Assembly: GCA_021815365.1 (NCBI GenBank)
Contig: JAKAGZ010000012.1
Span: 1-57,802, forward strand
Origin: Bacteroidota bacterium
Lineage (GTDB): Bacteria; Bacteroidota; Ignavibacteria; Ignavibacteriales; Ignavibacteriaceae
Length of the DNA stretch: 57,802 bases
Reading direction: 5' to 3'
Shown here: positions 1-57,802 of the stretch, piece by piece
Position numbering within the stretch: the first letter of the stretch is position 1
How the letters are laid out: the number at the start of each line of letters is the position of its first letter
Position numbers and translations under genes: made by a program
Notes under the pieces: generated by a model
The model's database searches: none
Seen by the model: only the letters and a program-made list of their open reading frames with translations
Told to the model about the DNA's origin: nothing

Positions 1-3000
1 GCGGTCTCGGCTGGATTAAACTCGAATTTTTTATGAGCCCTCTTTAACTGAAGCTGTTCATTGTACCACCCTTTATAGTTATTAAACAATTTTGAAAAAC
101 CGTATTCATAGGTCAGTTGATATTTCAGCGGGCACTGCTTATAAACTGCAACCTTTGTTGCAGAGATAAATTCACCCTGCGGCTGGTCTTTAATCTCTTC
201 TGCATTCAGTTTTATCTGAATAACTTCTCCCTGCTCTCCTGATTTTTGCAAGTTTACCTGCTCAGCTCCATTTATAACAGCTATGCTTGTTTCAATATTT
301 TTCTCTTCAGTGACAAAATTATCTCCTTTCAACACGGCAAATTTTAATTTCGAATTAATTACCAATTCCGGTTTTTCAAAATCAATCCCTAGCCCTGATT
401 GTATCATCCCAAGGATTGAATGTCTGTCATACTTATGTTCTTTTTTCTCAGTACCACAGATGAACAAATATTCTATTGCTCTTGTTACGCCGACATAAAA
501 AAGCCTCTTGAACTCTGCAATATTTTTTCTTTCTTCGATCAGGTCTGCAGCACCAATAACAGGTGCGCTTTGATATTCGGAAGAAATATTATAGTTAACA
601 GGAACTTTGGTCAGCAGCCCGAATTTTTTATCTACCTTGATCTTTTTTGCTTTTATGCTGTCTTTCTTTACGCCTTCATCGCATTTGTGCAGAAAGACTG
701 CTTTGAATTCAAGCCCTTTAGCCTGGTGATAAGTCATAATCTTGACAGAATTACTTTCATCAGAAACCACAGCCTGTGATTCATCCTCAAGCTGGTTTAT
801 TGACTCTTTGAGATAGCTGACATAATCATAAAGAGTTTTAAAGCCATGTAAATTAAAATTCCTGGTAATGCTTATGAGCTTTTGAATATTTGCAAGCTCC
901 TGCGTGCTGTCAGCCCGTGAAGCAGCAACTGCAAGAAAACTGGATTCATCCAGTATCTTTCGTAATAAAAAAGTAATATCATAGCTTGCAGACAAGCGGA
1001 TATTTTCATCTAGAATATTTACAGCGTCTGAGAATTTATTTTTCCTCCTGCTGAACTTCCGGAATTTTTCCCAATAATTTTCACCTTCAGTTAAGGATAT
1101 TTCAAAAATATCTGAATCAGAAATATTAAAGAAAGGCGAGCGCAGCGTTCCTATCAAAGCTGTATCATTATCCTTATCAAGAAGAAAAGAAAAATAGTTA
1201 TATATATCATAAACTGACTGCCTTTGATAAAACCCTTTACCTCCAACCACGACGAAAGGAATATTATTTTTAACGAACGCACGCTCAAGGTCTTTAAATT
1301 CTTTTCTACGGCGGCACAGAACAGCCGCATCATTAAAATTAATTTCTTTATCATAAACCAATTTGAGAATACGCCTTGCGATCAACTCATCTTCTCCAAT
1401 CCCAAGGGGATCCCTGTCTGCCGACCAGGCAGGCATTCGGAAAGAAATTAATTCTGAAGCGCTAGTAGTTCCTCCTGTTTCCTCCCCTTCGGAAGAATCC
1501 GCAACCTGGTTTTTTGCCAGTAGAATTTCAACATGTCCTTCGGATATTTTACCGCTTGCCGAAATCAATTCATTGTAACCGACTTCATTAAATAGCGGGT
1601 CTGGTTTTTCAAAAAGTCCGGCAAACAGCGTGTTCGTGAATAAAGCTAAAGCCGGAGCCATTCTAAAGCTTTCGGGAAGCGTTAATAATTTATCCTCACC
1701 ATCCGTTTTATCAATATCGTCCTTTGTCCGGTTGAAAACTTCAAGCTCAGCATCCCTGAACATATATATACTTTGTTTTTCATCTCCTACTACGAAAAGG
1801 TTTCCTTTCTTCAGGTGATCGAGGATCGGCAGGAAAATATTATACTGGATTTCATTTGTATCCTGGTACTCGTCAATCATTATATACTGATATTTTTTAG
1901 AAAGTGATTCTCTGACCGCGGGAATTTTTAAAATGTTCTGAGTAAAAAGCAGTATATCTTCATAATCAAGCCAGGCATTTTCTTTCTTTTTATTATCGTA
2001 AGCCTCGAGAGCTTTCCTAAAAAAATGTACCACCGTTTTACCGAACTTTGCAAGTTCCAGTTCAACTTCTTTGTAATTGTCTTCAACTATTATATTCTTC
2101 AGTTCATCATAAAAATTTTCAACAAGCCTGATCTGACTGGATAACTGTCCTGATAAATCATTGCTGAGATAATCCCTTTTCTTAACGTTGCCTGAGCCTG
2201 TTAATATCTGTTCCCCGATCTTTTTCAATATTTTTATTATACCAATGATTTCGTTTTCATTGAAAAGGGAGTTACTCAAAGAAGATATTTCAGCCGCAAA
2301 TTTGCTATCAGAATTTTTCTTAAGTACGGCTGAGTTTATCTGACTTACAGCATCAATTAAAGGCGGCATTCTATTTTCTAAAATCTCTCGCAATGTTTCA
2401 GAGAATGAATTTTCAAAGTGAAGTGCTATCTCTTCAACTTCTTTATCATAAATTTTCTCTGCTATTACAAGAACATTTTTCCTCCTTTTAACCAAGGTGA
2501 TAAGTTCTTTGGTGAAAGCAGATTTTGAACCAAACAGCCTGATAAGATATTTCAGACCCTCTTGTTCTTCCGGGTGATTGAGAGAATTTTTAATTACTTC
2601 GTCAACCGACAATTCAATTAACTCGTCAGAAAGCTGCTCATCTACAGAGGTAAAATTTGCATCAAGCCCAGCCTCAACAGGATGCTCACGCAATATATCA
2701 ATGCAGAAAGAATGGATCGTGGAAATATTTGCTGAGACAAGCTGTCTCCTCAGGGTTTTTAATTTGTGAATCATCGCAGCATCGTTTGCAGCTTGTAATC
2801 TTTCTTCAATTTCGTTTGCAATTTTTTTATAAAGCTCACCGGCTGCTTTATCGGTAAAACTTATCGCAGCAATATTCCTCAGCCCGGGCGATTTTTGTGA
2901 GAGAGCAATTTCTAAATATCTTTTTGAAAGTACAAACGTTTTTCCCGAACCGGCATTTGCAGTAAGAGAAATATGCCGGTCAAATTTTAAAGCCGCTCTC

Positions 3001-3023
3001 TGATGATCGGTTAGAACGGGCAT
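1..3023 (-). CDS. AddA/RecB-like UvrD-family helicase-nuclease (partial, 3' end beyond window)
   Basis: ATP-dependent superfamily 1 DNA helicase with the beginning of a RecB-type nuclease domain, expected to act in double-strand break processing. The minus-strand frame is open from ATG to the window edge (about 1007 codons). Visible motifs in order are Walker A AGSGKT at residues 24-29, STIHSFC, the Walker B-type IDEYQDTNEIQ, GDEKQSIYMFRDA, the motif V sequence MTYHQAKGLEFK and motif VI FYVGVTRA. Near the edge, SATKVAVYKQCPLKYQ resembles the entry into the PD-(D/E)XK nuclease domain. Its ATG shares one base with the stop of the upstream histidine kinase (TAATG), so the two are probably translationally coupled. 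An AddB partner is not in the window. A 21-bp palindromic repeat adds seven in-frame codons near residue 531. Confidence 0.88.
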   Translation of the reverse strand, partial: MPVLTDHQRAALKFDRHISLTANAGSGKTFVLSKRYLEIALSQKSPGLRNIAAISFTDKAAGELYKKIANEIEERLQAANDAAMIHKLKTLRRQLVSANISTIHSFCIDILREHPVEAGLDANFTSVDEQLSDELIELSVDEVIKNSLNHPEEQEGLKYLIRLFGSKSAFTKELITLVKRRKNVLVIAEKIYDKEVEEIALHFENSFSETLREILENRMPPLIDAVSQINSAVLKKNSDSKFAAEISSLSNSLFNENEIIGIIKILKKIGEQILTGSGNVKKRDYLSNDLSGQLSSQIRLVENFYDELKNIIVEDNYKEVELELAKFGKTVVHFFRKALEAYDNKKKENAWLDYEDILLFTQNILKIPAVRESLSKKYQYIMIDEYQDTNEIQYNIFLPILDHLKKGNLFVVGDEKQSIYMFRDAELEVFNRTKDDIDKTDGEDKLLTLPESFRMAPALALFTNTLFAGLFEKPDPLFNEVGYNELISASGKISEGHVEILLAKNQVADSSEGEETGGTTSASELISFRMPAWSADRDPLGIGEDELIARRILKLVYDKEINFNDAAVLCRRRKEFKDLERAFVKNNIPFVVVGGKGFYQRQSVYDIYNYFSFLLDKDNDTALIGTLRSPFFNISDSDIFEISLTEGENYWEKFRKFSRRKNKFSDAVNILDENIRLSASYDITFLLRKILDESSFLAVAASRADSTQELANIQKLISITRNFNLHGFKTLYDYVSYLKESINQLEDESQAVVSDESNSVKIMTYHQAKGLEFKAVFLHKCDEGVKKDSIKAKKIKVDKKFGLLTKVPVNYNISSEYQSAPVIGAADLIEERKNIAEFKRLFYVGVTRAIEYLFICGTEKKEHKYDRHSILGMIQSGLGIDFEKPELVINSKLKFAVLKGDNFVTEEKNIETSIAVINGAEQVNLQKSGEQGEVIQIKLNAEEIKDQPQGEFISATKVAVYKQCPLKYQLTYEYGFSKLFNNYKGWYNEQLQLKRAHKKFEFNPAET
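1413..1433. repeat. 21-bp GC-rich palindromic repeat, copy 1 (in frame inside helicase gene)
   Basis: On the minus strand this reads CCTGCCTG-GT-CGGCAG-A-CAGG. It matches the copy at 18274-18294 at 18 of 21 positions. It lies inside the AddA-like coding frame, and its 21 bases keep that frame. The surrounding gene is AT-rich, so the GC-rich block stands out. It looks like a small dispersed palindromic element. Confidence 0.6.
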
Positions 3024-6000
3024 TATACTTCTTTCTCCGTTTTATTTTTCAGAAGTGGAATGATTATCCTGAATGTAGTTCCCTTCTCTGACGACTCAAC
3101 CAGTTCCACCGAACCATTAGTGCTCTCGATAAATCTTTTTGCAAGTTTTAATCCCAGTCCCATTCCTTTTTCCTTTGTAGTAAAATTAGATTCAAAAATC
3201 TTACCCTGGTATTTTTTCGGAATGCCTGTTCCGTTATCAGAAATTAATATTTGCGCTGAGCTTTCCATTTTACTGACAGTGATATCAATCTTCGAAGAAT
3301 GTGCTTGTATTGAATTCCTTATAAAATTTATGAACAACCGCCTTAGCTGAACTTTATCTGATTCAACGGCTGCAGAATCAAGTTCTGCTTTAACATTTAT
3401 TTCTACATTCTCATCTAAAAATAAATTTGCTGTGTCATTGATTACCGGAAGCAGATCAATCTCCTCCATTTTATAATTGGGCATTCTCGCAAAGCGCGAA
3501 AATTCCGTAGCTATCTGGTTTAAACTTTCAATCTGGGTTAATAACGTAGAAGAAATTTTACTGAACATTTTATCAAAATTTTTGTTTTTATCTTTATAGG
3601 AAATAATAAGCTGCTGAACTGCTAATTTCATAGGTGTCAGAGGATTTTTTATTTCGTGTGCAACCTGCTTAGCCATTTCTTTCCACGCATTTTCTCTTTC
3701 AAGTTCAGCCAGCTCAATCTGATTTTTTTGCAGCTCACGCGTCATCAGGTTAAACCCATCAAGCAAATCTTTTAATTCACCCTTCTGATCGTTATTTATT
3801 TCCACGTTAAAATCTCCGTGCGCAATTGAGCCGGTTGCCTTTGTCAATCTTCTGATGGGCAGTGAAATCCTGTTTGCAAGAAGAGTGCTGATGATGATAA
3901 TAAGAATAGCAGCAAATGAGTAAATTCCGAAAAGGAATACGTCAACGTCAACCACAGAATAAGTAAGCCTGATCTTGTTAAATGCATCATTTACGCTGAT
4001 GATCAGGTGTCGGTTCAGCAGGTCAACCCTCTTAAAAAAAGTATTGTAGGAATAATTATCAATTTTTTCTTTATCCAGGAATTCCCTGTAGTTAAGATAA
4101 TCCATCTGGTAGTAGGCTTCCGGATCAAGCTTGTCGTTGAATAGTCCGTTTTTATAATACTCTTCTTTTGAATTAAAAATTTGTGTTGTGCCTTCATAAA
4201 CGCTGAATGATATTCCCACTTCCCGTGCTGTGTGCTTAAATATTTTGTCCAGGTCCCTTTCTGCTTCATTATTTATCTGGGCTTTGAAATGATTTTCAAC
4301 CACATCAGTCTGATTCCTGAGTTCCTCCAAAATTGCTGACTGGGTTTTTTCCTTCACCAACTGCCTGTTATAAATCGCAAGAACAATTACAGGGATAACA
4401 GAAATTAATATGAAAGCTATCAATAGTTGGGTCCTGAAGCTGTATTTAAATTTTTTGATCTGCGAGATGAAAATCAGGATGAATAAAAGTAAAATGAATA
4501 TACTGTGAATTATAAAAATCTTGAAAAAGTTAAAAAGGTTCCAGGAAAGATTTTTTTCTAATACAGAAACCGAAGTAATTTTTTGCTGCCCGTCAACTGT
4601 ACTCTTGAGAGCATAGGTTAAATAATTTTCGCCATTTAACGAAAGATAAATCCAGGCTTCATTATCCATGGAAAAGTCTGAATTAATTATTGGTTTTATC
4701 TGGTCTAAAGAGGGGTAAATATCGCCGTAAACCTGTGATAGTTTATTATTCGAGAATTCAAAAATTTTTAATTGTTCCGGATCAATAACCGAATTGATAA
4801 TATTTTTCTTTGACTCCAGGAATTCGGGGAAATTATCTCCTTCAACATTCAGTATATTTTCATTTATCGCAGCAGAGACATAACCAAGCACAATACCTCT
4901 TTCTGTTATGGGCACGAGACCAATGAGCAATATTTTTTCTTTTGTACTATCCGGATTAACCTGCACAACCTGCAGCGTATCTGTTTTGTCAATTAAGCCC
5001 GACAAATATTTTAATTCATCATCTATCCCAACTGAAAATCGTCCGGTTTGTTTTAAATTCTTATCTAGTATCGTGACTGAAGAATTAAGAGATTCTTTTT
5101 GCAGCGAACTGCCTGCCCACAAAATAAAAGCTTCAGCATCGTAGTTGCTGTGCCTCAAGAAAAATGATTGTTTTAACTCTTCACTCTTCGCAACGTTTGA
5201 TAAAGTTTCACTCAAAAGGAACTTCAGCAGGTTATCATTTGATCTGTTTATTTCCAGCGCAGTTGTTTTTAACGATTCCCTTTCTAATTCCAGATTAAAA
5301 TAATTCATCAGCGTGATAGAAATGACGGAAGCTGCAAGCATTGCGTAAACGTAATTATAAATCCGTATACGGGCATCACTAAAACATATTTGATAAACCA
5401 GAAGGAAAAGCACGGCTATAATTACGAGGCTGAGTACCGGTGTTATCAGCGGAGTGTTCTGCAAATGAAGAGAAAGGATCCCAAAAATTTCAAAAGCTAT
5501 AAATAAGATCGTGAAATATAATTTGGCTTTTTTTGAACTTGTTATACGCAGGAATGAAATTATTAATAGAACATAAATTGCCAGCATAAGAATAACTGAC
5601 AAGCTGAAAATCAGTGTGTTTAAATTCATTGCAAGAGCCGGCAGGCTGGGTATTAATTCCGGCTCCTTAAAATACCTCAGCGTTGAATCGAATATGATGC
5701 TTCTTATAGATGCATTTAACCCCCTGAGTGTTAAAAAGAATAATATTATCAGCGGGATAATTAAAATAAATTTCAAATACTTAAATCTCCTGCTGCTGTC
5801 AGGTGATTCAAGATAATTCAACGAATAGGAAAAACCCTTTACCGCAATCAACAACAGGAAGATGACCGTGATAAAGAACTCAACCGGCGATCTTACAAAA
5901 CCTCCTCCGAAAGTAGAAGAGAAATAAGAGGGGTCGGCTAAATGATTGCTGAACATATTTGTCGGGAATCCTGAAAAATATGTTATGGCTCTGAATATAG

Positions 6001-6877
6001 CACAATAGATTATGAAGATAAAAAACTTTAACAGCCTGAACTTTAACGACTGAAATTCTCTCCTGAATCCAAGACCGATAAAAAAGATAAGCAGCACTGC
6101 TAAGATTGACTGAATTTGTGCTGCTTCAGTTTTCAGTGAATTCAACGAATACTCAAGTGACGGTTTTAAAAAAGTTACTGTACCTATCTTGTTGCTTTTA
6201 TTGTTCAGCAGGTCAAAGGAGTACTTTCTCCCATCTCTTGAAGGCGAAGCAAATGGATTATAATCAATATGGAACTGGGTAAAAAATTTATTTGATAACT
6301 CTTGTGTAAAGCTGACATTCTTATAATAATTATTCTGAAATGTATAATGTTTTTCTATCGGGGAACTGATGAGGTAATAGAACTGATCATTTTCGACAAG
6401 AAGGGTATCAGTTACTGTAAGATAAGTAACGAGATCAGAGCGATAAAAATGAGCCTCACCCGCAGGATAGGAAAGCGGCAAAAGGTCTTCTTGTTTTACT
6501 GCTATATTATCATTCCACGCTATCAGCTTTCCGTTTGGTGCCAGAACTTCAATCGAATATGCAGAATATTTCTGACTATTTATCAGCCTGATTAAAGAGC
6601 CATAAGTTGCTGCCGGTTCAATTAATACTCTTCTTAAATCTCCCCTGAGGTTTTCCGATACTGAAAGTAAATGAGCTTCTCTTTTTTCGAATATAGAATT
6701 AACAGAAGTTTCAATATTTAAAATCTTATCCGAAAGCTGTTCATCCCATTTGTCTTTTTTATTCTCTAATAAAATCGGCGTTACAATACCTGAAATAAAG
6801 ATCAGGAACAAAATAAAAATGACGATAGCAAAATATTTCCTATCGTCTCTGAATCTCTTGATAAACTCCGCACTCAT
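3023..6877 (-). CDS. Large NtrY-type membrane sensor histidine kinase
   Basis: Membrane-bound sensor kinase of 1284 residues. One N-terminal membrane helix (about 17-36) is followed by an extracytoplasmic region to about 250, then a block of about eight helices (257-525), a second extracytoplasmic-type region, helices near 785-835, a PDC/Cache-like segment and a last helix near 960-985. A HAMP domain (about 985-1035) leads into the phospho-acceptor HEIKNPLTPMK (His about 1074), N box NFIRNSIQAH, G1 DNGTGIP and G2 GMGLGL. The HEIKNPLTP box is typical of NtrY-type kinases, but the extra multi-helix block makes this protein far longer. No response regulator lies in the window, so the signal and partner are unknown. 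The start directly abuts the stop of the DUF4783 gene. Confidence 0.85.
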   Translation of the reverse strand: MSAEFIKRFRDDRKYFAIVIFILFLIFISGIVTPILLENKKDKWDEQLSDKILNIETSVNSIFEKREAHLLSVSENLRGDLRRVLIEPAATYGSLIRLINSQKYSAYSIEVLAPNGKLIAWNDNIAVKQEDLLPLSYPAGEAHFYRSDLVTYLTVTDTLLVENDQFYYLISSPIEKHYTFQNNYYKNVSFTQELSNKFFTQFHIDYNPFASPSRDGRKYSFDLLNNKSNKIGTVTFLKPSLEYSLNSLKTEAAQIQSILAVLLIFFIGLGFRREFQSLKFRLLKFFIFIIYCAIFRAITYFSGFPTNMFSNHLADPSYFSSTFGGGFVRSPVEFFITVIFLLLIAVKGFSYSLNYLESPDSSRRFKYLKFILIIPLIILFFLTLRGLNASIRSIIFDSTLRYFKEPELIPSLPALAMNLNTLIFSLSVILMLAIYVLLIISFLRITSSKKAKLYFTILFIAFEIFGILSLHLQNTPLITPVLSLVIIAVLFLLVYQICFSDARIRIYNYVYAMLAASVISITLMNYFNLELERESLKTTALEINRSNDNLLKFLLSETLSNVAKSEELKQSFFLRHSNYDAEAFILWAGSSLQKESLNSSVTILDKNLKQTGRFSVGIDDELKYLSGLIDKTDTLQVVQVNPDSTKEKILLIGLVPITERGIVLGYVSAAINENILNVEGDNFPEFLESKKNIINSVIDPEQLKIFEFSNNKLSQVYGDIYPSLDQIKPIINSDFSMDNEAWIYLSLNGENYLTYALKSTVDGQQKITSVSVLEKNLSWNLFNFFKIFIIHSIFILLLFILIFISQIKKFKYSFRTQLLIAFILISVIPVIVLAIYNRQLVKEKTQSAILEELRNQTDVVENHFKAQINNEAERDLDKIFKHTAREVGISFSVYEGTTQIFNSKEEYYKNGLFNDKLDPEAYYQMDYLNYREFLDKEKIDNYSYNTFFKRVDLLNRHLIISVNDAFNKIRLTYSVVDVDVFLFGIYSFAAILIIIISTLLANRISLPIRRLTKATGSIAHGDFNVEINNDQKGELKDLLDGFNLMTRELQKNQIELAELERENAWKEMAKQVAHEIKNPLTPMKLAVQQLIISYKDKNKNFDKMFSKISSTLLTQIESLNQIATEFSRFARMPNYKMEEIDLLPVINDTANLFLDENVEINVKAELDSAAVESDKVQLRRLFINFIRNSIQAHSSKIDITVSKMESSAQILISDNGTGIPKKYQGKIFESNFTTKEKGMGLGLKLAKRFIESTNGSVELVESSEKGTTFRIIIPLLKNKTEKEV

Positions 6878-7390
6878 TTAATTTATCGTGATTTGAGTTA
6901 TAGTCCAGCTTTTACCAGAATTTCTTAGCTGTAAATAAATATGAGCGGAACCCCGTTTGCCCTTAAATTCATAGTCATAGTTTCCGGTAGCAAAGGGATT
7001 ATTACCGCTTGTATTTATTTCATTAAAACCGAACGATATCATCCTGTAAGTTTTAAGAAAATCTTCTAAAACAAAATATGCCTGGTTTGATGAATAATAT
7101 CCGCTGATGCCGTTAGGCAGGTTTAAATATGTTTGTGCACTCAGGTGTGCAGATAAAGATTCAATGTCATTTTTCGAAATTGCAGTCTTTATCTGGTTAA
7201 TGATTTCCCCTGCACGCTCGTTTTGTTTATTAAATTCTTCCCGCTGTTTCTGAAATGTACGCAATTGAACACCGCGCTCTTTCGACTCTTTGTATTCGGG
7301 ATGTTTGTTTTGCGAAAAAGCAGAAATGCTGATAAGTATAAAAGAAAACGTCACGAGAATAATTTTCAAAAGCACTCCCAAAAAATTCAT
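6878..7390 (-). CDS. DUF4783 family secreted protein
   Basis: Exported protein of 170 residues. The N-terminus is a clear signal peptide ending near AFSQ (residues 24-27). A charged helical stretch (about 35-60) follows, then a compact alpha+beta domain with the pattern NDIESLSAHLS, SSNQAYFVLEDFL and SWTITQI, which fits the NTF2-like DUF4783 family common in Bacteroidota and relatives. The biochemical role is unknown. It is first in an operon with the kinase and the AddA-like helicase; the kinase ATG follows its stop with no gap. Confidence 0.7.
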   Translation of the reverse strand: MNFLGVLLKIILVTFSFILISISAFSQNKHPEYKESKERGVQLRTFQKQREEFNKQNERAGEIINQIKTAISKNDIESLSAHLSAQTYLNLPNGISGYYSSNQAYFVLEDFLKTYRMISFGFNEINTSGNNPFATGNYDYEFKGKRGSAHIYLQLRNSGKSWTITQITIN

Positions 7391-7409
7391 AGCTGCTCTA
7401 AATTTAATT

Positions 7410-7451
7410 AATAATTGAGAGTAAATCTATAAAGATTTACTCTCAATTATT
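7410..7451. terminator. 19-bp perfect hairpin between convergently spaced genes
   Basis: A perfect 19-bp inverted repeat (arms 7410-7428 and 7433-7451, loop ATAA) lies just after the stop of the fibronectin-III lipoprotein gene and before the start region of the DUF4783 gene. It is AT-rich and lacks a clean T tract on the minus strand, so a transcription terminator is likely but not certain. mRNA end protection is an alternative. Confidence 0.5.
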
Positions 7452-7463
7452 ATTTTGTACAAC

Positions 7464-8285
7464 TTATCTTGTAATAGAACTTTTTAAGCTTTGTCTCTGC
7501 TTTGGAACCTGAGACTGTTTCAATTGCCTGTTGCCCTGAACAAGCTGAAAAGCCCAGTCAAATGAAATTTTATCATTTGTAATTGCATTGATCCTGACCT
7601 TGGCGTAATGATTATCCCACGTCCAAATTACGTAAGTGTGTCCAACTGCTGCAATCGCATCTTTAGTTGATGACCAGCCTGATGATGGGGCGTTAGGAAT
7701 GTCATATATATCGCTTGTACTTCCCATATCCTGAATCTCGCTGTCATTCCAAACATCAAGATAAAAAGTTCCGTTATAATTTTCGAAAAAGAAATCGGAT
7801 GATTTATCATTATAAGGAACTGTGCTGTAAGTAGTGAACGAATAACCGCCTTTATCAGGGTATTGCCTGTAATCAAATATTGATTGATTGAATCCTTCAG
7901 GGCGCGGAGTTGAATAAACTACATCGTAGCTTAGTTCGCTTTCATTGCCATTATAATCAAATGCCGTAACTGCGTAATAATAAGTGGTGCCGTTTTTTGC
8001 CCCGTCATCAACAAAATAATTTGTTTTGGTTGTACCTATCAAAGTATATTTACTATGATATGAGTAAGAATAATAAACATTATAACCCGCTACATCCGGT
8101 TCAGTGTTTTTGTACCAGGAAAGATCAACCCTGTTGTCGCCGTTGATCGCAATTATTCCTGTTGGCGGAGACGGCGGGGTGACATCAATTGTGTAAGGAT
8201 CATTTATACGAAGGTTACAGGCTGCAAAAGCAAACGCTGTTATTAAGCTGATAAAAAATATTTTTGTCTTCATTTTGATCACCAT
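7464..8285 (-). CDS. Fibronectin type III lipoprotein, unknown function
   Basis: Surface or periplasmic lipoprotein of about 270 residues. The better start is the second Met (8273), which gives MKTKIFFISLITAFAFAAC with lipobox AFAAC. A fibronectin type III domain (about 40-130) shows the core patterns VDLSWYKN, AGYNVYYS and TTYYYAVTAFD. The C-terminal part (about 140-260) is rich in aromatic residues and Gly and ends in a basic, Gln/Ser-rich tail; I do not recognise its family. The gene is probably a single transcription unit, with a strong hairpin just past its stop. Confidence 0.65.
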   Translation of the reverse strand: MVIKMKTKIFFISLITAFAFAACNLRINDPYTIDVTPPSPPTGIIAINGDNRVDLSWYKNTEPDVAGYNVYYSYSYHSKYTLIGTTKTNYFVDDGAKNGTTYYYAVTAFDYNGNESELSYDVVYSTPRPEGFNQSIFDYRQYPDKGGYSFTTYSTVPYNDKSSDFFFENYNGTFYLDVWNDSEIQDMGSTSDIYDIPNAPSSGWSSTKDAIAAVGHTYVIWTWDNHYAKVRINAITNDKISFDWAFQLVQGNRQLKQSQVPKQRQSLKSSITR

Positions 8286-8440
8286 TAATTTCTCAGCCTG
8301 TAAAAATCAAAATGAATGCCGCTCAAAGTGGTTTAATTTTTCACGAAATATAAATATTTGGCTGGCTTGCTGTATACAAAATTGGTCAGATTCTGTAGTA
8401 AAATGATCTATGCTTTTTATATAAAGAAAGCTTACTGTGT

Positions 8441-8504
8441 TGATGCCGGATACCGGATCCCTGATACCAGATAAAAAATATCCGGAATCCGGTATCTGGA
8501 ATCA
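8441..8504. repeat. Inverted heptamer repeat array
   Basis: The left half is made of 7-base units (TGATGCC, GGATACC, GGATCCC, TGATACC) and the right half of complementary-type units (GGAATCC, GGTATCT, GGAATCA), separated by an A-rich centre. The two 25-base arms pair at 19 positions, with mismatches mainly in heptad phase. The remaining bases of 8286-8552 are AT-rich with no gene visible. This looks like a folded short-tandem-repeat element. Confidence 0.6.
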
Positions 8505-8552
8505 GTAATGTTAATCGAAAAATATTATCAATTATCAGCCGAAAAGAAACAA

Positions 8553-9848
8553 TCAGATATCGAAATATTCCCCCATAAAATACATCCTGCTTTTATTGAT
8601 AACTCCCAAGGCTCTGCCCTTCAAAAGTTTTTTATTAAAAGGGGAATTCCTTGATTTACTTTTAAATTGATTGAAGTCCACCGTCCAGACTTCGTCAGTA
8701 TCCAATATTGTAAAATCGGCAGGCTCGCCCGGATTAAATTTGGGGACTGGTATGTTTAAAATTCTACGTGGATTAACAGCCATTTTTTCCACTACTTGTT
8801 CTAATGATAAAATTTTCTTTTGATAAAGTTCTGTCAATGCTATTCCAATTTGTGTTTCAAGACCGATAATTCCGTTTGGTGCAAATTCAAATTCTACCTC
8901 TTTCTCTTCAGCAGAATGAGGCGCGTGATCACTTGCAATGCAATCTATCGTACCATCTTTTAAACCATTAATGATCTCTTCAACATCTGCTTTAGTCCTG
9001 AGAGGAGGATTCATTTTATAATTCGTATCATAGGTTTTAACAGAATCATCTGTCAAAGTAAAATGATGGGGAGTAACTTCTGCTGTAACTTTAACGCCAG
9101 ATTTTTTTGCCTGCCTGACCAGTTCAACAGATTTTTTTGTACTTATATGTGCGATGTGAATTCTTCCGTTAGTATATTCAGCCATCAGAAGATCTCTTGC
9201 AACAATTAAATCTTCAGCGACAGAAGGCAGGGGCGGCAAACCGAGCATTGTTGAATTTAATCCTTCGTTCATCGCACCGCCTGCAAGTGTTTCATCTTCA
9301 CAATGTTCTATCACAGGCAGGTTGTACATTGCAGAATATTCCAGGACTCTCTTCAGAATGGCTGCTGTTTTTATCGCAACACCATCATCTGAGAAGCCAA
9401 CAACACCGGATTCTTTCAACTCAGCCATAGGAGAAATAAATTCGCCTTTCCTTCCTAAAGTAGCTGCACCGATGATGAACACATTTACCAAATGATCTGC
9501 TGCTTGTTTTTTTATCAGAGAAACTACTTCAGCAGAATCAATCGCAGGCTCAGTGTTAGGCATACAAGCCAATCCTGTGAACCCGCCGTTTGCTGCACTG
9601 TTACAGCCGCTGATAACAGTTTCTTCATCTTCCCTGCCAGGTTCGCGCAAATGAACATGCATATCGAAAAATCCCGGGACAAGATATTTGCCGGTTAAAT
9701 CAAATTCCTTTTTCTCTCCCTTAAAATCTTCCGGGTCAAGGCTGCCTATCTTTGAAATTTTTCCGCCTTCAATAATTACATTGGTGCCTGACAGGTTAAT
9801 TTTTTGTCCGGGGTTTACAAGGTTTACATTTCTTAAAATAATTTTCAT
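8553..9848 (-). CDS. pyrC: Dihydroorotase
   Basis: Zinc amidohydrolase that cyclises carbamoyl-aspartate to dihydroorotate in pyrimidine synthesis. The 431-residue length fits the class I (multifunctional-type) dihydroorotases. Metal ligands H64 and H66 lie in FFDMHVHLREPG; the later ligands appear in IEHCED, IAHISTKKS and IASDHAPHS (about residue 305). It is third in the pyrR-pyrB-pyrC operon, 12 bases after pyrB, so it should share the PyrR-controlled leader. It ends just before a heptamer repeat region. Confidence 0.95.
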   Translation of the reverse strand: MKIILRNVNLVNPGQKINLSGTNVIIEGGKISKIGSLDPEDFKGEKKEFDLTGKYLVPGFFDMHVHLREPGREDEETVISGCNSAANGGFTGLACMPNTEPAIDSAEVVSLIKKQAADHLVNVFIIGAATLGRKGEFISPMAELKESGVVGFSDDGVAIKTAAILKRVLEYSAMYNLPVIEHCEDETLAGGAMNEGLNSTMLGLPPLPSVAEDLIVARDLLMAEYTNGRIHIAHISTKKSVELVRQAKKSGVKVTAEVTPHHFTLTDDSVKTYDTNYKMNPPLRTKADVEEIINGLKDGTIDCIASDHAPHSAEEKEVEFEFAPNGIIGLETQIGIALTELYQKKILSLEQVVEKMAVNPRRILNIPVPKFNPGEPADFTILDTDEVWTVDFNQFKSKSRNSPFNKKLLKGRALGVINKSRMYFMGEYFDI

Positions 9849-9860
9849 TGATACTTCCGT

Positions 9861-10781
9861 TCAGTTCAAAGTTCCTAACAAATAAAGTATAGCCATTCTT
9901 ACTGCAACTCCATTTGTTACCTGTTGTAAAATAATCTGGTTCAAACCGTCAGCAACAGAAGAAGATAATTCAACGCCTCTGTTTATCGGACCGGGGTGCA
10001 TAATTAAAATATCCTTGCCGTTTTTTTCTAATCTTTCTTCCGTTATCCCAAAATATTTTGAGTACTCCCTGATTGACGGGAAATATTCCCTTGCTTTCCT
10101 TTCCAGTTGGATCCTCAGAACATTCAGCACATCATTTTCCTGGATTGCTTCATCAATATCATATATCACATCAACTCCAAGTTCTTCGATATACCTTGGG
10201 ATCATTGTTGAAGGACCACAGACAGAAACTTTAGCCCCCATCGTTGTCAGTCCGTAAATATTAGAAAGAGCAACCCTGCTGTGTGCGATATCCCCTACCA
10301 TGCAGACTTTCAATCCTTCGAGCTTACCAAGCTTTTCTTTTATGGAATACATATCCAGCAAAGCCTGCGTAGGATGTTCGTGAATTCCGTCCCCGGCATT
10401 GATAATGCTTGCATCGCATACCCGCGTTAAGAACTGCGGCGTGCCCGCTGCTGAATGACGAACGACCACCATATCAACTTTCATTGCTTCGATGTTCCTG
10501 ATCGTATCCTTAAAAGTTTCACCTTTGGTAACGCTGCTCGCTGATGCAGAAAAATTAACAGAGTCTGCCGATAATCTTCTTTCAGCCAACTCAAAAGAAA
10601 TTCTTGTTCGTGTTGAATTTTCAAAAAATAAATTTACTACTGTTTTACCCTGCAGTGTTGGTACTTTCTTAATCGGCCTTTCGAGAACTTCCCTAAATGT
10701 TTTTGTAGTATCCAGAATTAATTGAATATCCTCTTTGGAAATTCCCTGCAAGCCAAGCAAGTGACGGTTTGTTAATGGCAT
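9861..10781 (-). CDS. pyrB: Aspartate carbamoyltransferase catalytic subunit
   Basis: Transfers a carbamoyl group from carbamoyl phosphate to aspartate, the committed step of pyrimidine synthesis. At 306 residues it has normal length. The carbamoyl-phosphate loop ENSTRTR is at 54-60, and HEHPTQALLDMY and the aspartate-side IMHPGPINRGVE are present. No PyrI regulatory subunit gene is near, consistent with transcript-level control by the adjacent PyrR instead of allosteric PyrI. It lies 12 bases downstream of pyrR and 12 bases upstream of pyrC. Confidence 0.96.
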   Translation of the reverse strand: MPLTNRHLLGLQGISKEDIQLILDTTKTFREVLERPIKKVPTLQGKTVVNLFFENSTRTRISFELAERRLSADSVNFSASASSVTKGETFKDTIRNIEAMKVDMVVVRHSAAGTPQFLTRVCDASIINAGDGIHEHPTQALLDMYSIKEKLGKLEGLKVCMVGDIAHSRVALSNIYGLTTMGAKVSVCGPSTMIPRYIEELGVDVIYDIDEAIQENDVLNVLRIQLERKAREYFPSIREYSKYFGITEERLEKNGKDILIMHPGPINRGVELSSSVADGLNQIILQQVTNGVAVRMAILYLLGTLN

Positions 10782-10793
10782 AATTTTAAAAGA

Positions 10794-11342
10794 TTATTTT
10801 TCCGAATCGATGAGATAGATTGCATCTTCTTCATCAATCTCATTCATTTTTACTTTTATTTCTTCGTTCTGTGAAGTTGGAATATTTTTACCAACATAAT
10901 CGGCTTTGATTGGTAATTCGCGATGTCCCCGGTCAACCAGCACGACTAACTGAATTGTATTTGGTCTCCCCAGGTCCATAATTGCATTTAACGCCGATCT
11001 GACTGTCCTACCCGTAAATAGAACATCATCAATAAGAATTATATTTTTTTCAGTTATATCGAAAGTGATATTTGTTACTGAAACTTCCGGCTGTTTCAAT
11101 CTCTTCCTGAAATCGTCCCTGTATAAAGTTACATCGAGAACTGCCAAAGGCAGCTCGATGCCTTCTATTTCATTTATTTTTTCTTTGATCCTTCTGGCTA
11201 AAAATTCCCCGCGTGTACGCATTCCCACCAGCACGAGATTTTGAGTGCCTTTATTTTTTTCAAGTATCTCGTGCGAGATGCGCGTTATTATCCTTTTGAA
11301 GCCCGCGGAATCTATCACTTTTGATTTAATGCCCATATACAA
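10794..11342 (-). CDS. pyrR: PyrR pyrimidine operon regulator / uracil phosphoribosyltransferase
   Basis: Bifunctional RNA-binding regulator and PRTase-fold enzyme. The PRPP-binding motif ILIDDVLFTGRTVRSA (about 98-113) is intact and the length (about 180) is normal. The frame can begin at TTG 11342 (5 bases after GGAGG) or ATG 11336 (giving MGIKSKVIDS, 11 bases after GGAGG); the ATG matches the family N-terminus better. It is first in the pyrR-pyrB-pyrC operon. A hairpin with a PyrR-consensus loop lies about 75 bases upstream, so autoregulation is likely. Confidence 0.95.
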   Translation of the reverse strand: MYMGIKSKVIDSAGFKRIITRISHEILEKNKGTQNLVLVGMRTRGEFLARRIKEKINEIEGIELPLAVLDVTLYRDDFRKRLKQPEVSVTNITFDITEKNIILIDDVLFTGRTVRSALNAIMDLGRPNTIQLVVLVDRGHRELPIKADYVGKNIPTSQNEEIKVKMNEIDEEDAIYLIDSEK

Positions 11343-11346
11343 AAAA

Positions 11347-11430
11347 TCCTCCTTGGATTAAATCCGCAGAGGTCATTTTATTTTTGAATTTTTCTTCATA
11401 CTTCCTTTCCTATCTCTCAGGATAGATTTA
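11347..11430 (-). promoter_or_regulatory. PyrR-binding-type hairpin and SD-masking hairpin in pyr leader
   Basis: On the minus strand the leader contains CTATC-CTGAGA-GATAG (11425 down to 11410). The hexaloop CTGAGA fits the PyrR loop consensus CNGNGA, and the flanking stem UAUC/GAUA pairs throughout despite differing from the usual ARUC/GGYU sequence. Downstream, CCTC (11372-11369) can pair with GAGG (11351-11348) and inner GGAT with ATCC, which would mask the pyrR Shine-Dalgarno. No terminator with a T tract is visible, so control of translation initiation is the likelier mechanism. Confidence 0.6.
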
Positions 11431-11794
11431 AAGGCAAAATTTTAATTGATGTTAACTTAAAATAAAGACTTGAAAAAGTAAAGGGGAAAATCGGGTTATA
11501 TAATTTTAAAAACTTCTGAAAAAGTAATTGACATTGCTTAAAAATTAAAATAAGCTTTGCTGCAAAAAAATGAAATACAAAGATGAAAAGAAATAAAATA
11601 AGTAATGACGTCTGTTTACCTCAGCCATAAATAATAACTCAACAAACACATAAAAACCCAATACAAACGCGTATTAAATCAGAGTTCAGCTTGGGAATGT
11701 CTTAAAGCTAATAGTAAAAGAATAACGGTTTATAAATGCAGCGATCAACTTGTATAAATTTGATTTTTTCACAAGTTTCAATCCATTATTTATT
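11431..11794. other. AT-rich intergenic region upstream of pyr operon
   Basis: About 360 bases between the pyr leader and the stop of the multicopper oxidase gene. It is AT-rich, contains no open frame of note, and must hold the pyr promoter and the 3' end of the oxidase transcript. I see no convincing promoter hexamers and no strong terminator hairpin. Confidence 0.4.
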
Positions 11795-14002
11795 TTAGTA
11801 AGTAAGAGTTATACCTGCACCGCCACCCATATCGCTGTCGTAATGCGTTGAGACAGAAAAATATTTAGTAATAATATACCGGAAACCAGCAGCGTACTCT
11901 TTATCTGTATTTATCATCAAATTGAAACGTAATCTGCTCGTTATCGCAATATCTTCTCTGCTAAACTGAAAACGGAACTTGCCATCACTATCAATTCTTG
12001 CATCAGCGATAAACAACATGGGCAATGTGTAAGCAATACCTGCTGTAACAGTTTTTCGGTTGTTTTTATTGCTCGTTTGACCGAACCAGTTTTTTTCATC
12101 GCTACCAAAAATATTTTTTGGTCCACCTTCTTTTTTATAATGATAATCAAAACCAATATAAGGAAACCACCACTGCATCCTGCCAAGATAGCGTCCAAAA
12201 AAAGTTTCACTCTCATAGCCGTGTCCGGCATGGTAACCTAAATGCCACAGAGTCTGTAGTTTCCACCGGGTACTGGAGTACATTGCTTCTCCATCGCTTC
12301 CATTGCTTTCCACACCAACTCGTCCCATAAGGTGGAATTCACGATCTTCACTAAAGAATCTTTGCAGGTCAACTTTTGGATTGAGTAAATCCGGATTAGG
12401 CGGAGAATTTACATAACTGAAAACTCTGCCCATACCGGACATCATGTGATAAAGAATGTGGCAATGAAAAAACCAGTCTCCTCCATTCTCTGAAGCAGCA
12501 AATTCTATTGTATCTCTTTCCATTGGCATAATATCTATTATATTTTTCAAAGGATCATAATCACCATGCCCGTTTAGTACCCTAAAATCGTGTCCGTGAA
12601 GGTGCATCGGGTGACGCATCATGCTATTATTGAACAGAATAATTCTCAGATTCTCTCCTTTTTTAATAAGAATCTTATCGCTTTCAGAAAGTGTTTTATT
12701 GTTCATTGACCACACATAGCGGTTCATATTGCCAGTCAATTCAAATTTCAATTCTCTAATTGGTCCTTTAGGCAGAGTTGTTTTTACAGGGCTTTTCATC
12801 ATTCCATAATTAAGCGTAACAATATCCTGCTGCTGCTGTTGCTGATGATTCGTCCCATCCATATTCATCTCTTCTCCATTATCATAACCGGAAATTTCGG
12901 GATACATAACAGAGTTCATATCCATTTCCTGATTTTGCATTTTCATTCCTTCCATTTCAACCATATTACCATTCATATCCATCATATCATTCATCATTTT
13001 CATTCCTTCAAAATATTTTAGGATAGGCAGCTTCTGAGCATATACTTTTTCTCCGCTTCCCAGCCATAATGAAGCTGAACCGGTGCGGTCTTCCGGTGTT
13101 ACAAGAAATTCATAGCTTTTGTTGTTTGGGATGGTAACAACAACATCATAGGTTTCGGAGACAGCAATAATAAGTCTATCAACTTCAACCGGTTCTACAT
13201 CGTTGCCGTCACTAGCAACAACAGTTATTTTACCGCCAGAATAAGAAAGCCAAAAGTAATCGGAAGCACCGGCATTTGCTATACGCAGTCTTACTTTGTC
13301 GCCAGCTTTGAATTGCGGTTCTTCAATTTGGTTTTTACCATTTATTAAGAAGTTATCATAATACACATCGCTCACATCCATTGGCAGCATACGCTTCCAT
13401 TCATTTACAATTTTCGTCCAAAAATTTCCGCTGACTAATGCTTCACCATAACTCTGAGTAGAGCCTTTTTCAATTGCAAACCAATCGTTAGCGCTTTTAA
13501 GGCTGCGAAGCACTTCTTCGGGTTTCATATTAGTCCATTCACTTAAAATTAAATTAAGAGTAGGTATGTTCCATCTTTTTCTTTTGTGCATTATGAATGC
13601 ACCGTACATTCCTATTTGTTCCTGTAACCCGAAATGGCTGTGATACCAATGAGTGCCTTGCTGAATGATCGGGAATTTATACAGATGAGTCGTATGTGGT
13701 TGAATAGGAGTTTGTGTAAGATTAGCAACACCATCATATCTGTTGGGCAGAAAGAGACCATGCCAATGAAGTGCCGTTTCTTCATCAAGGTTATTATGCA
13801 CCCATATTTCTGCAGTGTCACCTTCTGTAAATTCCAATGTTGGCATGGGAATCTGACCGTTTACTGCTATTGCACGTTTATCTTCGCCTCCTAGAGTAAC
13901 AGTAGTATCAGCAACGTATAAATCGTACCGGACAGTTTTTTGCGCATACATTATTATGGGTGCTGTTATGTATAAAAATAGAATGATAGTTGTTTTCTTC
14001 AT
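11795..14002 (-). CDS. Multicopper oxidase (CopA-type) fused to C-terminal CopB-like barrel
   Basis: Periplasmic or outer-membrane copper oxidase of 735 residues, likely oxidising Cu(I) in copper tolerance. After a signal peptide (1-20) come cupredoxin domains with all four copper motifs: HWHG (79-82), HWYHSHFG (118-125), HPMHLHGHDF and HCHILYHMMSGMGRVF (starting at 513). A Met-rich stretch with many MxM and MNM patterns (about 330-390), plus a run of Gln, sits before the last domain. Residues about 545-735 look like an outer-membrane beta-barrel related to CopB and end in an aromatic-terminated strand (TLTY). CopA and CopB are usually separate proteins. It is last in the copper-linked gene set. 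Confidence 0.85.
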   Translation of the reverse strand: MKKTTIILFLYITAPIIMYAQKTVRYDLYVADTTVTLGGEDKRAIAVNGQIPMPTLEFTEGDTAEIWVHNNLDEETALHWHGLFLPNRYDGVANLTQTPIQPHTTHLYKFPIIQQGTHWYHSHFGLQEQIGMYGAFIMHKRKRWNIPTLNLILSEWTNMKPEEVLRSLKSANDWFAIEKGSTQSYGEALVSGNFWTKIVNEWKRMLPMDVSDVYYDNFLINGKNQIEEPQFKAGDKVRLRIANAGASDYFWLSYSGGKITVVASDGNDVEPVEVDRLIIAVSETYDVVVTIPNNKSYEFLVTPEDRTGSASLWLGSGEKVYAQKLPILKYFEGMKMMNDMMDMNGNMVEMEGMKMQNQEMDMNSVMYPEISGYDNGEEMNMDGTNHQQQQQQDIVTLNYGMMKSPVKTTLPKGPIRELKFELTGNMNRYVWSMNNKTLSESDKILIKKGENLRIILFNNSMMRHPMHLHGHDFRVLNGHGDYDPLKNIIDIMPMERDTIEFAASENGGDWFFHCHILYHMMSGMGRVFSYVNSPPNPDLLNPKVDLQRFFSEDREFHLMGRVGVESNGSDGEAMYSSTRWKLQTLWHLGYHAGHGYESETFFGRYLGRMQWWFPYIGFDYHYKKEGGPKNIFGSDEKNWFGQTSNKNNRKTVTAGIAYTLPMLFIADARIDSDGKFRFQFSREDIAITSRLRFNLMINTDKEYAAGFRYIITKYFSVSTHYDSDMGGGAGITLTY

Positions 14003-14079
14003 AAAATTATTTTACCTGTTACTGTTTTTATTTTTATAGTGCTTCAAATGAAATGCTTCTGTGAAAAAAATATATTTAG

Positions 14080-14583
14080 CTATTTTGCCTTAAGTGTTTC
14101 TTTTGTTAAGCCGCATGCAGGCATCTGTTTCCCAAAATAAGGATTACTGATTTGAGATTTTTCACTAACCCAATAAACATGCTTCATAGGGCAATATTGA
14201 TAATATAGATCAACTTTATTTATTTCCATCAGCTTTATAATTTTATAAAAGTCTGAAGATAAATCTGCGAAATGTTTTCGCTGGTCTTTTAGGCTGGTAC
14301 TGTTCTCAATCTTATTAGCATGGTTTACTAATTCTTTATAATGCTGATCCCAAATTTTGTGTATATCGGAAGAAAGTTTTTTCATTGGCACGTTTTGAAT
14401 ATCTGCAGAAAGAATTTTTGCATAAGCGCTCACGCTGTCTGCCCTATCTATTGTTAAAGCATTTTTTACATTAATATAATCCGTGATTACTTGCTCAAGA
14501 TATTGAGTTGAGGTGTCCTGTGCAAAAGTTATCTGCAGCAGTCCGCCGACTGCAAAGACAAAAATAAAAATTAACACTTTCAT
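14080..14583 (-). CDS. DUF3347 family secreted protein
   Basis: Exported helical protein of 167 residues with a signal peptide to about FAQ (20-22). The C-terminal motif QYCPMKHVYW followed by NPYFGKQMPACG is characteristic of DUF3347, a domain often linked to copper efflux proteins in Bacteroidota; the Cys/Met/His pattern suggests metal binding. A GGA-type ribosome site precedes the ATG. It lies 77 bases upstream of the multicopper oxidase and 47 downstream of the cytochrome b gene, supporting a role in copper handling. Confidence 0.8.
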   Translation of the reverse strand: MKVLIFIFVFAVGGLLQITFAQDTSTQYLEQVITDYINVKNALTIDRADSVSAYAKILSADIQNVPMKKLSSDIHKIWDQHYKELVNHANKIENSTSLKDQRKHFADLSSDFYKIIKLMEINKVDLYYQYCPMKHVYWVSEKSQISNPYFGKQMPACGLTKETLKAK

Positions 14584-14630
14584 TTTTATATCCTTTCTTT
14601 ATTTATATTGACAAATATATAAAACTGATA

Positions 14631-15641
14631 CTACATACCAAGATGCTGCACCGGCGGAGTTACAGCAACATTTATTATAAATGTGATAAATACTGCCATC
14701 ACCACAATATAACCCCATACCACAATTCTTCTGGTAAGTGAATAATCATCTTTCTTAGAATCTATATACGGTATAAGAATTAGTCCTGTAACTATCAACG
14801 CAGGAAAAACCAAAAGTGAAGTCATACCAAACCAGTCTTCAACCTGGTAAAGCACTAAAAATATCCAAGGCGGTTTTGTCATCTCAACTCCTGCATAAGG
14901 ACCGGGGAAAATTTCTACTGGAAACTGCATAGCCAAAAAACTTATTAAACCATAAATAGCAAAGCTCCACCAAAATATTTTCTTAACGTGATCATAAAAA
15001 GTAATTGTCTTGGTAGTCTTTCTTCCCGGCAGCGGTGATAAACCATTAAGCTTCATCAAGACTAAATGTGGTATAAGAAATATTAACAGAAACAATGGCA
15101 GAACTAAAGTATGTACAGCAAACATTCTCATAACAGCAGCAGTACCTTGTATAAATTCTGACAAAGGTGTACCAATAACAGGTAACATTTCAATTGATTC
15201 TACTGCGTGCTGGTATGCTTCATAGCCTTCCTGGTCCCACTTTACAGCGGTTCCTGAAAACAAGAATGTGAAAGTAATAAGCAATAAACCAATACCAAAA
15301 AACCAATTCAGCTTCCTGCTTCCTCGGTAAGAACCGGTAAAAATAATTCTTGATACGTGCAGTACAATTAAAAACATAACGGCTTCTGCAAGCCACCGGT
15401 GAAATGATCTTAACCAGAAGCCCCACGGATTCGATGACAATTCCAAAACACTTTGCTGTGCCTGATTTACTGTCGGTGTAATGAAGAAAGCCATAATTAT
15501 ACCAGTAACTGCCAGCAGAATAAATCCAACTACAGTAACGCCGCCAACAGTGTAGCCAAAATTTTTTGCGTGTTCTGGAACGGGGTAATTGAAGTCGTTA
15601 AAACTCCATTTTTTCTCTGATAAAATTTCGGAGTTAGACAT
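14631..15641 (-). CDS. b6-type cytochrome b (diheme membrane quinol-binding protein)
   Basis: Integral membrane diheme cytochrome b of 336 residues fusing a cytochrome b6-like N-terminal half to a short subunit-IV-like part. Heme ligands are H81/H95 (14 apart) and H177/H192 (15 apart); the 15 spacing is the b6-type signature. The Qo-site PEWY motif is replaced by KPPW (256-259), so the usual Glu is missing. The ATG at 15641 is preferred over an upstream in-frame start at 15692 because GGAG lies 8 bases before it and it then overlaps the upstream gene by only 8 bases. No Rieske or cytochrome c gene (CxxCH) is nearby. Its neighbours are copper proteins, which is unusual. Confidence 0.85.
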   Translation of the reverse strand: MSNSEILSEKKWSFNDFNYPVPEHAKNFGYTVGGVTVVGFILLAVTGIIMAFFITPTVNQAQQSVLELSSNPWGFWLRSFHRWLAEAVMFLIVLHVSRIIFTGSYRGSRKLNWFFGIGLLLITFTFLFSGTAVKWDQEGYEAYQHAVESIEMLPVIGTPLSEFIQGTAAVMRMFAVHTLVLPLFLLIFLIPHLVLMKLNGLSPLPGRKTTKTITFYDHVKKIFWWSFAIYGLISFLAMQFPVEIFPGPYAGVEMTKPPWIFLVLYQVEDWFGMTSLLVFPALIVTGLILIPYIDSKKDDYSLTRRIVVWGYIVVMAVFITFIINVAVTPPVQHLGM

Positions 15642-15981
15642 TTGAATTCTCCTTTTTCTTTCTGGGAAGGTAAAGGAAAGCCATTCCGGCAATGAAAGCA
15701 GCCAAGCTGATGGCTTTTATTATAGTAGGCACTGTGCTGTTTTCTACATTCTTACGAATCTGATCAAAGTCTTTTTCCTGAGTTTCATTTTCTTTTGCCT
15801 GTCTAAGACTGTCAGAATGAATGCTCTCACCTTCCATATTCATTTGTGAATGCATGTTTTCCATCTGCATTGTAGAAACTTTTTCAACTTTACCTTTATG
15901 CTTTTCATCCCCGTGTGGCATTATAACTGCAGACGAGAAAAACAAAAACATTATTGCTGCAAACAAAATATTCTTGAACAT
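15634..15981 (-). CDS. His/Met-rich single-span membrane protein
   Basis: Protein of 115 residues with a signal or anchor helix at 3-20, an extracytoplasmic segment full of His and Met (MPHGDEKHKG, TMQMENMHSQMNMEGESIH), a charged linker and a C-terminal helix (about 88-105) ending in RKKKE. The His/Met pattern suggests copper binding. It shares an 8-base overlap with the cytochrome b start, so the two are probably made together. I do not recognise a named family. A GGAG ribosome site precedes the ATG. Confidence 0.65.
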   Translation of the reverse strand: MFKNILFAAIMFLFFSSAVIMPHGDEKHKGKVEKVSTMQMENMHSQMNMEGESIHSDSLRQAKENETQEKDFDQIRKNVENSTVPTIIKAISLAAFIAGMAFLYLPRKKKENSNV

Positions 15982-16144
15982 ATTTTTACTCCTTCTTTAA
16001 AAAAATTACTAATAATTTTTGTAAATAATCATTCCATAAAATTTGAGCTCGATTCCATACTGAATAAAAGATTGGACATAATAATATCTTTTATCAGAGA
16101 CAGTAATTTGAAAGCCTGAACATATTGTTTGATTCTCCTCACGT

Positions 16145-16161
16145 ATAATCTATTCGATTAT
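16145..16161. promoter_or_regulatory. Short inverted repeat upstream of copper-linked operon
   Basis: ATAATC-tattc-GATTAT is a 6-bp inverted repeat about 160 bases upstream of the His/Met-rich gene start, in the 240-base gap that should contain the operon promoter. It could be a regulator half-site pair, but the sequence is AT-rich and such repeats arise by chance. Confidence 0.2.
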
Positions 16162-16223
16162 GCTAAAGTAAGAACCTTAGTTATTTAATTAAAAACTAAA
16201 AGATGATTTTAAGGCGGATAGTA

Positions 16224-16640
16224 TTAAATCAGGAGTATAGAAATTATTTTATACAATTTGTTTGAAGTATCTTGTGGAGGTGAAAAATGATAGGTAACAA
16301 ATTTTAAGGAAAATTTTTTTTCATATTGAAGGTTATTATAAACAGTTAAAGTATGTGTAGCGAGTATAAAATTTAACAGTTGATTTTTAACTTGCCTCTG
16401 CCCTTCTGAATTAAAGTATAATATTCCGGAATCTTCGCAGCATTTTTCTATTGACTTAGAATATTGCTGGTTGAAAATGTAACTGCCCTTTGCTGTCGGG
16501 GATGATGTCTCGTGGTTGTTATGTTCTGCCATTTCATGTGCAACAAAGCAGAATGATACCTCCAAAGGAAGAAAAATGAAACCTATCAGAAGAATGAATA
16601 TAAAAACTCTTGATATTTTTATTTTAATAACGGGTCTCAT
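16224..16640 (-). CDS. Small secreted Cys/His protein, unknown
   Basis: The likely start is the internal Met (MRPVIKIKISRVF), giving 138 residues; the frame is open upstream to 16718. A hydrophobic N-terminus (about 8-30) is followed by the metal-ligand-like segment HEMAEHNNHE, a CC pair (EKCCED) and a late SPP. The layout resembles the small Bacteroidota proteins named for HYC, CC and PP motifs, which often sit near metal efflux genes, but the HYC motif is absent here. Its position upstream of the copper set fits a metal-related role; this is an inference. Confidence 0.45.
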   Translation of the reverse strand: MRPVIKIKISRVFIFILLIGFIFLPLEVSFCFVAHEMAEHNNHETSSPTAKGSYIFNQQYSKSIEKCCEDSGILYFNSEGQRQVKNQLLNFILATHTLTVYNNLQYEKKFSLKFVTYHFSPPQDTSNKLYKIISILLI

Positions 16641-16796
16641 TGGTTTAAAAATCAATTTATGCAAGTTTAGAAAATACTTTTGATAAATACAAGGAAGTTC
16701 TGAGTGACTAGTTGACATTAATTTTTCATAGATTTCTTTAAGAAATAAATAAGGAATCTTACCTAAAGATCCATACTTTCAAGTTACCTGAATCAA

Positions 16797-17942
16797 TTAT
16801 TTACTTAACACTTTAAATTCTATTCTTCTGTTCAATGCCCGGTTTTGTGGTGAGTTATTATCAACAACAGGATCTGCTTCACCACGGCCAACAGTTGTCA
16901 AACGGCTTGCATCAACACCTTTTGAAATAAGAAAGTTTTTAACTGTTTCAGCTCTTCGCTCAGACAATCTCACGTTGGCGGCGCTTGAACCAACATTATC
17001 AGTGTAGCCGTCAATCTCAACGTGAACAGTCGGATGAGTTAAAAGTATTTCTGCTGCGTTATAAAGTATCGGGTAGCTTTCTGGTCTCAATGTAGCTTTG
17101 TTAAAATCAAAGTTCACTCCGATAAGAGCCCAGTTACCTTCGCCAACTGTGCCGCTGCCTGCATATTTTTTAACTATATCTTCGATCCTGTTATAATCAA
17201 CAACAGTGGGTTCGGTTGCATATTTTTTAACAATTGATTCGAACTTATCATAATCAATCTTCGGCTCTATGCCTGTGTAAAGATCATTCAGCTTTGAAGG
17301 CTCTCCTTTCATAAAGTAATAAACCGCACCAAGCTGAAAGGTCATATAAGTATCATTTGTTCCGCCCAGGAAGCCGCCGCTGTTTGTACCAGACAGTCCG
17401 TCCCAGGAAGATGATGCTGTTGAGTAGTAATTTATTTCTGTCCTGATTTTCCAGTCTTGTACAATCGTCCACTCTGCACCAAAATCAAAATTGAACTGGT
17501 AATCCAGCACTGACTTATTCAATGAAGCGGTCGGTGAGTTTGCGATTTTATGTGTATAACCACCAAGCCCAAAACCCAGATAAGGAGAAATAGGTTCGCT
17601 CGGCGCCATATAGTAAAGCAGATCAAGATTAGCTCCGAACAATTTATTAGTAATATTAGGACCTTTTGTACCGCCGGAGTGTGCAGCCATATTGAAATAA
17701 TTTGCTAAGACACGAATTCCTAAATGCTCTGAAAAATTTCTCTGGATAGAAGCAAAAGCTCCATAGTGTTCCGGTCCTTCAACCCAGGTTAAATTTGTAC
17801 TTACGTATCTCGGATACATCACACCAAATCCAAAACTCCAGCTATCCTGTGGAAGCCAGGTATATTTATTGGTCTGAGCTAATGAAGTACTCATTAGAAT
17901 AGCTGTAAAAATAAAAGTTAAAATTGCAAATAGCTTTTTCAT
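16797..17942 (-). CDS. OmpA-family outer membrane protein
   Basis: Outer membrane beta-barrel with a C-terminal peptidoglycan-binding domain, 381 residues from MKKLFAIL (an upstream in-frame start at 17954 is less signal-peptide-like). The signal peptide ends near SLAQ. Residues about 25-215 are a barrel with alternating aromatic strands. A linker repeats the pattern YDKFESIVKKYA / YNRIEDIVKKYA. The OmpA-like domain (about 270-380) has the DGYTDNVGSSAAN and LSERRAETVKNFL motifs that bind diaminopimelate. It is a monocistronic unit with a 5' leader containing an inverted repeat. Confidence 0.88.
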   Translation of the reverse strand: MKKLFAILTFIFTAILMSTSLAQTNKYTWLPQDSWSFGFGVMYPRYVSTNLTWVEGPEHYGAFASIQRNFSEHLGIRVLANYFNMAAHSGGTKGPNITNKLFGANLDLLYYMAPSEPISPYLGFGLGGYTHKIANSPTASLNKSVLDYQFNFDFGAEWTIVQDWKIRTEINYYSTASSSWDGLSGTNSGGFLGGTNDTYMTFQLGAVYYFMKGEPSKLNDLYTGIEPKIDYDKFESIVKKYATEPTVVDYNRIEDIVKKYAGSGTVGEGNWALIGVNFDFNKATLRPESYPILYNAAEILLTHPTVHVEIDGYTDNVGSSAANVRLSERRAETVKNFLISKGVDASRLTTVGRGEADPVVDNNSPQNRALNRRIEFKVLSK

Positions 17943-17954
17943 ATATTTCCTCAC

Positions 17955-18253
17955 AATAAATTGAAATCCTTCAAAGCCTCTTAAAAGATTAGTAAACTAT
18001 TAGCGAAAAAATTTAAGTTACATTTCTTAAAAGTTTGATGATTTCCGATGTAACTCTCTTAAGTTTAATAAGTTATAAGATTAAAATAATAAGTTTTTTA
18101 CTAAATGCAAGCTGACGACCGATTTATTAAAGAATTTTAATTAAAGAGAAGAACATTTTTACAGCTTAAAGAAAAACCACACAAGTAAACTTTTTGAATA
18201 ATGGAAAAAAGAGAGAAAAAATCTTACCTTTGTCTGCGTAATTTTTGATACTT
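17955..18253. other. Leader/intergenic region of ompA-like gene with inverted repeat
   Basis: About 300 AT-rich bases with no gene. AGTTACAT (18016-18023) and ATGTAACT (18048-18055) form an 8-bp perfect inverted repeat about 75-115 bases upstream of the OmpA-like start, which could be a 5' leader stem or an operator. The rest holds the start region of the tRNA-Pro locus on the other strand. Confidence 0.35.
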
Positions 18254-18333
18254 CGGGGTGTGGCTCAGCCCGGCCTGCCTGCCGGTCAGGCAGGTTAGAG
18301 CGCCCCGACAGGTCGGGGAGCCTGGAGGTTTGA
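18254..18333 (+). pseudogene. Broken tRNA-Pro copy interrupted by palindromes and a GIY-YIG gene
   Basis: The 5' acceptor strand and D-arm (CGGGGTGTGGCTCAGCCCGG) match the intact tRNA-Pro downstream base for base. A 21-bp palindrome is inserted cleanly in the D-loop (18274-18294), the anticodon arm is replaced by CCCCGAC-AG-GTCGGGG (18303-18318), and the T-arm stops at its loop (GGAGGTTTGAAT), where the GIY-YIG start codon begins. It has no normal anticodon and no 3' acceptor strand, so it cannot be a tRNA. Its GGAGG (18324-18328) lies 5 bases before the ATG and can serve as Shine-Dalgarno. Confidence 0.75.
18274..18294. repeat. 21-bp GC-rich palindromic repeat, copy 2
   Basis: On the minus strand it reads CCTGCCTG-AC-CGGCAG-G-CAGG, a near-perfect palindrome. 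It interrupts the D-loop of the broken tRNA-Pro exactly between CCCGG and TTAGAG, both of which are contiguous in the intact tRNA, so the empty site is known. A GG at both borders could be a 2-bp target duplication. Confidence 0.7.
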
Positions 18334-18594
18334 ATGTTGTATTTTACATATATTATAGAATCTTCTAAATCAGGTAAATGGTATTATGGACATACCGACA
18401 ATACGGAAAGAAGATTGTGGGAACATAATTCTGGACAAAATATATCAACAAGAAATAAAGGTCCGTGGAAAATGATTTTCCTGTGGTCTTTCGAAACTGA
18501 GCTTGAGGCAATCAGGTTTGAATTGAAATTAAAAAAATTGAAAAATAAAGAATACATTAAAAAGAAATATCCAGAGTTCTTTTTGAAAAATTAA
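18334..18594 (+). CDS. Small GIY-YIG nuclease starting inside a tRNA-Pro copy
   Basis: Single-domain GIY-YIG endonuclease of 86 residues (UvrC-N-terminal/UPF0213-like). The motif region is FTYIIES and KWYYGHT (residues 4-22), with the conserved Arg in ERRLWEHNSG and the candidate catalytic Glu in ETELEAIRFELKLKKL. The ATG lies in the T-loop of a broken tRNA-Pro, and the T-arm GGAGG acts as ribosome site. An intact tRNA-Pro starts 3 bases after the stop. Small proteins of this kind are frequent in Bacteroidota-related genomes and often sit at tRNA ends, so it may be a homing or tRNA-targeting nuclease; its true substrate is unknown. Confidence 0.85.
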   Translation: MLYFTYIIESSKSGKWYYGHTDNTERRLWEHNSGQNISTRNKGPWKMIFLWSFETELEAIRFELKLKKLKNKEYIKKKYPEFFLKN

Positions 18595-18596
18595 TT

Positions 18597-18671
18597 CGGG
18601 GTGTGGCTCAGCCCGGTTAGAGCGCCTGGTTCGGGACCAGGAGGCCGGAGGTTCGAATCCTCTCACCCCGA
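18597..18671 (+). tRNA. tRNA-Pro (anticodon CGG)
   Basis: Complete cloverleaf: acceptor CGGGGTG pairs with CACCCCG, D-arm GCTC/GAGC, anticodon stem CCTGG/CCAGG with loop TTCGGGA (anticodon CGG) and T-arm with GGTTCGAATCC, discriminator A. CA follows only in part, so CCA is probably added after transcription. It restores the tRNA that the GIY-YIG gene interrupts. Confidence 0.95.
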
Positions 18672-18672
18672 C

Positions 18673-18988
18673 TTTGATAATAAATAGTTTGTTGACGCCG
18701 GGCAGATAAATAATGATAGGGTAGAGCGCCCCGACTCTGTCGGGGAGGCCGGAGGTTCGAATCCTCTCACCCCGACTTTTGATAATAAAAATAGTTTGTT
18801 GACGCCGAGCAGATAAATAATGATAGGGTAGAGCGCCCCGACTCTGTCGGGGAGGCCGGAGGTTCGAATCCTCTCACCCCGACTTTTGATAATAAATAGT
18901 TTGTTGACGCCGAGCAGATAAATAATGATAGGGTAGAGCGCCCCGACTCTATCGGGGAGGTCGTAGGTTCGAATCCTATCACCCCGAC
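18673..18988 (+). repeat. Three tandem ~105-bp repeats, each ending in a tRNA-Pro 3' half
   Basis: Units are 18673-18776, 18777-18883 and 18884-18988 (104, 107 and 105 bases). Each has a spacer of about 45 bases (TTGATAATAA...GACGCCG...GATAGGG), then a tRNA-like tail: TAGAGCG, an anticodon arm replaced by CCCCGAC-TCT-GTCGGGG, an intact T-arm and CACCCCGAC. None has the 5' acceptor strand. The third unit has diverged (stem mismatch, changed T-stem with compensation). They look like repeated duplication or integration scars at the tRNA 3' end. Confidence 0.85.
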
Positions 18989-19011
18989 ATAATTTAATTC
19001 GCGAGGTTACT

Positions 19012-19509
19012 GTGGCTCAAAATCATTCTTTCGACATCGTTTCTGAAATTGACTTCCAGGAAGTAGACAATGCCGTTAACCAGGCGATAAAAGAAATCCA
19101 CCAGAGATATGATCTGAAAGATTCACACACCGAGATCGAGCTGAACAAAAAAGACAAGTTCCTGAATATCAATACAAAAGATAATTACTCCTTAAAGGCA
19201 AGTATAGATATTCTGCAATCAAAATTCATAAAGCGAGGGATCTCGATAAAAGCTCTGAAATCAGAAGAACCTGAAACAGCTTCGGGAGGAAGGCTAAAAC
19301 AAAAAATCAATCTTCAAAGCGGGATATCAAAAGAGAACGCAAAAAAAATTACTTCGCTCATCAAAGATTCAAAGCTGAAAGTGAATGCACAGATCCAGGA
19401 TGAAAAAATCCGCGTGCAGGCACCGAAGATAGATGACCTGCAGGCTGTTATTAAAATGGTCCGCGAAGCAGACTTGGATTTCCCCACTCAGTTCATAAAT
19501 ATGAAATAA
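19012..19509 (+). CDS. yajQ: YajQ/UPF0234 family protein (c-di-GMP-binding type)
   Basis: Cytosolic protein of 165 residues matching the full YajQ family, with the N-terminal MAQNHSFDIVSEIDFQEVDN, the RYDLKDS motif and the C-terminal segment RVQAPKIDDLQAVI. Homologs bind cyclic di-GMP or nucleic acids; the role here is not shown. The start is GTG, 7 bases after GCGAGG. It directly follows the tRNA-Pro repeats and might be read from the same promoter. Confidence 0.93.
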   Translation: MAQNHSFDIVSEIDFQEVDNAVNQAIKEIHQRYDLKDSHTEIELNKKDKFLNINTKDNYSLKASIDILQSKFIKRGISIKALKSEEPETASGGRLKQKINLQSGISKENAKKITSLIKDSKLKVNAQIQDEKIRVQAPKIDDLQAVIKMVREADLDFPTQFINMK

Positions 19510-19628
19510 TACATTCCAACTTATAAAAAATCATTAATCCCAAAATCTGCGCAAGTGCATTTTTAGTACATAGCTTCTATCTATAAGATTCATATTTTTT
19601 ACAGACAGATAACAAAAGTTACTATATA

Positions 19629-19826
19629 ATGTTTACCACAGATGAAGATATTGTATGGATATGCCAGTACTGCGGAGAACAAAATTCAGTCTGGGTTGAC
19701 CTGACCGTTTCTTCAAAATTAGATTTCATAGAAGACTGCATGATCTGCTGCAGACCAAACAGGATCCTAATCAGGATAGATGAAGATGAAAATATATTTC
19801 TCGAATCCAGACCCCAGGATGAATAG
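19629..19826 (+). CDS. CPXCG-type cysteine-rich small protein
   Basis: Protein of 65 residues with two Cys pairs, WICQYCGEQNS at 11-21 and EDCMICCRPN at 36-45, followed by an acidic tail. This matches the CPXCG motif cysteine-rich family, predicted to bind a metal such as zinc. Function is unknown. It stands alone between yajQ and the heptamer repeat that abuts proC. Confidence 0.75.
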   Translation: MFTTDEDIVWICQYCGEQNSVWVDLTVSSKLDFIEDCMICCRPNRILIRIDEDENIFLESRPQDE

Positions 19827-19878
19827 TGAAAGCCTTCTTGAAAAGCTGACAAAAAATAAAATTATTAATTCTCCACCT

Positions 19879-19920
19879 TATACCATATACCGTATTCCAT
19901 ACTCCCTATACCATATTCCA
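19879..19920. repeat. Six-unit heptamer tandem repeat
   Basis: Six consecutive 7-base units with consensus TATWCCA: TATACCA, TATACCG, TATTCCA, TACTCCC, TATACCA, TATTCCA. It starts shortly after the CPXCG gene and ends 3 bases before the proC stop. The same heptad rhythm, with a different base composition, occurs at 8441-8504. Confidence 0.65.
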
Positions 19921-19923
19921 TCC

Positions 19924-20736
19924 CTACCCTTCATACAACCTCGCAGCTTTCTCTGCTGAGGTAGTTATCCCTTTTATCAAAGCTGAGCTGAAGCCATTAT
20001 GTTCCATCTGGTTCAAGCCGATAATTGTGCAGCCGCGCGGCGTTGTGACTTTATCAACTTCACTTTCAGGATGATTATTTTTATCAACGAGAAGCGATGC
20101 GGCACCCTTAGCAGTCTGAGCTGCCATCAGCAATGCTTCTTCTGAGTGAAAGCCGATTTCAATCCCTCCCTGTGATGCAGCTCGTATTGCTCTTAAAAAG
20201 AATGCTATTCCGCAGGCACATAAAGCAGTAGCCGGGATCATAAGACTTTCATCAATCACCAAGGTTTTCCCCACTGAGTCAAATATCTTCTTTGCAGCAA
20301 TGAGTGATTTGTCATTTTTATTTTCAGCAGCAATACAGGTCATTGATTCCCCGATCGCAATTGCTGTATTTGGCATTGCACGTACAACACTTATTTTCTC
20401 ACCTGCAATTTCCTTTATCGCTTTAATGCTTGCACCCGAAACGATGGATATGAGTTTGTGTTTTTTTCCATCCAGGTGAGGTGCGATTTGTGACAGCAGG
20501 TCATTTAGCTGACGCGGCTGCACAGCAATGATGATCAGTTCAGAGTTTGCAACTGCTTTGATATTGTCGCTTGTGACGTGAAACCCTTTCTTCTCATATT
20601 CTTTAAGAAATTGTGTCTGCTTTCGGGTTATAAAAATATTTTCAGGACGAAATAAATTTTTATTAACCAGTCCGTTAACGATCGCTAACCCGATATTTCC
20701 ACCTCCTAATACAGCAACTCTCATTTTCGAATCCAT
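19924..20736 (-). CDS. proC: Pyrroline-5-carboxylate reductase
   Basis: Last step of proline synthesis: NAD(P)H-dependent reduction of pyrroline-5-carboxylate. It has 270 residues with Rossmann motif VLGGGNIGLAIVNGL at the N-terminus, the VRAMPNTAIAIGES signature and the C-terminal TTPRGCTIIGLNQME region. The start ATG is 5 bases after GAGG. It begins just after the thrC stop (1-base gap), so it is a third gene of the thr operon and probably under the same attenuator. Confidence 0.95.
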   Translation of the reverse strand: MDSKMRVAVLGGGNIGLAIVNGLVNKNLFRPENIFITRKQTQFLKEYEKKGFHVTSDNIKAVANSELIIIAVQPRQLNDLLSQIAPHLDGKKHKLISIVSGASIKAIKEIAGEKISVVRAMPNTAIAIGESMTCIAAENKNDKSLIAAKKIFDSVGKTLVIDESLMIPATALCACGIAFFLRAIRAASQGGIEIGFHSEEALLMAAQTAKGAASLLVDKNNHPESEVDKVTTPRGCTIIGLNQMEHNGFSSALIKGITTSAEKAARLYEG

Positions 20737-20737
20737 T

Positions 20738-22066
20738 TTATCCTCTATTAATTAAAAATTCTTTTAAGCTTTTAAAATCGGAAGATATTTTTATTGACCT
20801 TTTTTCTTTCTGCAGACATGCCCTTAACCTTTCCGGTATAATTATCTCTTCTCCAACAGTATTTTTTATCACATCAATAAATTTTGCCGGATGTGCAGTT
20901 TCAAGTACTATTCCGCTGCATTGTTCAGATTTTTCAGCGGATAAATATTCATTAAGCGCCAGGTAACCAACTGCACCGTGCGGATCAATTATGTAACCAA
21001 ATTTTTTATTAACAGATTTCACAGCGTCCAGCGTTTCCTCATCGGTAAAAGAACGGCTGAAGATAATTTTTTTTATTAACTCATAATCGTTATTAAAAAT
21101 TTCCTTTATGCGCGCAAAATTACTTGGGCTGCCGACATCCATTGCATTGGAAATCGTTTTTATTGCAGGCACCGGGTTGAACTTCCCGGTTTTCAAATAT
21201 TCTGAAAAAACGGTATTTGAATTTACCCCAGCAATAAATCTTTTAACCGGCAGTCCCATTCTGTATGCCATCAAGCCGCCTGTCAGATTGCCGAGATTGC
21301 CGCAGGGAACTGAAAAAACAACCGGCAGCTTTTTTTCTTTTCGCGTTGTGATCAATTCTGATAATTGTGCATACGCATAAAAGTAATAAACCGATTGCGG
21401 AAGCAGCCTTGCTATGTTTATCGAATTTGCAGAAGAAAGATGTATCCTTTTTTTCAATTCCTCATCAGCAAAGGCTTCTTTTACCAGTCTTTGACAGTCA
21501 TCGAAGTTTCCTTCCACTTCAAGTGCAGTAATATTTTTATCGAAAGTAGTTAGCTGCTTTTCCTGTATGACGCTCACTTTTCCCGAAGGATAAAGAAGGA
21601 TAACCTCTGTTCCGGGTACATCGTAGAATCCATTTGCAACAGCGCTGCCTGTGTCACCGGAGGTAGCAACAAGAATAGTTATTTGTTTATTGTTGTCTTT
21701 CAGAAAGTAAGAAGTAACCTGAGCCATAAATCTTGCGCCGAAATCTTTGAATGCAAGCGTCGGTCCGTGGAAAAGTTCAAGGACGTATAAATTATTTGAA
21801 AGCTGAACCAGTGGTGCGTCAAAGTTAAAAGCTCTTTCGATAATATTTTTTAATTCATCCGGTTCAATTTCATCCGCCGTGTAAGGTTGTAAAACTTTCA
21901 TAGCTATTTCATTGAAGGAAAGATATTCTATGCCTGCAAAGAATTTATCTTTTACCTGCGGAAAAGTTTCGGGAAGATATAATCCCCCGTCTGCAGCTAT
22001 TCCACTCAATACCGCTTGTCTGAAAGTAACGGGTTCAGATTTTCTATTTATGCTGAAGTATTTCAA
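20738..22066 (-). CDS. thrC: Threonine synthase
   Basis: PLP enzyme that converts O-phosphohomoserine to threonine. The 442-residue length fits the E. coli-type branch. The N-terminal SINRKSEPVTFRQAVLSGIA and the PLP lysine motif LAFKDFGARFMAQ are present, followed by VATSGDTGSAVANGF and PCGNLGNLTGG for phosphate binding. It lies 7 bases after thrB and directly upstream of proC. Confidence 0.95.
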   Translation of the reverse strand: MKYFSINRKSEPVTFRQAVLSGIAADGGLYLPETFPQVKDKFFAGIEYLSFNEIAMKVLQPYTADEIEPDELKNIIERAFNFDAPLVQLSNNLYVLELFHGPTLAFKDFGARFMAQVTSYFLKDNNKQITILVATSGDTGSAVANGFYDVPGTEVILLYPSGKVSVIQEKQLTTFDKNITALEVEGNFDDCQRLVKEAFADEELKKRIHLSSANSINIARLLPQSVYYFYAYAQLSELITTRKEKKLPVVFSVPCGNLGNLTGGLMAYRMGLPVKRFIAGVNSNTVFSEYLKTGKFNPVPAIKTISNAMDVGSPSNFARIKEIFNNDYELIKKIIFSRSFTDEETLDAVKSVNKKFGYIIDPHGAVGYLALNEYLSAEKSEQCSGIVLETAHPAKFIDVIKNTVGEEIIIPERLRACLQKEKRSIKISSDFKSLKEFLINRG

Positions 22067-22073
22067 TGCTGCT

Positions 22074-23018
22074 CTAAAAATTCTTTGAAATGATTCTCGG
22101 ACCTGCTTTATTTATTCCTGAAATAAATGCTTCGTTTTCTACTCCCAGTTTGTTTGCTGCATTTTGCATAGCACCGGCAATTTTTTCCGCATTATTTCCG
22201 GATCGTGAAAGTGCAAAGATTGACGGACCGGAACCGGAGATACTGCAGCCCAGAGCACCGTTATCAAGCGCCGCATTTTTTATTTCATTGAATCCGGGTA
22301 TCAATGCAGAACGAACCGGCTCAATTATATAATCTTTAAGTGAGCGGCTAATCAGTTTGTAGTCCTTTTTCATTAAGCCCGCAACCATCGCTGCTATATT
22401 TCCCCATTGCCTGACTCCATCGGCTAAAGAGATATCCTTCTTCAAAATCCTCCTCATATCTGAAGTGTCCATCACAATATGCGGATACAAAATTGTGCAG
22501 TAAAGATCATCCGGGTAATCTATATTTATTATATCAAGCTCATCCACGCTTCTCGCAATTATAAAACCTCCGTACAAACACGCTGCCACATTATCGGCAT
22601 GCATCCTGCCGCCGCAGGTGAGCTTTTCGCCTTCCAGTGCAAACTTCATTAGTGTTCGTTTATCAAATTTTGTTTCGAGCAATGCATCGAGCGCAACAAC
22701 CGCAGCCACCGCGCTTGCAGCGCTCGATCCCAGACCGGTGCCCAATCCCATTTTTTTATGAATTTCAATTTCGATCCCTTCCTTAAAACCAATCTCATTT
22801 ACAAATGAGCTTGCGGCTCTGCCTGCTGTATTTTTTTCAATCTCCCTTGAAATCATCCCGTTGTCGCCGGTAATATTTTTTATCGCCAACCCTTTGTGAC
22901 CGTTCAGCCTGACTACAACCTCGTCACCGGGATCGTCAAGAGCAAAACCAAGAACATCAAACCCGCAGCCGACATTTGTTACCGAAGCCGGCGCAAAAGC
23001 TGTAACTTCTTTCTGCAT
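22074..23018 (-). CDS. thrB: Homoserine kinase
   Basis: GHMP-family kinase phosphorylating homoserine. It has 314 residues with N-terminal FAPASVTNVGCGFDVLGFA, the ATP loop GLGTGLGSSAASAVAAVVAL and C-terminal SGSGPSIFALS. It is first of thrB-thrC-proC. A Thr-rich leader ORF and terminator lie directly upstream. No thrA (aspartokinase/homoserine dehydrogenase) is in the window. Confidence 0.95.
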   Translation of the reverse strand: MQKEVTAFAPASVTNVGCGFDVLGFALDDPGDEVVVRLNGHKGLAIKNITGDNGMISREIEKNTAGRAASSFVNEIGFKEGIEIEIHKKMGLGTGLGSSAASAVAAVVALDALLETKFDKRTLMKFALEGEKLTCGGRMHADNVAACLYGGFIIARSVDELDIINIDYPDDLYCTILYPHIVMDTSDMRRILKKDISLADGVRQWGNIAAMVAGLMKKDYKLISRSLKDYIIEPVRSALIPGFNEIKNAALDNGALGCSISGSGPSIFALSRSGNNAEKIAGAMQNAANKLGVENEAFISGINKAGPRIISKNF

Positions 23019-23053
23019 ACTATACCTGCAATATTTTTAATTCATCTTAAAAC

Positions 23054-23083
23054 AAAAAAACCGGCTCCTTTTTTGAAGCCGGT
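23054..23083 (-). terminator. Attenuator terminator of the thr operon
   Basis: On the minus strand ACCGGCTTC-AAAAAA-GGAGCCGGT forms a 9-bp stem (one G-T pair), followed by a run of seven T. It is a complete rho-independent terminator placed before thrB. Its 5' arm can instead pair with TTGAAGC at the end of the leader ORF, giving the alternative antiterminator. Confidence 0.85.
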
Positions 23084-23122
23084 CTCTATTAAAACTACTG
23101 AAAATTTTTATATAACCCTGCT

Positions 23123-23209
23123 TCAACCGCCAGACATAAAGGTTGGTGTGGTGGGAGTAGTCACACTCGGGGTTGGTAGGGCTCTATATGATGATTTATT
23201 TTTATTCAT
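23123..23209 (-). CDS. Threonine leader peptide (28 aa)
   Basis: Short ORF MNKNKSSYRA... followed by LPTPSVTTPTTPTFMSGG. Six of its 28 residues are Thr and five of these fall within seven codons. It ends 39 bases before the attenuator terminator and 104 bases before thrB. CAACC in the last Thr codon region can pair with GGTTG over the stop codon; GGTTGAAGC can instead pair with the terminator arm GCTTCAA. This is the arrangement of ribosome-mediated attenuation: stalling at Thr codons frees the antiterminator. Confidence 0.75.
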   Translation of the reverse strand: MNKNKSSYRALPTPSVTTPTTPTFMSGG

Positions 23210-23226
23210 TTAAAAGCTCACCGGCT

Positions 23227-23255
23227 AAGCTAATGCAAATAATTTCTTTTGTCAA
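23227..23255 (-). promoter_or_regulatory. Candidate thr operon promoter
   Basis: Minus-strand TTGACA (23255-23250), then 17 bases, then TAGCTT (23232-23227), upstream of the leader peptide ATG at 23209. The -35 element is perfect and the spacing ideal; the -10 element matches TATAAT at only three positions. Confidence 0.45.
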
Positions 23256-23287
23256 TATCGGTGAGTGATTATCAGTAGATATTTATC

Positions 23288-23321
23288 AGGAGAGGTTCAT
23301 CATCAAAGATGAGCCTCTCCT
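23288..23321 (-). terminator. Hairpin after T9SS remnant
   Basis: A 14-bp stem (AGGAGAGGTTCATC with GATGAGCCTCTCCT, one G-T pair, 6-base loop) lies just past the stop of the T9SS remnant. It lacks a strong T tract, so it is a probable terminator or 3'-end stabiliser. It also separates that unit from the thr promoter. Confidence 0.5.
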
Positions 23322-23332
23322 CTACTTTAATT

Positions 23333-24060
23333 TTACTTCATCAGCACAAGCTTCTTGTTTGCCACAAATGTTCCTGTTTTCATTCGGTAAATGTAAATGC
23401 CTCTGGCAAGATTGTCTGCATTGAAGGTTACATTATAACTACCCGCAGTCTTATTTTCGTTGACAAGTGTCGCAACCTCTTTCCCGAGTACATCATAAAT
23501 TTTTATAGTTACAAACCCGTCAACCGGAATTTTATAATGAATTGTAGTCGCTGGATTAAATGGATTAAGGTAGTTCTGCGAAAGCGAATACGAGGTTGGC
23601 TTTTCTTCTGCCTTTTTGATTTGAAGCTTTAGCAATGAATAGCCAAGATTTGCCGAAAGCAAATTACCGTACACATTATACGCCTCTTCTGCTGTCGATA
23701 CTTCCATTGGTGTAGATAAAGTCCGATTGAGCTTTAAGTTCACTTAATAATCAAGCGGCTGTGTTCAAATCATTCTCGTTATATAATGCGATATTAAAAT
23801 TATTAAGCTTTGCCCTTACACTTAAAGATGTGTTCGGGTTCTCTGCATAATACTATTGTTTAGCTTTTTTGCCATATTTACATTGCCTTGCTTTAAGTAC
23901 AAATATGAAAGCAGAAGCTTCAGAAAGCTGCAATACAAAGAGAAGAATGTTGGAAGAAAAATCAGGCTGCATAATGAAAAGAAACCTAAAAGTATTACAA
24001 AAGCTAGCGGAGCTGAAGTGAAGCGGGACATTAACTGAGATTTATTATAAATCAACTTCA
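23333..24060 (-). pseudogene. Decayed TPR-like secreted protein with intact T9SS C-terminal domain
   Basis: The last open stretch (to 23743) encodes a complete type A T9SS sorting domain: SYSLSQNYLNPFNPATTIHYK, YDVLGKEVATLVNE and RGIYIYRMKTG, ending LVLMK. There is no signal peptide or convincing start. Upstream, protein-like sequence continues in other frames with stops: YYAENPNTSLSVRAKLNNFNI, then NENDLNTAA, a TGA, and LLSELKAQSDFIYTNG. The repeat-like 'AENPNTSLSVRAKL' pattern suggests a TPR region. I read this as the 3' part of a broken exported protein. Confidence 0.65.
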
Positions 24061-24116
24061 CCAAAATATTTTTTCAAAAAGTCTATTTCCACTTGAACCA
24101 TTACAAAACAGCTTTC

Positions 24117-25397
24117 TTACGGTTTTGCCGAAGCAACTTTAACTTCTTCTTTGTTGCCCAACGAATCTAACTCAGCTGTTACTTTATCTTTTATTTTATC
24201 AAATTCCGTTAAGTATTTTGCAGCTAGCGGATGAGCTGAAGGAATCTTTTGTTTGAAAGGATCAACCTGAGCTCCGTTTTTCCAGAACCTGTAGCAGACA
24301 TGCGGACCCGTTGCTTCTCCTGTCATTCCCACATAGCCGATCACCTGTCCCTGTTTAACTCGAGCTCCTTTGTGTATCCCCCTCGCAATATGTGACATGT
24401 GCAAGTATTGAGTTGTGTAGACACTGTTGTGTCTTATCTTTACATAGTTCCCGTTAAATACTGAATAGGTTGCAGCAATAACAACCCCATCACCTGTTGA
24501 TAGTATCGGGGTTCCTGTCGGTGCTGCGTAGTCAGTCCCAAGGTGTGCTTTTATTCTATGTTCAATCGGGTGGAATCTGTGCAAAGAATATCTGGAAGTT
24601 ATCCGGCTGAATTTAACAGGCGCTTTCAGGAATGCTTTTCGCAAACTCTTTCCATTCTTATCAAAAAATCCCCGCTCACTGCCGTGTTCAAAATTAATTG
24701 CATAGAATGACTCGCCTGCATGATTAAAATATGCACCGATGACTTTTCCAACTCCAACAGGCTGGTTGTCTACATATTCTTCTTCAAAAATAACTTTGAA
24801 ACTGTCCCCCTTTTGAATTCTGTAAAAATCAATTTGCCAAGCATAGATTTCAGATAGTTTAATTACTAATTCTGGATCAACTTCGTTATCCGTTATTGTC
24901 TGGTAAAGGGAATTATTTATGACCCCATTGACTGTCCTTGTTTTCATTTCTACTTTTTTAGATCCTGAAAAGACAAATGCTGAATCCTTTAAATTGACAA
25001 CCACATAGTCAACAGGATTTTTTTCATAAACAAGGTACTCGATCTTAGCTGAACTATCTTTTGTAGTGTAGATATGGTAACTGTTGCCCGATGTAATTTT
25101 ACTGAAATCATAAACATCTTTGAATTTTCTTATAATTAGGTCTATGACAGGGTAAGATATATTATACTGCAGGAGTATATCGGAAAAAGTTTCACTTTGA
25201 TTAACTGAATAATCGTCACGCAAAAGGTTAGTGGAAACAAAGCCATATTCATTAAGTTTCGGAGGCGGGTGATTCTGCAAGGCGGTTTTCGGTACCTCAA
25301 ATATGTATCGGTCAACAATTGAATAAGCAAGCAGTAACAATGCAGCAAAGTAAAAAATAAAAGTAATTAGGTTTAATCTTTGGATAGATTTCATCAT
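24117..25397 (-). CDS. M23 family murein metallopeptidase
   Basis: Envelope peptidoglycan endopeptidase of about 427 residues (start at the internal MMKS; the frame is open to 25439). One N-terminal membrane helix, an OapA/LysM-like region (about 75-200), then the M23 LytM domain (about 290-400) with zinc ligands in HLGTDYAAP, LHMSHIARG and GPHVCYRFW. The KQGQVIGYVGMTGEATGPH block is intact, so the enzyme is probably active. The C-terminal tail is Lys/Glu-rich. It stands alone. Confidence 0.88.
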   Translation of the reverse strand: MMKSIQRLNLITFIFYFAALLLLAYSIVDRYIFEVPKTALQNHPPPKLNEYGFVSTNLLRDDYSVNQSETFSDILLQYNISYPVIDLIIRKFKDVYDFSKITSGNSYHIYTTKDSSAKIEYLVYEKNPVDYVVVNLKDSAFVFSGSKKVEMKTRTVNGVINNSLYQTITDNEVDPELVIKLSEIYAWQIDFYRIQKGDSFKVIFEEEYVDNQPVGVGKVIGAYFNHAGESFYAINFEHGSERGFFDKNGKSLRKAFLKAPVKFSRITSRYSLHRFHPIEHRIKAHLGTDYAAPTGTPILSTGDGVVIAATYSVFNGNYVKIRHNSVYTTQYLHMSHIARGIHKGARVKQGQVIGYVGMTGEATGPHVCYRFWKNGAQVDPFKQKIPSAHPLAAKYLTEFDKIKDKVTAELDSLGNKEEVKVASAKP

Positions 25398-25602
25398 CAA
25401 CTTTTTTTGAACGAGAATGATTTTTTGCAAATTTAACACAATGAGCTTAGCAATGCAATTTTTTTTCTGAATATACAGGACTTTTAAAAAATTAAAATTT
25501 GGATTTTTTATTTGGGTCGAATTGAGTAAGTTTTAACAAAAAGTATAAGGCTGTGACCTTGTTGATATAGTTAAACAGGTTAAACAGAATATTCAAAGAA
25601 AG

Positions 25603-26061
25603 ATGCACTTATTGTTTAATTTAATATTGAAAAACAATTCCTGGGTTTTAATTGGAATAGTTTTCTTAACCGTTGTGCAAATACCTTGCTGCAGGGAGGG
25701 AATAATAAACCCGGGAAACCCTGTCGGCAATTTAAACGAACCGGTTATTTCAAGATCTGAAAATAATTATTCTTTTCAAATTGATGCTGATAAAGTTTCT
25801 TTCCTTAAAACAGATAGCACTTTATTGCATATCACCGAAACCGATGTATTTATTACTGTGACAGGTTATGGAGGAGGAACGGTTCAGATCAGGGTGATAG
25901 GGGAGAGTAAGCTGACACTTTATCAGGCATTGATAGCAAATAATATAGATGGCAAACAAGCTACCATAATAAATAATATTCCGGCTAGTGTGTCTTACCA
26001 CTTTCAGAATTTTTCTGGCAAGTTCAAAATCGGGCTATCAAAAAAACTTTTTACTCTTTAA
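25603..26061 (+). CDS. Hypothetical exported lipoprotein
   Basis: Protein of 152 residues with a hydrophobic N-terminus (about 15-28) and two Cys (VQIPCCREG, 29-30) that could be a lipobox. The rest (about 50-150) is beta-rich, with an alternating hydrophobic pattern such as LLHITETDVFITVTGYGGG. I recognise no family. It is monocistronic; its tail faces the DUF4412 gene on the other strand. Confidence 0.5.
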   Translation: MHLLFNLILKNNSWVLIGIVFLTVVQIPCCREGIINPGNPVGNLNEPVISRSENNYSFQIDADKVSFLKTDSTLLHITETDVFITVTGYGGGTVQIRVIGESKLTLYQALIANNIDGKQATIINNIPASVSYHFQNFSGKFKIGLSKKLFTL

Positions 26062-26085
26062 CAGCAATGACTTTGTTTTATCAAA

Positions 26086-26760
26086 TCATTTATTCATTGA
26101 CGGCATTTCCATTTTTTTATAATCTGCCGGGTGAGTAAACAACGATCCATCAAGCGATCTTTTTTCAATAGAAATCACTTCTAATTTGCTTTTGATTTTT
26201 CCATCAGAATCTTTAGTAATAACAATCATTGGTAAAAATCCTTCACTAACAAGTTTTTTCTGCCATTCAGGTTGGTTTTTATCTTTCATCGGATCACCCA
26301 TTAGTAAATTTCTGCCCAAACCTTTGGTTATCCAGGCTTCATCCTGAGTTCCATCTTTATCTGTATAAATTATTTTTTCAGATTTGTATCCAAGAATAAC
26401 TTTTGTCTCCCCCGTCATTTTAAAGTTTCCCTCTTCTTTTTTCTCGGCAGTCTGGCTGGTCTGTTCTTTATCCATTGCAGATCCGAAAGGATATTCGATG
26501 TACATTTTTTGCTCAGGCATAATGATCATCATCTTTTTATTCTGGTAATCTATCACCATAGCACCCCTCATTCCCTCCTCCTGTCCCTCAACGCGCATCT
26601 TATTATCCTTAACATAATATTCAATCGTAGAAGGAGTATTATCGCCATCTGTCATCTTCATGACTATTTTCCCTTCAAACTTTGTCTGAGAAAAAGTACT
26701 GGTTTGGAAAAAGCCAATTACAAAAAGACTAATAGTAAAAAAACTCAAAACGTGTTTCAT
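26086..26760 (-). CDS. DUF4412 family secreted protein
   Basis: Exported protein of 224 residues. The ATG at 26760 (MKHVLSFFTISLF) is chosen because GGAG lies 8 bases upstream and it opens a signal peptide ending near TFSQ; an in-frame start at 26859 is unlikely. The body shows KFEGKIVMKMTDGD, VKDNKMRVEGQ, QKMYIEYPF and TKDSDGKIKSKLEVISIEKRS, fitting DUF4412 (LolA-like fold). Possible role in lipoprotein or outer membrane handling; not shown. Confidence 0.75.
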   Translation of the reverse strand: MKHVLSFFTISLFVIGFFQTSTFSQTKFEGKIVMKMTDGDNTPSTIEYYVKDNKMRVEGQEEGMRGAMVIDYQNKKMMIIMPEQKMYIEYPFGSAMDKEQTSQTAEKKEEGNFKMTGETKVILGYKSEKIIYTDKDGTQDEAWITKGLGRNLLMGDPMKDKNQPEWQKKLVSEGFLPMIVITKDSDGKIKSKLEVISIEKRSLDGSLFTHPADYKKMEMPSMNK

Positions 26761-27037
26761 CTGAGGCTCCTTTATAAAAAATAAATTTATTTCTTTAATT
26801 AATAGAAAGTAGCAATTAGAAAGCCGAATTGCAAAATCTGAATGTTTATAAGTCGGCAAAAAATCAATTGTTTAATGATTTGAAATAATGCCCGCTATTT
26901 TTGTGGATAATTAAACGTACAGCAGACTATAAAAAACGTCGGCCTCATTTAACTTTATATAATATTTTCGTAACTTTTTGACACAGCTAATTAATATTTC
27001 CAGCTAATTTAAAATAAAGAAGGGGAAAGGGTGTTTT

Positions 27038-28888
27038 ATGTCTGTAAAAAAAATTTTTGACAACACTAAATATTCAAAAACAGAAGTATCTTCGTTGCCT
27101 TCCAGGTCGGAAATTGACGAGAAATATAAATGGAACCTGTCCGATATTTATAAATCCGAAGATCTCTGGGAAAAAGATTTTGAGTGGGTTAAAGGTAATA
27201 TTGACGGTTACAAAAATTTTAAAGGTGAATTAGGAAATTCCTCTGAGTCTTTATTTGAATGCCTGAAGTTTGATGATGAAATCGGAATTAAACTTGAGAG
27301 GCTTTATTTATATGCAATGCTTTCGAAAGACAGTGATATGAGCGTAACAAAATATCAGGCAATGGATGAACGGATTAAAAACCTTTATGCTCAGGTGTCA
27401 GCCGCAAATTCTTTTATCCGTCCCGAGATACTTACCATTCCCGAAGAAAAACTTCTTAAATTTTTAGATACAAACAATGAGCTGAAAGTTTACAGGCATC
27501 TTATTGAAGATTTGCTGAGAACAAAAGTCCACACACTTTCACAGGAGCAGGAAAGAATTCTTGCACTTTCGTCTGAGGCTACTCAGGCATGCTACAATGC
27601 TTTTTCAATGTTTACTAATGCCGATTTAAAATTTTCACCAGTAAAGGATACAGAAGGCAGAACAATAGAAATATCTCATGGTCGTTATTATGCTGCGATG
27701 TATTCTAAAAATCGTAAATTCAGGCAACAGGCTTACAAAAGTTATTACCAGCCATATAAAGATTTCGTAAATACTTTTGCTGCTCTGTTCAATGGAAATA
27801 TTAAAGCTAATATTTTTCATGCTAAAGCAAGAAATTACAGATCTGCAAGAGAAGCAGCTCTCGACAAAAATAATATCCCTCTTTCTGTTTACGATAATCT
27901 TGTTGAAAATACAAATAAGAATCTCAGACCTCTACAAAGATGGGCTGTGTTAAAGAAAAAATTATTAAAACTTGACGAACTCCATCCGTTCGATACATAC
28001 GTAACTCTTTTCTCAATAGAAGAAAAAAAATATACATTTGAAGAAGGTAAGGAAATAATTTACGAAGCGTTAAAACCTCTTGGTGGAGATTATTTTAACT
28101 CACTGAAAACAGCATTTGATAAAAGATGGATAGATGTTTACGAAACACATTCAAAAAGAAGTGGTGCTTATTCTTCGGGAACTACTTTTGGAGTGCATCC
28201 TTACGTCTTATTAAACTGGACAGATCTTTTGAATGATGTATTTACTCTGGCTCACGAGATGGGGCATAACATGCATTCTTACTATACGGGATTAAGCCAG
28301 CCGTTCCCCTATGCAAATTATACTATCTTTCTCGCTGAAGTAGCTTCAACTTTTAATGAAGCCTTGCTTCTTGATCATCTGATAAAAAAATCAGTTTCAA
28401 AAGAAGAAAAATTATATCTGCTGGAGAAATATCTGAACAACATTACTTCAACGTTTTATCGTCAGACTATGTTTGCGGAATTTGAAATGCTGGTTTACGA
28501 TAAATCCGAAAACGGACATGCTTTAACACATGAAGATCTTTGCAGAATGTACAGAGAACTATATCAGAAATACTGGGGCCCCAATATGGTTATTGATGAG
28601 GAAGAAAATTATACATGGGCAAGAATTCCTCATTTCTATTATAATTTTTATGTATATCAATATGCAACAGGATTTGCTGCCTCAGAGGCTTTGTCCGAAA
28701 AAGTTTTTGCTGACGGAGATCCGGCAGTAAACAAATATTTAAACTTCCTGAAAGCAGGCAGCAGTGATTATTCTATTAATATTTTAAAAGCTGCAGGAGT
28801 AGATATGAGTTCACCTGACCCTGTTATTGCTGTTGCTCAGAAAATGAGTCAACTGCTTGATGAACTTGAATCTACTCTTAATTTTTAA
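27038..28888 (+). CDS. pepF: Oligoendopeptidase F (M3 family)
   Basis: Cytosolic zinc metallopeptidase of 616 residues that cleaves oligopeptides. The catalytic HEMGHNMHSYY has zinc ligands H406 and H410 with E407, and a downstream Glu in FLAEVASTFNEALL supplies the third ligand. The late YQYATGFAAS segment is also typical of PepF. A GGGGAAAGGG-type purine-rich sequence precedes the ATG. It stands upstream of the GMP reductase/IMPDH-like gene, with a 62-base gap. Confidence 0.93.
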   Translation: MSVKKIFDNTKYSKTEVSSLPSRSEIDEKYKWNLSDIYKSEDLWEKDFEWVKGNIDGYKNFKGELGNSSESLFECLKFDDEIGIKLERLYLYAMLSKDSDMSVTKYQAMDERIKNLYAQVSAANSFIRPEILTIPEEKLLKFLDTNNELKVYRHLIEDLLRTKVHTLSQEQERILALSSEATQACYNAFSMFTNADLKFSPVKDTEGRTIEISHGRYYAAMYSKNRKFRQQAYKSYYQPYKDFVNTFAALFNGNIKANIFHAKARNYRSAREAALDKNNIPLSVYDNLVENTNKNLRPLQRWAVLKKKLLKLDELHPFDTYVTLFSIEEKKYTFEEGKEIIYEALKPLGGDYFNSLKTAFDKRWIDVYETHSKRSGAYSSGTTFGVHPYVLLNWTDLLNDVFTLAHEMGHNMHSYYTGLSQPFPYANYTIFLAEVASTFNEALLLDHLIKKSVSKEEKLYLLEKYLNNITSTFYRQTMFAEFEMLVYDKSENGHALTHEDLCRMYRELYQKYWGPNMVIDEEENYTWARIPHFYYNFYVYQYATGFAASEALSEKVFADGDPAVNKYLNFLKAGSSDYSINILKAAGVDMSSPDPVIAVAQKMSQLLDELESTLNF

Positions 28889-28950
28889 TCGTAACTGTTG
28901 TTACGTCAGCAAATCTTTTCACATAATTTTAATAAAGGAAATATCCATAA

Positions 28951-29967
28951 ATGAAAATATATTCTAAAGAAGCGCTTAATGAATTTCATCAATCATTAAC
29001 TTATGATGACATCAGTTTAATACCCACAGAAATTTCAAGAGTTAAATCAAGGACTGAAGCCTCAACAAGCTGCAGCTTTTTAGGATTGCAGCTTGCCCTT
29101 CCCGTTATATCAAGCCCGATGGAAACTGTTACAGGGATTGAAATGGCTAAATCTCTGACTGAACTTGGCTGCCTGGGAATTTTAAACAGGTTCGATAGTT
29201 CACTTAAAGAAATTCTGAGAAATAATAATAACGGGAAAAAAATCAGGGGGATATCAATTGCTCTTACAACACCAATGAGTGAAGTTGAAAAATTAGCTGA
29301 CGCAGGGTATATTATTTGTATTGACACTGCCAACGCAAACAATAACGAAGTGCTGCACAAGACAGAAGAAGTAAAAAAGAAATTAAATGTTAAGGTGATA
29401 GTTGGCAATATTGCACACGGGAAAAGTTTACATCAACTCGAAAATGCCGGTGCAGATGCTGTTAGAGTTGGAATAGGCAGCGGAAGCGTTTGTACAACTT
29501 CTATACAAACAGGAATAGGCATCGGGCAAGTCTCTTCACTATTAAATGTTTTATTTTCAAGAAATGAACAGAAGCTGAATATTAAAATAATTGCAGACGG
29601 CGGGGTTAAAAGTCCGGGTGATATTGCCAAAGCTATTGCACTCGGCGCTGACGCAGTTATGCTTGGCAGAATGCTCTCCGGAACAAAAGAAACTCCTGGT
29701 GAAATAATTAAATACAATGGTCAGCTTTGGAAAAAATACAGAGGCTCGGCATCGTTCGGTGTAAAAATGAAAAATGAATTTATCGAGGGCGAAGAAACTA
29801 TGGTAGCTTATAAAGGCACGGTAAAAAATGTGATTGATAGTATTTCAGATGGCTTAAGAAGCTCGATGAGTTATATGAATTGTTTTACGCTTGATGAATT
29901 AAGAAGAACTGAAACATTTGCTGTTTTAAGCAACAGTTCGTACCTTGAAAGATTACCGAAGATTTAA
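28951..29967 (+). CDS. GMP reductase / IMP dehydrogenase family protein without CBS domain
   Basis: TIM-barrel NAD(P)-dependent purine nucleotide oxidoreductase of 338 residues. The N-terminus TYDDISLIPTEISRVKSRTE, GIGSGSVCTTSIQTGIG with catalytic C181, and IADGGVKSPGDIAKAIALGAD are family marks. No CBS pair is present, and the length fits GMP reductase; however the active loop has GSGSVCTTS where canonical enzymes have GPGSVCTTR or similar, so substrate choice is uncertain. Confidence 0.8.
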   Translation: MKIYSKEALNEFHQSLTYDDISLIPTEISRVKSRTEASTSCSFLGLQLALPVISSPMETVTGIEMAKSLTELGCLGILNRFDSSLKEILRNNNNGKKIRGISIALTTPMSEVEKLADAGYIICIDTANANNNEVLHKTEEVKKKLNVKVIVGNIAHGKSLHQLENAGADAVRVGIGSGSVCTTSIQTGIGIGQVSSLLNVLFSRNEQKLNIKIIADGGVKSPGDIAKAIALGADAVMLGRMLSGTKETPGEIIKYNGQLWKKYRGSASFGVKMKNEFIEGEETMVAYKGTVKNVIDSISDGLRSSMSYMNCFTLDELRRTETFAVLSNSSYLERLPKI

Positions 29968-30023
29968 TCAAATAAATTTATCCTTCGTGAACTTTTAGAT
30001 GAAAGTTTTTCTATATTAAATAT

Positions 30024-30338
30024 ATGGATGAAGAGAAATTTAAAACGGCAGTCGAAAAAGGAAGGATTGAATGGCGAAAACATGTTTTTCAAAGAATGGT
30101 GCAAAGAGGTATAAAGAGAGAAGACGTTAAAGAAGTTATTACAAAAGGAGAAATGATAGAGAGCTATGAGAATGATAAGCCATTTTCTAGTGCATTATTC
30201 TTCAAAATTGTTAATGGCGAACCTTTACATGTCGTAACATCTTTTGACGAAAGACAGAATAAAGTGTATATTATTACAACATATAAACCAACCATAGAAA
30301 TATTTGAAAGTGATTATAAAACAAGGAAAAGGAAATGA
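30024..30338 (+). CDS. DUF4258 family protein (toxin-like)
   Basis: Basic cytosolic protein of 104 residues with KHVFQRMVQRGIKREDV and the late VVTSFDERQNKVYIITTY, matching DUF4258, a RelE-like fold family found with antitoxins. Its stop overlaps the next ORF by 4 bases (ATGA). In many genomes DUF4258 genes are paired with a YgiT zinc-finger gene, as here, so it is probably the toxin of a type II pair; activity is not shown. Confidence 0.75.
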   Translation: MDEEKFKTAVEKGRIEWRKHVFQRMVQRGIKREDVKEVITKGEMIESYENDKPFSSALFFKIVNGEPLHVVTSFDERQNKVYIITTYKPTIEIFESDYKTRKRK

Positions 30339-30580
30339 AAGGAAATATTTGTCCGATCTGCGGTGGAATGAAAGTTGCTTCAACTACAAGTTTTACAGTT
30401 GATTATAATACAGGAGTAGTAGTGATCAGGAATGTGCCGGCAAAAGTTTGTACGCAATGCGGTGAAGAATGGATTTCTGATAGAACAGCAGCAAAACTTG
30501 AAAAGATTGTTTCCGTTTCTAAGAAACAAAGGCAGGAAATTTTTGTTGCCAGATTTAACAATTATTCCTTAGCATCTTAA
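30335..30580 (+). CDS. YgiT-type zinc finger protein (MqsA-like antitoxin)
   Basis: Protein of 81 residues with CPICGG at 6-11 and CTQCGEEW at 39-46, forming a zinc-ribbon, separated by a beta-rich segment VDYNTGVVVIRNVPAKV. This matches the YgiT/MqsA N-terminal domain. There is no C-terminal HTH as in MqsA. It overlaps the DUF4258 gene by 4 bases, giving the toxin-first order typical of such pairs. Confidence 0.75.
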   Translation: MKGNICPICGGMKVASTTSFTVDYNTGVVVIRNVPAKVCTQCGEEWISDRTAAKLEKIVSVSKKQRQEIFVARFNNYSLAS

Positions 30581-30704
30581 ATTCTGTGGCTGTAGTATAG
30601 GTACAATTCTGTGAAAATTAAAAAACAAAAATACTTGTCTTGTTAATCAACCCCCCGGTACTTTTTGTCGCCGCTCCCGGAGTTTTTTAATTTATTATTA
30701 CCTA

Positions 30705-32957
30705 TTATTTTGCTTTAAAGTTTTTCAATCTTAAAGAATTACTTACCACCGAAACTGAACTCATAGACATTGCGAATGCGGCAAACATCGGGTTTAACAA
30801 TCCAAATGCTGCAAGCGGAATACCTATAACGTTGTAAATAAAAGCCCAGAATAAATTTTGTTTTATTATAGATAGAGTTTTTTTAGAAAGTCTTATTGCA
30901 TTTATTACACCGTTCAGGTCGCCGCTCATTAAAACAATTGAACCAGACTCCATCGCAATATCGGTGCCTGTGCCGATCGCAATTCCCACATCGCTTTGAG
31001 CAAGAGCAGGCGCATCATTTATTCCGTCACCTACCATAGCAACAACTTCATTATTATTCTGGTATTTTTTAATGGCATTGGCTTTATCACCGGGCATTAC
31101 TTCAGCTTCAAAAAAATCTATGCCGATTTGTTCTGCAATGCTTTCAGCAGTTTTTTTATCATCTCCTGTTATCATTACTGTCTTAATGTTCATTTCCTTA
31201 AGTCTTTTAATTGTTTCTGCTGAGTTTGGTTTTACAGAATCACTAATGCAGAGAAGCCCCTTGAGTTCTCCGTCAATGTTCACGTAGACAGTTGTTTTCC
31301 CCGTTGGATTCAGCTTTAAAATTTGTTCTTTAAAGATGTCAAGATTCGTCGAGTATTCGTTCATTAATTTTTCGTTACCAATAACGATGGCTCTGCCATT
31401 AACTACTGCTGAAATCCCCTTGCCCGTAATACTGTGAAATGATTCAGTCTCAACGAAATTTATATTTTTCTCCTTTGCAAATTTTATTATTGATTCTGCA
31501 ATTGGATGTTCTGATTTATTTTCTGCTGAAGCAACGAGCCTAAGTAACTCTTCTTCCGAAATGCCATAAGTAAAAATTTCTGTTACAGTCGGCTCGCCTT
31601 TTGTGATCGTACCGGTCTTATCAAAAATTACTGTTGTGATTTTATGAGCAAGCTCAAGGCTTGAACCATTTTTTATTAATATCCCAAGCTGAGCGCCTTT
31701 GCCAGTACCAACGATCAATGCTGTCGGGGTTGCTAAACCAAGTGCACAGGGGCATGCAATTATCAGAACAGCGACAAAATTAATTAATCCGGAATTAAAA
31801 GCATTATTCCCTCCGAAGATTAGCCACATTATAAACGTTAAAACCGCAAATGCGATTACGGTGGGAACAAAAATAGCAGCAACTTTATCAGCCAAGTTTT
31901 GTATCGGTGCTTTTGAACCCTGTGCCTCTTCAACCATTTTAATTATTTGACCGAGAACTGAGTTGTTGCCTACTGCAGATATTTCAAATTCGAAATAGCC
32001 TGTTTTATTTATTGTTCCTCCGATAACTTTGTCGCCGATTACTTTTTCTACCTGTTTACTTTCGCCTGTTATCATTGATTCATCGAGTACAGAATTACCA
32101 AAGACAATTCTCCCGTCTGCAGGAATTTTCCCCCCTGGTTTAACAACAACAATATCCCCTATCCGAAGCTCATCAAGCTGAATTTCTATTTCTGCAGTGC
32201 CGCGCTTTACTATCGCAGTTTTTGGTTGCAGCCCCATTAATTTCTTGATCGCAGTATTAGCTTTTGATTTTGCTCTCGCCTCAAGCCATCTTCCCATTAA
32301 AATTAATGTTATGATCACTGCTGCAGTATCAAAATAAACGTGAGGTAAATCTCCTGGCTTTAGAACTAATTCTGGGAACAGTACAACAATAGTGCTGAAA
32401 ATAAAAGCCGCACCTGTACCTACTGCTACCAGAGAGTTCATGTCTGCTGAAAGATGCTTCAGGTTGTTCCAAAAGATAACGTAAAATCTTTTGCCGGATA
32501 TAAAGACTACAGGAAGTGTCAATAAAAATAAAATTTTATTTATATCGTTTATTGAAACAGGCAGCATTTTGTGGAAATTTTCCCACGATACTGACATACT
32601 TATTATAACAATCGGGATTGTCATTACTGCAGAAAAGATAAGATCTCTTTTCAGCTTTTTTTCATATTCAGTGTGTTGGTCAGGATTTTCTTTTTCGCTA
32701 AAAGAACCACCGCTTAATTTTTCACTATCAAGCAGAATTTTGTATCCCGCTTCTTCTACAAGTTTTTCAATTTTTCTGTAATCAGTATTCATCGGGTCAA
32801 ATTCAAAGGAAGCTTTTTCAGATGCGAAATTGACCGATACATTTTTTACTCCTTCAGCTTTGGAAATTGCTTTTTCAACTCTCACCACACAGCTTGCACA
32901 CGTCATTCCTTCGACAGGTACAGTAATTTTCTTTGTTGTTGCATTCCTGTTATTCAT
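30705..32957 (-). CDS. copA: Copper-exporting P1B-type ATPase
   Basis: Membrane pump of 750 residues moving Cu(I) out of the cytosol. One N-terminal HMA domain with GMTCASC (about 16-22), eight predicted helices, the membrane metal site CPC in ACPCALGLATPTA (about 400), phosphorylation motif DKTGT (about 444), the HP dipeptide in ENKSEHPIAES and GDGINDAPALAQSDVG. C-terminal helix residues include the MSMSSVSVVSNSLRL signature of Cu+-ATPases. It is followed upstream by copZ (34 bases) and the HMA-AraC regulator. Confidence 0.95.
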   Translation of the reverse strand: MNNRNATTKKITVPVEGMTCASCVVRVEKAISKAEGVKNVSVNFASEKASFEFDPMNTDYRKIEKLVEEAGYKILLDSEKLSGGSFSEKENPDQHTEYEKKLKRDLIFSAVMTIPIVIISMSVSWENFHKMLPVSINDINKILFLLTLPVVFISGKRFYVIFWNNLKHLSADMNSLVAVGTGAAFIFSTIVVLFPELVLKPGDLPHVYFDTAAVIITLILMGRWLEARAKSKANTAIKKLMGLQPKTAIVKRGTAEIEIQLDELRIGDIVVVKPGGKIPADGRIVFGNSVLDESMITGESKQVEKVIGDKVIGGTINKTGYFEFEISAVGNNSVLGQIIKMVEEAQGSKAPIQNLADKVAAIFVPTVIAFAVLTFIMWLIFGGNNAFNSGLINFVAVLIIACPCALGLATPTALIVGTGKGAQLGILIKNGSSLELAHKITTVIFDKTGTITKGEPTVTEIFTYGISEEELLRLVASAENKSEHPIAESIIKFAKEKNINFVETESFHSITGKGISAVVNGRAIVIGNEKLMNEYSTNLDIFKEQILKLNPTGKTTVYVNIDGELKGLLCISDSVKPNSAETIKRLKEMNIKTVMITGDDKKTAESIAEQIGIDFFEAEVMPGDKANAIKKYQNNNEVVAMVGDGINDAPALAQSDVGIAIGTGTDIAMESGSIVLMSGDLNGVINAIRLSKKTLSIIKQNLFWAFIYNVIGIPLAAFGLLNPMFAAFAMSMSSVSVVSNSLRLKNFKAK

Positions 32958-32991
32958 TGGTTTGCCTGAAAATCTTTTATCTTTTTCTTGA

Positions 32992-33192
32992 TCAAGCTAC
33001 TATTTTGTAACCAGCTTTCTCAACAGCGTTTTTAAGATCGCTGTCTTTTATTTTATTCTCATCATATTCAATATCTGCCGAACCTATCTTTACATCTTTT
33101 ACTTTTATACCCAGCCTTGAAAGTTCACTTCTAACTGAATGAATACAATGCTGACAGGACATTCCTTCAATATTTAATTTTTTACTTATCAT
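32992..33192 (-). CDS. copZ: Copper chaperone, HMA domain
   Basis: Cytosolic metallochaperone of 66 residues, a single heavy-metal-associated domain with the metal site GMSCQHC at 10-16. A GGAG ribosome site is present 8 bases before the ATG. It lies between the HMA-AraC regulator and copA, so it likely delivers Cu(I) to the CopA pump. Confidence 0.88.
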   Translation of the reverse strand: MISKKLNIEGMSCQHCIHSVRSELSRLGIKVKDVKIGSADIEYDENKIKDSDLKNAVEKAGYKIVA

Positions 33193-33285
33193 TTTTTTTA
33201 CTCCATTGATTTTGATCTGCGGGGTAAAATTATGATTGCAGGTATCAAAAAGCCTTACACTTTCTGTTAAAAAGTTTATAGAATT

Positions 33286-33861
33286 TTAAACTTTATCCAA
33301 AGGAATTCTTTTTTTGTTTTTTAGATTTTTATAATGACTCGGAGTGAAACCGGTGGTTTTTTTGAACTGACTTGAAAGGTGCTGAACACTGCTGTAACCT
33401 AATTTGAATGCGATCTCGCTGAGCGTTAATTCATCATAGACTAACAGTTCCTTCACTTTTTCAATTTTCTGATGGATGATATATTTTTCGATTGTGATAT
33501 CTTCAAGGGAAGAAAAAAGATGACTCAGGTATTGATAGCTTATGTTCAGGTTTTCTGAGATGTATTTAGAAAAATTAAATTTTTCTAATTCACCGTTTGT
33601 TGATGACTGAATTTTCTCAATGATAATAGTTTTAATTTTTTCGATAATTTTACTTTGCTTGTCGTTTAACATTCCGAAGCCATTACTTTCCAGCACTGCT
33701 CTTATTCTGTTCATATCAATGGAGTTATTCTCTGAAACAAATGTGGCTTCACCAAGCTCAACATTTTGAACGGTCAATCCCAGTTTTGTTAGTTCTTCAC
33801 TAACTACTTTGATACATCTTCCGCAAACCATGTTTTTAATATAAATAGTTGTAGTCTGCAT
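33286..33861 (-). CDS. HMA domain-AraC family fusion regulator
   Basis: Predicted metal-responsive transcription factor of 191 residues from MQTTTIYIKN (the frame is open to 33888). N-terminal HMA-like domain with KNMVCGRCIKVV (about 6-17), where the two Cys are three residues apart as in copper chaperones. The C-terminal half is an AraC-type double HTH with LSEIAFKLGYSSVQHLSSQFK and FTPSHYKNL. The fusion suggests it senses copper directly. It is upstream of copZ and copA on the same strand, so it may control them and itself. Confidence 0.82.
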   Translation of the reverse strand: MQTTTIYIKNMVCGRCIKVVSEELTKLGLTVQNVELGEATFVSENNSIDMNRIRAVLESNGFGMLNDKQSKIIEKIKTIIIEKIQSSTNGELEKFNFSKYISENLNISYQYLSHLFSSLEDITIEKYIIHQKIEKVKELLVYDELTLSEIAFKLGYSSVQHLSSQFKKTTGFTPSHYKNLKNKKRIPLDKV

Positions 33862-33977
33862 AGTTATAATTGAACAGCAAAATATCAATTATAAAAATAA
33901 AGTATTAATGATAAGAAAGACAGGACAAAAGCAATGTGAAAAGTTATAATTTTATTGTGGGAAGACTTAGCGGTCAG

Positions 33978-34433
33978 TTATTCAACCAAAGCTGCAGAAC
34001 TGATTTTTAATTTATGCATTGGTCTGAGATCATTATTAGAATAGAAGCTATAAATATTAAAGACCTCATTTTCTGATTTCTTTGAAGAAGATGGTTTGGG
34101 GATGGGTCTGAATACTTCAGACGCCTTAGGTTTTTGAATTTTTTGCAAGCCAGGGTTGTCTTCCTTCTTTCTGAGTATTTTCTTTACCTGGTCACCATCA
34201 GCATTTTCGTTCAGTACTTTAAATTTCTTATCCTTTTCTTTTTTCTCTTTTTCTTCCTGGGGTTCGTGAACCTCAAGAATTAAATTTGATTTGATCTCTT
34301 CTGTATCTCTTTCATACGGCTTTACACGGTTTCTGCTCTTGATCTTGTAAACAGTAAAAGAAACCATAAAAGTAAAGGAAGTTAACACAGTAAAAATACC
34401 AAGCGAGGCTTTGATGATCGGTATCAGTTCCAT
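33978..34433 (-). CDS. Hypothetical single-span membrane protein, Lys/Glu-rich
   Basis: Protein of 151 residues with one N-terminal helix (about 8-30, SLGIFTVLTSFTFMVSFTVYKI), then a mostly charged, low-complexity cytoplasmic tail (KEKKEKDKKF, VKKILRKKED) and a Pro-rich segment RPIPKPSSSKKS. I recognise no family. It is read away from the HU gene and precedes the copper regulator by about 90 bases. Confidence 0.5.
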   Translation of the reverse strand: MELIPIIKASLGIFTVLTSFTFMVSFTVYKIKSRNRVKPYERDTEEIKSNLILEVHEPQEEKEKKEKDKKFKVLNENADGDQVKKILRKKEDNPGLQKIQKPKASEVFRPIPKPSSSKKSENEVFNIYSFYSNNDLRPMHKLKISSAALVE

Positions 34434-34806
34434 TTATTCCTTTGAGAGATATTTGTAAAAATTCTTCTATTACGAGTATAATTTTAACAATTATGATGCC
34501 ATTTCTTATTTTTGTCAAAAAAATAATTTATAAATTTACATACGAATATTTATGAGATTTCTTATCAATATGAGACCTGCAGCAGAATAATTTTTTTTTC
34601 ACCATTAGCTAATAAACATTTTATTTTTATCAGGATAGATAGGTCAAAAATTTTTCTTACATTGATTTAGTTGATTATAAATACAACATTTACGAAGTGA
34701 TAAACTACTTATTACAACTTAAGTTGATTTTGCGCTAAATCTTCAATAATTTAAATCACTGATTTGTAAAGAGTTATACAATATTAAAAAATAGAAAGGT
34801 GGTATT
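34434..34806. other. AT-rich intergenic region upstream of HU gene
   Basis: About 370 bases between divergent genes (the membrane protein on minus, HU on plus). It is very AT-rich with no credible ORF. It must hold both promoters; I cannot choose hexamers with confidence. The plus-strand end has the ribosome site GAAAGGTGG before the HU ATG. Confidence 0.4.
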
Positions 34807-35100
34807 ATGACTAAGGCAGACATTGTTGATAAAGTTGCATCAGGCACAGGCTTGACAAAGCTTGAAACGGAAGCCATTATTGAAGGCTTCTTTAAAACTG
34901 TTATCGAAGCCTTAAAAGAAGGCAGAGGAATAGAAATAAGAGGGTTTGGAAGTTATAAAGTTAAGAAAAAAAATGCCCGACAGGCACGAAATCCCAAAAC
35001 AGGTGAACAGGTTTTCGTTCCCGAACATTTTGTTCCCACTTTTAAATTTTCAAAAGATTTTAAAGACTTAGTTGATAAAGGTATGAAAGGGCGGGAGTAA
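34807..35100 (+). CDS. HU/IHF family nucleoid DNA-binding protein
   Basis: DNA-bending nucleoid protein of 97 residues. The N-terminal MTKADIVDKVASGTGLTKLE, the GFGSYKVKKKNARQARNPKTGE beta-arm motif (split here at GFGSYKV / RQARNPKTGE) and the FKFSKDFKDLV tail fit HU/IHF. AAAGGTGG lies before the ATG. The zinc-ribbon/TPR gene follows after 9 bases, so the two are likely co-transcribed. Confidence 0.92.
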   Translation: MTKADIVDKVASGTGLTKLETEAIIEGFFKTVIEALKEGRGIEIRGFGSYKVKKKNARQARNPKTGEQVFVPEHFVPTFKFSKDFKDLVDKGMKGRE

Positions 35101-35109
35101 AAGAATTAT

Positions 35110-36000
35110 ATGTTCAAATTTTGTCCTGAGTGCGGGGTTAAGTTAGATAAAGAATTTAAATTCTGTCCGGAATGTGGTATTGAGTTTGAGAAGCAGGAAC
35201 AAAAAAATTTTTCTGCCGATGAATTAGGTAAGCTGGTTATCTGTGAAAATTGTGGTGAAGAAAATAGTGCGGCAAGTGTTGTATGTAGAGGTTGTGGTGT
35301 AAGGTTAAAAAATAAAGAAGAGGCAGAAGAATCAGAAAACAAAATTATAGAGAAAGAGAAGCATAATTACAAAAACCGCCAAAAAAAAGTAAGCAGTTCT
35401 AAAAGCACAAATCAAAAAGTTTCCGGAAGCGCAACTAAAACTTTAAGCAAAAAAAGACTGTACACAATTACAGCAGTGCTGTTTATAGCAGTAATTTTAT
35501 TGTTGATATTCTCAGGAATTTTTGATGCTAAAAAAGTTCAGGTAACCAGCCCAGGGACCAATCAAATCCAAAGCTCCGGCGTAGATTTGAACAATTTACA
35601 AAAAATAAATGAGCTTGAAGCGCGTGTAAAAGCCAACCCTAATGATAAAGAAACTTTGCTGGCATTAGCTCATCTTAAAAATGACTCAGGTTTATACGAA
35701 CAGGCAATTATAAACTACAAACAATATTTACAATTGGAGCCAAAGAATGCCGATGCAAGAGTTGATATGGGTGTTTGTTATTACAATCTCGGAGATTTCA
35801 AGACTGCGATAAGTGAAATGGAAAAGGCTCTGAAGTATAAACCTGATCATCAGATTGCGTTTTTAAACTTAGGAATTGTTAACTTATCAGCTGGAAATTT
35901 AGAAAAATCTAAAGAGTGGCTGAAAAAAGCTGTTAACCAAAATCCAAATAATCAAATTGGCAAGCGCGCAAAAGAATTACTAGACTCTCATACAAAATAA
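35110..36000 (+). CDS. Double zinc-ribbon, single-span membrane, TPR protein
   Basis: Protein of 296 residues. Residues 1-25 hold two CPECG knuckles and residues 44-66 hold CENCG/CRGCG, giving two zinc ribbons. A basic Ser/Lys linker precedes one membrane helix (about 117-138), then an extracytoplasmic TPR region (about 170-290) with repeats such as AIINYKQYLQLEPKNADARVD. The arrangement suggests a scaffold bridging cytosol and periplasm; function unknown. It follows HU and precedes the mini protein and tRNA-Thr. Confidence 0.72.
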   Translation: MFKFCPECGVKLDKEFKFCPECGIEFEKQEQKNFSADELGKLVICENCGEENSAASVVCRGCGVRLKNKEEAEESENKIIEKEKHNYKNRQKKVSSSKSTNQKVSGSATKTLSKKRLYTITAVLFIAVILLLIFSGIFDAKKVQVTSPGTNQIQSSGVDLNNLQKINELEARVKANPNDKETLLALAHLKNDSGLYEQAIINYKQYLQLEPKNADARVDMGVCYYNLGDFKTAISEMEKALKYKPDHQIAFLNLGIVNLSAGNLEKSKEWLKKAVNQNPNNQIGKRAKELLDSHTK

Positions 36001-36020
36001 AAGAACAATGGAGGTAACAA

Positions 36021-36116
36021 ATGCCTTGCGGCAGAAAAAGAAAACGCCATAAAATGGCAACTCACAAAAGGAAAAAAAGACTAAGAAAAAACAGACATAA
36101 AAAAAGAATAAGATGA
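36021..36116 (+). CDS. AURKAIP1/COX24 domain mini protein (31 aa)
   Basis: A 31-residue very basic protein, MPCGRKRKRHKMATHKRKKR followed by LRKNRHKKRIR, matching the small Bacteroidota proteins of the AURKAIP1/COX24 (mitochondrial mS38-like) family. Such proteins are ribosome-associated in mitochondria and in actinobacteria (bS22), so a small ribosomal subunit role is inferred. GGAGG lies 6 bases before ATG. It is followed by a strong terminator and tRNA-Thr. Confidence 0.75.
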   Translation: MPCGRKRKRHKMATHKRKKRLRKNRHKKRIR

Positions 36117-36135
36117 TTTTCTTTTGAGTTATATT

Positions 36136-36171
36136 TAGGCATGTGTTAAATTTCACCTGCCTATTTTTTTT
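36136..36171 (+). terminator. Rho-independent terminator after mini protein gene
   Basis: TAGGCATGTG-TTAAATTT-CACCTGCCTA forms a 9-bp stem with one mismatch, followed by eight T. It ends the HU operon just before tRNA-Thr. Confidence 0.8.
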
Positions 36172-36183
36172 AGTGTGCAAAAA

Positions 36184-36256
36184 GCCATCTTAGCTCAGCT
36201 GGTAGAGCAACTCATTCGTAATGAGTAGGTCGCCGGTTCGATTCCGGCAGATGGCT
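36184..36256 (+). tRNA. tRNA-Thr (anticodon CGT)
   Basis: Complete cloverleaf: acceptor GCCATCT/AGATGGC, D-arm GCTC...GAGC, anticodon stem ACTCA/TGAGT with loop TTCGTAA (anticodon CGT) and T-arm GCCGG-TTCGATT-CCGGC, discriminator T. CA follows. Confidence 0.95.
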
Positions 36257-36616
36257 CAACATTACTTCATTTAGTTTGTAACTGTTTTAAAAACTGTTAT
36301 GATTTAAAACACTTTCTCACTTCAATCCACAATTTTCATTTCAAATTTATTTACTCTAAAAATTTTTAGTTCAGTAATTAAGCAAAACTATAAAAAATTA
36401 TTCTTTGCTAAATGATGGCATTGTTGTTGGTTAGAATAATCCGGCATAAGACTGCTTGCTGAATTGACAGGCAGGTTAAATTATCTCCCTCCGATAATTT
36501 TTAAACATTTATAAAATCTCTATAATCACCCACAGCAGGGATTATTTTAAAAGAGAGATGATATAGACCGTATTAGATTTATAAATCAACAAAAGCATTC
36601 CTTAAGGAGGGAAAAT
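36257..36616. other. Intergenic region with degenerate palindrome copy
   Basis: About 360 AT-rich bases between tRNA-Thr and the large surface protein gene. GACAGGCAGGTTAAA (36466-36480) resembles the right half of the 21-bp palindrome plus flank at 18274; with CTGCTTG upstream it can form a 7-bp hairpin. Otherwise I see only the GGAGG ribosome site before the large gene and no clear promoter. Confidence 0.4.
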
Positions 36617-39600
36617 ATGAAAAGACTGTTTACGTCTTTCTCTGCTTCGTTGTGGTTTGTAATATTATTTACAGGCATGACGTTAGCACTACCAACAGCA
36701 CCAACTAATTTATCGCCAAATGGGGTAAACGGAGTATTGTTAACACCAACTTTTAACTGGACAGCATCTACTGGCGCCTCTGGTATTACATATAGATTAC
36801 AGATATTTACAAACCCAAGCTTCAGTGGTTCTAGTCTTTTCAACGGCAGCGGCATTTCAACAAACTCATTTACTTTGCCGCCAAATAATCTTGCATACAG
36901 TACTGTTTATTACTGGAGAGTTCGTGCGGAAAGCAGCTCGGGAAACAGCAGCTACGCAACGGGAAGCTTTACTACAGCAAACCAGGTTACACCTCCTGTT
37001 TTAACCTTCCCTGTTTCTGTTACTTCAGTTTCAATAACACCGACTTTAAGCTGGCAGGCTTCGACAGGATCAGGGTCGGTCACTTATGATGTTTATTTAA
37101 ATTCAGATCCTACTTTTACCGATTTATCAAGGCAAAGGATTGGCTCACTTGGTCTAACGGGCACTTCTTTAACGGTTCCGGGTTTGCCAGGAAATGTTTT
37201 ATCATACGATTCAGTTTATTATTGGCGGGTTATAGCTCACGATGCAAACGGATCGAACACATCTTCAACTGCAAGTTTCAGAACTAAATTATTAAGCCCG
37301 ACATTACTTTCACCTTCAAACGGTGCACTAGGACAATCAACAAGTTTAACTTTAAGCTGGTCTGCAATTAATGGAGCGACCAGTTATCATCTTCAGGTAA
37401 ATACTGCAAGCAATTTTTCGGGTACAAATGTTTTTGAGAGTTTTTCGGTCACTTCAAATTCACAGGTCATATCAGGGTTAACTAATAACACCGTTTATTA
37501 TTGGCGTGTCAGAGCAAAAAATTCAGTAATGAATGACAGCAGCGATTTTTCAGGTACTTTTAGCTTTACAACAGTGCTTGCTGCACCAACAGGATTAAAT
37601 CCAAATGGTGTTACTGTATCCACTTCTCCTTTGTTAAGCTGGAATCCGGTTGCAGGCTCAGGAGTAGTTTATGATATTTTTGTTTCGACAGACTCAACCT
37701 TTACTGACAGCAACAGGTGGAGAGTAGCAAATTTATCGTACACAGCAACAAGTATACAACTGCCGCTTGCAAATGATGCCGGGCATATTTTGTCTAATGA
37801 TTCGCTTTATTATTGGCGCGTGAGAGCTAAAGATAATAATAATGTTGTCAGCGCATATTCATTTGCTAGTTTCAAAACAAAACCTGCAGGACCAACTTTA
37901 CTATCACCTGCAAATAATTCAGTTGCACAACCAGTTAATTTGGTTTTAACCTGGTCGTCTGTTACCGGTGCTGTCAGTTATCATGTACAGGTTAACACAG
38001 CAAGTAATTTTTCAGGCACAGATATTTTTAATAGCTACTCAGTAGCCACAAACTCACAAGCAATTTCAGGTCTGGCACATAACACCGTTTATTACTGGCG
38101 CGTCAGTGCAAAAATTTCTCCGACAGACAGTACAGAATTTTCTGCAACATTTAATTTCAGAACAGTAATAGCTCCGCCTACATTATTAATTCCTGATGGA
38201 ACAACAAGCGAATCGCTGACCCCAACATTAATCTGGACGGCTCCTTTAGGCGTTGCACCAATAAAATATGTTTTGCAGCTTTCTCCTGATCAGACATTTT
38301 TAAATACTGCGCTTTATCAGGCATGGCAGGTAGATTATTCGAGTACTTCATATACTGTCGTACCAGGGAGACTATTAAATAATACGCGTTATTACTGGCG
38401 TGTTAAAGCACAGGATGCAAATGGTGAAAGTGCTTTTGCGATAGCTTCATTCCTGACTAAATTAAAAACTCCTGAGCTGCCGCAGCCAGACAGCGGTGCT
38501 GTCGGTCAACCAACAAGTCTAACACTTAGCTGGTCACCGGTTAACGGCGCAACAAGTTATCATTTGCAGGTCAACACACAGCCAGATTTTCTGGGGCAGA
38601 TGATTTTTGACAGCTTCTCGGTTTTAACGAACTCACAGACGCTGAACAACCTTCAGCGTGCAGTGATTTATTATTGGAGAGTCAGAGCTGTAAACAATAC
38701 AACACAAGATAGCAGCGACTTTTCAAACGTATTTAGTTTTGCGACAACAACGGCACAGATTCCAATTCCTTCAAATCCAATCGGAGGGCAGATTGTTTAT
38801 TCATCTAATCAGCAATTAAGCTGGTACTTAAATAATTCCAATGGTCTTACTTTTACTTATGATTTACAATTTTCAACGGATCCGAATATGCTTCTCGGCG
38901 TTCAGGAAGTTGACGGGATTTCTACTTCCAACTACACGATACAACTAAGTTCAGGAAATACTGTTTATTACTGGAGGGTAAGATCGAGAGAAGTAAACTC
39001 CGGGTTCTATTCAGCATATTCGAATATAGTAAGTTTCAAAACAGATGCTTCACTTGGTGCAGTATCTCCAATATTATCCTGGCCAATCGGCGGTGCTACT
39101 ATATACACAGCATTACCAACATTGAGCTGGTACCTGAATACCGGATTAACACCCGGACCTGTAACATACGATGTTGAGATTGTGCAAGGCACAAGTTCGT
39201 TTACAGGAAACCCAACAACAGGGTTGGCAGGCTTAACATCAAGTTCGGTAACTTTGACATCTCCTCTGGAAGCAAATACAATATATAAATGGAGAGTAAG
39301 AAGTCATAACGGTGCTAATGTTTCTGGTTGGTCATATACAGAAACATTCAAAGTAGATCTTAGTCAGGGAGGGGCACCGGTTCCAATTCTTTCATGGCCT
39401 GTTGGCGGAACAACAGTATATAACGCTACTCCAACATTGAGCTGGTATTTAAGTACCCCTGCAACAGGACCTATTTATTATGATGTAGATATAGTTCCGA
39501 TAAATACTTCTTTTGGTTCAACACCGACTTTTACACTGGTATTTGGCAATTCCTTAAATATTACTACTTCTTTAGTTGGAGGTACAACATATCAGTGGAG

Positions 39601-40921
39601 AGTAAGAACTCATAATGGGGCTAATGTTTCAGGCTGGTCTCCTGTTGCAACGTTTATCGTGGCTACAGGATTTAACGGAGCTCCTGTTCCGGTTCTTTCA
39701 TGGCCAATTGGTAATGCTTCAGTTTATACGACAACACCGAGGCTTAGTTGGTATCTTGGAGTTGGTACATCCGGCACTATAACTTATGATATAGAAATTC
39801 TTCCTGCCACAAGTTCATTTACAGGTACACCGACTTATTCAGCTATAACTACTGAATATTTTGATATAATAAATCCTTTGAGTTCTCCAACAACTTATAA
39901 ATGGAGAGTGAGAAGTAACAACGGTGCAAGTACGTCTGCGTGGTCGCCGGCAGAAACATTTACTGTTTTACCGGAAGCAATCGGTGCGCCTACACCAATT
40001 GTTGCTTGGCCATTAGGTGGGGCTACTGTTTATACAAACAATCCTGTTTTAACCTGGTATTTACCAAGCGCTCCTGCAGGATTTATTACTTACGAAGTTG
40101 AAATAAAACCATTCTACCAGGCATTTGACGGGACAAATACTGTAACAGGTATTCCAGCGAATTCATATTATGTATCGTCAACATTGGTGAGCGGTACATC
40201 TTATCACTGGAGAGTAAGATTAATAAGCAGCACTGCGGGCACTTCTGCATGGTCAGATCAAAATGTTAACGGCGGTGCTTATTTTAACACTGCCGCAAGC
40301 AATTTATCATCTGTAGCTCCGACTATCGGAAGCCCGAAAGATGGTGTAAGTGTTTTCGGTGGTAAACCCGTTCTGTCCTGGATGATTTCAACAATACCAG
40401 CAGCAAACCAGACATATAAAGTTGAAATCTCAAAGAATGCAGATATGAGTTCCCCTGTGTTTGTCAAAGAAAATCTTACTGATCAATATCTTGAAATCAC
40501 TACATTATCCAGCGGGACGTATTTTTGGAGAGTGCAGTCGAAAAATGATAAGAACTCGTATTCTAATTATTCTCCTGTTGGAAAGTTTTCGGTAGACGCA
40601 GTAACTGGTATTGATGATAATAAAAATAAAAATGTAATACCTTCTGCTTTCGAATTATCCCAGAACTATCCAAACCCGTTCAACCCGAGTACGATAATCA
40701 GGTTCTCACTGCCTCAGTCGTCATTTGTAACGATGAAGATATATAACATACTTGGTCAGGAAGTGAAGACACTTGTAAATGAGAATAAGAATGCAGGCAC
40801 ATATTCAGTGCAATGGAACGGAGATAATAATTTTGGAACAAAGGTAGCAAGCGGAGCCTACATATATCGGATTGTCGCCGGACCAAACGTAGTGACAAAA
40901 AAAATGATTCTAATGAAATAA
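36617..40921 (+). CDS. Giant T9SS-exported surface protein of ~13 fibronectin-like repeats
   Basis: Secreted protein of 1434 residues with a signal peptide (1-24), about 13 fibronectin III-like repeats each ending in a YYWRV-type motif, and a C-terminal T9SS type A domain (QNYPNPFNPST, YNILGQEVKTLVNE, ending MILMK). Repeats 2, 4, 6 resemble each other (VTYDVYLNSDPTF type) and repeats 3, 5, 7 resemble each other (SYHLQVNTASNFSG type), so an about 190-residue pair was duplicated. Repeats 9-12 form a second family with WPIGGxxVY and SWYL. Likely a cell-surface adhesin or scaffold. GGAGGG lies before the ATG. Confidence 0.85.
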   Translation: MKRLFTSFSASLWFVILFTGMTLALPTAPTNLSPNGVNGVLLTPTFNWTASTGASGITYRLQIFTNPSFSGSSLFNGSGISTNSFTLPPNNLAYSTVYYWRVRAESSSGNSSYATGSFTTANQVTPPVLTFPVSVTSVSITPTLSWQASTGSGSVTYDVYLNSDPTFTDLSRQRIGSLGLTGTSLTVPGLPGNVLSYDSVYYWRVIAHDANGSNTSSTASFRTKLLSPTLLSPSNGALGQSTSLTLSWSAINGATSYHLQVNTASNFSGTNVFESFSVTSNSQVISGLTNNTVYYWRVRAKNSVMNDSSDFSGTFSFTTVLAAPTGLNPNGVTVSTSPLLSWNPVAGSGVVYDIFVSTDSTFTDSNRWRVANLSYTATSIQLPLANDAGHILSNDSLYYWRVRAKDNNNVVSAYSFASFKTKPAGPTLLSPANNSVAQPVNLVLTWSSVTGAVSYHVQVNTASNFSGTDIFNSYSVATNSQAISGLAHNTVYYWRVSAKISPTDSTEFSATFNFRTVIAPPTLLIPDGTTSESLTPTLIWTAPLGVAPIKYVLQLSPDQTFLNTALYQAWQVDYSSTSYTVVPGRLLNNTRYYWRVKAQDANGESAFAIASFLTKLKTPELPQPDSGAVGQPTSLTLSWSPVNGATSYHLQVNTQPDFLGQMIFDSFSVLTNSQTLNNLQRAVIYYWRVRAVNNTTQDSSDFSNVFSFATTTAQIPIPSNPIGGQIVYSSNQQLSWYLNNSNGLTFTYDLQFSTDPNMLLGVQEVDGISTSNYTIQLSSGNTVYYWRVRSREVNSGFYSAYSNIVSFKTDASLGAVSPILSWPIGGATIYTALPTLSWYLNTGLTPGPVTYDVEIVQGTSSFTGNPTTGLAGLTSSSVTLTSPLEANTIYKWRVRSHNGANVSGWSYTETFKVDLSQGGAPVPILSWPVGGTTVYNATPTLSWYLSTPATGPIYYDVDIVPINTSFGSTPTFTLVFGNSLNITTSLVGGTTYQWRVRTHNGANVSGWSPVATFIVATGFNGAPVPVLSWPIGNASVYTTTPRLSWYLGVGTSGTITYDIEILPATSSFTGTPTYSAITTEYFDIINPLSSPTTYKWRVRSNNGASTSAWSPAETFTVLPEAIGAPTPIVAWPLGGATVYTNNPVLTWYLPSAPAGFITYEVEIKPFYQAFDGTNTVTGIPANSYYVSSTLVSGTSYHWRVRLISSTAGTSAWSDQNVNGGAYFNTAASNLSSVAPTIGSPKDGVSVFGGKPVLSWMISTIPAANQTYKVEISKNADMSSPVFVKENLTDQYLEITTLSSGTYFWRVQSKNDKNSYSNYSPVGKFSVDAVTGIDDNKNKNVIPSAFELSQNYPNPFNPSTIIRFSLPQSSFVTMKIYNILGQEVKTLVNENKNAGTYSVQWNGDNNFGTKVASGAYIYRIVAGPNVVTKKMILMK

Positions 40922-40930
40922 TTTTTCACA

Positions 40931-40960
40931 GAGATGACCCCGACAAGTCGGGGTCATCTC
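40931..40960. repeat. 30-bp perfect palindrome containing CCCCGAC/GTCGGGG
   Basis: GAGATGACCCCGAC-AA-GTCGGGGTCATCTC, a 14-bp perfect stem with a 2-base centre, 10 bases after the giant gene stop. The core CCCCGACaaGTCGGGG is the same palindrome found in the tRNA-Pro locus. No T tract follows; a separate clear terminator lies further on. Confidence 0.7.
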
Positions 40961-41027
40961 TTCAACTGCGATGTGTAACAAGTGAGGCTGACCTCAGAAG
41001 TGAGCCGCACATAGTCTGTGAATTGTA

Positions 41028-41060
41028 GAGCCGTACTTTCTCAGTACGGCTCTTTTTTTT
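41028..41060 (+). terminator. Rho-independent terminator after giant surface protein
   Basis: GAGCCGTACT-TTCTC-AGTACGGCTC forms a perfect 10-bp stem, followed by eight T. It separates the surface protein gene from the dcw operon. Confidence 0.9.
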
Positions 41061-41352
41061 ATATGGTAATTTTTTAAGCCAGTTGCTTAACAACCGTGAC
41101 TATTTTCCCTAAAAACACAAAATTTTTTTTAATTTATCCACTCAGCAGAATCATCAAAAATTTCATTTTTTAAATTCTTTCAACAAGAAGAATTTACGAC
41201 ATATCTTAAAGTAACTTCTTAAGACCAGATGACAAAAATTTGGGGAAGTAGTGGAAGAAAAAGAATTTTTTTCTTGACAATGGACAAATTTTTCCCTTAT
41301 TTTGGGGAGTAGTGGGGAATTATGGTGAATATTACCAAATGAGGTATTGATT
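41061..41352 (+). promoter_or_regulatory. dcw operon promoter with MraZ-type boxes
   Basis: TTGACA (41274-41279) is followed by TATTTT (41298-41303) after 18 bases, a plausible promoter. TGGGG occurs at 41303 and 41313, exactly 10 bases apart, matching the spaced direct repeats bound by MraZ; a further TGGGG/TGGA pair lies at 41241/41252. The boxes overlap the expected transcription start, so MraZ autorepression is likely. Confidence 0.55.
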
Positions 41353-41790
41353 TTGTTCAGAGGTCAATTTACATATTCAGTCGATGCAAAAGGCAGAATC
41401 AGCATTCCAGCTAAGCTTCGCAAACAAGTATCACCGGATGCGAACGATACTTTTGTTATGACGAGAGGTAATGGGAAATGTATAGACGTTTATCCTCTAG
41501 ATCAGTGGCTTGTCTTTGAGAGAAAACTAGAAGAGCTGAATCCCTTCGATCCGCAAAAAGCAAAATTCATCAGAATGATTTTACAACACGCAGCCGAGGA
41601 TACCCTGGATTCACAATCCAGGATTCTTATTCCGCAAACACTTTTAGAATATGCGCACATTAAAAAAGAAGTAATAATACTTGGTGCATTAAAAAAAATT
41701 GAAGTCTGGAATCCAAAAGATTTTGATGAGTACCTGAAGGCTACTCCCGAAACTTATGAACAAATTGCAGCACAAGTAATGGCGCCGTGA
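41353..41790 (+). CDS. mraZ: MraZ, dcw operon regulator
   Basis: DNA-binding regulator of about 145 residues that represses its own operon, with two AbrB-like SWAPT/MraZ halves: SVDAKGRISIPAKLRKQ and DSQSRILIPQTLLEYA. The frame opens at TTG 41347, but TTG 41353 (giving MFRGQFTYSV, 8 bases after GAGG) fits the family N-terminus and ribosome spacing better. It is first gene of the dcw operon, with MraZ-type boxes just upstream. Confidence 0.93.
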   Translation: MFRGQFTYSVDAKGRISIPAKLRKQVSPDANDTFVMTRGNGKCIDVYPLDQWLVFERKLEELNPFDPQKAKFIRMILQHAAEDTLDSQSRILIPQTLLEYAHIKKEVIILGALKKIEVWNPKDFDEYLKATPETYEQIAAQVMAP

Positions 41791-42713
41791 TGAACATTCA
41801 TCATAAGCCGGTATTATTGAAAGAAAGTATTGATTTCCTGGTTACCGATGAGTCCGGTATTTATTTCGACGGTACACTTGGTTTTGGCGGACACTCGCAG
41901 GAAATATTAAAAAAGTTAAATCGTGATGCATTGCTTGTAGCTACCGACATAGATAAAGATGCATTCAACTTTTCAAAAAAGAAATTTTGTGAAGAAAAGA
42001 GAATGAAAATTTACAACTTCAATTTTTCTCAAATAGGAGTTATCTCTAAAATTGAATCGCTTCAGAAATTCACCGGAATTTTTGCCGACCTCGGTGTCTC
42101 CTCATTTCAGCTCGATAGCCCTTCTTCAGGGTTTACATATCGTGACAGTGCTGAGCTGGATCTTCGAATGGATAAAAACAAAACTGTGAAAGCTGCAGAT
42201 ATTGTCAATTCATATTCCGAAGAGGATATAGCAGGAATACTTTACGAATTCGGAGAAGAAAAAAAATCAAGGCAAATTGCCCACAGAATAGTTGAAAGAA
42301 GAAAAGTCAGTCAAATCAAAAATACCCTGCAGCTTAAAGAAATAATTTCTGAAATAGTTCCTGAAAGATATCTGACGAAAACATTATCAAGAGTTTTTCA
42401 GGCTCTGCGCATTTACATAAATGATGAACTAAATGTTTTAAAATCTTTTTTGAATGAATCTACCAGCCTGCTTAAAAAAGGTGGAAGGCTTGTGGTTATC
42501 TCTTATCATTCGTTAGAAGACAGGATAGTAAAAGAACATTTTAAATATGAAACTCTGGATTGCATTTGCCCGAAAGATTTTCCGGTTTGTAAATGTGATA
42601 AAGAGCAGAGATTAAAAATATTAACAAAAAAACCCGTTGTTCCAACGAAAAAAGAAATTATGCTGAACAGTCGTGCACGGAGCGCAAAACTGAGAGTAGC
42701 TGAAAGAGTATGA
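41787..42713 (+). CDS. rsmH: 16S rRNA m4C1402 methyltransferase
   Basis: SAM-dependent N4-methyltransferase of 16S rRNA C1402, 308 residues (start GTG 41787 or ATG 41790, overlapping the mraZ stop). HHKPVLLKESIDFL, DGTLGFGGHS with SAM binding, ADLGVSSFQLD and the late SYHSLEDRIVKEHF are family motifs. It overlaps ftsL by 4 bases. Confidence 0.95.
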   Translation: MMNIHHKPVLLKESIDFLVTDESGIYFDGTLGFGGHSQEILKKLNRDALLVATDIDKDAFNFSKKKFCEEKRMKIYNFNFSQIGVISKIESLQKFTGIFADLGVSSFQLDSPSSGFTYRDSAELDLRMDKNKTVKAADIVNSYSEEDIAGILYEFGEEKKSRQIAHRIVERRKVSQIKNTLQLKEIISEIVPERYLTKTLSRVFQALRIYINDELNVLKSFLNESTSLLKKGGRLVVISYHSLEDRIVKEHFKYETLDCICPKDFPVCKCDKEQRLKILTKKPVVPTKKEIMLNSRARSAKLRVAERV

Positions 42714-43039
42714 ACAAAGGATCAAAATCAAAAATAGCTTTTACTCTTTTCATTTTTATAGCTTTTACTTTACTGGGCCTTGGATATGTAAGCGTTAAGT
42801 TAAAATGTGAAGAGCTTACAAAAGGAAAAGTATTAGCAGAAGAAAAACTGGGTGCATTTAAAAACACACGAATTAGTTTAATTGCATCACAACAATATCT
42901 GACATCAGATGAAAGGATTATAGATATTGCAGAAAATGAACTCGGTATGATCAAGAATACAGATACACAAATGTCATTAACAGTCAGTAAAGATAAAATT
43001 GATGAGATAAATAAAATCCTGAAAGAGAAGTATGAGTAA
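42710..43039 (+). CDS. ftsL: FtsL-like cell division protein
   Basis: Short bitopic protein of 109 residues: cytosolic N-terminus, one helix (about 9-27, AFTLFIFIAFTLLGLGYVSV), and a periplasmic coiled-coil-like segment with the ERIIDIAENELGMIK pattern of FtsL. Sequence is poorly conserved across the family; position between rsmH and ftsI and topology support the call. It overlaps ftsI by 8 bases. Confidence 0.8.
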   Translation: MNKGSKSKIAFTLFIFIAFTLLGLGYVSVKLKCEELTKGKVLAEEKLGAFKNTRISLIASQQYLTSDERIIDIAENELGMIKNTDTQMSLTVSKDKIDEINKILKEKYE

Positions 43040-45038
43040 TTCGAGAGCAATTATTATAATAGTCTTTATTTTACTGGTCTTTGCAGCCCTGGTGATTAAA
43101 CTTGTTGATATTCAGATCGTCAGGAGTGAAGAATTAAAATATTATGCACAGAGACAGCAGACTAATCTGGAAAAGATTGATGCTGAAAGAGGAATGATTT
43201 ACGACAGGAATAATGTGCTTCTCGTTTACAACAGAAACGATTATTCTTTTTATCTTGATCTTCGGATGGTTTCAAACAAAGGGAAGAAAAAAATAGCTGA
43301 AAAATTTTCTTCTGTATTCGGCAAAAGTAAAAATTATTATTACAACCTGATGAGTGATTCGGGAAAAATAATTTGCCTTGAAAAGAAGGCACCCGGTGAA
43401 AAAGCATTCTTACTAACCAATTTTAAAATCAACGGATTATTTTATAAAGAAGATCCAACAAGAGTTTATCACTACGGTGATCTCGCTTCACACGTTTTAG
43501 GTTTCGTGGGAACTGAAGACCAGGGAGTTAATGGTATTGAAAAAGCTTTCGACAAACAACTGGGAGGCGAAAACGGAACCCGGCTTGTTGAAAGAGATGC
43601 TATCGGTGATATGATCACTGTTGCTGAAGAGGAAACTAAACCGGCTGTGCCCGGTGACAATCTTGTTCTTACTATTAATAAAACTTATCAGGCAATTCTT
43701 GAGGAAGAACTAAGGAAGGGCTTATCTGAATACGGCGGTACCGCTGCGATAGGAATTATTATGGATCCTAACACCGGGGAAATCCTTTCATTAGCAAACA
43801 TGAATGATTATGACCCCAATAAATATTGGGAATATTCTGATGATGAAAGAAGAAATAGAGCAGTGACCGACACGTATGAACCGGGTTCAACTTTTAAATC
43901 AATTACAATGGCAGCTCTCCTCGATCAAAAACTTGTTAATGAGAATGATAAAGTCTTTGTTGAAAATGGTAAGTATAAATTTAAAAACATATCTATTTTC
44001 GATACGCACAAACATTCCTGGCTGACCGTAAAAGGCGTGATGGAAGAGTCGAGCGACATCGGGATGGCTAAGTTAGTGCAGAATATTGATGATGATCTGT
44101 TCTATAAATATGTACGCGCTTTTGGCTTTGGTAATTATACTTCGACTGACTTACCGGGAGAAGTAAAAGGAAAACTGAAAAAACCAAATGAGTGGTCGCA
44201 GTTTACAAAGACATTTATGTCTTTTGGTTATGAAGTTGCTGTTACACCAATTCAATTGATTACTGCCTATTCAGCCATTATCAACGGTGGAATATTATAC
44301 CAGCCGCAATTAATTAAGAGAGAAGTTTCGCACAACGGCAAAATCGTTATGGAATTTTCTCCTAAAGAAGTCAGGACAGTAATTTCGCCTCAAACTTCCG
44401 CTGAGATGAGAAAAATACTTGTTGGTGTTGTCAAGAATGGCACAGGTCAAAATGCGAAGTTAGATTTTATAACAGTTGGCGGTAAGACAGGCACATCTCA
44501 AAAATTAATTAATGGAAGTTACTCAAAATCGGATTATAACTCTTCCTTCATAGGATTTTTCCCTGCTGAAAAACCCAAAATAATTTGCCTGATACTTGTC
44601 ATTTCACCTGAGAAAGGAAAATATGGAGGCTTTGTTGCTGCCCCAATCTTTAAAAACGTTGCGCAGAGAATTATAAATACCGATGTAAAATATTTCCAGG
44701 ATCAGCAGCCTGATCAAATGAAAAAGGGAAACGACCTTAAAGTTGTTTTTGCTGATAACAAAAAAAATGGAAAAGAAAATTTAGTGCCGGCAGGTAAGCC
44801 GGTAAAAATTTTAGGTGACAACCTGGGTGCTTTTGCAACTGATGAAATGCCCGACCTGATTAACTATAATTTAAGAGACGGAATAAAAATTCTGAACAGG
44901 CTGGGATTAAAATATAAAGTCAATGGCTCAGGAATAATTATTTCGCAGAGTATAAAAGCAGGCGAGAAAATTTCCAAGGGATTGTTGTGCAATATTGATT
45001 GTAAGGAAATCAAGATCAACGGTGCATCGGTATATTAA
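43032..45038 (+). CDS. ftsI: Division transpeptidase PBP3/FtsI with PASTA domain
   Basis: Septal peptidoglycan transpeptidase of 668 residues, one N-terminal helix, pedestal domain with the RGMIYDRNN box, and transpeptidase motifs STFK (S286 catalytic, K289), SSD (340-342) and KTG (485-487). The second motif is normally SxN; the third position here is Asp. A PASTA-like domain follows (about 610-660, MPDLINYNLRDGIKIL). It ends in TAATG overlapping murE by one base. Confidence 0.93.
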   Translation: MSNSRAIIIIVFILLVFAALVIKLVDIQIVRSEELKYYAQRQQTNLEKIDAERGMIYDRNNVLLVYNRNDYSFYLDLRMVSNKGKKKIAEKFSSVFGKSKNYYYNLMSDSGKIICLEKKAPGEKAFLLTNFKINGLFYKEDPTRVYHYGDLASHVLGFVGTEDQGVNGIEKAFDKQLGGENGTRLVERDAIGDMITVAEEETKPAVPGDNLVLTINKTYQAILEEELRKGLSEYGGTAAIGIIMDPNTGEILSLANMNDYDPNKYWEYSDDERRNRAVTDTYEPGSTFKSITMAALLDQKLVNENDKVFVENGKYKFKNISIFDTHKHSWLTVKGVMEESSDIGMAKLVQNIDDDLFYKYVRAFGFGNYTSTDLPGEVKGKLKKPNEWSQFTKTFMSFGYEVAVTPIQLITAYSAIINGGILYQPQLIKREVSHNGKIVMEFSPKEVRTVISPQTSAEMRKILVGVVKNGTGQNAKLDFITVGGKTGTSQKLINGSYSKSDYNSSFIGFFPAEKPKIICLILVISPEKGKYGGFVAAPIFKNVAQRIINTDVKYFQDQQPDQMKKGNDLKVVFADNKKNGKENLVPAGKPVKILGDNLGAFATDEMPDLINYNLRDGIKILNRLGLKYKVNGSGIIISQSIKAGEKISKGLLCNIDCKEIKINGASVY

Positions 45039-46501
45039 TGGAATTCACCCAATTATTAAATAGCGTTCATGCGATCCAGGTAGTTGGAGAAGTACAGAGG
45101 AAAGATGTTGCTTCGATTGTATATGATTCGAGAAAGGTTATAAAGAATTCGGTTTTTGTCGCGATTAAAGGATTTAATACTGACGGACATAAATTTATTA
45201 TGGATGCAATCAGTAAAGGCGCTCTTGCTATAGTCATCGAAGATAATAAAGCGGTGCCCGAAGATATTTTTATCCGGCAGGGTGTTGCAAAAGTTCTTGT
45301 GAAGGACAGCAGGGTGGCTCTGGCTGAGTTATCAAATTATTTTTTTAAAGAACCATCTAAAAAATTAAAGCTGATTGGAATTACCGGTACGAATGGAAAA
45401 ACAACAACATCATATTTCATTAAAAATATTTTAGAAACTGCCGGGAACAAAACAGGATTGACAGGAACAATAGCAAATTATATCGGAGAGGAAAAGCTTA
45501 ATGCTTCACTTACTACACCTGAATCGAATGACATGAACGAGATACTTCTGGAAATGTACAACAAGGGCTGCACTTACGCTGTTATGGAAGCTTCTTCTCA
45601 TTCATTGATTCTTAAGAGGACTTATAATCTGAATTTCAGTGCAGCAGTATTTACGAACATAACTTCCGATCACCTGGATTTTCACGAGAATTTTGAAAAC
45701 TATCTTAATGCAAAAAAAATACTCTTCGACTCCCTCACACAGTCTGCATTTGGTGTCTATAATACAGATGACAGGAGCAGTTCATTGCTGGTAAAAGATT
45801 CTAAGGCAAAGTTGTTTTCCTTTGGAACGGCATCAAATGCAGATTTTATTTTAAGGAATATTCAATACGATCTGAGCGGAACAAAGTTTACTATCGAATA
45901 TAAAGGGAGTCATTACCATGCTTCTACTTCGTTAGTCGGAGAATTTAATGCCTACAATGCAGGAGCTGCATTTGCTGTTACCGTTCTTCTGGGAGTGGAC
46001 GAACGGAAAGCGATTGAGGGAATTAAAAATACTTTGCAGGTTCCGGGAAGATTTGAGATTATAGGAAGCGGTGCAAAAAAAGTAATTGTAGATTATTCTC
46101 ATACAGCCGACAGCCTCGAAAAAACACTTGCTGCGATTAAAAAAATTGTAAGGAATCAGAACCCTGTTTATACGGTCTTTGGCTGCGGCGGCAACAGGGA
46201 CAAAACCAAACGACCAGTTATGGGAAAGATTGCTGCAAGCTACAGCAAAAAAGCAATCATAACTTCGGACAACCCAAGATTTGAAGACCCGTTTGAAATC
46301 ATTGATGAAATTAAGAGTGGAATTTCATCCGATAATTATGAAATTATTGAGGACAGAGAGCAGGCAATAAAAAAAGCGATCGAAATTTCTGAAGATAATG
46401 CTGTGATTTTAATTGCCGGGAAAGGACACGAAGATTACCAGGAAATAAAAGGGGTCAAAAAACATTTTTCAGACCAGGAAATAGCACGGAAATATTTGTG
46501 A
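45038..46501 (+). CDS. murE: UDP-MurNAc-tripeptide ligase (meso-DAP type)
   Basis: Mur ligase of 487 residues adding the third peptide residue. ATP loop GITGTNGKTTTSY, and DNPR at 411-414 (SDNPRFEDPF), the motif that marks meso-diaminopimelate specificity. EASSHSL and HTADSLEKTL are also present. It overlaps ftsI by 1 base and murF by 4. Confidence 0.95.
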   Translation: MEFTQLLNSVHAIQVVGEVQRKDVASIVYDSRKVIKNSVFVAIKGFNTDGHKFIMDAISKGALAIVIEDNKAVPEDIFIRQGVAKVLVKDSRVALAELSNYFFKEPSKKLKLIGITGTNGKTTTSYFIKNILETAGNKTGLTGTIANYIGEEKLNASLTTPESNDMNEILLEMYNKGCTYAVMEASSHSLILKRTYNLNFSAAVFTNITSDHLDFHENFENYLNAKKILFDSLTQSAFGVYNTDDRSSSLLVKDSKAKLFSFGTASNADFILRNIQYDLSGTKFTIEYKGSHYHASTSLVGEFNAYNAGAAFAVTVLLGVDERKAIEGIKNTLQVPGRFEIIGSGAKKVIVDYSHTADSLEKTLAAIKKIVRNQNPVYTVFGCGGNRDKTKRPVMGKIAASYSKKAIITSDNPRFEDPFEIIDEIKSGISSDNYEIIEDREQAIKKAIEISEDNAVILIAGKGHEDYQEIKGVKKHFSDQEIARKYL

Positions 46502-47913
46502 AGAAAATAAATCTGACACTTGAAGATATTTTTGAAATCCCCGGAGCCGTTGTCTATAATTCTGATAAGTATAGTGATATTGAGCTTGTTTCGATTGATT
46601 CAAGAAATATAAAAAAAGGTTCTTTGTTCATTGCTATTAAAGGTGAAAAGTTCGACGGTCACGATTTTGTAAGAGAAGTATTAAAAAAAAATGTATCTGC
46701 TGTGATGATAGATCAAAACAAATATAAAAATTTTTCCGACCTGGAACTGCCCGTCATTACTGTGAACGATACAACAAAAGCTCTTGGTGATCTTGCAAGA
46801 ATGTGGAGAAGGAAATTATACGCTATCTGCGGGTTAAATGTAATTGCCATTACGGGCAGTGCAGGCAAAACTTCAACAAAAGAAATGATCGCAGCAATGC
46901 TTGCTGAAAAATATAAGGTTAACAAAACCATTTTGAACAATAATAATCATATCGGCGTGCCTTTAACTATTCTCAGCACAAATGAAAAGCACCAGGTATT
47001 AGTGCTTGAGCTTGGAACGAACCATTTCGGAGAAATACAATATACTTCAAGTATCGCAGAACCTGATTACGCACTGATTACAAATATTGGCAGCTCACAC
47101 CTCGAGTTTTTAAAAAATAAAAGAGGTGTGCTGAAAGAAAAATTTGCTTTATTCGAGGAAACAATAAAAAACAACGGCACTCTTTTTATAAACCAGGATG
47201 ATCCGTTGCTCAAAAACTCTGTTAAAAATTATAACAGACAGATAACATATTCATTTAAATACAACTCTGATGTAAGGGGAGAATTAAAAGGGATTGACAA
47301 GAATGGGAAAGAGATTGTTGAGCTGAACTATAAAAATATAAACATAACAGGTGCTTTTGTTTACGGAGAGCAAAATGCAAGAAATCTGTTAGCATCATCT
47401 GCAGTTGCTTTCAGACTCGGGCTGAATAAAAATCAAATATTGAATGGAATAAAAAAAAATAAACCGATTGATAAGCGATTAACTATAAAAAATTACAAAA
47501 ATAAAATCACCCTGATTGACGATACTTATAATGCAAACCCGGAATCAATGAAATATGCAATTGAAACACTGAATAAAATCTCTGGCGGAAGAAAAAAAAT
47601 TGCTGTTCTTGGTGATATGTTCGAATTAGGAATTGAAAGCGAGAAATATCACATAGACCTTGCAAAAGTACTTGTGAAAAATAAAATAAATGAAGTTCAT
47701 TTAACCGGCGCAATGATGAAAAGTCTCTATTCAGAGCTGAGCAGCAAAAAAATATCCGGCACCTGCAAGGCGAAGCATTACGATGATAGAAAAAATCTTG
47801 AAAAATCTTTGTTGAGCTTAGGTTACAAAAATACAATCGTGCTGGTGAAAGGTTCACGCGGGATGAAGATGGAAGAATTTGTAAAAATTTTAGAGGGAAA
47901 AATTAAAGGCTGA
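46498..47913 (+). CDS. murF: UDP-MurNAc-pentapeptide synthetase
   Basis: Adds D-Ala-D-Ala to UDP-MurNAc-tripeptide, 471 residues. ATP loop AITGSAGKTSTKEMI, NNNNHIGVPLT and IDDTYNANPESM are family marks. The start is GTG within the murE stop overlap (GTGA). It ends TGATG into mraY. Confidence 0.95.
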   Translation: MKKINLTLEDIFEIPGAVVYNSDKYSDIELVSIDSRNIKKGSLFIAIKGEKFDGHDFVREVLKKNVSAVMIDQNKYKNFSDLELPVITVNDTTKALGDLARMWRRKLYAICGLNVIAITGSAGKTSTKEMIAAMLAEKYKVNKTILNNNNHIGVPLTILSTNEKHQVLVLELGTNHFGEIQYTSSIAEPDYALITNIGSSHLEFLKNKRGVLKEKFALFEETIKNNGTLFINQDDPLLKNSVKNYNRQITYSFKYNSDVRGELKGIDKNGKEIVELNYKNINITGAFVYGEQNARNLLASSAVAFRLGLNKNQILNGIKKNKPIDKRLTIKNYKNKITLIDDTYNANPESMKYAIETLNKISGGRKKIAVLGDMFELGIESEKYHIDLAKVLVKNKINEVHLTGAMMKSLYSELSSKKISGTCKAKHYDDRKNLEKSLLSLGYKNTIVLVKGSRGMKMEEFVKILEGKIKG

Positions 47914-49022
47914 TGCTTTACTATTTATTTGATTATATAAACAAAATTTTTAGCCCCCCGGGATTTAAAGTATTTCGTTACTTAACATTCCGGTCCGCCT
48001 TAGCAGCAATTACAGCGCTCATTCTTGCTTTTTACCTGGGACCGAAGATAATTAAAATTCTGGAGAAGCATCAGATCGGCGAAGCAAAAAAAGCAGATGG
48101 GCCAAAGTCTCATTGGTCAAAAGCAGGAACGCCTACTATGGGCGGCGTGATACTGATTATTTCAATAGTGATTCCAGTTTTAATGTGGGCTGAGTTAAAG
48201 AGCATGTATGTTATCCTGATTTTAGCAGGAACAGTATGGCTTAGCGGAGTTGGCTTTCTTGATGATTATTTAAAAGTGATCAAAAAATTACCAAACGGAT
48301 TAATAGCAAGATACAAACTTCTAGGTCAGTTTCTGGTTGGTTTGATCATCGGGTGTGTAATTTATTTTAGTCCTGAGTTTAAGGAGTTCGGTACAATCAC
48401 TACAGTTCCTTTTTTGAAAAATGTAAGTCTTGATCTTTCAGTTTTTTATATACCGTCTGTAATATTTATAGTTACAGCAACATCGAACGCAGTAAATTTA
48501 ACGGATGGTCTCGATGGTCTTGCAATAGGTGTGACAACAATAGTGATGCTCGCTCTTGCTGTCATTGCCTATGTAAGCGGTAACGCAATTTATGCGAAAT
48601 ATTTGAATATCATTTATCTGCCGGGTGCCGGCGAACTGACGGTTTTTATTTCTGCAATGATAGGTGCATCGCTGGGATTTCTTTGGTTTAATTCGTACCC
48701 CGCGCAGGTCTTTATGGGTGATACCGGCTCGCTTGCTTTGGGCGGCGCATTTGGAATTCTATCTGTGCTGATAAAAAAAGAATTGCTCATTCCGATTCTC
48801 GGCGGCATCTTTTTTATGGAAACAATTTCAGTCATAACACAAAGATTGTATTTCAAATATACAAAGAAAAAATACGGAGAAGGCAGAAGGATCTTTAAAA
48901 TGGCCCCGGTTCATCATCATTTTGAAATGCTCGGATGGCCCGAGCCGAAAATAGTAACCAGGTTTTATATAATTGCGATAATTCTTGCAATTATAAGCCT
49001 TGCTTCATTTAAGATACGCTAA
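47913..49022 (+). CDS. mraY: Phospho-MurNAc-pentapeptide transferase
   Basis: Ten-helix inner membrane enzyme making lipid I, 369 residues. The catalytic GFLDDYLKV (DD), the NLTDGLDGLA block and the APVHHHFE cytosolic loop are intact. It shares one base with murF (TGATG) and one with murD (TAATG). Confidence 0.96.
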   Translation: MLYYLFDYINKIFSPPGFKVFRYLTFRSALAAITALILAFYLGPKIIKILEKHQIGEAKKADGPKSHWSKAGTPTMGGVILIISIVIPVLMWAELKSMYVILILAGTVWLSGVGFLDDYLKVIKKLPNGLIARYKLLGQFLVGLIIGCVIYFSPEFKEFGTITTVPFLKNVSLDLSVFYIPSVIFIVTATSNAVNLTDGLDGLAIGVTTIVMLALAVIAYVSGNAIYAKYLNIIYLPGAGELTVFISAMIGASLGFLWFNSYPAQVFMGDTGSLALGGAFGILSVLIKKELLIPILGGIFFMETISVITQRLYFKYTKKKYGEGRRIFKMAPVHHHFEMLGWPEPKIVTRFYIIAIILAIISLASFKIR

Positions 49023-50368
49023 TGGAAATTCCAGGGAAAAAAATATCGGTTATCGGTGCAGTCAGAAGCGGAACTGGAGCTGCAAAATTAATTAAAAGAT
49101 TGGACGGAAAACCGTTTGTAAGTGACTCCGGCGATTTAAAAAAACTGGAGAAGCAAATAAAAATTCTGAAAGACAATGAAATTGAATTTGAGACTGGCAG
49201 GCATTCAGATAAAGTTTATGATTGTGACCTTATGGTTGTAAGCCCTGGAGTTCCTTTAAATTCAAAGGTGATTTTGACTGCAAAAGAAAAAAATATAAAA
49301 ATGATCAGTGAGGTAGAGCTGGCATCTGTTTTCTGCAAAGGGAATATAATTGCTATTACCGGCACCAACGGGAAAACCACCACGACGAGTTTGTGCGGTC
49401 ATCTTTTAAAAACCTGCGGCGCAAAAACTTATGTCGTTGGAAATATCGGCGATGCATTTTCGGAAGTTGCTTTGGAAGTAAAAAAAGATGAATTCGTTGT
49501 GCTCGAGGTTTCGAGCTTCCAGCTTGATTTGATAGATACCTTTAAACCAAAAGCTGCAGCAATTTTAAATATTACCCCCGACCACCTGAACAGATATGAA
49601 AATAAATTTGAAAATTATGTTTACTCGAAGTTCAGAATTTTTAAGAATCAGGACAATTCAGATTATTTAATACTTAATAAAGATGATAAGACAATAAATA
49701 AATTTTTGTCGCCGCACGAAAGCAACGATTTATATTTCTCTTTAAATGAGGTGCAGGACAATGGTTGTTTCAGGCTGAACGAAAAAATTATTTATAACAA
49801 AAAAGGTAAAAAGGAATTTGAGTGCGATGTGACAGATATCCCGATTCCCGGAGAGCACAACATTGCAAATGCAATGGCGGCAATTAGTGCGTTAAAAATA
49901 TTCGGTTTCGATAATGAAAAAATAAAAGAAGGATTAAAAACTTTTAAGGGTGTTGAGCACAGGCTTGAATTTGTACGCGAACTGGACGGAGTCAAATATA
50001 TAAATGATTCCAAAGCTACAAACGTTGATTCAGTCTGGTACGCCCTGAGAAGTTTTAGTGAACCAGTATTTTTAATACTCGGAGGTCAGGACAAAGGAAA
50101 TGACTACAACCAGATAAAAGATCTGGTAATTGAAAAAGTTGAAAAGATCTATGCAATAGGTTCATCTGCAGATATTATTTTTAATTTTTTTCATAAAGAC
50201 GTAAAAGTTGAAATTAAAAACACTCTGCAGGAAGCTATTATTTCAGCAAACAAAGAAGCCAGGCAAGGAGAGATCGTTTTACTATCTCCTGCCTGCGCCA
50301 GCTTTGATCAGTTTGAAGATTACCAGCACAGGGGAAGGGTATTTAAAGAATTTGTAAATAACTTGTAA
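49022..50368 (+). CDS. murD: UDP-MurNAc-L-Ala:D-Glu ligase
   Basis: Adds D-Glu to UDP-MurNAc-L-Ala in the cytosol, 448 residues. N-terminal Rossmann VIGAVRSGTGAAKLI, ATP loop AITGTNGKTTTTSL, the VLEVSSFQLD region, HNIANAMAAISA and NDSKATN with the late LLSPACASFDQF motif. Followed by a 20-base gap before ftsW, the largest gap so far in the operon. Confidence 0.96.
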   Translation: MEIPGKKISVIGAVRSGTGAAKLIKRLDGKPFVSDSGDLKKLEKQIKILKDNEIEFETGRHSDKVYDCDLMVVSPGVPLNSKVILTAKEKNIKMISEVELASVFCKGNIIAITGTNGKTTTTSLCGHLLKTCGAKTYVVGNIGDAFSEVALEVKKDEFVVLEVSSFQLDLIDTFKPKAAAILNITPDHLNRYENKFENYVYSKFRIFKNQDNSDYLILNKDDKTINKFLSPHESNDLYFSLNEVQDNGCFRLNEKIIYNKKGKKEFECDVTDIPIPGEHNIANAMAAISALKIFGFDNEKIKEGLKTFKGVEHRLEFVRELDGVKYINDSKATNVDSVWYALRSFSEPVFLILGGQDKGNDYNQIKDLVIEKVEKIYAIGSSADIIFNFFHKDVKVEIKNTLQEAIISANKEARQGEIVLLSPACASFDQFEDYQHRGRVFKEFVNNL

Positions 50369-50388
50369 GCATTTGGCTTAATTTATAA

Positions 50389-51525
50389 ATGAAAAAATTA
50401 GGATTAACAATATTTCTTGACGCTTTTGCATTGATGCTGCTTGGGCTTATCATTGTTATGAGTGCAAGCAGCACTTACAGCGTTATAAGGTTTGACAGTC
50501 TGTTTCATTTATTCAATTCACACCTGTTCAAAGTTATTGTTGGAATTGGAGTGATGATAGTGTTCAGTGCGCTGCCTTACGAAATTTATAAAGAATACAG
50601 TAAACCGGCTATAATTGTTATTGCAATAGTGCTGCTGCTGACTTTATTCTTTGCACAGAATATCAAAGGTGCGGGCAGATGGATAAACATCGGATTCTTT
50701 TCATTCCAGCCGGCAGATGTTGCAAAGCTTATTTTGATCATTCATCTTGCTGCACTTATCGAAGACAAGGGTGAGGCGATCAGAGATTATAAAGAAGGAT
50801 TTCTCTACTTGCTTTTCTGGGTGGTGATAATTTCTGTGCTGATATTAATTCAGCCGAATGTAAGCAACGGTATTTTGCTTGTCCTTATTTCTTTTGTGAT
50901 GCTTTATATCGGCGGAGCTAAGGTTACACATCTTTTCGGTTCAGCAATAATGTTTCTTATTGGTAGTGGGATAGCAATAATGTTGTTTGCACATTCAAGG
51001 GAAAGAATATTTACATTCTTAAACGCTGTAAAGCACGGAGGAACGGCAAACATCCAGGTAAAGCAGGCTTTGTTAGGATTGGGTAGCGGAGGAATTTTCG
51101 GCGTTGGTGTTGGTCATAGCATGCAAAGCAATTTATTTCTACCTGAATCTTATGGTGATTTTATTTTTGCAATCATCGGTGAAGAGCTTGGGTTTATCGG
51201 CTCAGTTATAGTTTTGGTTAGCTATTTGGTTTTGTTTACAGCAGGAATTTTAATTGCAAAGAAAACTAAAGACACATTCGGTCAGCTTCTTGCATTCGGA
51301 ATCACCTTTTCGATAATCCTTTATGCTTTTATCAATGCAGCAGTCGCAACCGGGTTAGTGCCTACAACAGGACTGCCCCTGCCTTTCATAAGTTACGGAG
51401 GCACTTCACTGATTTTGTTATGTGCATCGGTTGGAATTTTGGTGAACATTGCATATACAAATGCTAAAAAAGAAAATGCAGTAAATATCATTCCTTCAAC
51501 TTCTGTTATGAATGAAGGAGAATGA
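50389..51525 (+). CDS. ftsW: FtsW septal peptidoglycan polymerase (SEDS)
   Basis: Integral membrane SEDS-family glycosyltransferase of 378 residues, about ten helices. RWINIGFFSFQPADVAKL, NLFLPESYGDFIFAIIGEELG (catalytic Asp region) and TGLPLPFISYGGTS are family motifs. The C-terminus is short and hydrophilic. It overlaps murG by 4 bases. Confidence 0.95.
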   Translation: MKKLGLTIFLDAFALMLLGLIIVMSASSTYSVIRFDSLFHLFNSHLFKVIVGIGVMIVFSALPYEIYKEYSKPAIIVIAIVLLLTLFFAQNIKGAGRWINIGFFSFQPADVAKLILIIHLAALIEDKGEAIRDYKEGFLYLLFWVVIISVLILIQPNVSNGILLVLISFVMLYIGGAKVTHLFGSAIMFLIGSGIAIMLFAHSRERIFTFLNAVKHGGTANIQVKQALLGLGSGGIFGVGVGHSMQSNLFLPESYGDFIFAIIGEELGFIGSVIVLVSYLVLFTAGILIAKKTKDTFGQLLAFGITFSIILYAFINAAVATGLVPTTGLPLPFISYGGTSLILLCASVGILVNIAYTNAKKENAVNIIPSTSVMNEGE

Positions 51526-52628
51526 TGAGTGGAAAGAAAACTAAATACAGATTTTTGTTTGCCGGCGGAGGTACGGGAGGTCACTTGTTTCCCGCAGTTG
51601 CAGTTGCAGAAAAAATCAGATCGTTCGTTCCTGAAGCAGAGATATTGTTCGTCGGCACAAAATCTAAAATTGAAGGGAATGTTGTTCCGCAGCTTGGTTA
51701 TGGCTTCAGTTCTATTTGGATCAAAGGTTTTTCGAGAAAGTTCAATGCTGAAAATTTATTGTTCCCTGTAAAATTAATTGTTTCAATAATACAGTCAATA
51801 ATGATTAGTATGAAATTTAAACCGAAAGTAGCGATAGGAACAGGCGGATACGTCTCAGGCCCGGCTATTTTTGGCGCTTCGGTTACAGGTGCAAAAATTA
51901 TTTTGCTTGAACAGAACAGCTACCCCGGGGTGACAACCCGGTTATTAGAAAAATACGCTGATGAAATACACATCAGCTTTGACGATTCAAAAAAATATTT
52001 CAGAGATAAAGAGAAATTGTTATTGACCGGCAACCCTGTCAGAGAAAACCTGAAGCTGATTCAGAAAGAAGAAGCAAAAAAATATTTCGGGTTAAATCCT
52101 GCAAAAAAAACTTTGCTGGTTCTTGGCGGAAGTCTCGGCGCAAGATCAATTAATCTGGCAGTTGCATCGTCTGTTAAAAGATTTGAAGGATCAGGTATCC
52201 AGGTAATCTGGCAGACAGGAAAGAATGATTTTGAAGAATTCAGAAATTCTGAATCAGAAAGCACTAAAGTCTTTCCCTTTATTGATAGAATGGATTTTGC
52301 ATATTCTGCAAGTGATCTTTTGCTTGCCCGAGCAGGAGGTATAACAATTGCAGAAATTCTGACGCTGGGGGTTCCCTGCATTTTGGTCCCCTCACCCAAT
52401 GTTGCAGAGAATCACCAGCACTTTAATGCGAAATCACTTTTTGATAAGGATGCAGCAGTATTTGTTTCGGACACAGAATTAAAAGAAAGAATCTTTAGCG
52501 AGGTTTTTTCTCTGATAAATAATGATGAAAGGCTTTCTGTTTTGCACAAGAATTCATTGAACCTTGCAAAACCGAATGCTGCAAAGATCATCGCACAAAA
52601 CGCTATAAAATATGCAGAAGCTTTATGA
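51522..52628 (+). CDS. murG: UDP-GlcNAc:lipid I glycosyltransferase
   Basis: Peripheral membrane GT-B enzyme making lipid II, 368 residues. The N-terminal FAGGGTGGHLFPAVAVAE loop, GTGGYVSGPA, LEQNSYPGVTT, GGSLGARSIN and RAGGITIAEI are intact, the last binding UDP-GlcNAc. It overlaps ftsW and the unknown membrane gene by 4 bases each. Confidence 0.96.
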   Translation: MMSGKKTKYRFLFAGGGTGGHLFPAVAVAEKIRSFVPEAEILFVGTKSKIEGNVVPQLGYGFSSIWIKGFSRKFNAENLLFPVKLIVSIIQSIMISMKFKPKVAIGTGGYVSGPAIFGASVTGAKIILLEQNSYPGVTTRLLEKYADEIHISFDDSKKYFRDKEKLLLTGNPVRENLKLIQKEEAKKYFGLNPAKKTLLVLGGSLGARSINLAVASSVKRFEGSGIQVIWQTGKNDFEEFRNSESESTKVFPFIDRMDFAYSASDLLLARAGGITIAEILTLGVPCILVPSPNVAENHQHFNAKSLFDKDAAVFVSDTELKERIFSEVFSLINNDERLSVLHKNSLNLAKPNAAKIIAQNAIKYAEAL

Positions 52629-53104
52629 GCAACGAAGCAGAAAATAAAAAAGAAATTTTCAAATATAATATGTCGTTTTACTATCAATCGACAATTATAT
52701 ACTTCGTAGCATTTTTGCTTTACGCTCTGATCCGGGGTGAGTTTGTTGAAGACTCTTTCACGCTGATTACGAGAGACCCGATAATTTATTTTTTTGCAAT
52801 TATAGTTCTTGTTTCTCTTGCTGCTCTTCTGTTCAACGTATATAAGAACAAGTACCTTGCCTTTGATGATAAGAGCTTAGTATTTGTCAACAGGTTCAGG
52901 ACGAAAGAATTCAGGCTTGAAAATATTGTAAGGATCAGAATATCAAGCAGTAAGGACAAAGAGAAAAACGGAGCTTTCAGAATTGTAAGAATAAAATTAA
53001 ATAACAGGAAGAGACCTCTCGTGATAAGACCTTATGATTACGAAAACGGGAAAGATTTATTAAAGAAATTTCAGGATATAAAATCTAAAATAGAGAATCA
53101 CTGA
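52625..53104 (+). CDS. Unknown two-helix membrane protein in dcw operon (PH-like tail)
   Basis: Protein of 159 residues with two membrane helices (about 21-42 and 55-76) and a cytosolic C-terminal domain of beta strands and a last helix (LAFDDKSLVFVNRFRTKEFRLE, split around the FDDKSL core) resembling bacterial PH-like domains. I do not recognise it as a named Mur or Fts protein. It overlaps murG by 4 bases and murC by 1, so expression is coupled to both. An adaptor role in division or cell-wall synthesis is an inference from position only. Confidence 0.6.
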   Translation: MSNEAENKKEIFKYNMSFYYQSTIIYFVAFLLYALIRGEFVEDSFTLITRDPIIYFFAIIVLVSLAALLFNVYKNKYLAFDDKSLVFVNRFRTKEFRLENIVRIRISSSKDKEKNGAFRIVRIKLNNRKRPLVIRPYDYENGKDLLKKFQDIKSKIENH

Positions 53105-54480
53105 TGTTCAAGAACATTAAAAAAGTTCACTTTGTAGGAATTGGCGGAATTGGAATGAGCGGAATAGCTGAAATACTTCTCAGCCAGGGATTTGAAATTT
53201 CAGGCTCTGATAAATCTTTGAGCGAAGTTACAAACAGGCTGAGCGGGTTAGGGATAAAAGTTTATGAGGGACATTCTCCTGAAAATTTAAAGGATGCTGA
53301 TGTGCTGGTGTATTCATCTGCTGTTACTCCTGATAACCCAGAAGTTAAAGCCGCTGCCGAGAGAAAAATCCCGATCATTAAACGTTCGGAAATGCTTGCC
53401 GAATGTATGAGGATGAAATATGGGATCGGAATTGCCGGCACTCACGGAAAAACCACGACCACTTCGATGGTCGGTTTAACTTTAACTGAAGGCAAAATAG
53501 ATCCCACAATTATTGTGGGTGGAAAATTAAGCGGACTTGGCGGAACAAATGCAAGGTTAGGTCACGGTGAATTTATCGTAGTCGAAGCCGATGAATTTGA
53601 CAGGACTTTCCTGAAGCTTACTCCTACTATTGCTGCTCTGACGACGCTGGAAACAGAGCATCTTGATACTTATAAAGATCTCGACGATATAAAAACTGCA
53701 TTTATCGAATTTGCAAATAAAGTTCCATTCTATGGCTTTGTTGTTCTTTGTATGGATGAACCGGCTTTGCAGGATATTATTCCGCAGATAAATAAAAAAA
53801 TTATTACCTATGGATTAACAACGCAGGCTGACATAAGGGCAGTTGATATTTCCCATAATGAGTTTTCAAGTTCGTTCACAGTGAAATATTATGGTAAAGA
53901 GTTAGGTGATTTAACACTTAAAATTCCAGGTCTTCATAATGTAAAAAATTCCCTCGTTGCCGTAACAATAGCTCACGAGCTTGGAATTGATTTTAAAATA
54001 ATTAAAAAAGCGCTTGAATCGTTTACCGGTGTTTACAGAAGGTTTGAAGTAAAATACAACAAAGATATTCTAGTGATTGATGATTACGCTCATCATCCGA
54101 CCGAAACCACTGTGGTTCTCGACGGAATAAGGGCTGGGTGGGACAGAAGACTCGTAGCTGTTTTTCAGCCGCATCTTTATTCGAGGACGCGTGATTTCTA
54201 CCAGGAATTTGGCAGATCGTTCCTGAATTCTGATGTGTTTGTTTGTACTGATGTTTATCCTGCAAGAGAGGAGGCGATTGCAGGAATTTCAGGTGAGCTG
54301 ATTGCAGACAGTGCAAAAAAATTCGGTCACAAAAATGTTATTTACGTAAAAGATAAAAATGATCTGCCTGGTGTTTTAAATGTCTTAAAAAAAGAGGGGG
54401 ACATAATTATCACTATGGGTGCTGGTGATATTTGGAAACAAGGTGAGAGATTTGTCGAGTTGCTAAAAAAGTCAGCTTAA
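53104..54480 (+). CDS. murC: UDP-MurNAc:L-Ala ligase
   Basis: First Mur ligase, 458 residues. N-terminal HFVGIGGIGMSGIAEIL, ATP loop GIAGTHGKTTTTSM, EADEFDRTFL, HNVKNSLVAVTIA and DDYAHHPTE are intact. It starts at TGATG shared with the unknown membrane gene; ftsQ begins directly after its stop. murB and ddl, which often follow murC, are absent. Confidence 0.96.
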   Translation: MFKNIKKVHFVGIGGIGMSGIAEILLSQGFEISGSDKSLSEVTNRLSGLGIKVYEGHSPENLKDADVLVYSSAVTPDNPEVKAAAERKIPIIKRSEMLAECMRMKYGIGIAGTHGKTTTTSMVGLTLTEGKIDPTIIVGGKLSGLGGTNARLGHGEFIVVEADEFDRTFLKLTPTIAALTTLETEHLDTYKDLDDIKTAFIEFANKVPFYGFVVLCMDEPALQDIIPQINKKIITYGLTTQADIRAVDISHNEFSSSFTVKYYGKELGDLTLKIPGLHNVKNSLVAVTIAHELGIDFKIIKKALESFTGVYRRFEVKYNKDILVIDDYAHHPTETTVVLDGIRAGWDRRLVAVFQPHLYSRTRDFYQEFGRSFLNSDVFVCTDVYPAREEAIAGISGELIADSAKKFGHKNVIYVKDKNDLPGVLNVLKKEGDIIITMGAGDIWKQGERFVELLKKSA

Positions 54481-55248
54481 ATGCGTGAGAGGAAAAGTAA
54501 AATAATAGGTGTTTTGATATTTACGGTGCTTGTGTCTGGTTTGCTTTATTTAACTTTTTTTGCAAAGAAGAAAATAAATAAAGGAGAAATAAGGATGATC
54601 GAAATAACGGGAAACAATCTGTTAAGTGCAGATGCTTATTTGAAATTTGCAAGGCTTGATGATTCGACAGCATATCAGAATCTGAAGCTGCCTGTTATCA
54701 AGGACAGGATTTTAAAACATCCGTATATCTCAGAAGCTGATGTTGAGTTTGACGGTGTAAGTGAAGTTAAAATCGAGATAAAAGAAAAAGTCATCAAGGC
54801 GGTAGTGTTAAATGCGGGGGAACCATTTTTCATTACAAATCAGTTTGAGATTCTTCCGCTGTTGACGGGTACTAAATTTTCTGATCTGCCGATAATCAGC
54901 AACTTGTCTGACACAACAGCAGTTAAGCCGTTCTCGTTCTTAAAAGATAACGAAATGAAAGAAGCATTTGAAATTATTGATGCGGCAAAATTAACAAACG
55001 AAAGTATTATGCAGCATTTAGCTGAAATTAATTTGAGGAAGGGCGGAGATATTATCCTGACTTTTTCGGGTGTTAAAACTCCTGTTATATATGGTAAAAG
55101 CGGCGCCGCAAAAAAGATGGTCTATCTCGATATTATCTGGGATGATATTCTAGCGGGGAAAAATGTGATCGAAGACAGTGAATATATTGATCTGAGATTT
55201 GCTAATGAGATTTACATCGGCAAATCTGAAAATACGGGTTTGAATTAA
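54481..55248 (+). CDS. ftsQ: FtsQ/DivIB-like division protein
   Basis: Bitopic division protein of 255 residues: short basic N-terminus, one helix (about 8-27) and a periplasmic POTRA domain (IRMIEITGNNLLSAD, HPYISEADVEFDGVSEVKIEIKE, split) followed by a beta domain. Sequence identity in this family is low; the POTRA pattern and the murC-ftsQ-ftsA order support the call. It overlaps ftsA by 1 base. Confidence 0.88.
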   Translation: MRERKSKIIGVLIFTVLVSGLLYLTFFAKKKINKGEIRMIEITGNNLLSADAYLKFARLDDSTAYQNLKLPVIKDRILKHPYISEADVEFDGVSEVKIEIKEKVIKAVVLNAGEPFFITNQFEILPLLTGTKFSDLPIISNLSDTTAVKPFSFLKDNEMKEAFEIIDAAKLTNESIMQHLAEINLRKGGDIILTFSGVKTPVIYGKSGAAKKMVYLDIIWDDILAGKNVIEDSEYIDLRFANEIYIGKSENTGLN

Positions 55249-56495
55249 TGAAAAAGAACATTATAGCCGGGCTGGATTTAGGAACAACAAAAGTCTGCGC
55301 AGTGATAGCTGAAAAAACAGACGACAATAGAATTGATATACTCGGTTTTGGCGTTGCTCCTTCAGAAGGGTTGCATAAAGGACTTGTGGCAAATATCGGC
55401 AAAACTGCCGAAGCAATTAAGGAAGCTGTTTCTATTGCTTCGAACAGGGCAGGGATACAGATAAGTCTTGTAAACGTTGGTGTTGCCGGTGAACATATAA
55501 CGAGCATAAGACATCGTAACTATGTAACGATAACCAGTGAGGAAAAAGAAATTACAAAATCGGATCTCGATAGATTAGAGTCGGATGTAAGAACAATAAG
55601 AATTCCGTCTGACAGGCAGATACTTCATATTATTCCTGAGGAATTTTCTGTTGATCACCAGGGCGGTATTGAAAACCCGATAGGAATGTCAGGCTCGAGG
55701 CTTGAGGCAACGAATCACATTGTGCTTGCTTCGATACCTGCGATACAGAATATAAAAAAATCCGTAGAACGTGCAGGACTCCAGGTACAGGATTACATCC
55801 TGCAGCCGATAGCTTCAAGCTCCTCTGTTCTTGAAGAGAGCGAAAAAGATCTCGGCGTTGCATTGATAGATATTGGCGGTGGTACAACAGACATAGCAAT
55901 TTTTCATAAGAAAGCTATCAAGCATACAAAAGTTATCGGGGTTGCTGGTAACCAGGTTACAAATGACATCCGTGAATCTCTTGGTGTGATCACGGAAGAA
56001 GCTGAAATATTAAAGCGTGATTACGGCTATGCAACTGAAAGCGCCATAATAAGAGAAGAAGATATTCTGATCAAAGGTGTGGGTGCAAGAGGCAATACAA
56101 AAATTCCGGTAAGTCTTTTAACACAGGTAATAAGTTTAAGAATGAGGGAGCTTTTCAGCCTGGTAGATAATGAATTAAGAAGCGCTGGTTTCAAAAATAA
56201 AATTAAAGCAGGCATAGTTTTAACCGGCGGCGGCTCTTTGCTTAAAGGATGCAGTGAGTTAGCTGAAGAAGTCTTCGGGCTGCCGACAAGGATCGGGGTT
56301 CCGCAGGAATTAGGCTCCGGCTTGTCGAATGAGATAGAAAGCCCTGAGTTTGCAACTGTTGCCGGATTGATCCGCGGTGTACCGGGCGGCAGATCGAGCG
56401 AATACCAGACTTTAATTAAAACAAAAAAAATAAAAGGTAAAGGAAAAATTTCTTTTCTGGCTAAAAGGATACAACAGTTTTTTGATGAATTATAA
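55248..56495 (+). CDS. ftsA: FtsA actin-like division protein
   Basis: Membrane-tethered actin homolog that anchors FtsZ, 415 residues. AGLDLGTTKVCAVIAE (phosphate 1), LIDIGGGTTDIAIFH (phosphate 2) and IVLTGGGSLLKGCSELAE (adenosine) are intact. The C-terminal KGKISFLAKRIQQFFDEL is an amphipathic membrane-binding helix. FtsZ follows after 28 bases. Confidence 0.96.
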   Translation: MKKNIIAGLDLGTTKVCAVIAEKTDDNRIDILGFGVAPSEGLHKGLVANIGKTAEAIKEAVSIASNRAGIQISLVNVGVAGEHITSIRHRNYVTITSEEKEITKSDLDRLESDVRTIRIPSDRQILHIIPEEFSVDHQGGIENPIGMSGSRLEATNHIVLASIPAIQNIKKSVERAGLQVQDYILQPIASSSSVLEESEKDLGVALIDIGGGTTDIAIFHKKAIKHTKVIGVAGNQVTNDIRESLGVITEEAEILKRDYGYATESAIIREEDILIKGVGARGNTKIPVSLLTQVISLRMRELFSLVDNELRSAGFKNKIKAGIVLTGGGSLLKGCSELAEEVFGLPTRIGVPQELGSGLSNEIESPEFATVAGLIRGVPGGRSSEYQTLIKTKKIKGKGKISFLAKRIQQFFDEL

Positions 56496-56523
56496 ATTAT
56501 TATTCACAACTTAGGAGGTAACT

Positions 56524-57792
56524 ATGTCGCGATTCGCAACCCTGGATAGAGACAAATCAATGTCAGCTATCTTAAAAGTAGTCGGTGTTGGAGGCGGTGG
56601 ATGCAATGCAATTGAGAGTATGATCAAGAGAGGTTTGATCGGCGTTGAATACGTTGCTGTAAATACCGATTCACAGGTTCTGAACAGCAGCAGTGCGACT
56701 CACAAAATTCAGGTCGGTTCTACTATTACCCGCGGACTTGGCGCCGGTGCAGATCCTAATGTTGGTAAAAAATCTCTCGAAGAAGACAGGGAAAGAATTG
56801 CAGAAGTTCTTTCAGGAAGCGACATGGTTTTCGTTACCGCAGGCATGGGCGGCGGAACAGGTACAGGTGGTGCGCCGGTTGTTGCATCAATTGCCCAGAG
56901 TGCCGGTGCACTCGTTGTTGGCATTGTTACCAAACCTTTCAGGTGGGAAGGAAAGAAAAGAATGCTGAATGCTGAACAAGGCATAATGGAATTACGTCAG
57001 CATGTAGACAGCTTGATTGTGATCCCAAATGAAAGACTGCTCAGTATCCTTGACAAAAATATTAATGCCTTTGCAGCATTCGATAAACCTAATGAGGTTC
57101 TTTACGAAGCAACCAGAGGTATTGCAGATATCATAACTGTTGAAGGTCTGATTAATGTTGATTTTGCCGATGTTCGTTCGGTTATGAACCAGAGCGGCGA
57201 AGCTTTAATGGGATGCGGAATTGCAAGCGGCGAGAACCGCGCAATTGAAGCAGCACAAAAGGCAATATCAAGTCCGCTGCTTGAAGGCGTGAATATAAAA
57301 GGCGCTAAAAGTGTTCTACTTAATGTGACCGGTTCAAGCAATCTTACTATGCAGGAAATTAATGAAGGTAACAATGTCATCTTTGAAGCCGCAGGAGAGG
57401 AAGCAAATGTTATCTTTGGCTGCGTGAGAAAAGAGGAAATGAATGATTATGTTTCTTATACTGTTATTGCAACCGGTTTTGAATCAGCACAGAATTACAA
57501 AAAAGCAAAACCGGAACAAATCAAGCCGAACAAGCATGAAACATTCCGCGGCGGTTTTAACTTCCTGGAAAGTGATAATATAGATAAGGAAGACCTTGAT
57601 GTTCCAACTATATTAAGAGTGAAAAGCCCGAAGAGCACCATAGAACCTGCTGAAGATGAAACTCCTGAAAGCGGATTTAAATTTGAATCTTCGAGATATA
57701 ATTGGGCAAAAGATAAAGCTGAAAAGAAAAATGAAGAGGAAAATAAAGATGATAAAGACAGCTCTTCGTTTTTAAGAATGATAATGGATTAG
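56524..57792 (+). CDS. ftsZ: FtsZ tubulin-like division protein
   Basis: GTPase that forms the Z ring, 422 residues. The VGGGGCNAIESM N-terminus, GTP-binding GMGGGTGTGGAPV, the T7 synergy loop NVDFADVRSVM and VTGSSN are intact. The tail has the usual conserved peptide in DLDVPTILR (357-365), but another about 57 charged residues follow, ending in SSSFLRMIMD. AGGAGGT lies 6 bases before the ATG, the strongest ribosome site in the operon, consistent with high FtsZ demand. Confidence 0.97.
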   Translation: MSRFATLDRDKSMSAILKVVGVGGGGCNAIESMIKRGLIGVEYVAVNTDSQVLNSSSATHKIQVGSTITRGLGAGADPNVGKKSLEEDRERIAEVLSGSDMVFVTAGMGGGTGTGGAPVVASIAQSAGALVVGIVTKPFRWEGKKRMLNAEQGIMELRQHVDSLIVIPNERLLSILDKNINAFAAFDKPNEVLYEATRGIADIITVEGLINVDFADVRSVMNQSGEALMGCGIASGENRAIEAAQKAISSPLLEGVNIKGAKSVLLNVTGSSNLTMQEINEGNNVIFEAAGEEANVIFGCVRKEEMNDYVSYTVIATGFESAQNYKKAKPEQIKPNKHETFRGGFNFLESDNIDKEDLDVPTILRVKSPKSTIEPAEDETPESGFKFESSRYNWAKDKAEKKNEEENKDDKDSSSFLRMIMD

Positions 57793-57802
57793 GTTATAAG
57801 TA

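Follow-up and report, generated by a model that had tools for sequence, protein, structure and literature searches.

A small GIY-YIG nuclease gene beside a broken tRNA-Pro copy points to a probable family of homing-type elements in bacterial tRNA genes

A gene for a small GIY-YIG nuclease is found between a broken and an intact copy of tRNA-Pro in a 57,802-nt stretch of DNA from a Bacteroidota bacterium of the family Ignavibacteriaceae (contig JAKAGZ010000012.1, assembly GCA_021815365.1; the whole stretch is called the window and its genome G000). From comparison with related sequences we consider it probable, at roughly 60%, that the locus is one copy of a family of isotype-specific GIY-YIG elements of the homing type, which enter tRNA genes and leave one intact tRNA behind. 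The recurrence of such genes at many tRNA genes, together with their isotype fidelity, suggests a family of tRNA-specific selfish elements. A first-pass annotation of the window had already seen here a small nuclease element with a tRNA gene as its target, which rebuilds that gene and leaves insertion or duplication scars, and this proposal is now supported by recurrence, isotype clustering, allele states and purifying selection.

The full arrangement was confirmed at positions 18254-18988 and runs entirely on the + strand, with a broken tRNA-Pro, the GIY-YIG ORF, an intact tRNA-Pro(CGG) and three tRNA tails, followed by yajQ. The broken 5' copy of tRNA-Pro(CGG) (18254-18333) extends from nt 1 through part of the T-loop. 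Its nt 1-20 are native (18254-18273) and are followed by a 21-nt palindrome, CCTGCCTGCCGGTCAGGCAGG, inserted in the D-loop (18274-18294), by TTAGAGCG (18295-18302), by a foreign 16-nt hairpin, CCCCGACAGGTCGGGG, that replaces the 17-nt anticodon arm (18303-18318) and has similar swaps as counterparts in relatives, and by a partial T-arm (18319-18333). The first-pass annotation had recognized this partial tRNA-Pro, to which the palindrome and the foreign hairpin are now added, and it had rightly placed the start of the nuclease gene within the T-loop, where the ATG of the 86-aa ORF lies (18334-18594; PF01541, E=5.7e-16). It had also regarded the T-arm GGAGG as the ribosome site of the gene. The motif is indeed present at 18324-18328, but the same position reads GTGG in four relatives with the same arrangement (G025, G021, G011 and G018), and use as a ribosome site is therefore not a conserved feature.

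The stop codon is separated by 2 nt, and not by 3 bases as first counted, from the intact tRNA-Pro(CGG) (18597-18672; ARAGORN; Rfam, 67.7 bits). Behind it the tail units follow in tandem, 107 and 105 nt apart, each with a 57-nt tail in which a 17-nt hairpin replaces the anticodon arm. The first unit starts with an AT-rich spacer (18673-18719) that recurs ahead of tails 2 and 3; tail 1 (18720-18776) runs from the D-loop of tRNA-Pro to its 3' end, with CCCCGACTCTGTCGGGG (18729-18745) in place of the anticodon arm, tail 2 (18827-18883; hairpin 18836-18852) is built in the same way, and tail 3 (18932-18988; hairpin 18941-18957) adjoins yajQ. The three repeats of about 105 bp reported earlier are thus present, but they are not limited to a T-arm and an acceptor, since they reach back to the D-loop. 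The yajQ gene (19012-19509, + strand; NF003819) is the right-hand neighbour, lies outside the element and was used to mark the site in relatives.

Some other interpretations of the locus were examined and left. The spacer of the tail units gave no significant blastn match among the loci collected outside the window's own (best E=0.017), and the idea that it is a deleted GIY-YIG ORF, which came from an AGQINN-like reading, was dropped on this result. An ORF on the minus strand (18767-18982), whose lanthipeptide match was weak (24.9 bits with a cut-off of 25), was rejected as a gene, being read-through of the repeat array. The locus does not fit a tRNA integrative element of the integrase type, which would have an integrase gene and an att repeat at the 3' end of the tRNA: in the window the GIY-YIG ORF stands alone between the broken and the intact tRNA copies, and array units measure approximately 0.3-0.45 kb. 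As to a group I intron, the tRNA-Pro is intact and uninterrupted, and Rfam at gathering score gave two tRNAs only in the window.

Judged by its sequence and its predicted structure, the window protein belongs to the GIY-YIG nuclease superfamily, with catalytic residues and fold kept. Residues Y6, Y17, G19, R27, H31 and E63 are all there, and Y6, Y17, R27 and E63 are invariant in 22 of 22 sequences of profile A1 (the window protein included); this Y, Y, R and E we take to be the catalytic residues of the superfamily. The AF2 model of the 86 residues has a pLDDT of 94, Foldseek returned the UPF0213 structure 1zg2 as the best match with the Slx1 nuclease domain next, and profile comparison gave E=5.9e-18 to 1zg2 (profile positions 2-73) and 5.1e-9 to SLX1. 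With its single small domain, in a family where about 80-100 aa is the rule, the protein fits by sequence among the UPF0213 or small GIY-YIG proteins. Slx1 acts together with Slx4 as a structure-specific nuclease. In spite of the likeness in fold and sequence, the entry titles of the UPF0213 proteins (PDB 1zg2 and 1ywl) and of the Slx1 domain carry no link to tRNA genes. Two further searches bear on the homing reading in opposite directions: Pfam found no second, DNA-binding domain in the window protein, which counts against it, while weak matches to homing-endonuclease families in PHROGs (6.6e-4 for the window protein) count for it.

Genes of this type are frequent in related bacteria. When 59 genomes (G000 and 58 from its family and order) were searched, with listed matches having E values up to 3.3e-15, the matches listed gave at least 171 small GIY-YIG genes, in 130 arrays from 47 genomes. 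Nine of the 130 arrays had less than 200 bp of flank and were dropped; among the 121 remaining, again for the matches listed, 65 have an intact tRNA within 200 bp, and in 65 of 65 cases it is on the same strand. In the protein tree of the matches listed, clades N (51 rows) and T (105 rows) are split with an SH-aLRT support of 99%. Counting only arrays with a row in this tree, a tRNA lies within 200 bp in 62 of 71 arrays of clade T as opposed to 0 of 47 arrays of clade N (among the matches listed), and clade N, coming from the same genomes, serves as an internal control. Beyond the ORF, 50 of the 62 clade-T arrays among the matches listed contain a broken copy of their own tRNA, compared with 2 of 62 when a tRNA of another isotype was the query. 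The expectation that GIY-YIG genes would also sit at other tRNAs was borne out, as they were found at 12 amino-acid classes of tRNA and one tmRNA. Outside the family and order the association continues: profile A1 matched at E up to 0.001 in 131 of 198 genomes of the phylum, a number that can include other small GIY-YIG genes, and a tRNA is present in 27 of the best 30 loci, including 17 of the 18 outside the window's order.

The clade-T arrays that lack a nearby tRNA include the tmRNA case (L084 in genome G038, locus positions 1236-1920) and a small sub-clade (L021, L119 and L149). At L084 the GIY-YIG gene abuts the 3' end of the tmRNA, and behind it comes a broken tmRNA tail, the T-loop of which is interrupted by an insert after GGTTC. 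The sub-clade (L021 at 1487-1760, L119 at 1610-1930, and L149) seems to be bounded by inverted repeats, TTAGCCCGTGAGAT..ATCTCACGGGCTTAA and CCCCGTCAAAT..ATTTGACGGGG, and the L119 element appears to split a recombinase-like gene, as read by eye from the flank. At L185 (genome G192, 1741-1800) a GIY-YIG gene precedes a broken tRNA tail with a swapped arm, and the locus holds no intact tRNA. Phages and plasmids were considered as carriers and abandoned: the one relative tried gave no tblastn match there, the phage collection included, and viral contigs yielded two weak matches among those listed.

G000 itself has 41 tRNA matches and 10 PF01541 matches. Six of the latter are small ORFs at five tRNAs (Pro-CGG, Ser-GCT twice, Lys-TTT and two Met), and in each of the six the ORF is accompanied by an intact tRNA and by a broken duplicate of it. 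The other four are L003, which is small and not at a tRNA, a decayed stretch with three stops near one Met element (G000:C50:1288-1425), and two long ORFs. By eye, broken copies without an ORF were recognized at seven further tRNAs (Ala-GGC, Pro-TGG, Arg-TCT, Val-TAC, Ile-GAT, Leu-TAA and Gly-TCC), and these count against the homing reading. The arrays at Ser-GCT, Leu-CAA and Ala-GGC in G000 hold or touch N gaps and are less sure.

Whether the arrangement is fixed among relatives was checked at the tRNA-Pro-yajQ site, which is syntenic in 14 genomes, and it is clear that it is not. The site is empty in six genomes (G004, G006, G007, G022, G044 and G052), with 9-66 nt from the tRNA to yajQ and no GIY-YIG gene in the loci, occupied in six (G000, G003, G011, G018, G021 and G025) and marked by an ORF-less scar in one (G019); G051, with a 289-nt spacer devoid of an ORF, was left outside the three classes. 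Some of the occupied copies are probably decaying, as the ORF of G018 has an in-frame stop and the protein of G011 reads YIV instead of YIG. At the G018 site (L029), two tandem ORF-less tails lie 3' of the intact tRNA-Pro, resembling those of the window but with another spacer.

The last tail of the window differs from the tRNA next to it. Its T-arm, GTAGG/CCTAT, agrees with the intact tRNA-Pro of G025 (0 mismatches in 30 nt) and is 3 nt off the intact tRNA-Pro of G000. On this sequence match, tail 3 is probably a remnant of the native tRNA, the expected residue of an event in which the front of the native gene gave way to an incoming element. G019 shows the same kind of tail difference by eye. 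However, foreign tails could not be upheld as a general feature: among 26 terminal tails, an exact match to the tRNA of another genome was seen in the window only, and 17 of the 26 show no more than one mismatch to their own intact tRNA, so that local duplication could explain most of them.

The lineages of clade T stay mostly with a single tRNA isotype in different genera and, in the case of Asn, also in different phyla. Among the matches listed, a tree of 64 arrays at a tRNA (one row each, 12 amino-acid classes) shows 15 changes of isotype, compared with a mean of 45.0 and a minimum of 39 in 200 shuffles and a least possible number of 11. Host genomes change 57 times on the same tree, compared with 55.5 after shuffling (minimum 51), and do not cluster. 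Ser is the commonest class and is spread over several lineages. The fidelity could partly reflect vertical descent at orthologous tRNAs. Horizontal spread may account for the clustering by isotype rather than by genome and for the presence of the Asn lineage in two phyla, as read from the element trees.

For the Asn lineage, a query of four of its proteins (A2) against GTDB contigs gave 36 loci from Ignavibacteria, other Bacteroidota, Patescibacteria and two unnamed bacteria. ARAGORN called a tRNA in 25 of the 34 loci examined of these 36, of which 22 are tRNA-Asn (3 of them the query's own loci). In Patescibacteria the ORF ends between -1 and 21 nt ahead of the intact tRNA-Asn where ARAGORN calls one, and upstream there is a broken 5' copy, in which TCCGCC..GGCGGA takes the place of the D-loop in 10 of 12 such loci read. 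The Asn tree was given 28 of the 36 loci, with 2 dropped for stops. A single clade of 19 rows (support 96; 6 of the 19 labelled Asn by eye) unites the 17 Patescibacteria rows with those of the two unnamed bacteria; its sisters are two Bacteroidia rows at tRNA-Met (89) and then the Bacteroidota Asn rows (75, not firm). At three of the Patescibacteria loci (L213, L222 and L223, near position 1770) the anticodon loop of the tRNA-Asn seems, by eye, to carry an insert resembling a group I intron.

Tandem copies that are identical or nearly so occur in single-contig genomes, with five at Asp in G001 (period 315), five at Leu in G018 (period 450) and three at Pro in G025. An assembly artefact was rejected as the source of the arrays, which are present in the single-contig genomes G001, G018, G025 and G056. 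The arrays take two forms, with the partial copy either 5' of the ORF and the intact tRNA downstream, as in the window, or 3' of the ORF and the intact tRNA upstream, which is commoner; the form switches 7 times on the tree as opposed to a shuffled mean of 12.0 (minimum 8), and this switching counts against the homing reading. The first-pass annotation had suggested that a tRNA-shaped mRNA leader could let the nuclease read its own target. Such a leader is not general, because 49 of the 62 clade-T arrays lie downstream of the intact tRNA and the GGAGG of the leader is not conserved. The breakpoints scatter, with 3'-type copies starting anywhere from nt 2 to nt 79 and 5'-type copies ending between the anticodon region and the 3' end, so that no single cut site shows, which again counts against homing; endpoints near the T-loop were seen, by eye, only for the ORF-less 5' copies of G000.

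We propose the following course of events. The nuclease would cut a matching, unoccupied tRNA gene, and recombinational repair from an occupied copy would bring in the ORF together with a piece of the tRNA, leaving one complete tRNA. Tandem arrays may arise from later breaks in the intact copy that are repaired by unequal recombination, or from repeated insertions, and loss of the ORF would leave scars such as the three tails of the window. The arm swap in the broken copy, along with interruption of the D- or T-loop, probably removes the target of the nuclease or prevents recombination events by which the element would be lost. Against the homing reading stands the intact copy, whose native sequence is retained, so that the avoidance of self-cutting is unaccounted for.

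Two known systems appear to be the closest precedents, phage SegB and the mORF hybrids of fungal mitochondria, and by analogy the present family may work like both (PMC13096335, PMC3630166). SegB of the T-even phage T6 is a free-standing GIY-YIG homing endonuclease; it cleaves within tRNA genes, and the tandem amplification of the tRNA-segB segment by homologous recombination depends on it (PMC13096335). It thereby shares with the present family a free-standing GIY-YIG nuclease beside tRNA genes and tandem amplification. The enriched cut motif of SegB, RAWTSGAAC (PMC13096335), is in our reading the reverse complement of the T-loop sequence GTTCSAWTY. Together with the palindromes inserted after GGTTC this motif had led us to expect a single cut site in the T-loop, which was dropped in view of the scattered endpoints. 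In contrast to SegB, for which no isotype preference is reported (PMC13096335), the present genes lie on bacterial chromosomes, code for proteins of about 80-100 aa, mostly keep to one isotype per lineage and adjoin a broken copy of their own tRNA in which the anticodon arm is swapped.

The mORF gene hybrids, described for atp6 in Allomyces and for atp6, atp9, cox2 and nad3 in Glomus, consist of an endonuclease ORF (GIY-YIG in atp9) that has entered an essential gene and brought a substitute 3' end, while the original one persists as a remnant (PMC3630166). An endonuclease ORF with a duplicated part of the host gene is likewise what the 50 clade-T arrays with a broken tRNA copy contain. The present family differs from the mORF system as described there (PMC3630166) in that it targets a bacterial tRNA or tmRNA gene, has the duplicate on the 5' or the 3' side, forms arrays and carries hairpins in place of the arms of the remnant. 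A hybrid of the mORF type, with a foreign insert and a native remnant, is clear in the window only; G019 looks similar by eye, and most terminal tails (17 of 26) match their own copy.

The same observations may be read as local amplification driven by the nuclease but not involving homing, where the protein nicks or cuts the neighbouring tRNA gene and recombination produces partial tandem duplications in a long-term, vertically inherited resident. The terminal tails that match their own intact tRNA, the tandem arrays of up to five copies, the ORF-less partial duplications at seven tRNAs of G000 and the precedent of T6 SegB (PMC13096335) are all in line with this. However, the empty sites among relatives, the Asn lineage common to Bacteroidota and Patescibacteria, the hybrid last tail of the window and a tree on which genomes do not cluster all indicate gains and losses between hosts, and we regard amplification in place as a possible but unlikely account of the family.

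The anticodon-arm swap is an odd pattern, of which, as of the family itself, no description was found among the titles and abstracts listed in searches of an open-access library. To find swaps, both 8-nt flanks of the arm were required with at most one mismatch each, so that swaps with other boundaries are missed, and of 52 rows two (L197 and L100 self) were set aside as not real. In 41 of the remaining 50 broken copies the anticodon arm is replaced by another hairpin, in 5 (all Ser) the stem is kept and the loop holds a palindrome, and 4 are native; 18 of the 41 swaps are at Pro(CGG), and rows that share an array or a lineage do not count as independent. Among the 41 swapped hairpins, 22 are 16-17 nt long and 35 are 15-20 nt long; the stem reaches 6 bp or more in 39. 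By type they are TCCCGA/CCCCGA (26), TGGCGC (6), CTCCGA-like (4), ATCCCG (3) and other (2), the TGGCGC hairpins belonging to Pro elements of G008, G043 and G056 (one 3'-type clade) and of G126 (not on the tree). The palindrome CCCGAC-N-GTCGGG occurs four times in the window, three times within 18254-18988, compared with 0 in 100 shuffles. Over the whole of G000 the CCCGAC palindrome is found in 24 places, as opposed to 1 for a reversed control; 12 of the 24 are in or at broken tRNA copies and 12 are not at a tRNA, and of seven of the latter that were looked at, three are nested in a longer hairpin (by eye).

It could be that the small GIY-YIG nucleases recognize DNA hairpins as such (tRNA arms, terminators and palindromes), exchange them at stem boundaries and spread through the hairpins of tRNA genes, each lineage at one isotype; the palindromes dispersed in Bacteroidota and Patescibacteria would then be non-autonomous products of the exchange. 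We find this rather doubtful; if true, it would mean a class of mobile elements defined by hairpin replacement and not by the chemistry of transposases, integrases or introns. The opposite view, that the palindromes are independent mobile repeats with the GIY-YIG genes as passengers, and that the broken copies are neutral duplicates collecting hairpins because tRNA arms are hairpins, agrees with the palindromes away from tRNAs and their nesting but seems improbable, since both 8-nt flanks are kept around the hairpin in 41 of 50 broken copies (by a search that required the flanks), the TGGCGC hairpin looks as if it travels with the element in the Pro clade of G008, G043 and G056 and in G126, and the link of GIY-YIG genes to tRNAs is left unexplained.

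The protein seems to be selected for function even inside arrays, as differences are mainly synonymous. For 13 differing pairs of adjacent array copies the pooled pS was 0.132 and the pooled pN 0.015, a ratio of 0.12 in which codons with several changes were counted crudely; a few pairs within arrays that have 2-4 differences show a pN not clearly below pS. Best-matching pairs between genomes mostly have synonymous differences too. This purifying selection, tandem copies included, would fit a gene of benefit to the host, for instance a nuclease kept beside the tRNA on which it acts, with a housekeeping role or one in defence, such as cutting a phage or foreign tRNA of the same isotype, and so would the isotype fidelity and the common strand of gene and tRNA in 65 of 65 arrays, which suggests co-transcription. 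Such a role is nevertheless hardly to be expected from a gene that is patchily present at tRNA-Pro-yajQ, leaves ORF-less scars and is found decayed, as in the G000 stretch with three stops; PADLOC gave no match for the window protein and weak partial matches in one of two relatives tried.

If the homing reading is right, the tRNA genes of Bacteroidota, and at least the tRNA-Asn genes of Patescibacteria, host a large family of single-gene parasites that mostly use one isotype each. The specificity of homing endonucleases, their self-immunity and the rebuilding of the target gene would then be testable in natural elements of approximately 300-450 bp, and the tRNA fragments and palindromes that accompany tRNA genes in these bacteria would have a candidate explanation.

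Clade N genes are often flanked by palindromes of the type ATTCCCGC..GCGGGAAT, for instance L091 and L092 (G051) and L093 (G017), and on one side L003 (G000:C14). Palindromes on both sides were found for 9 of 48, compared with 1% of 428 random positions in the same loci. REP sequences are small palindromes linked to a single-domain enzyme, the Y1 or RAYT transposase, and the flanked part of clade N suggests, by analogy, a GIY-YIG/palindrome system like RAYT/REP. The differences are that the enzyme here is a GIY-YIG nuclease and that the hairpins of the present family sit inside broken tRNA arms. The fourth palindrome of the window, CCCGACAAGTCGGG, lies at 40939-40952, away from both window tRNAs.
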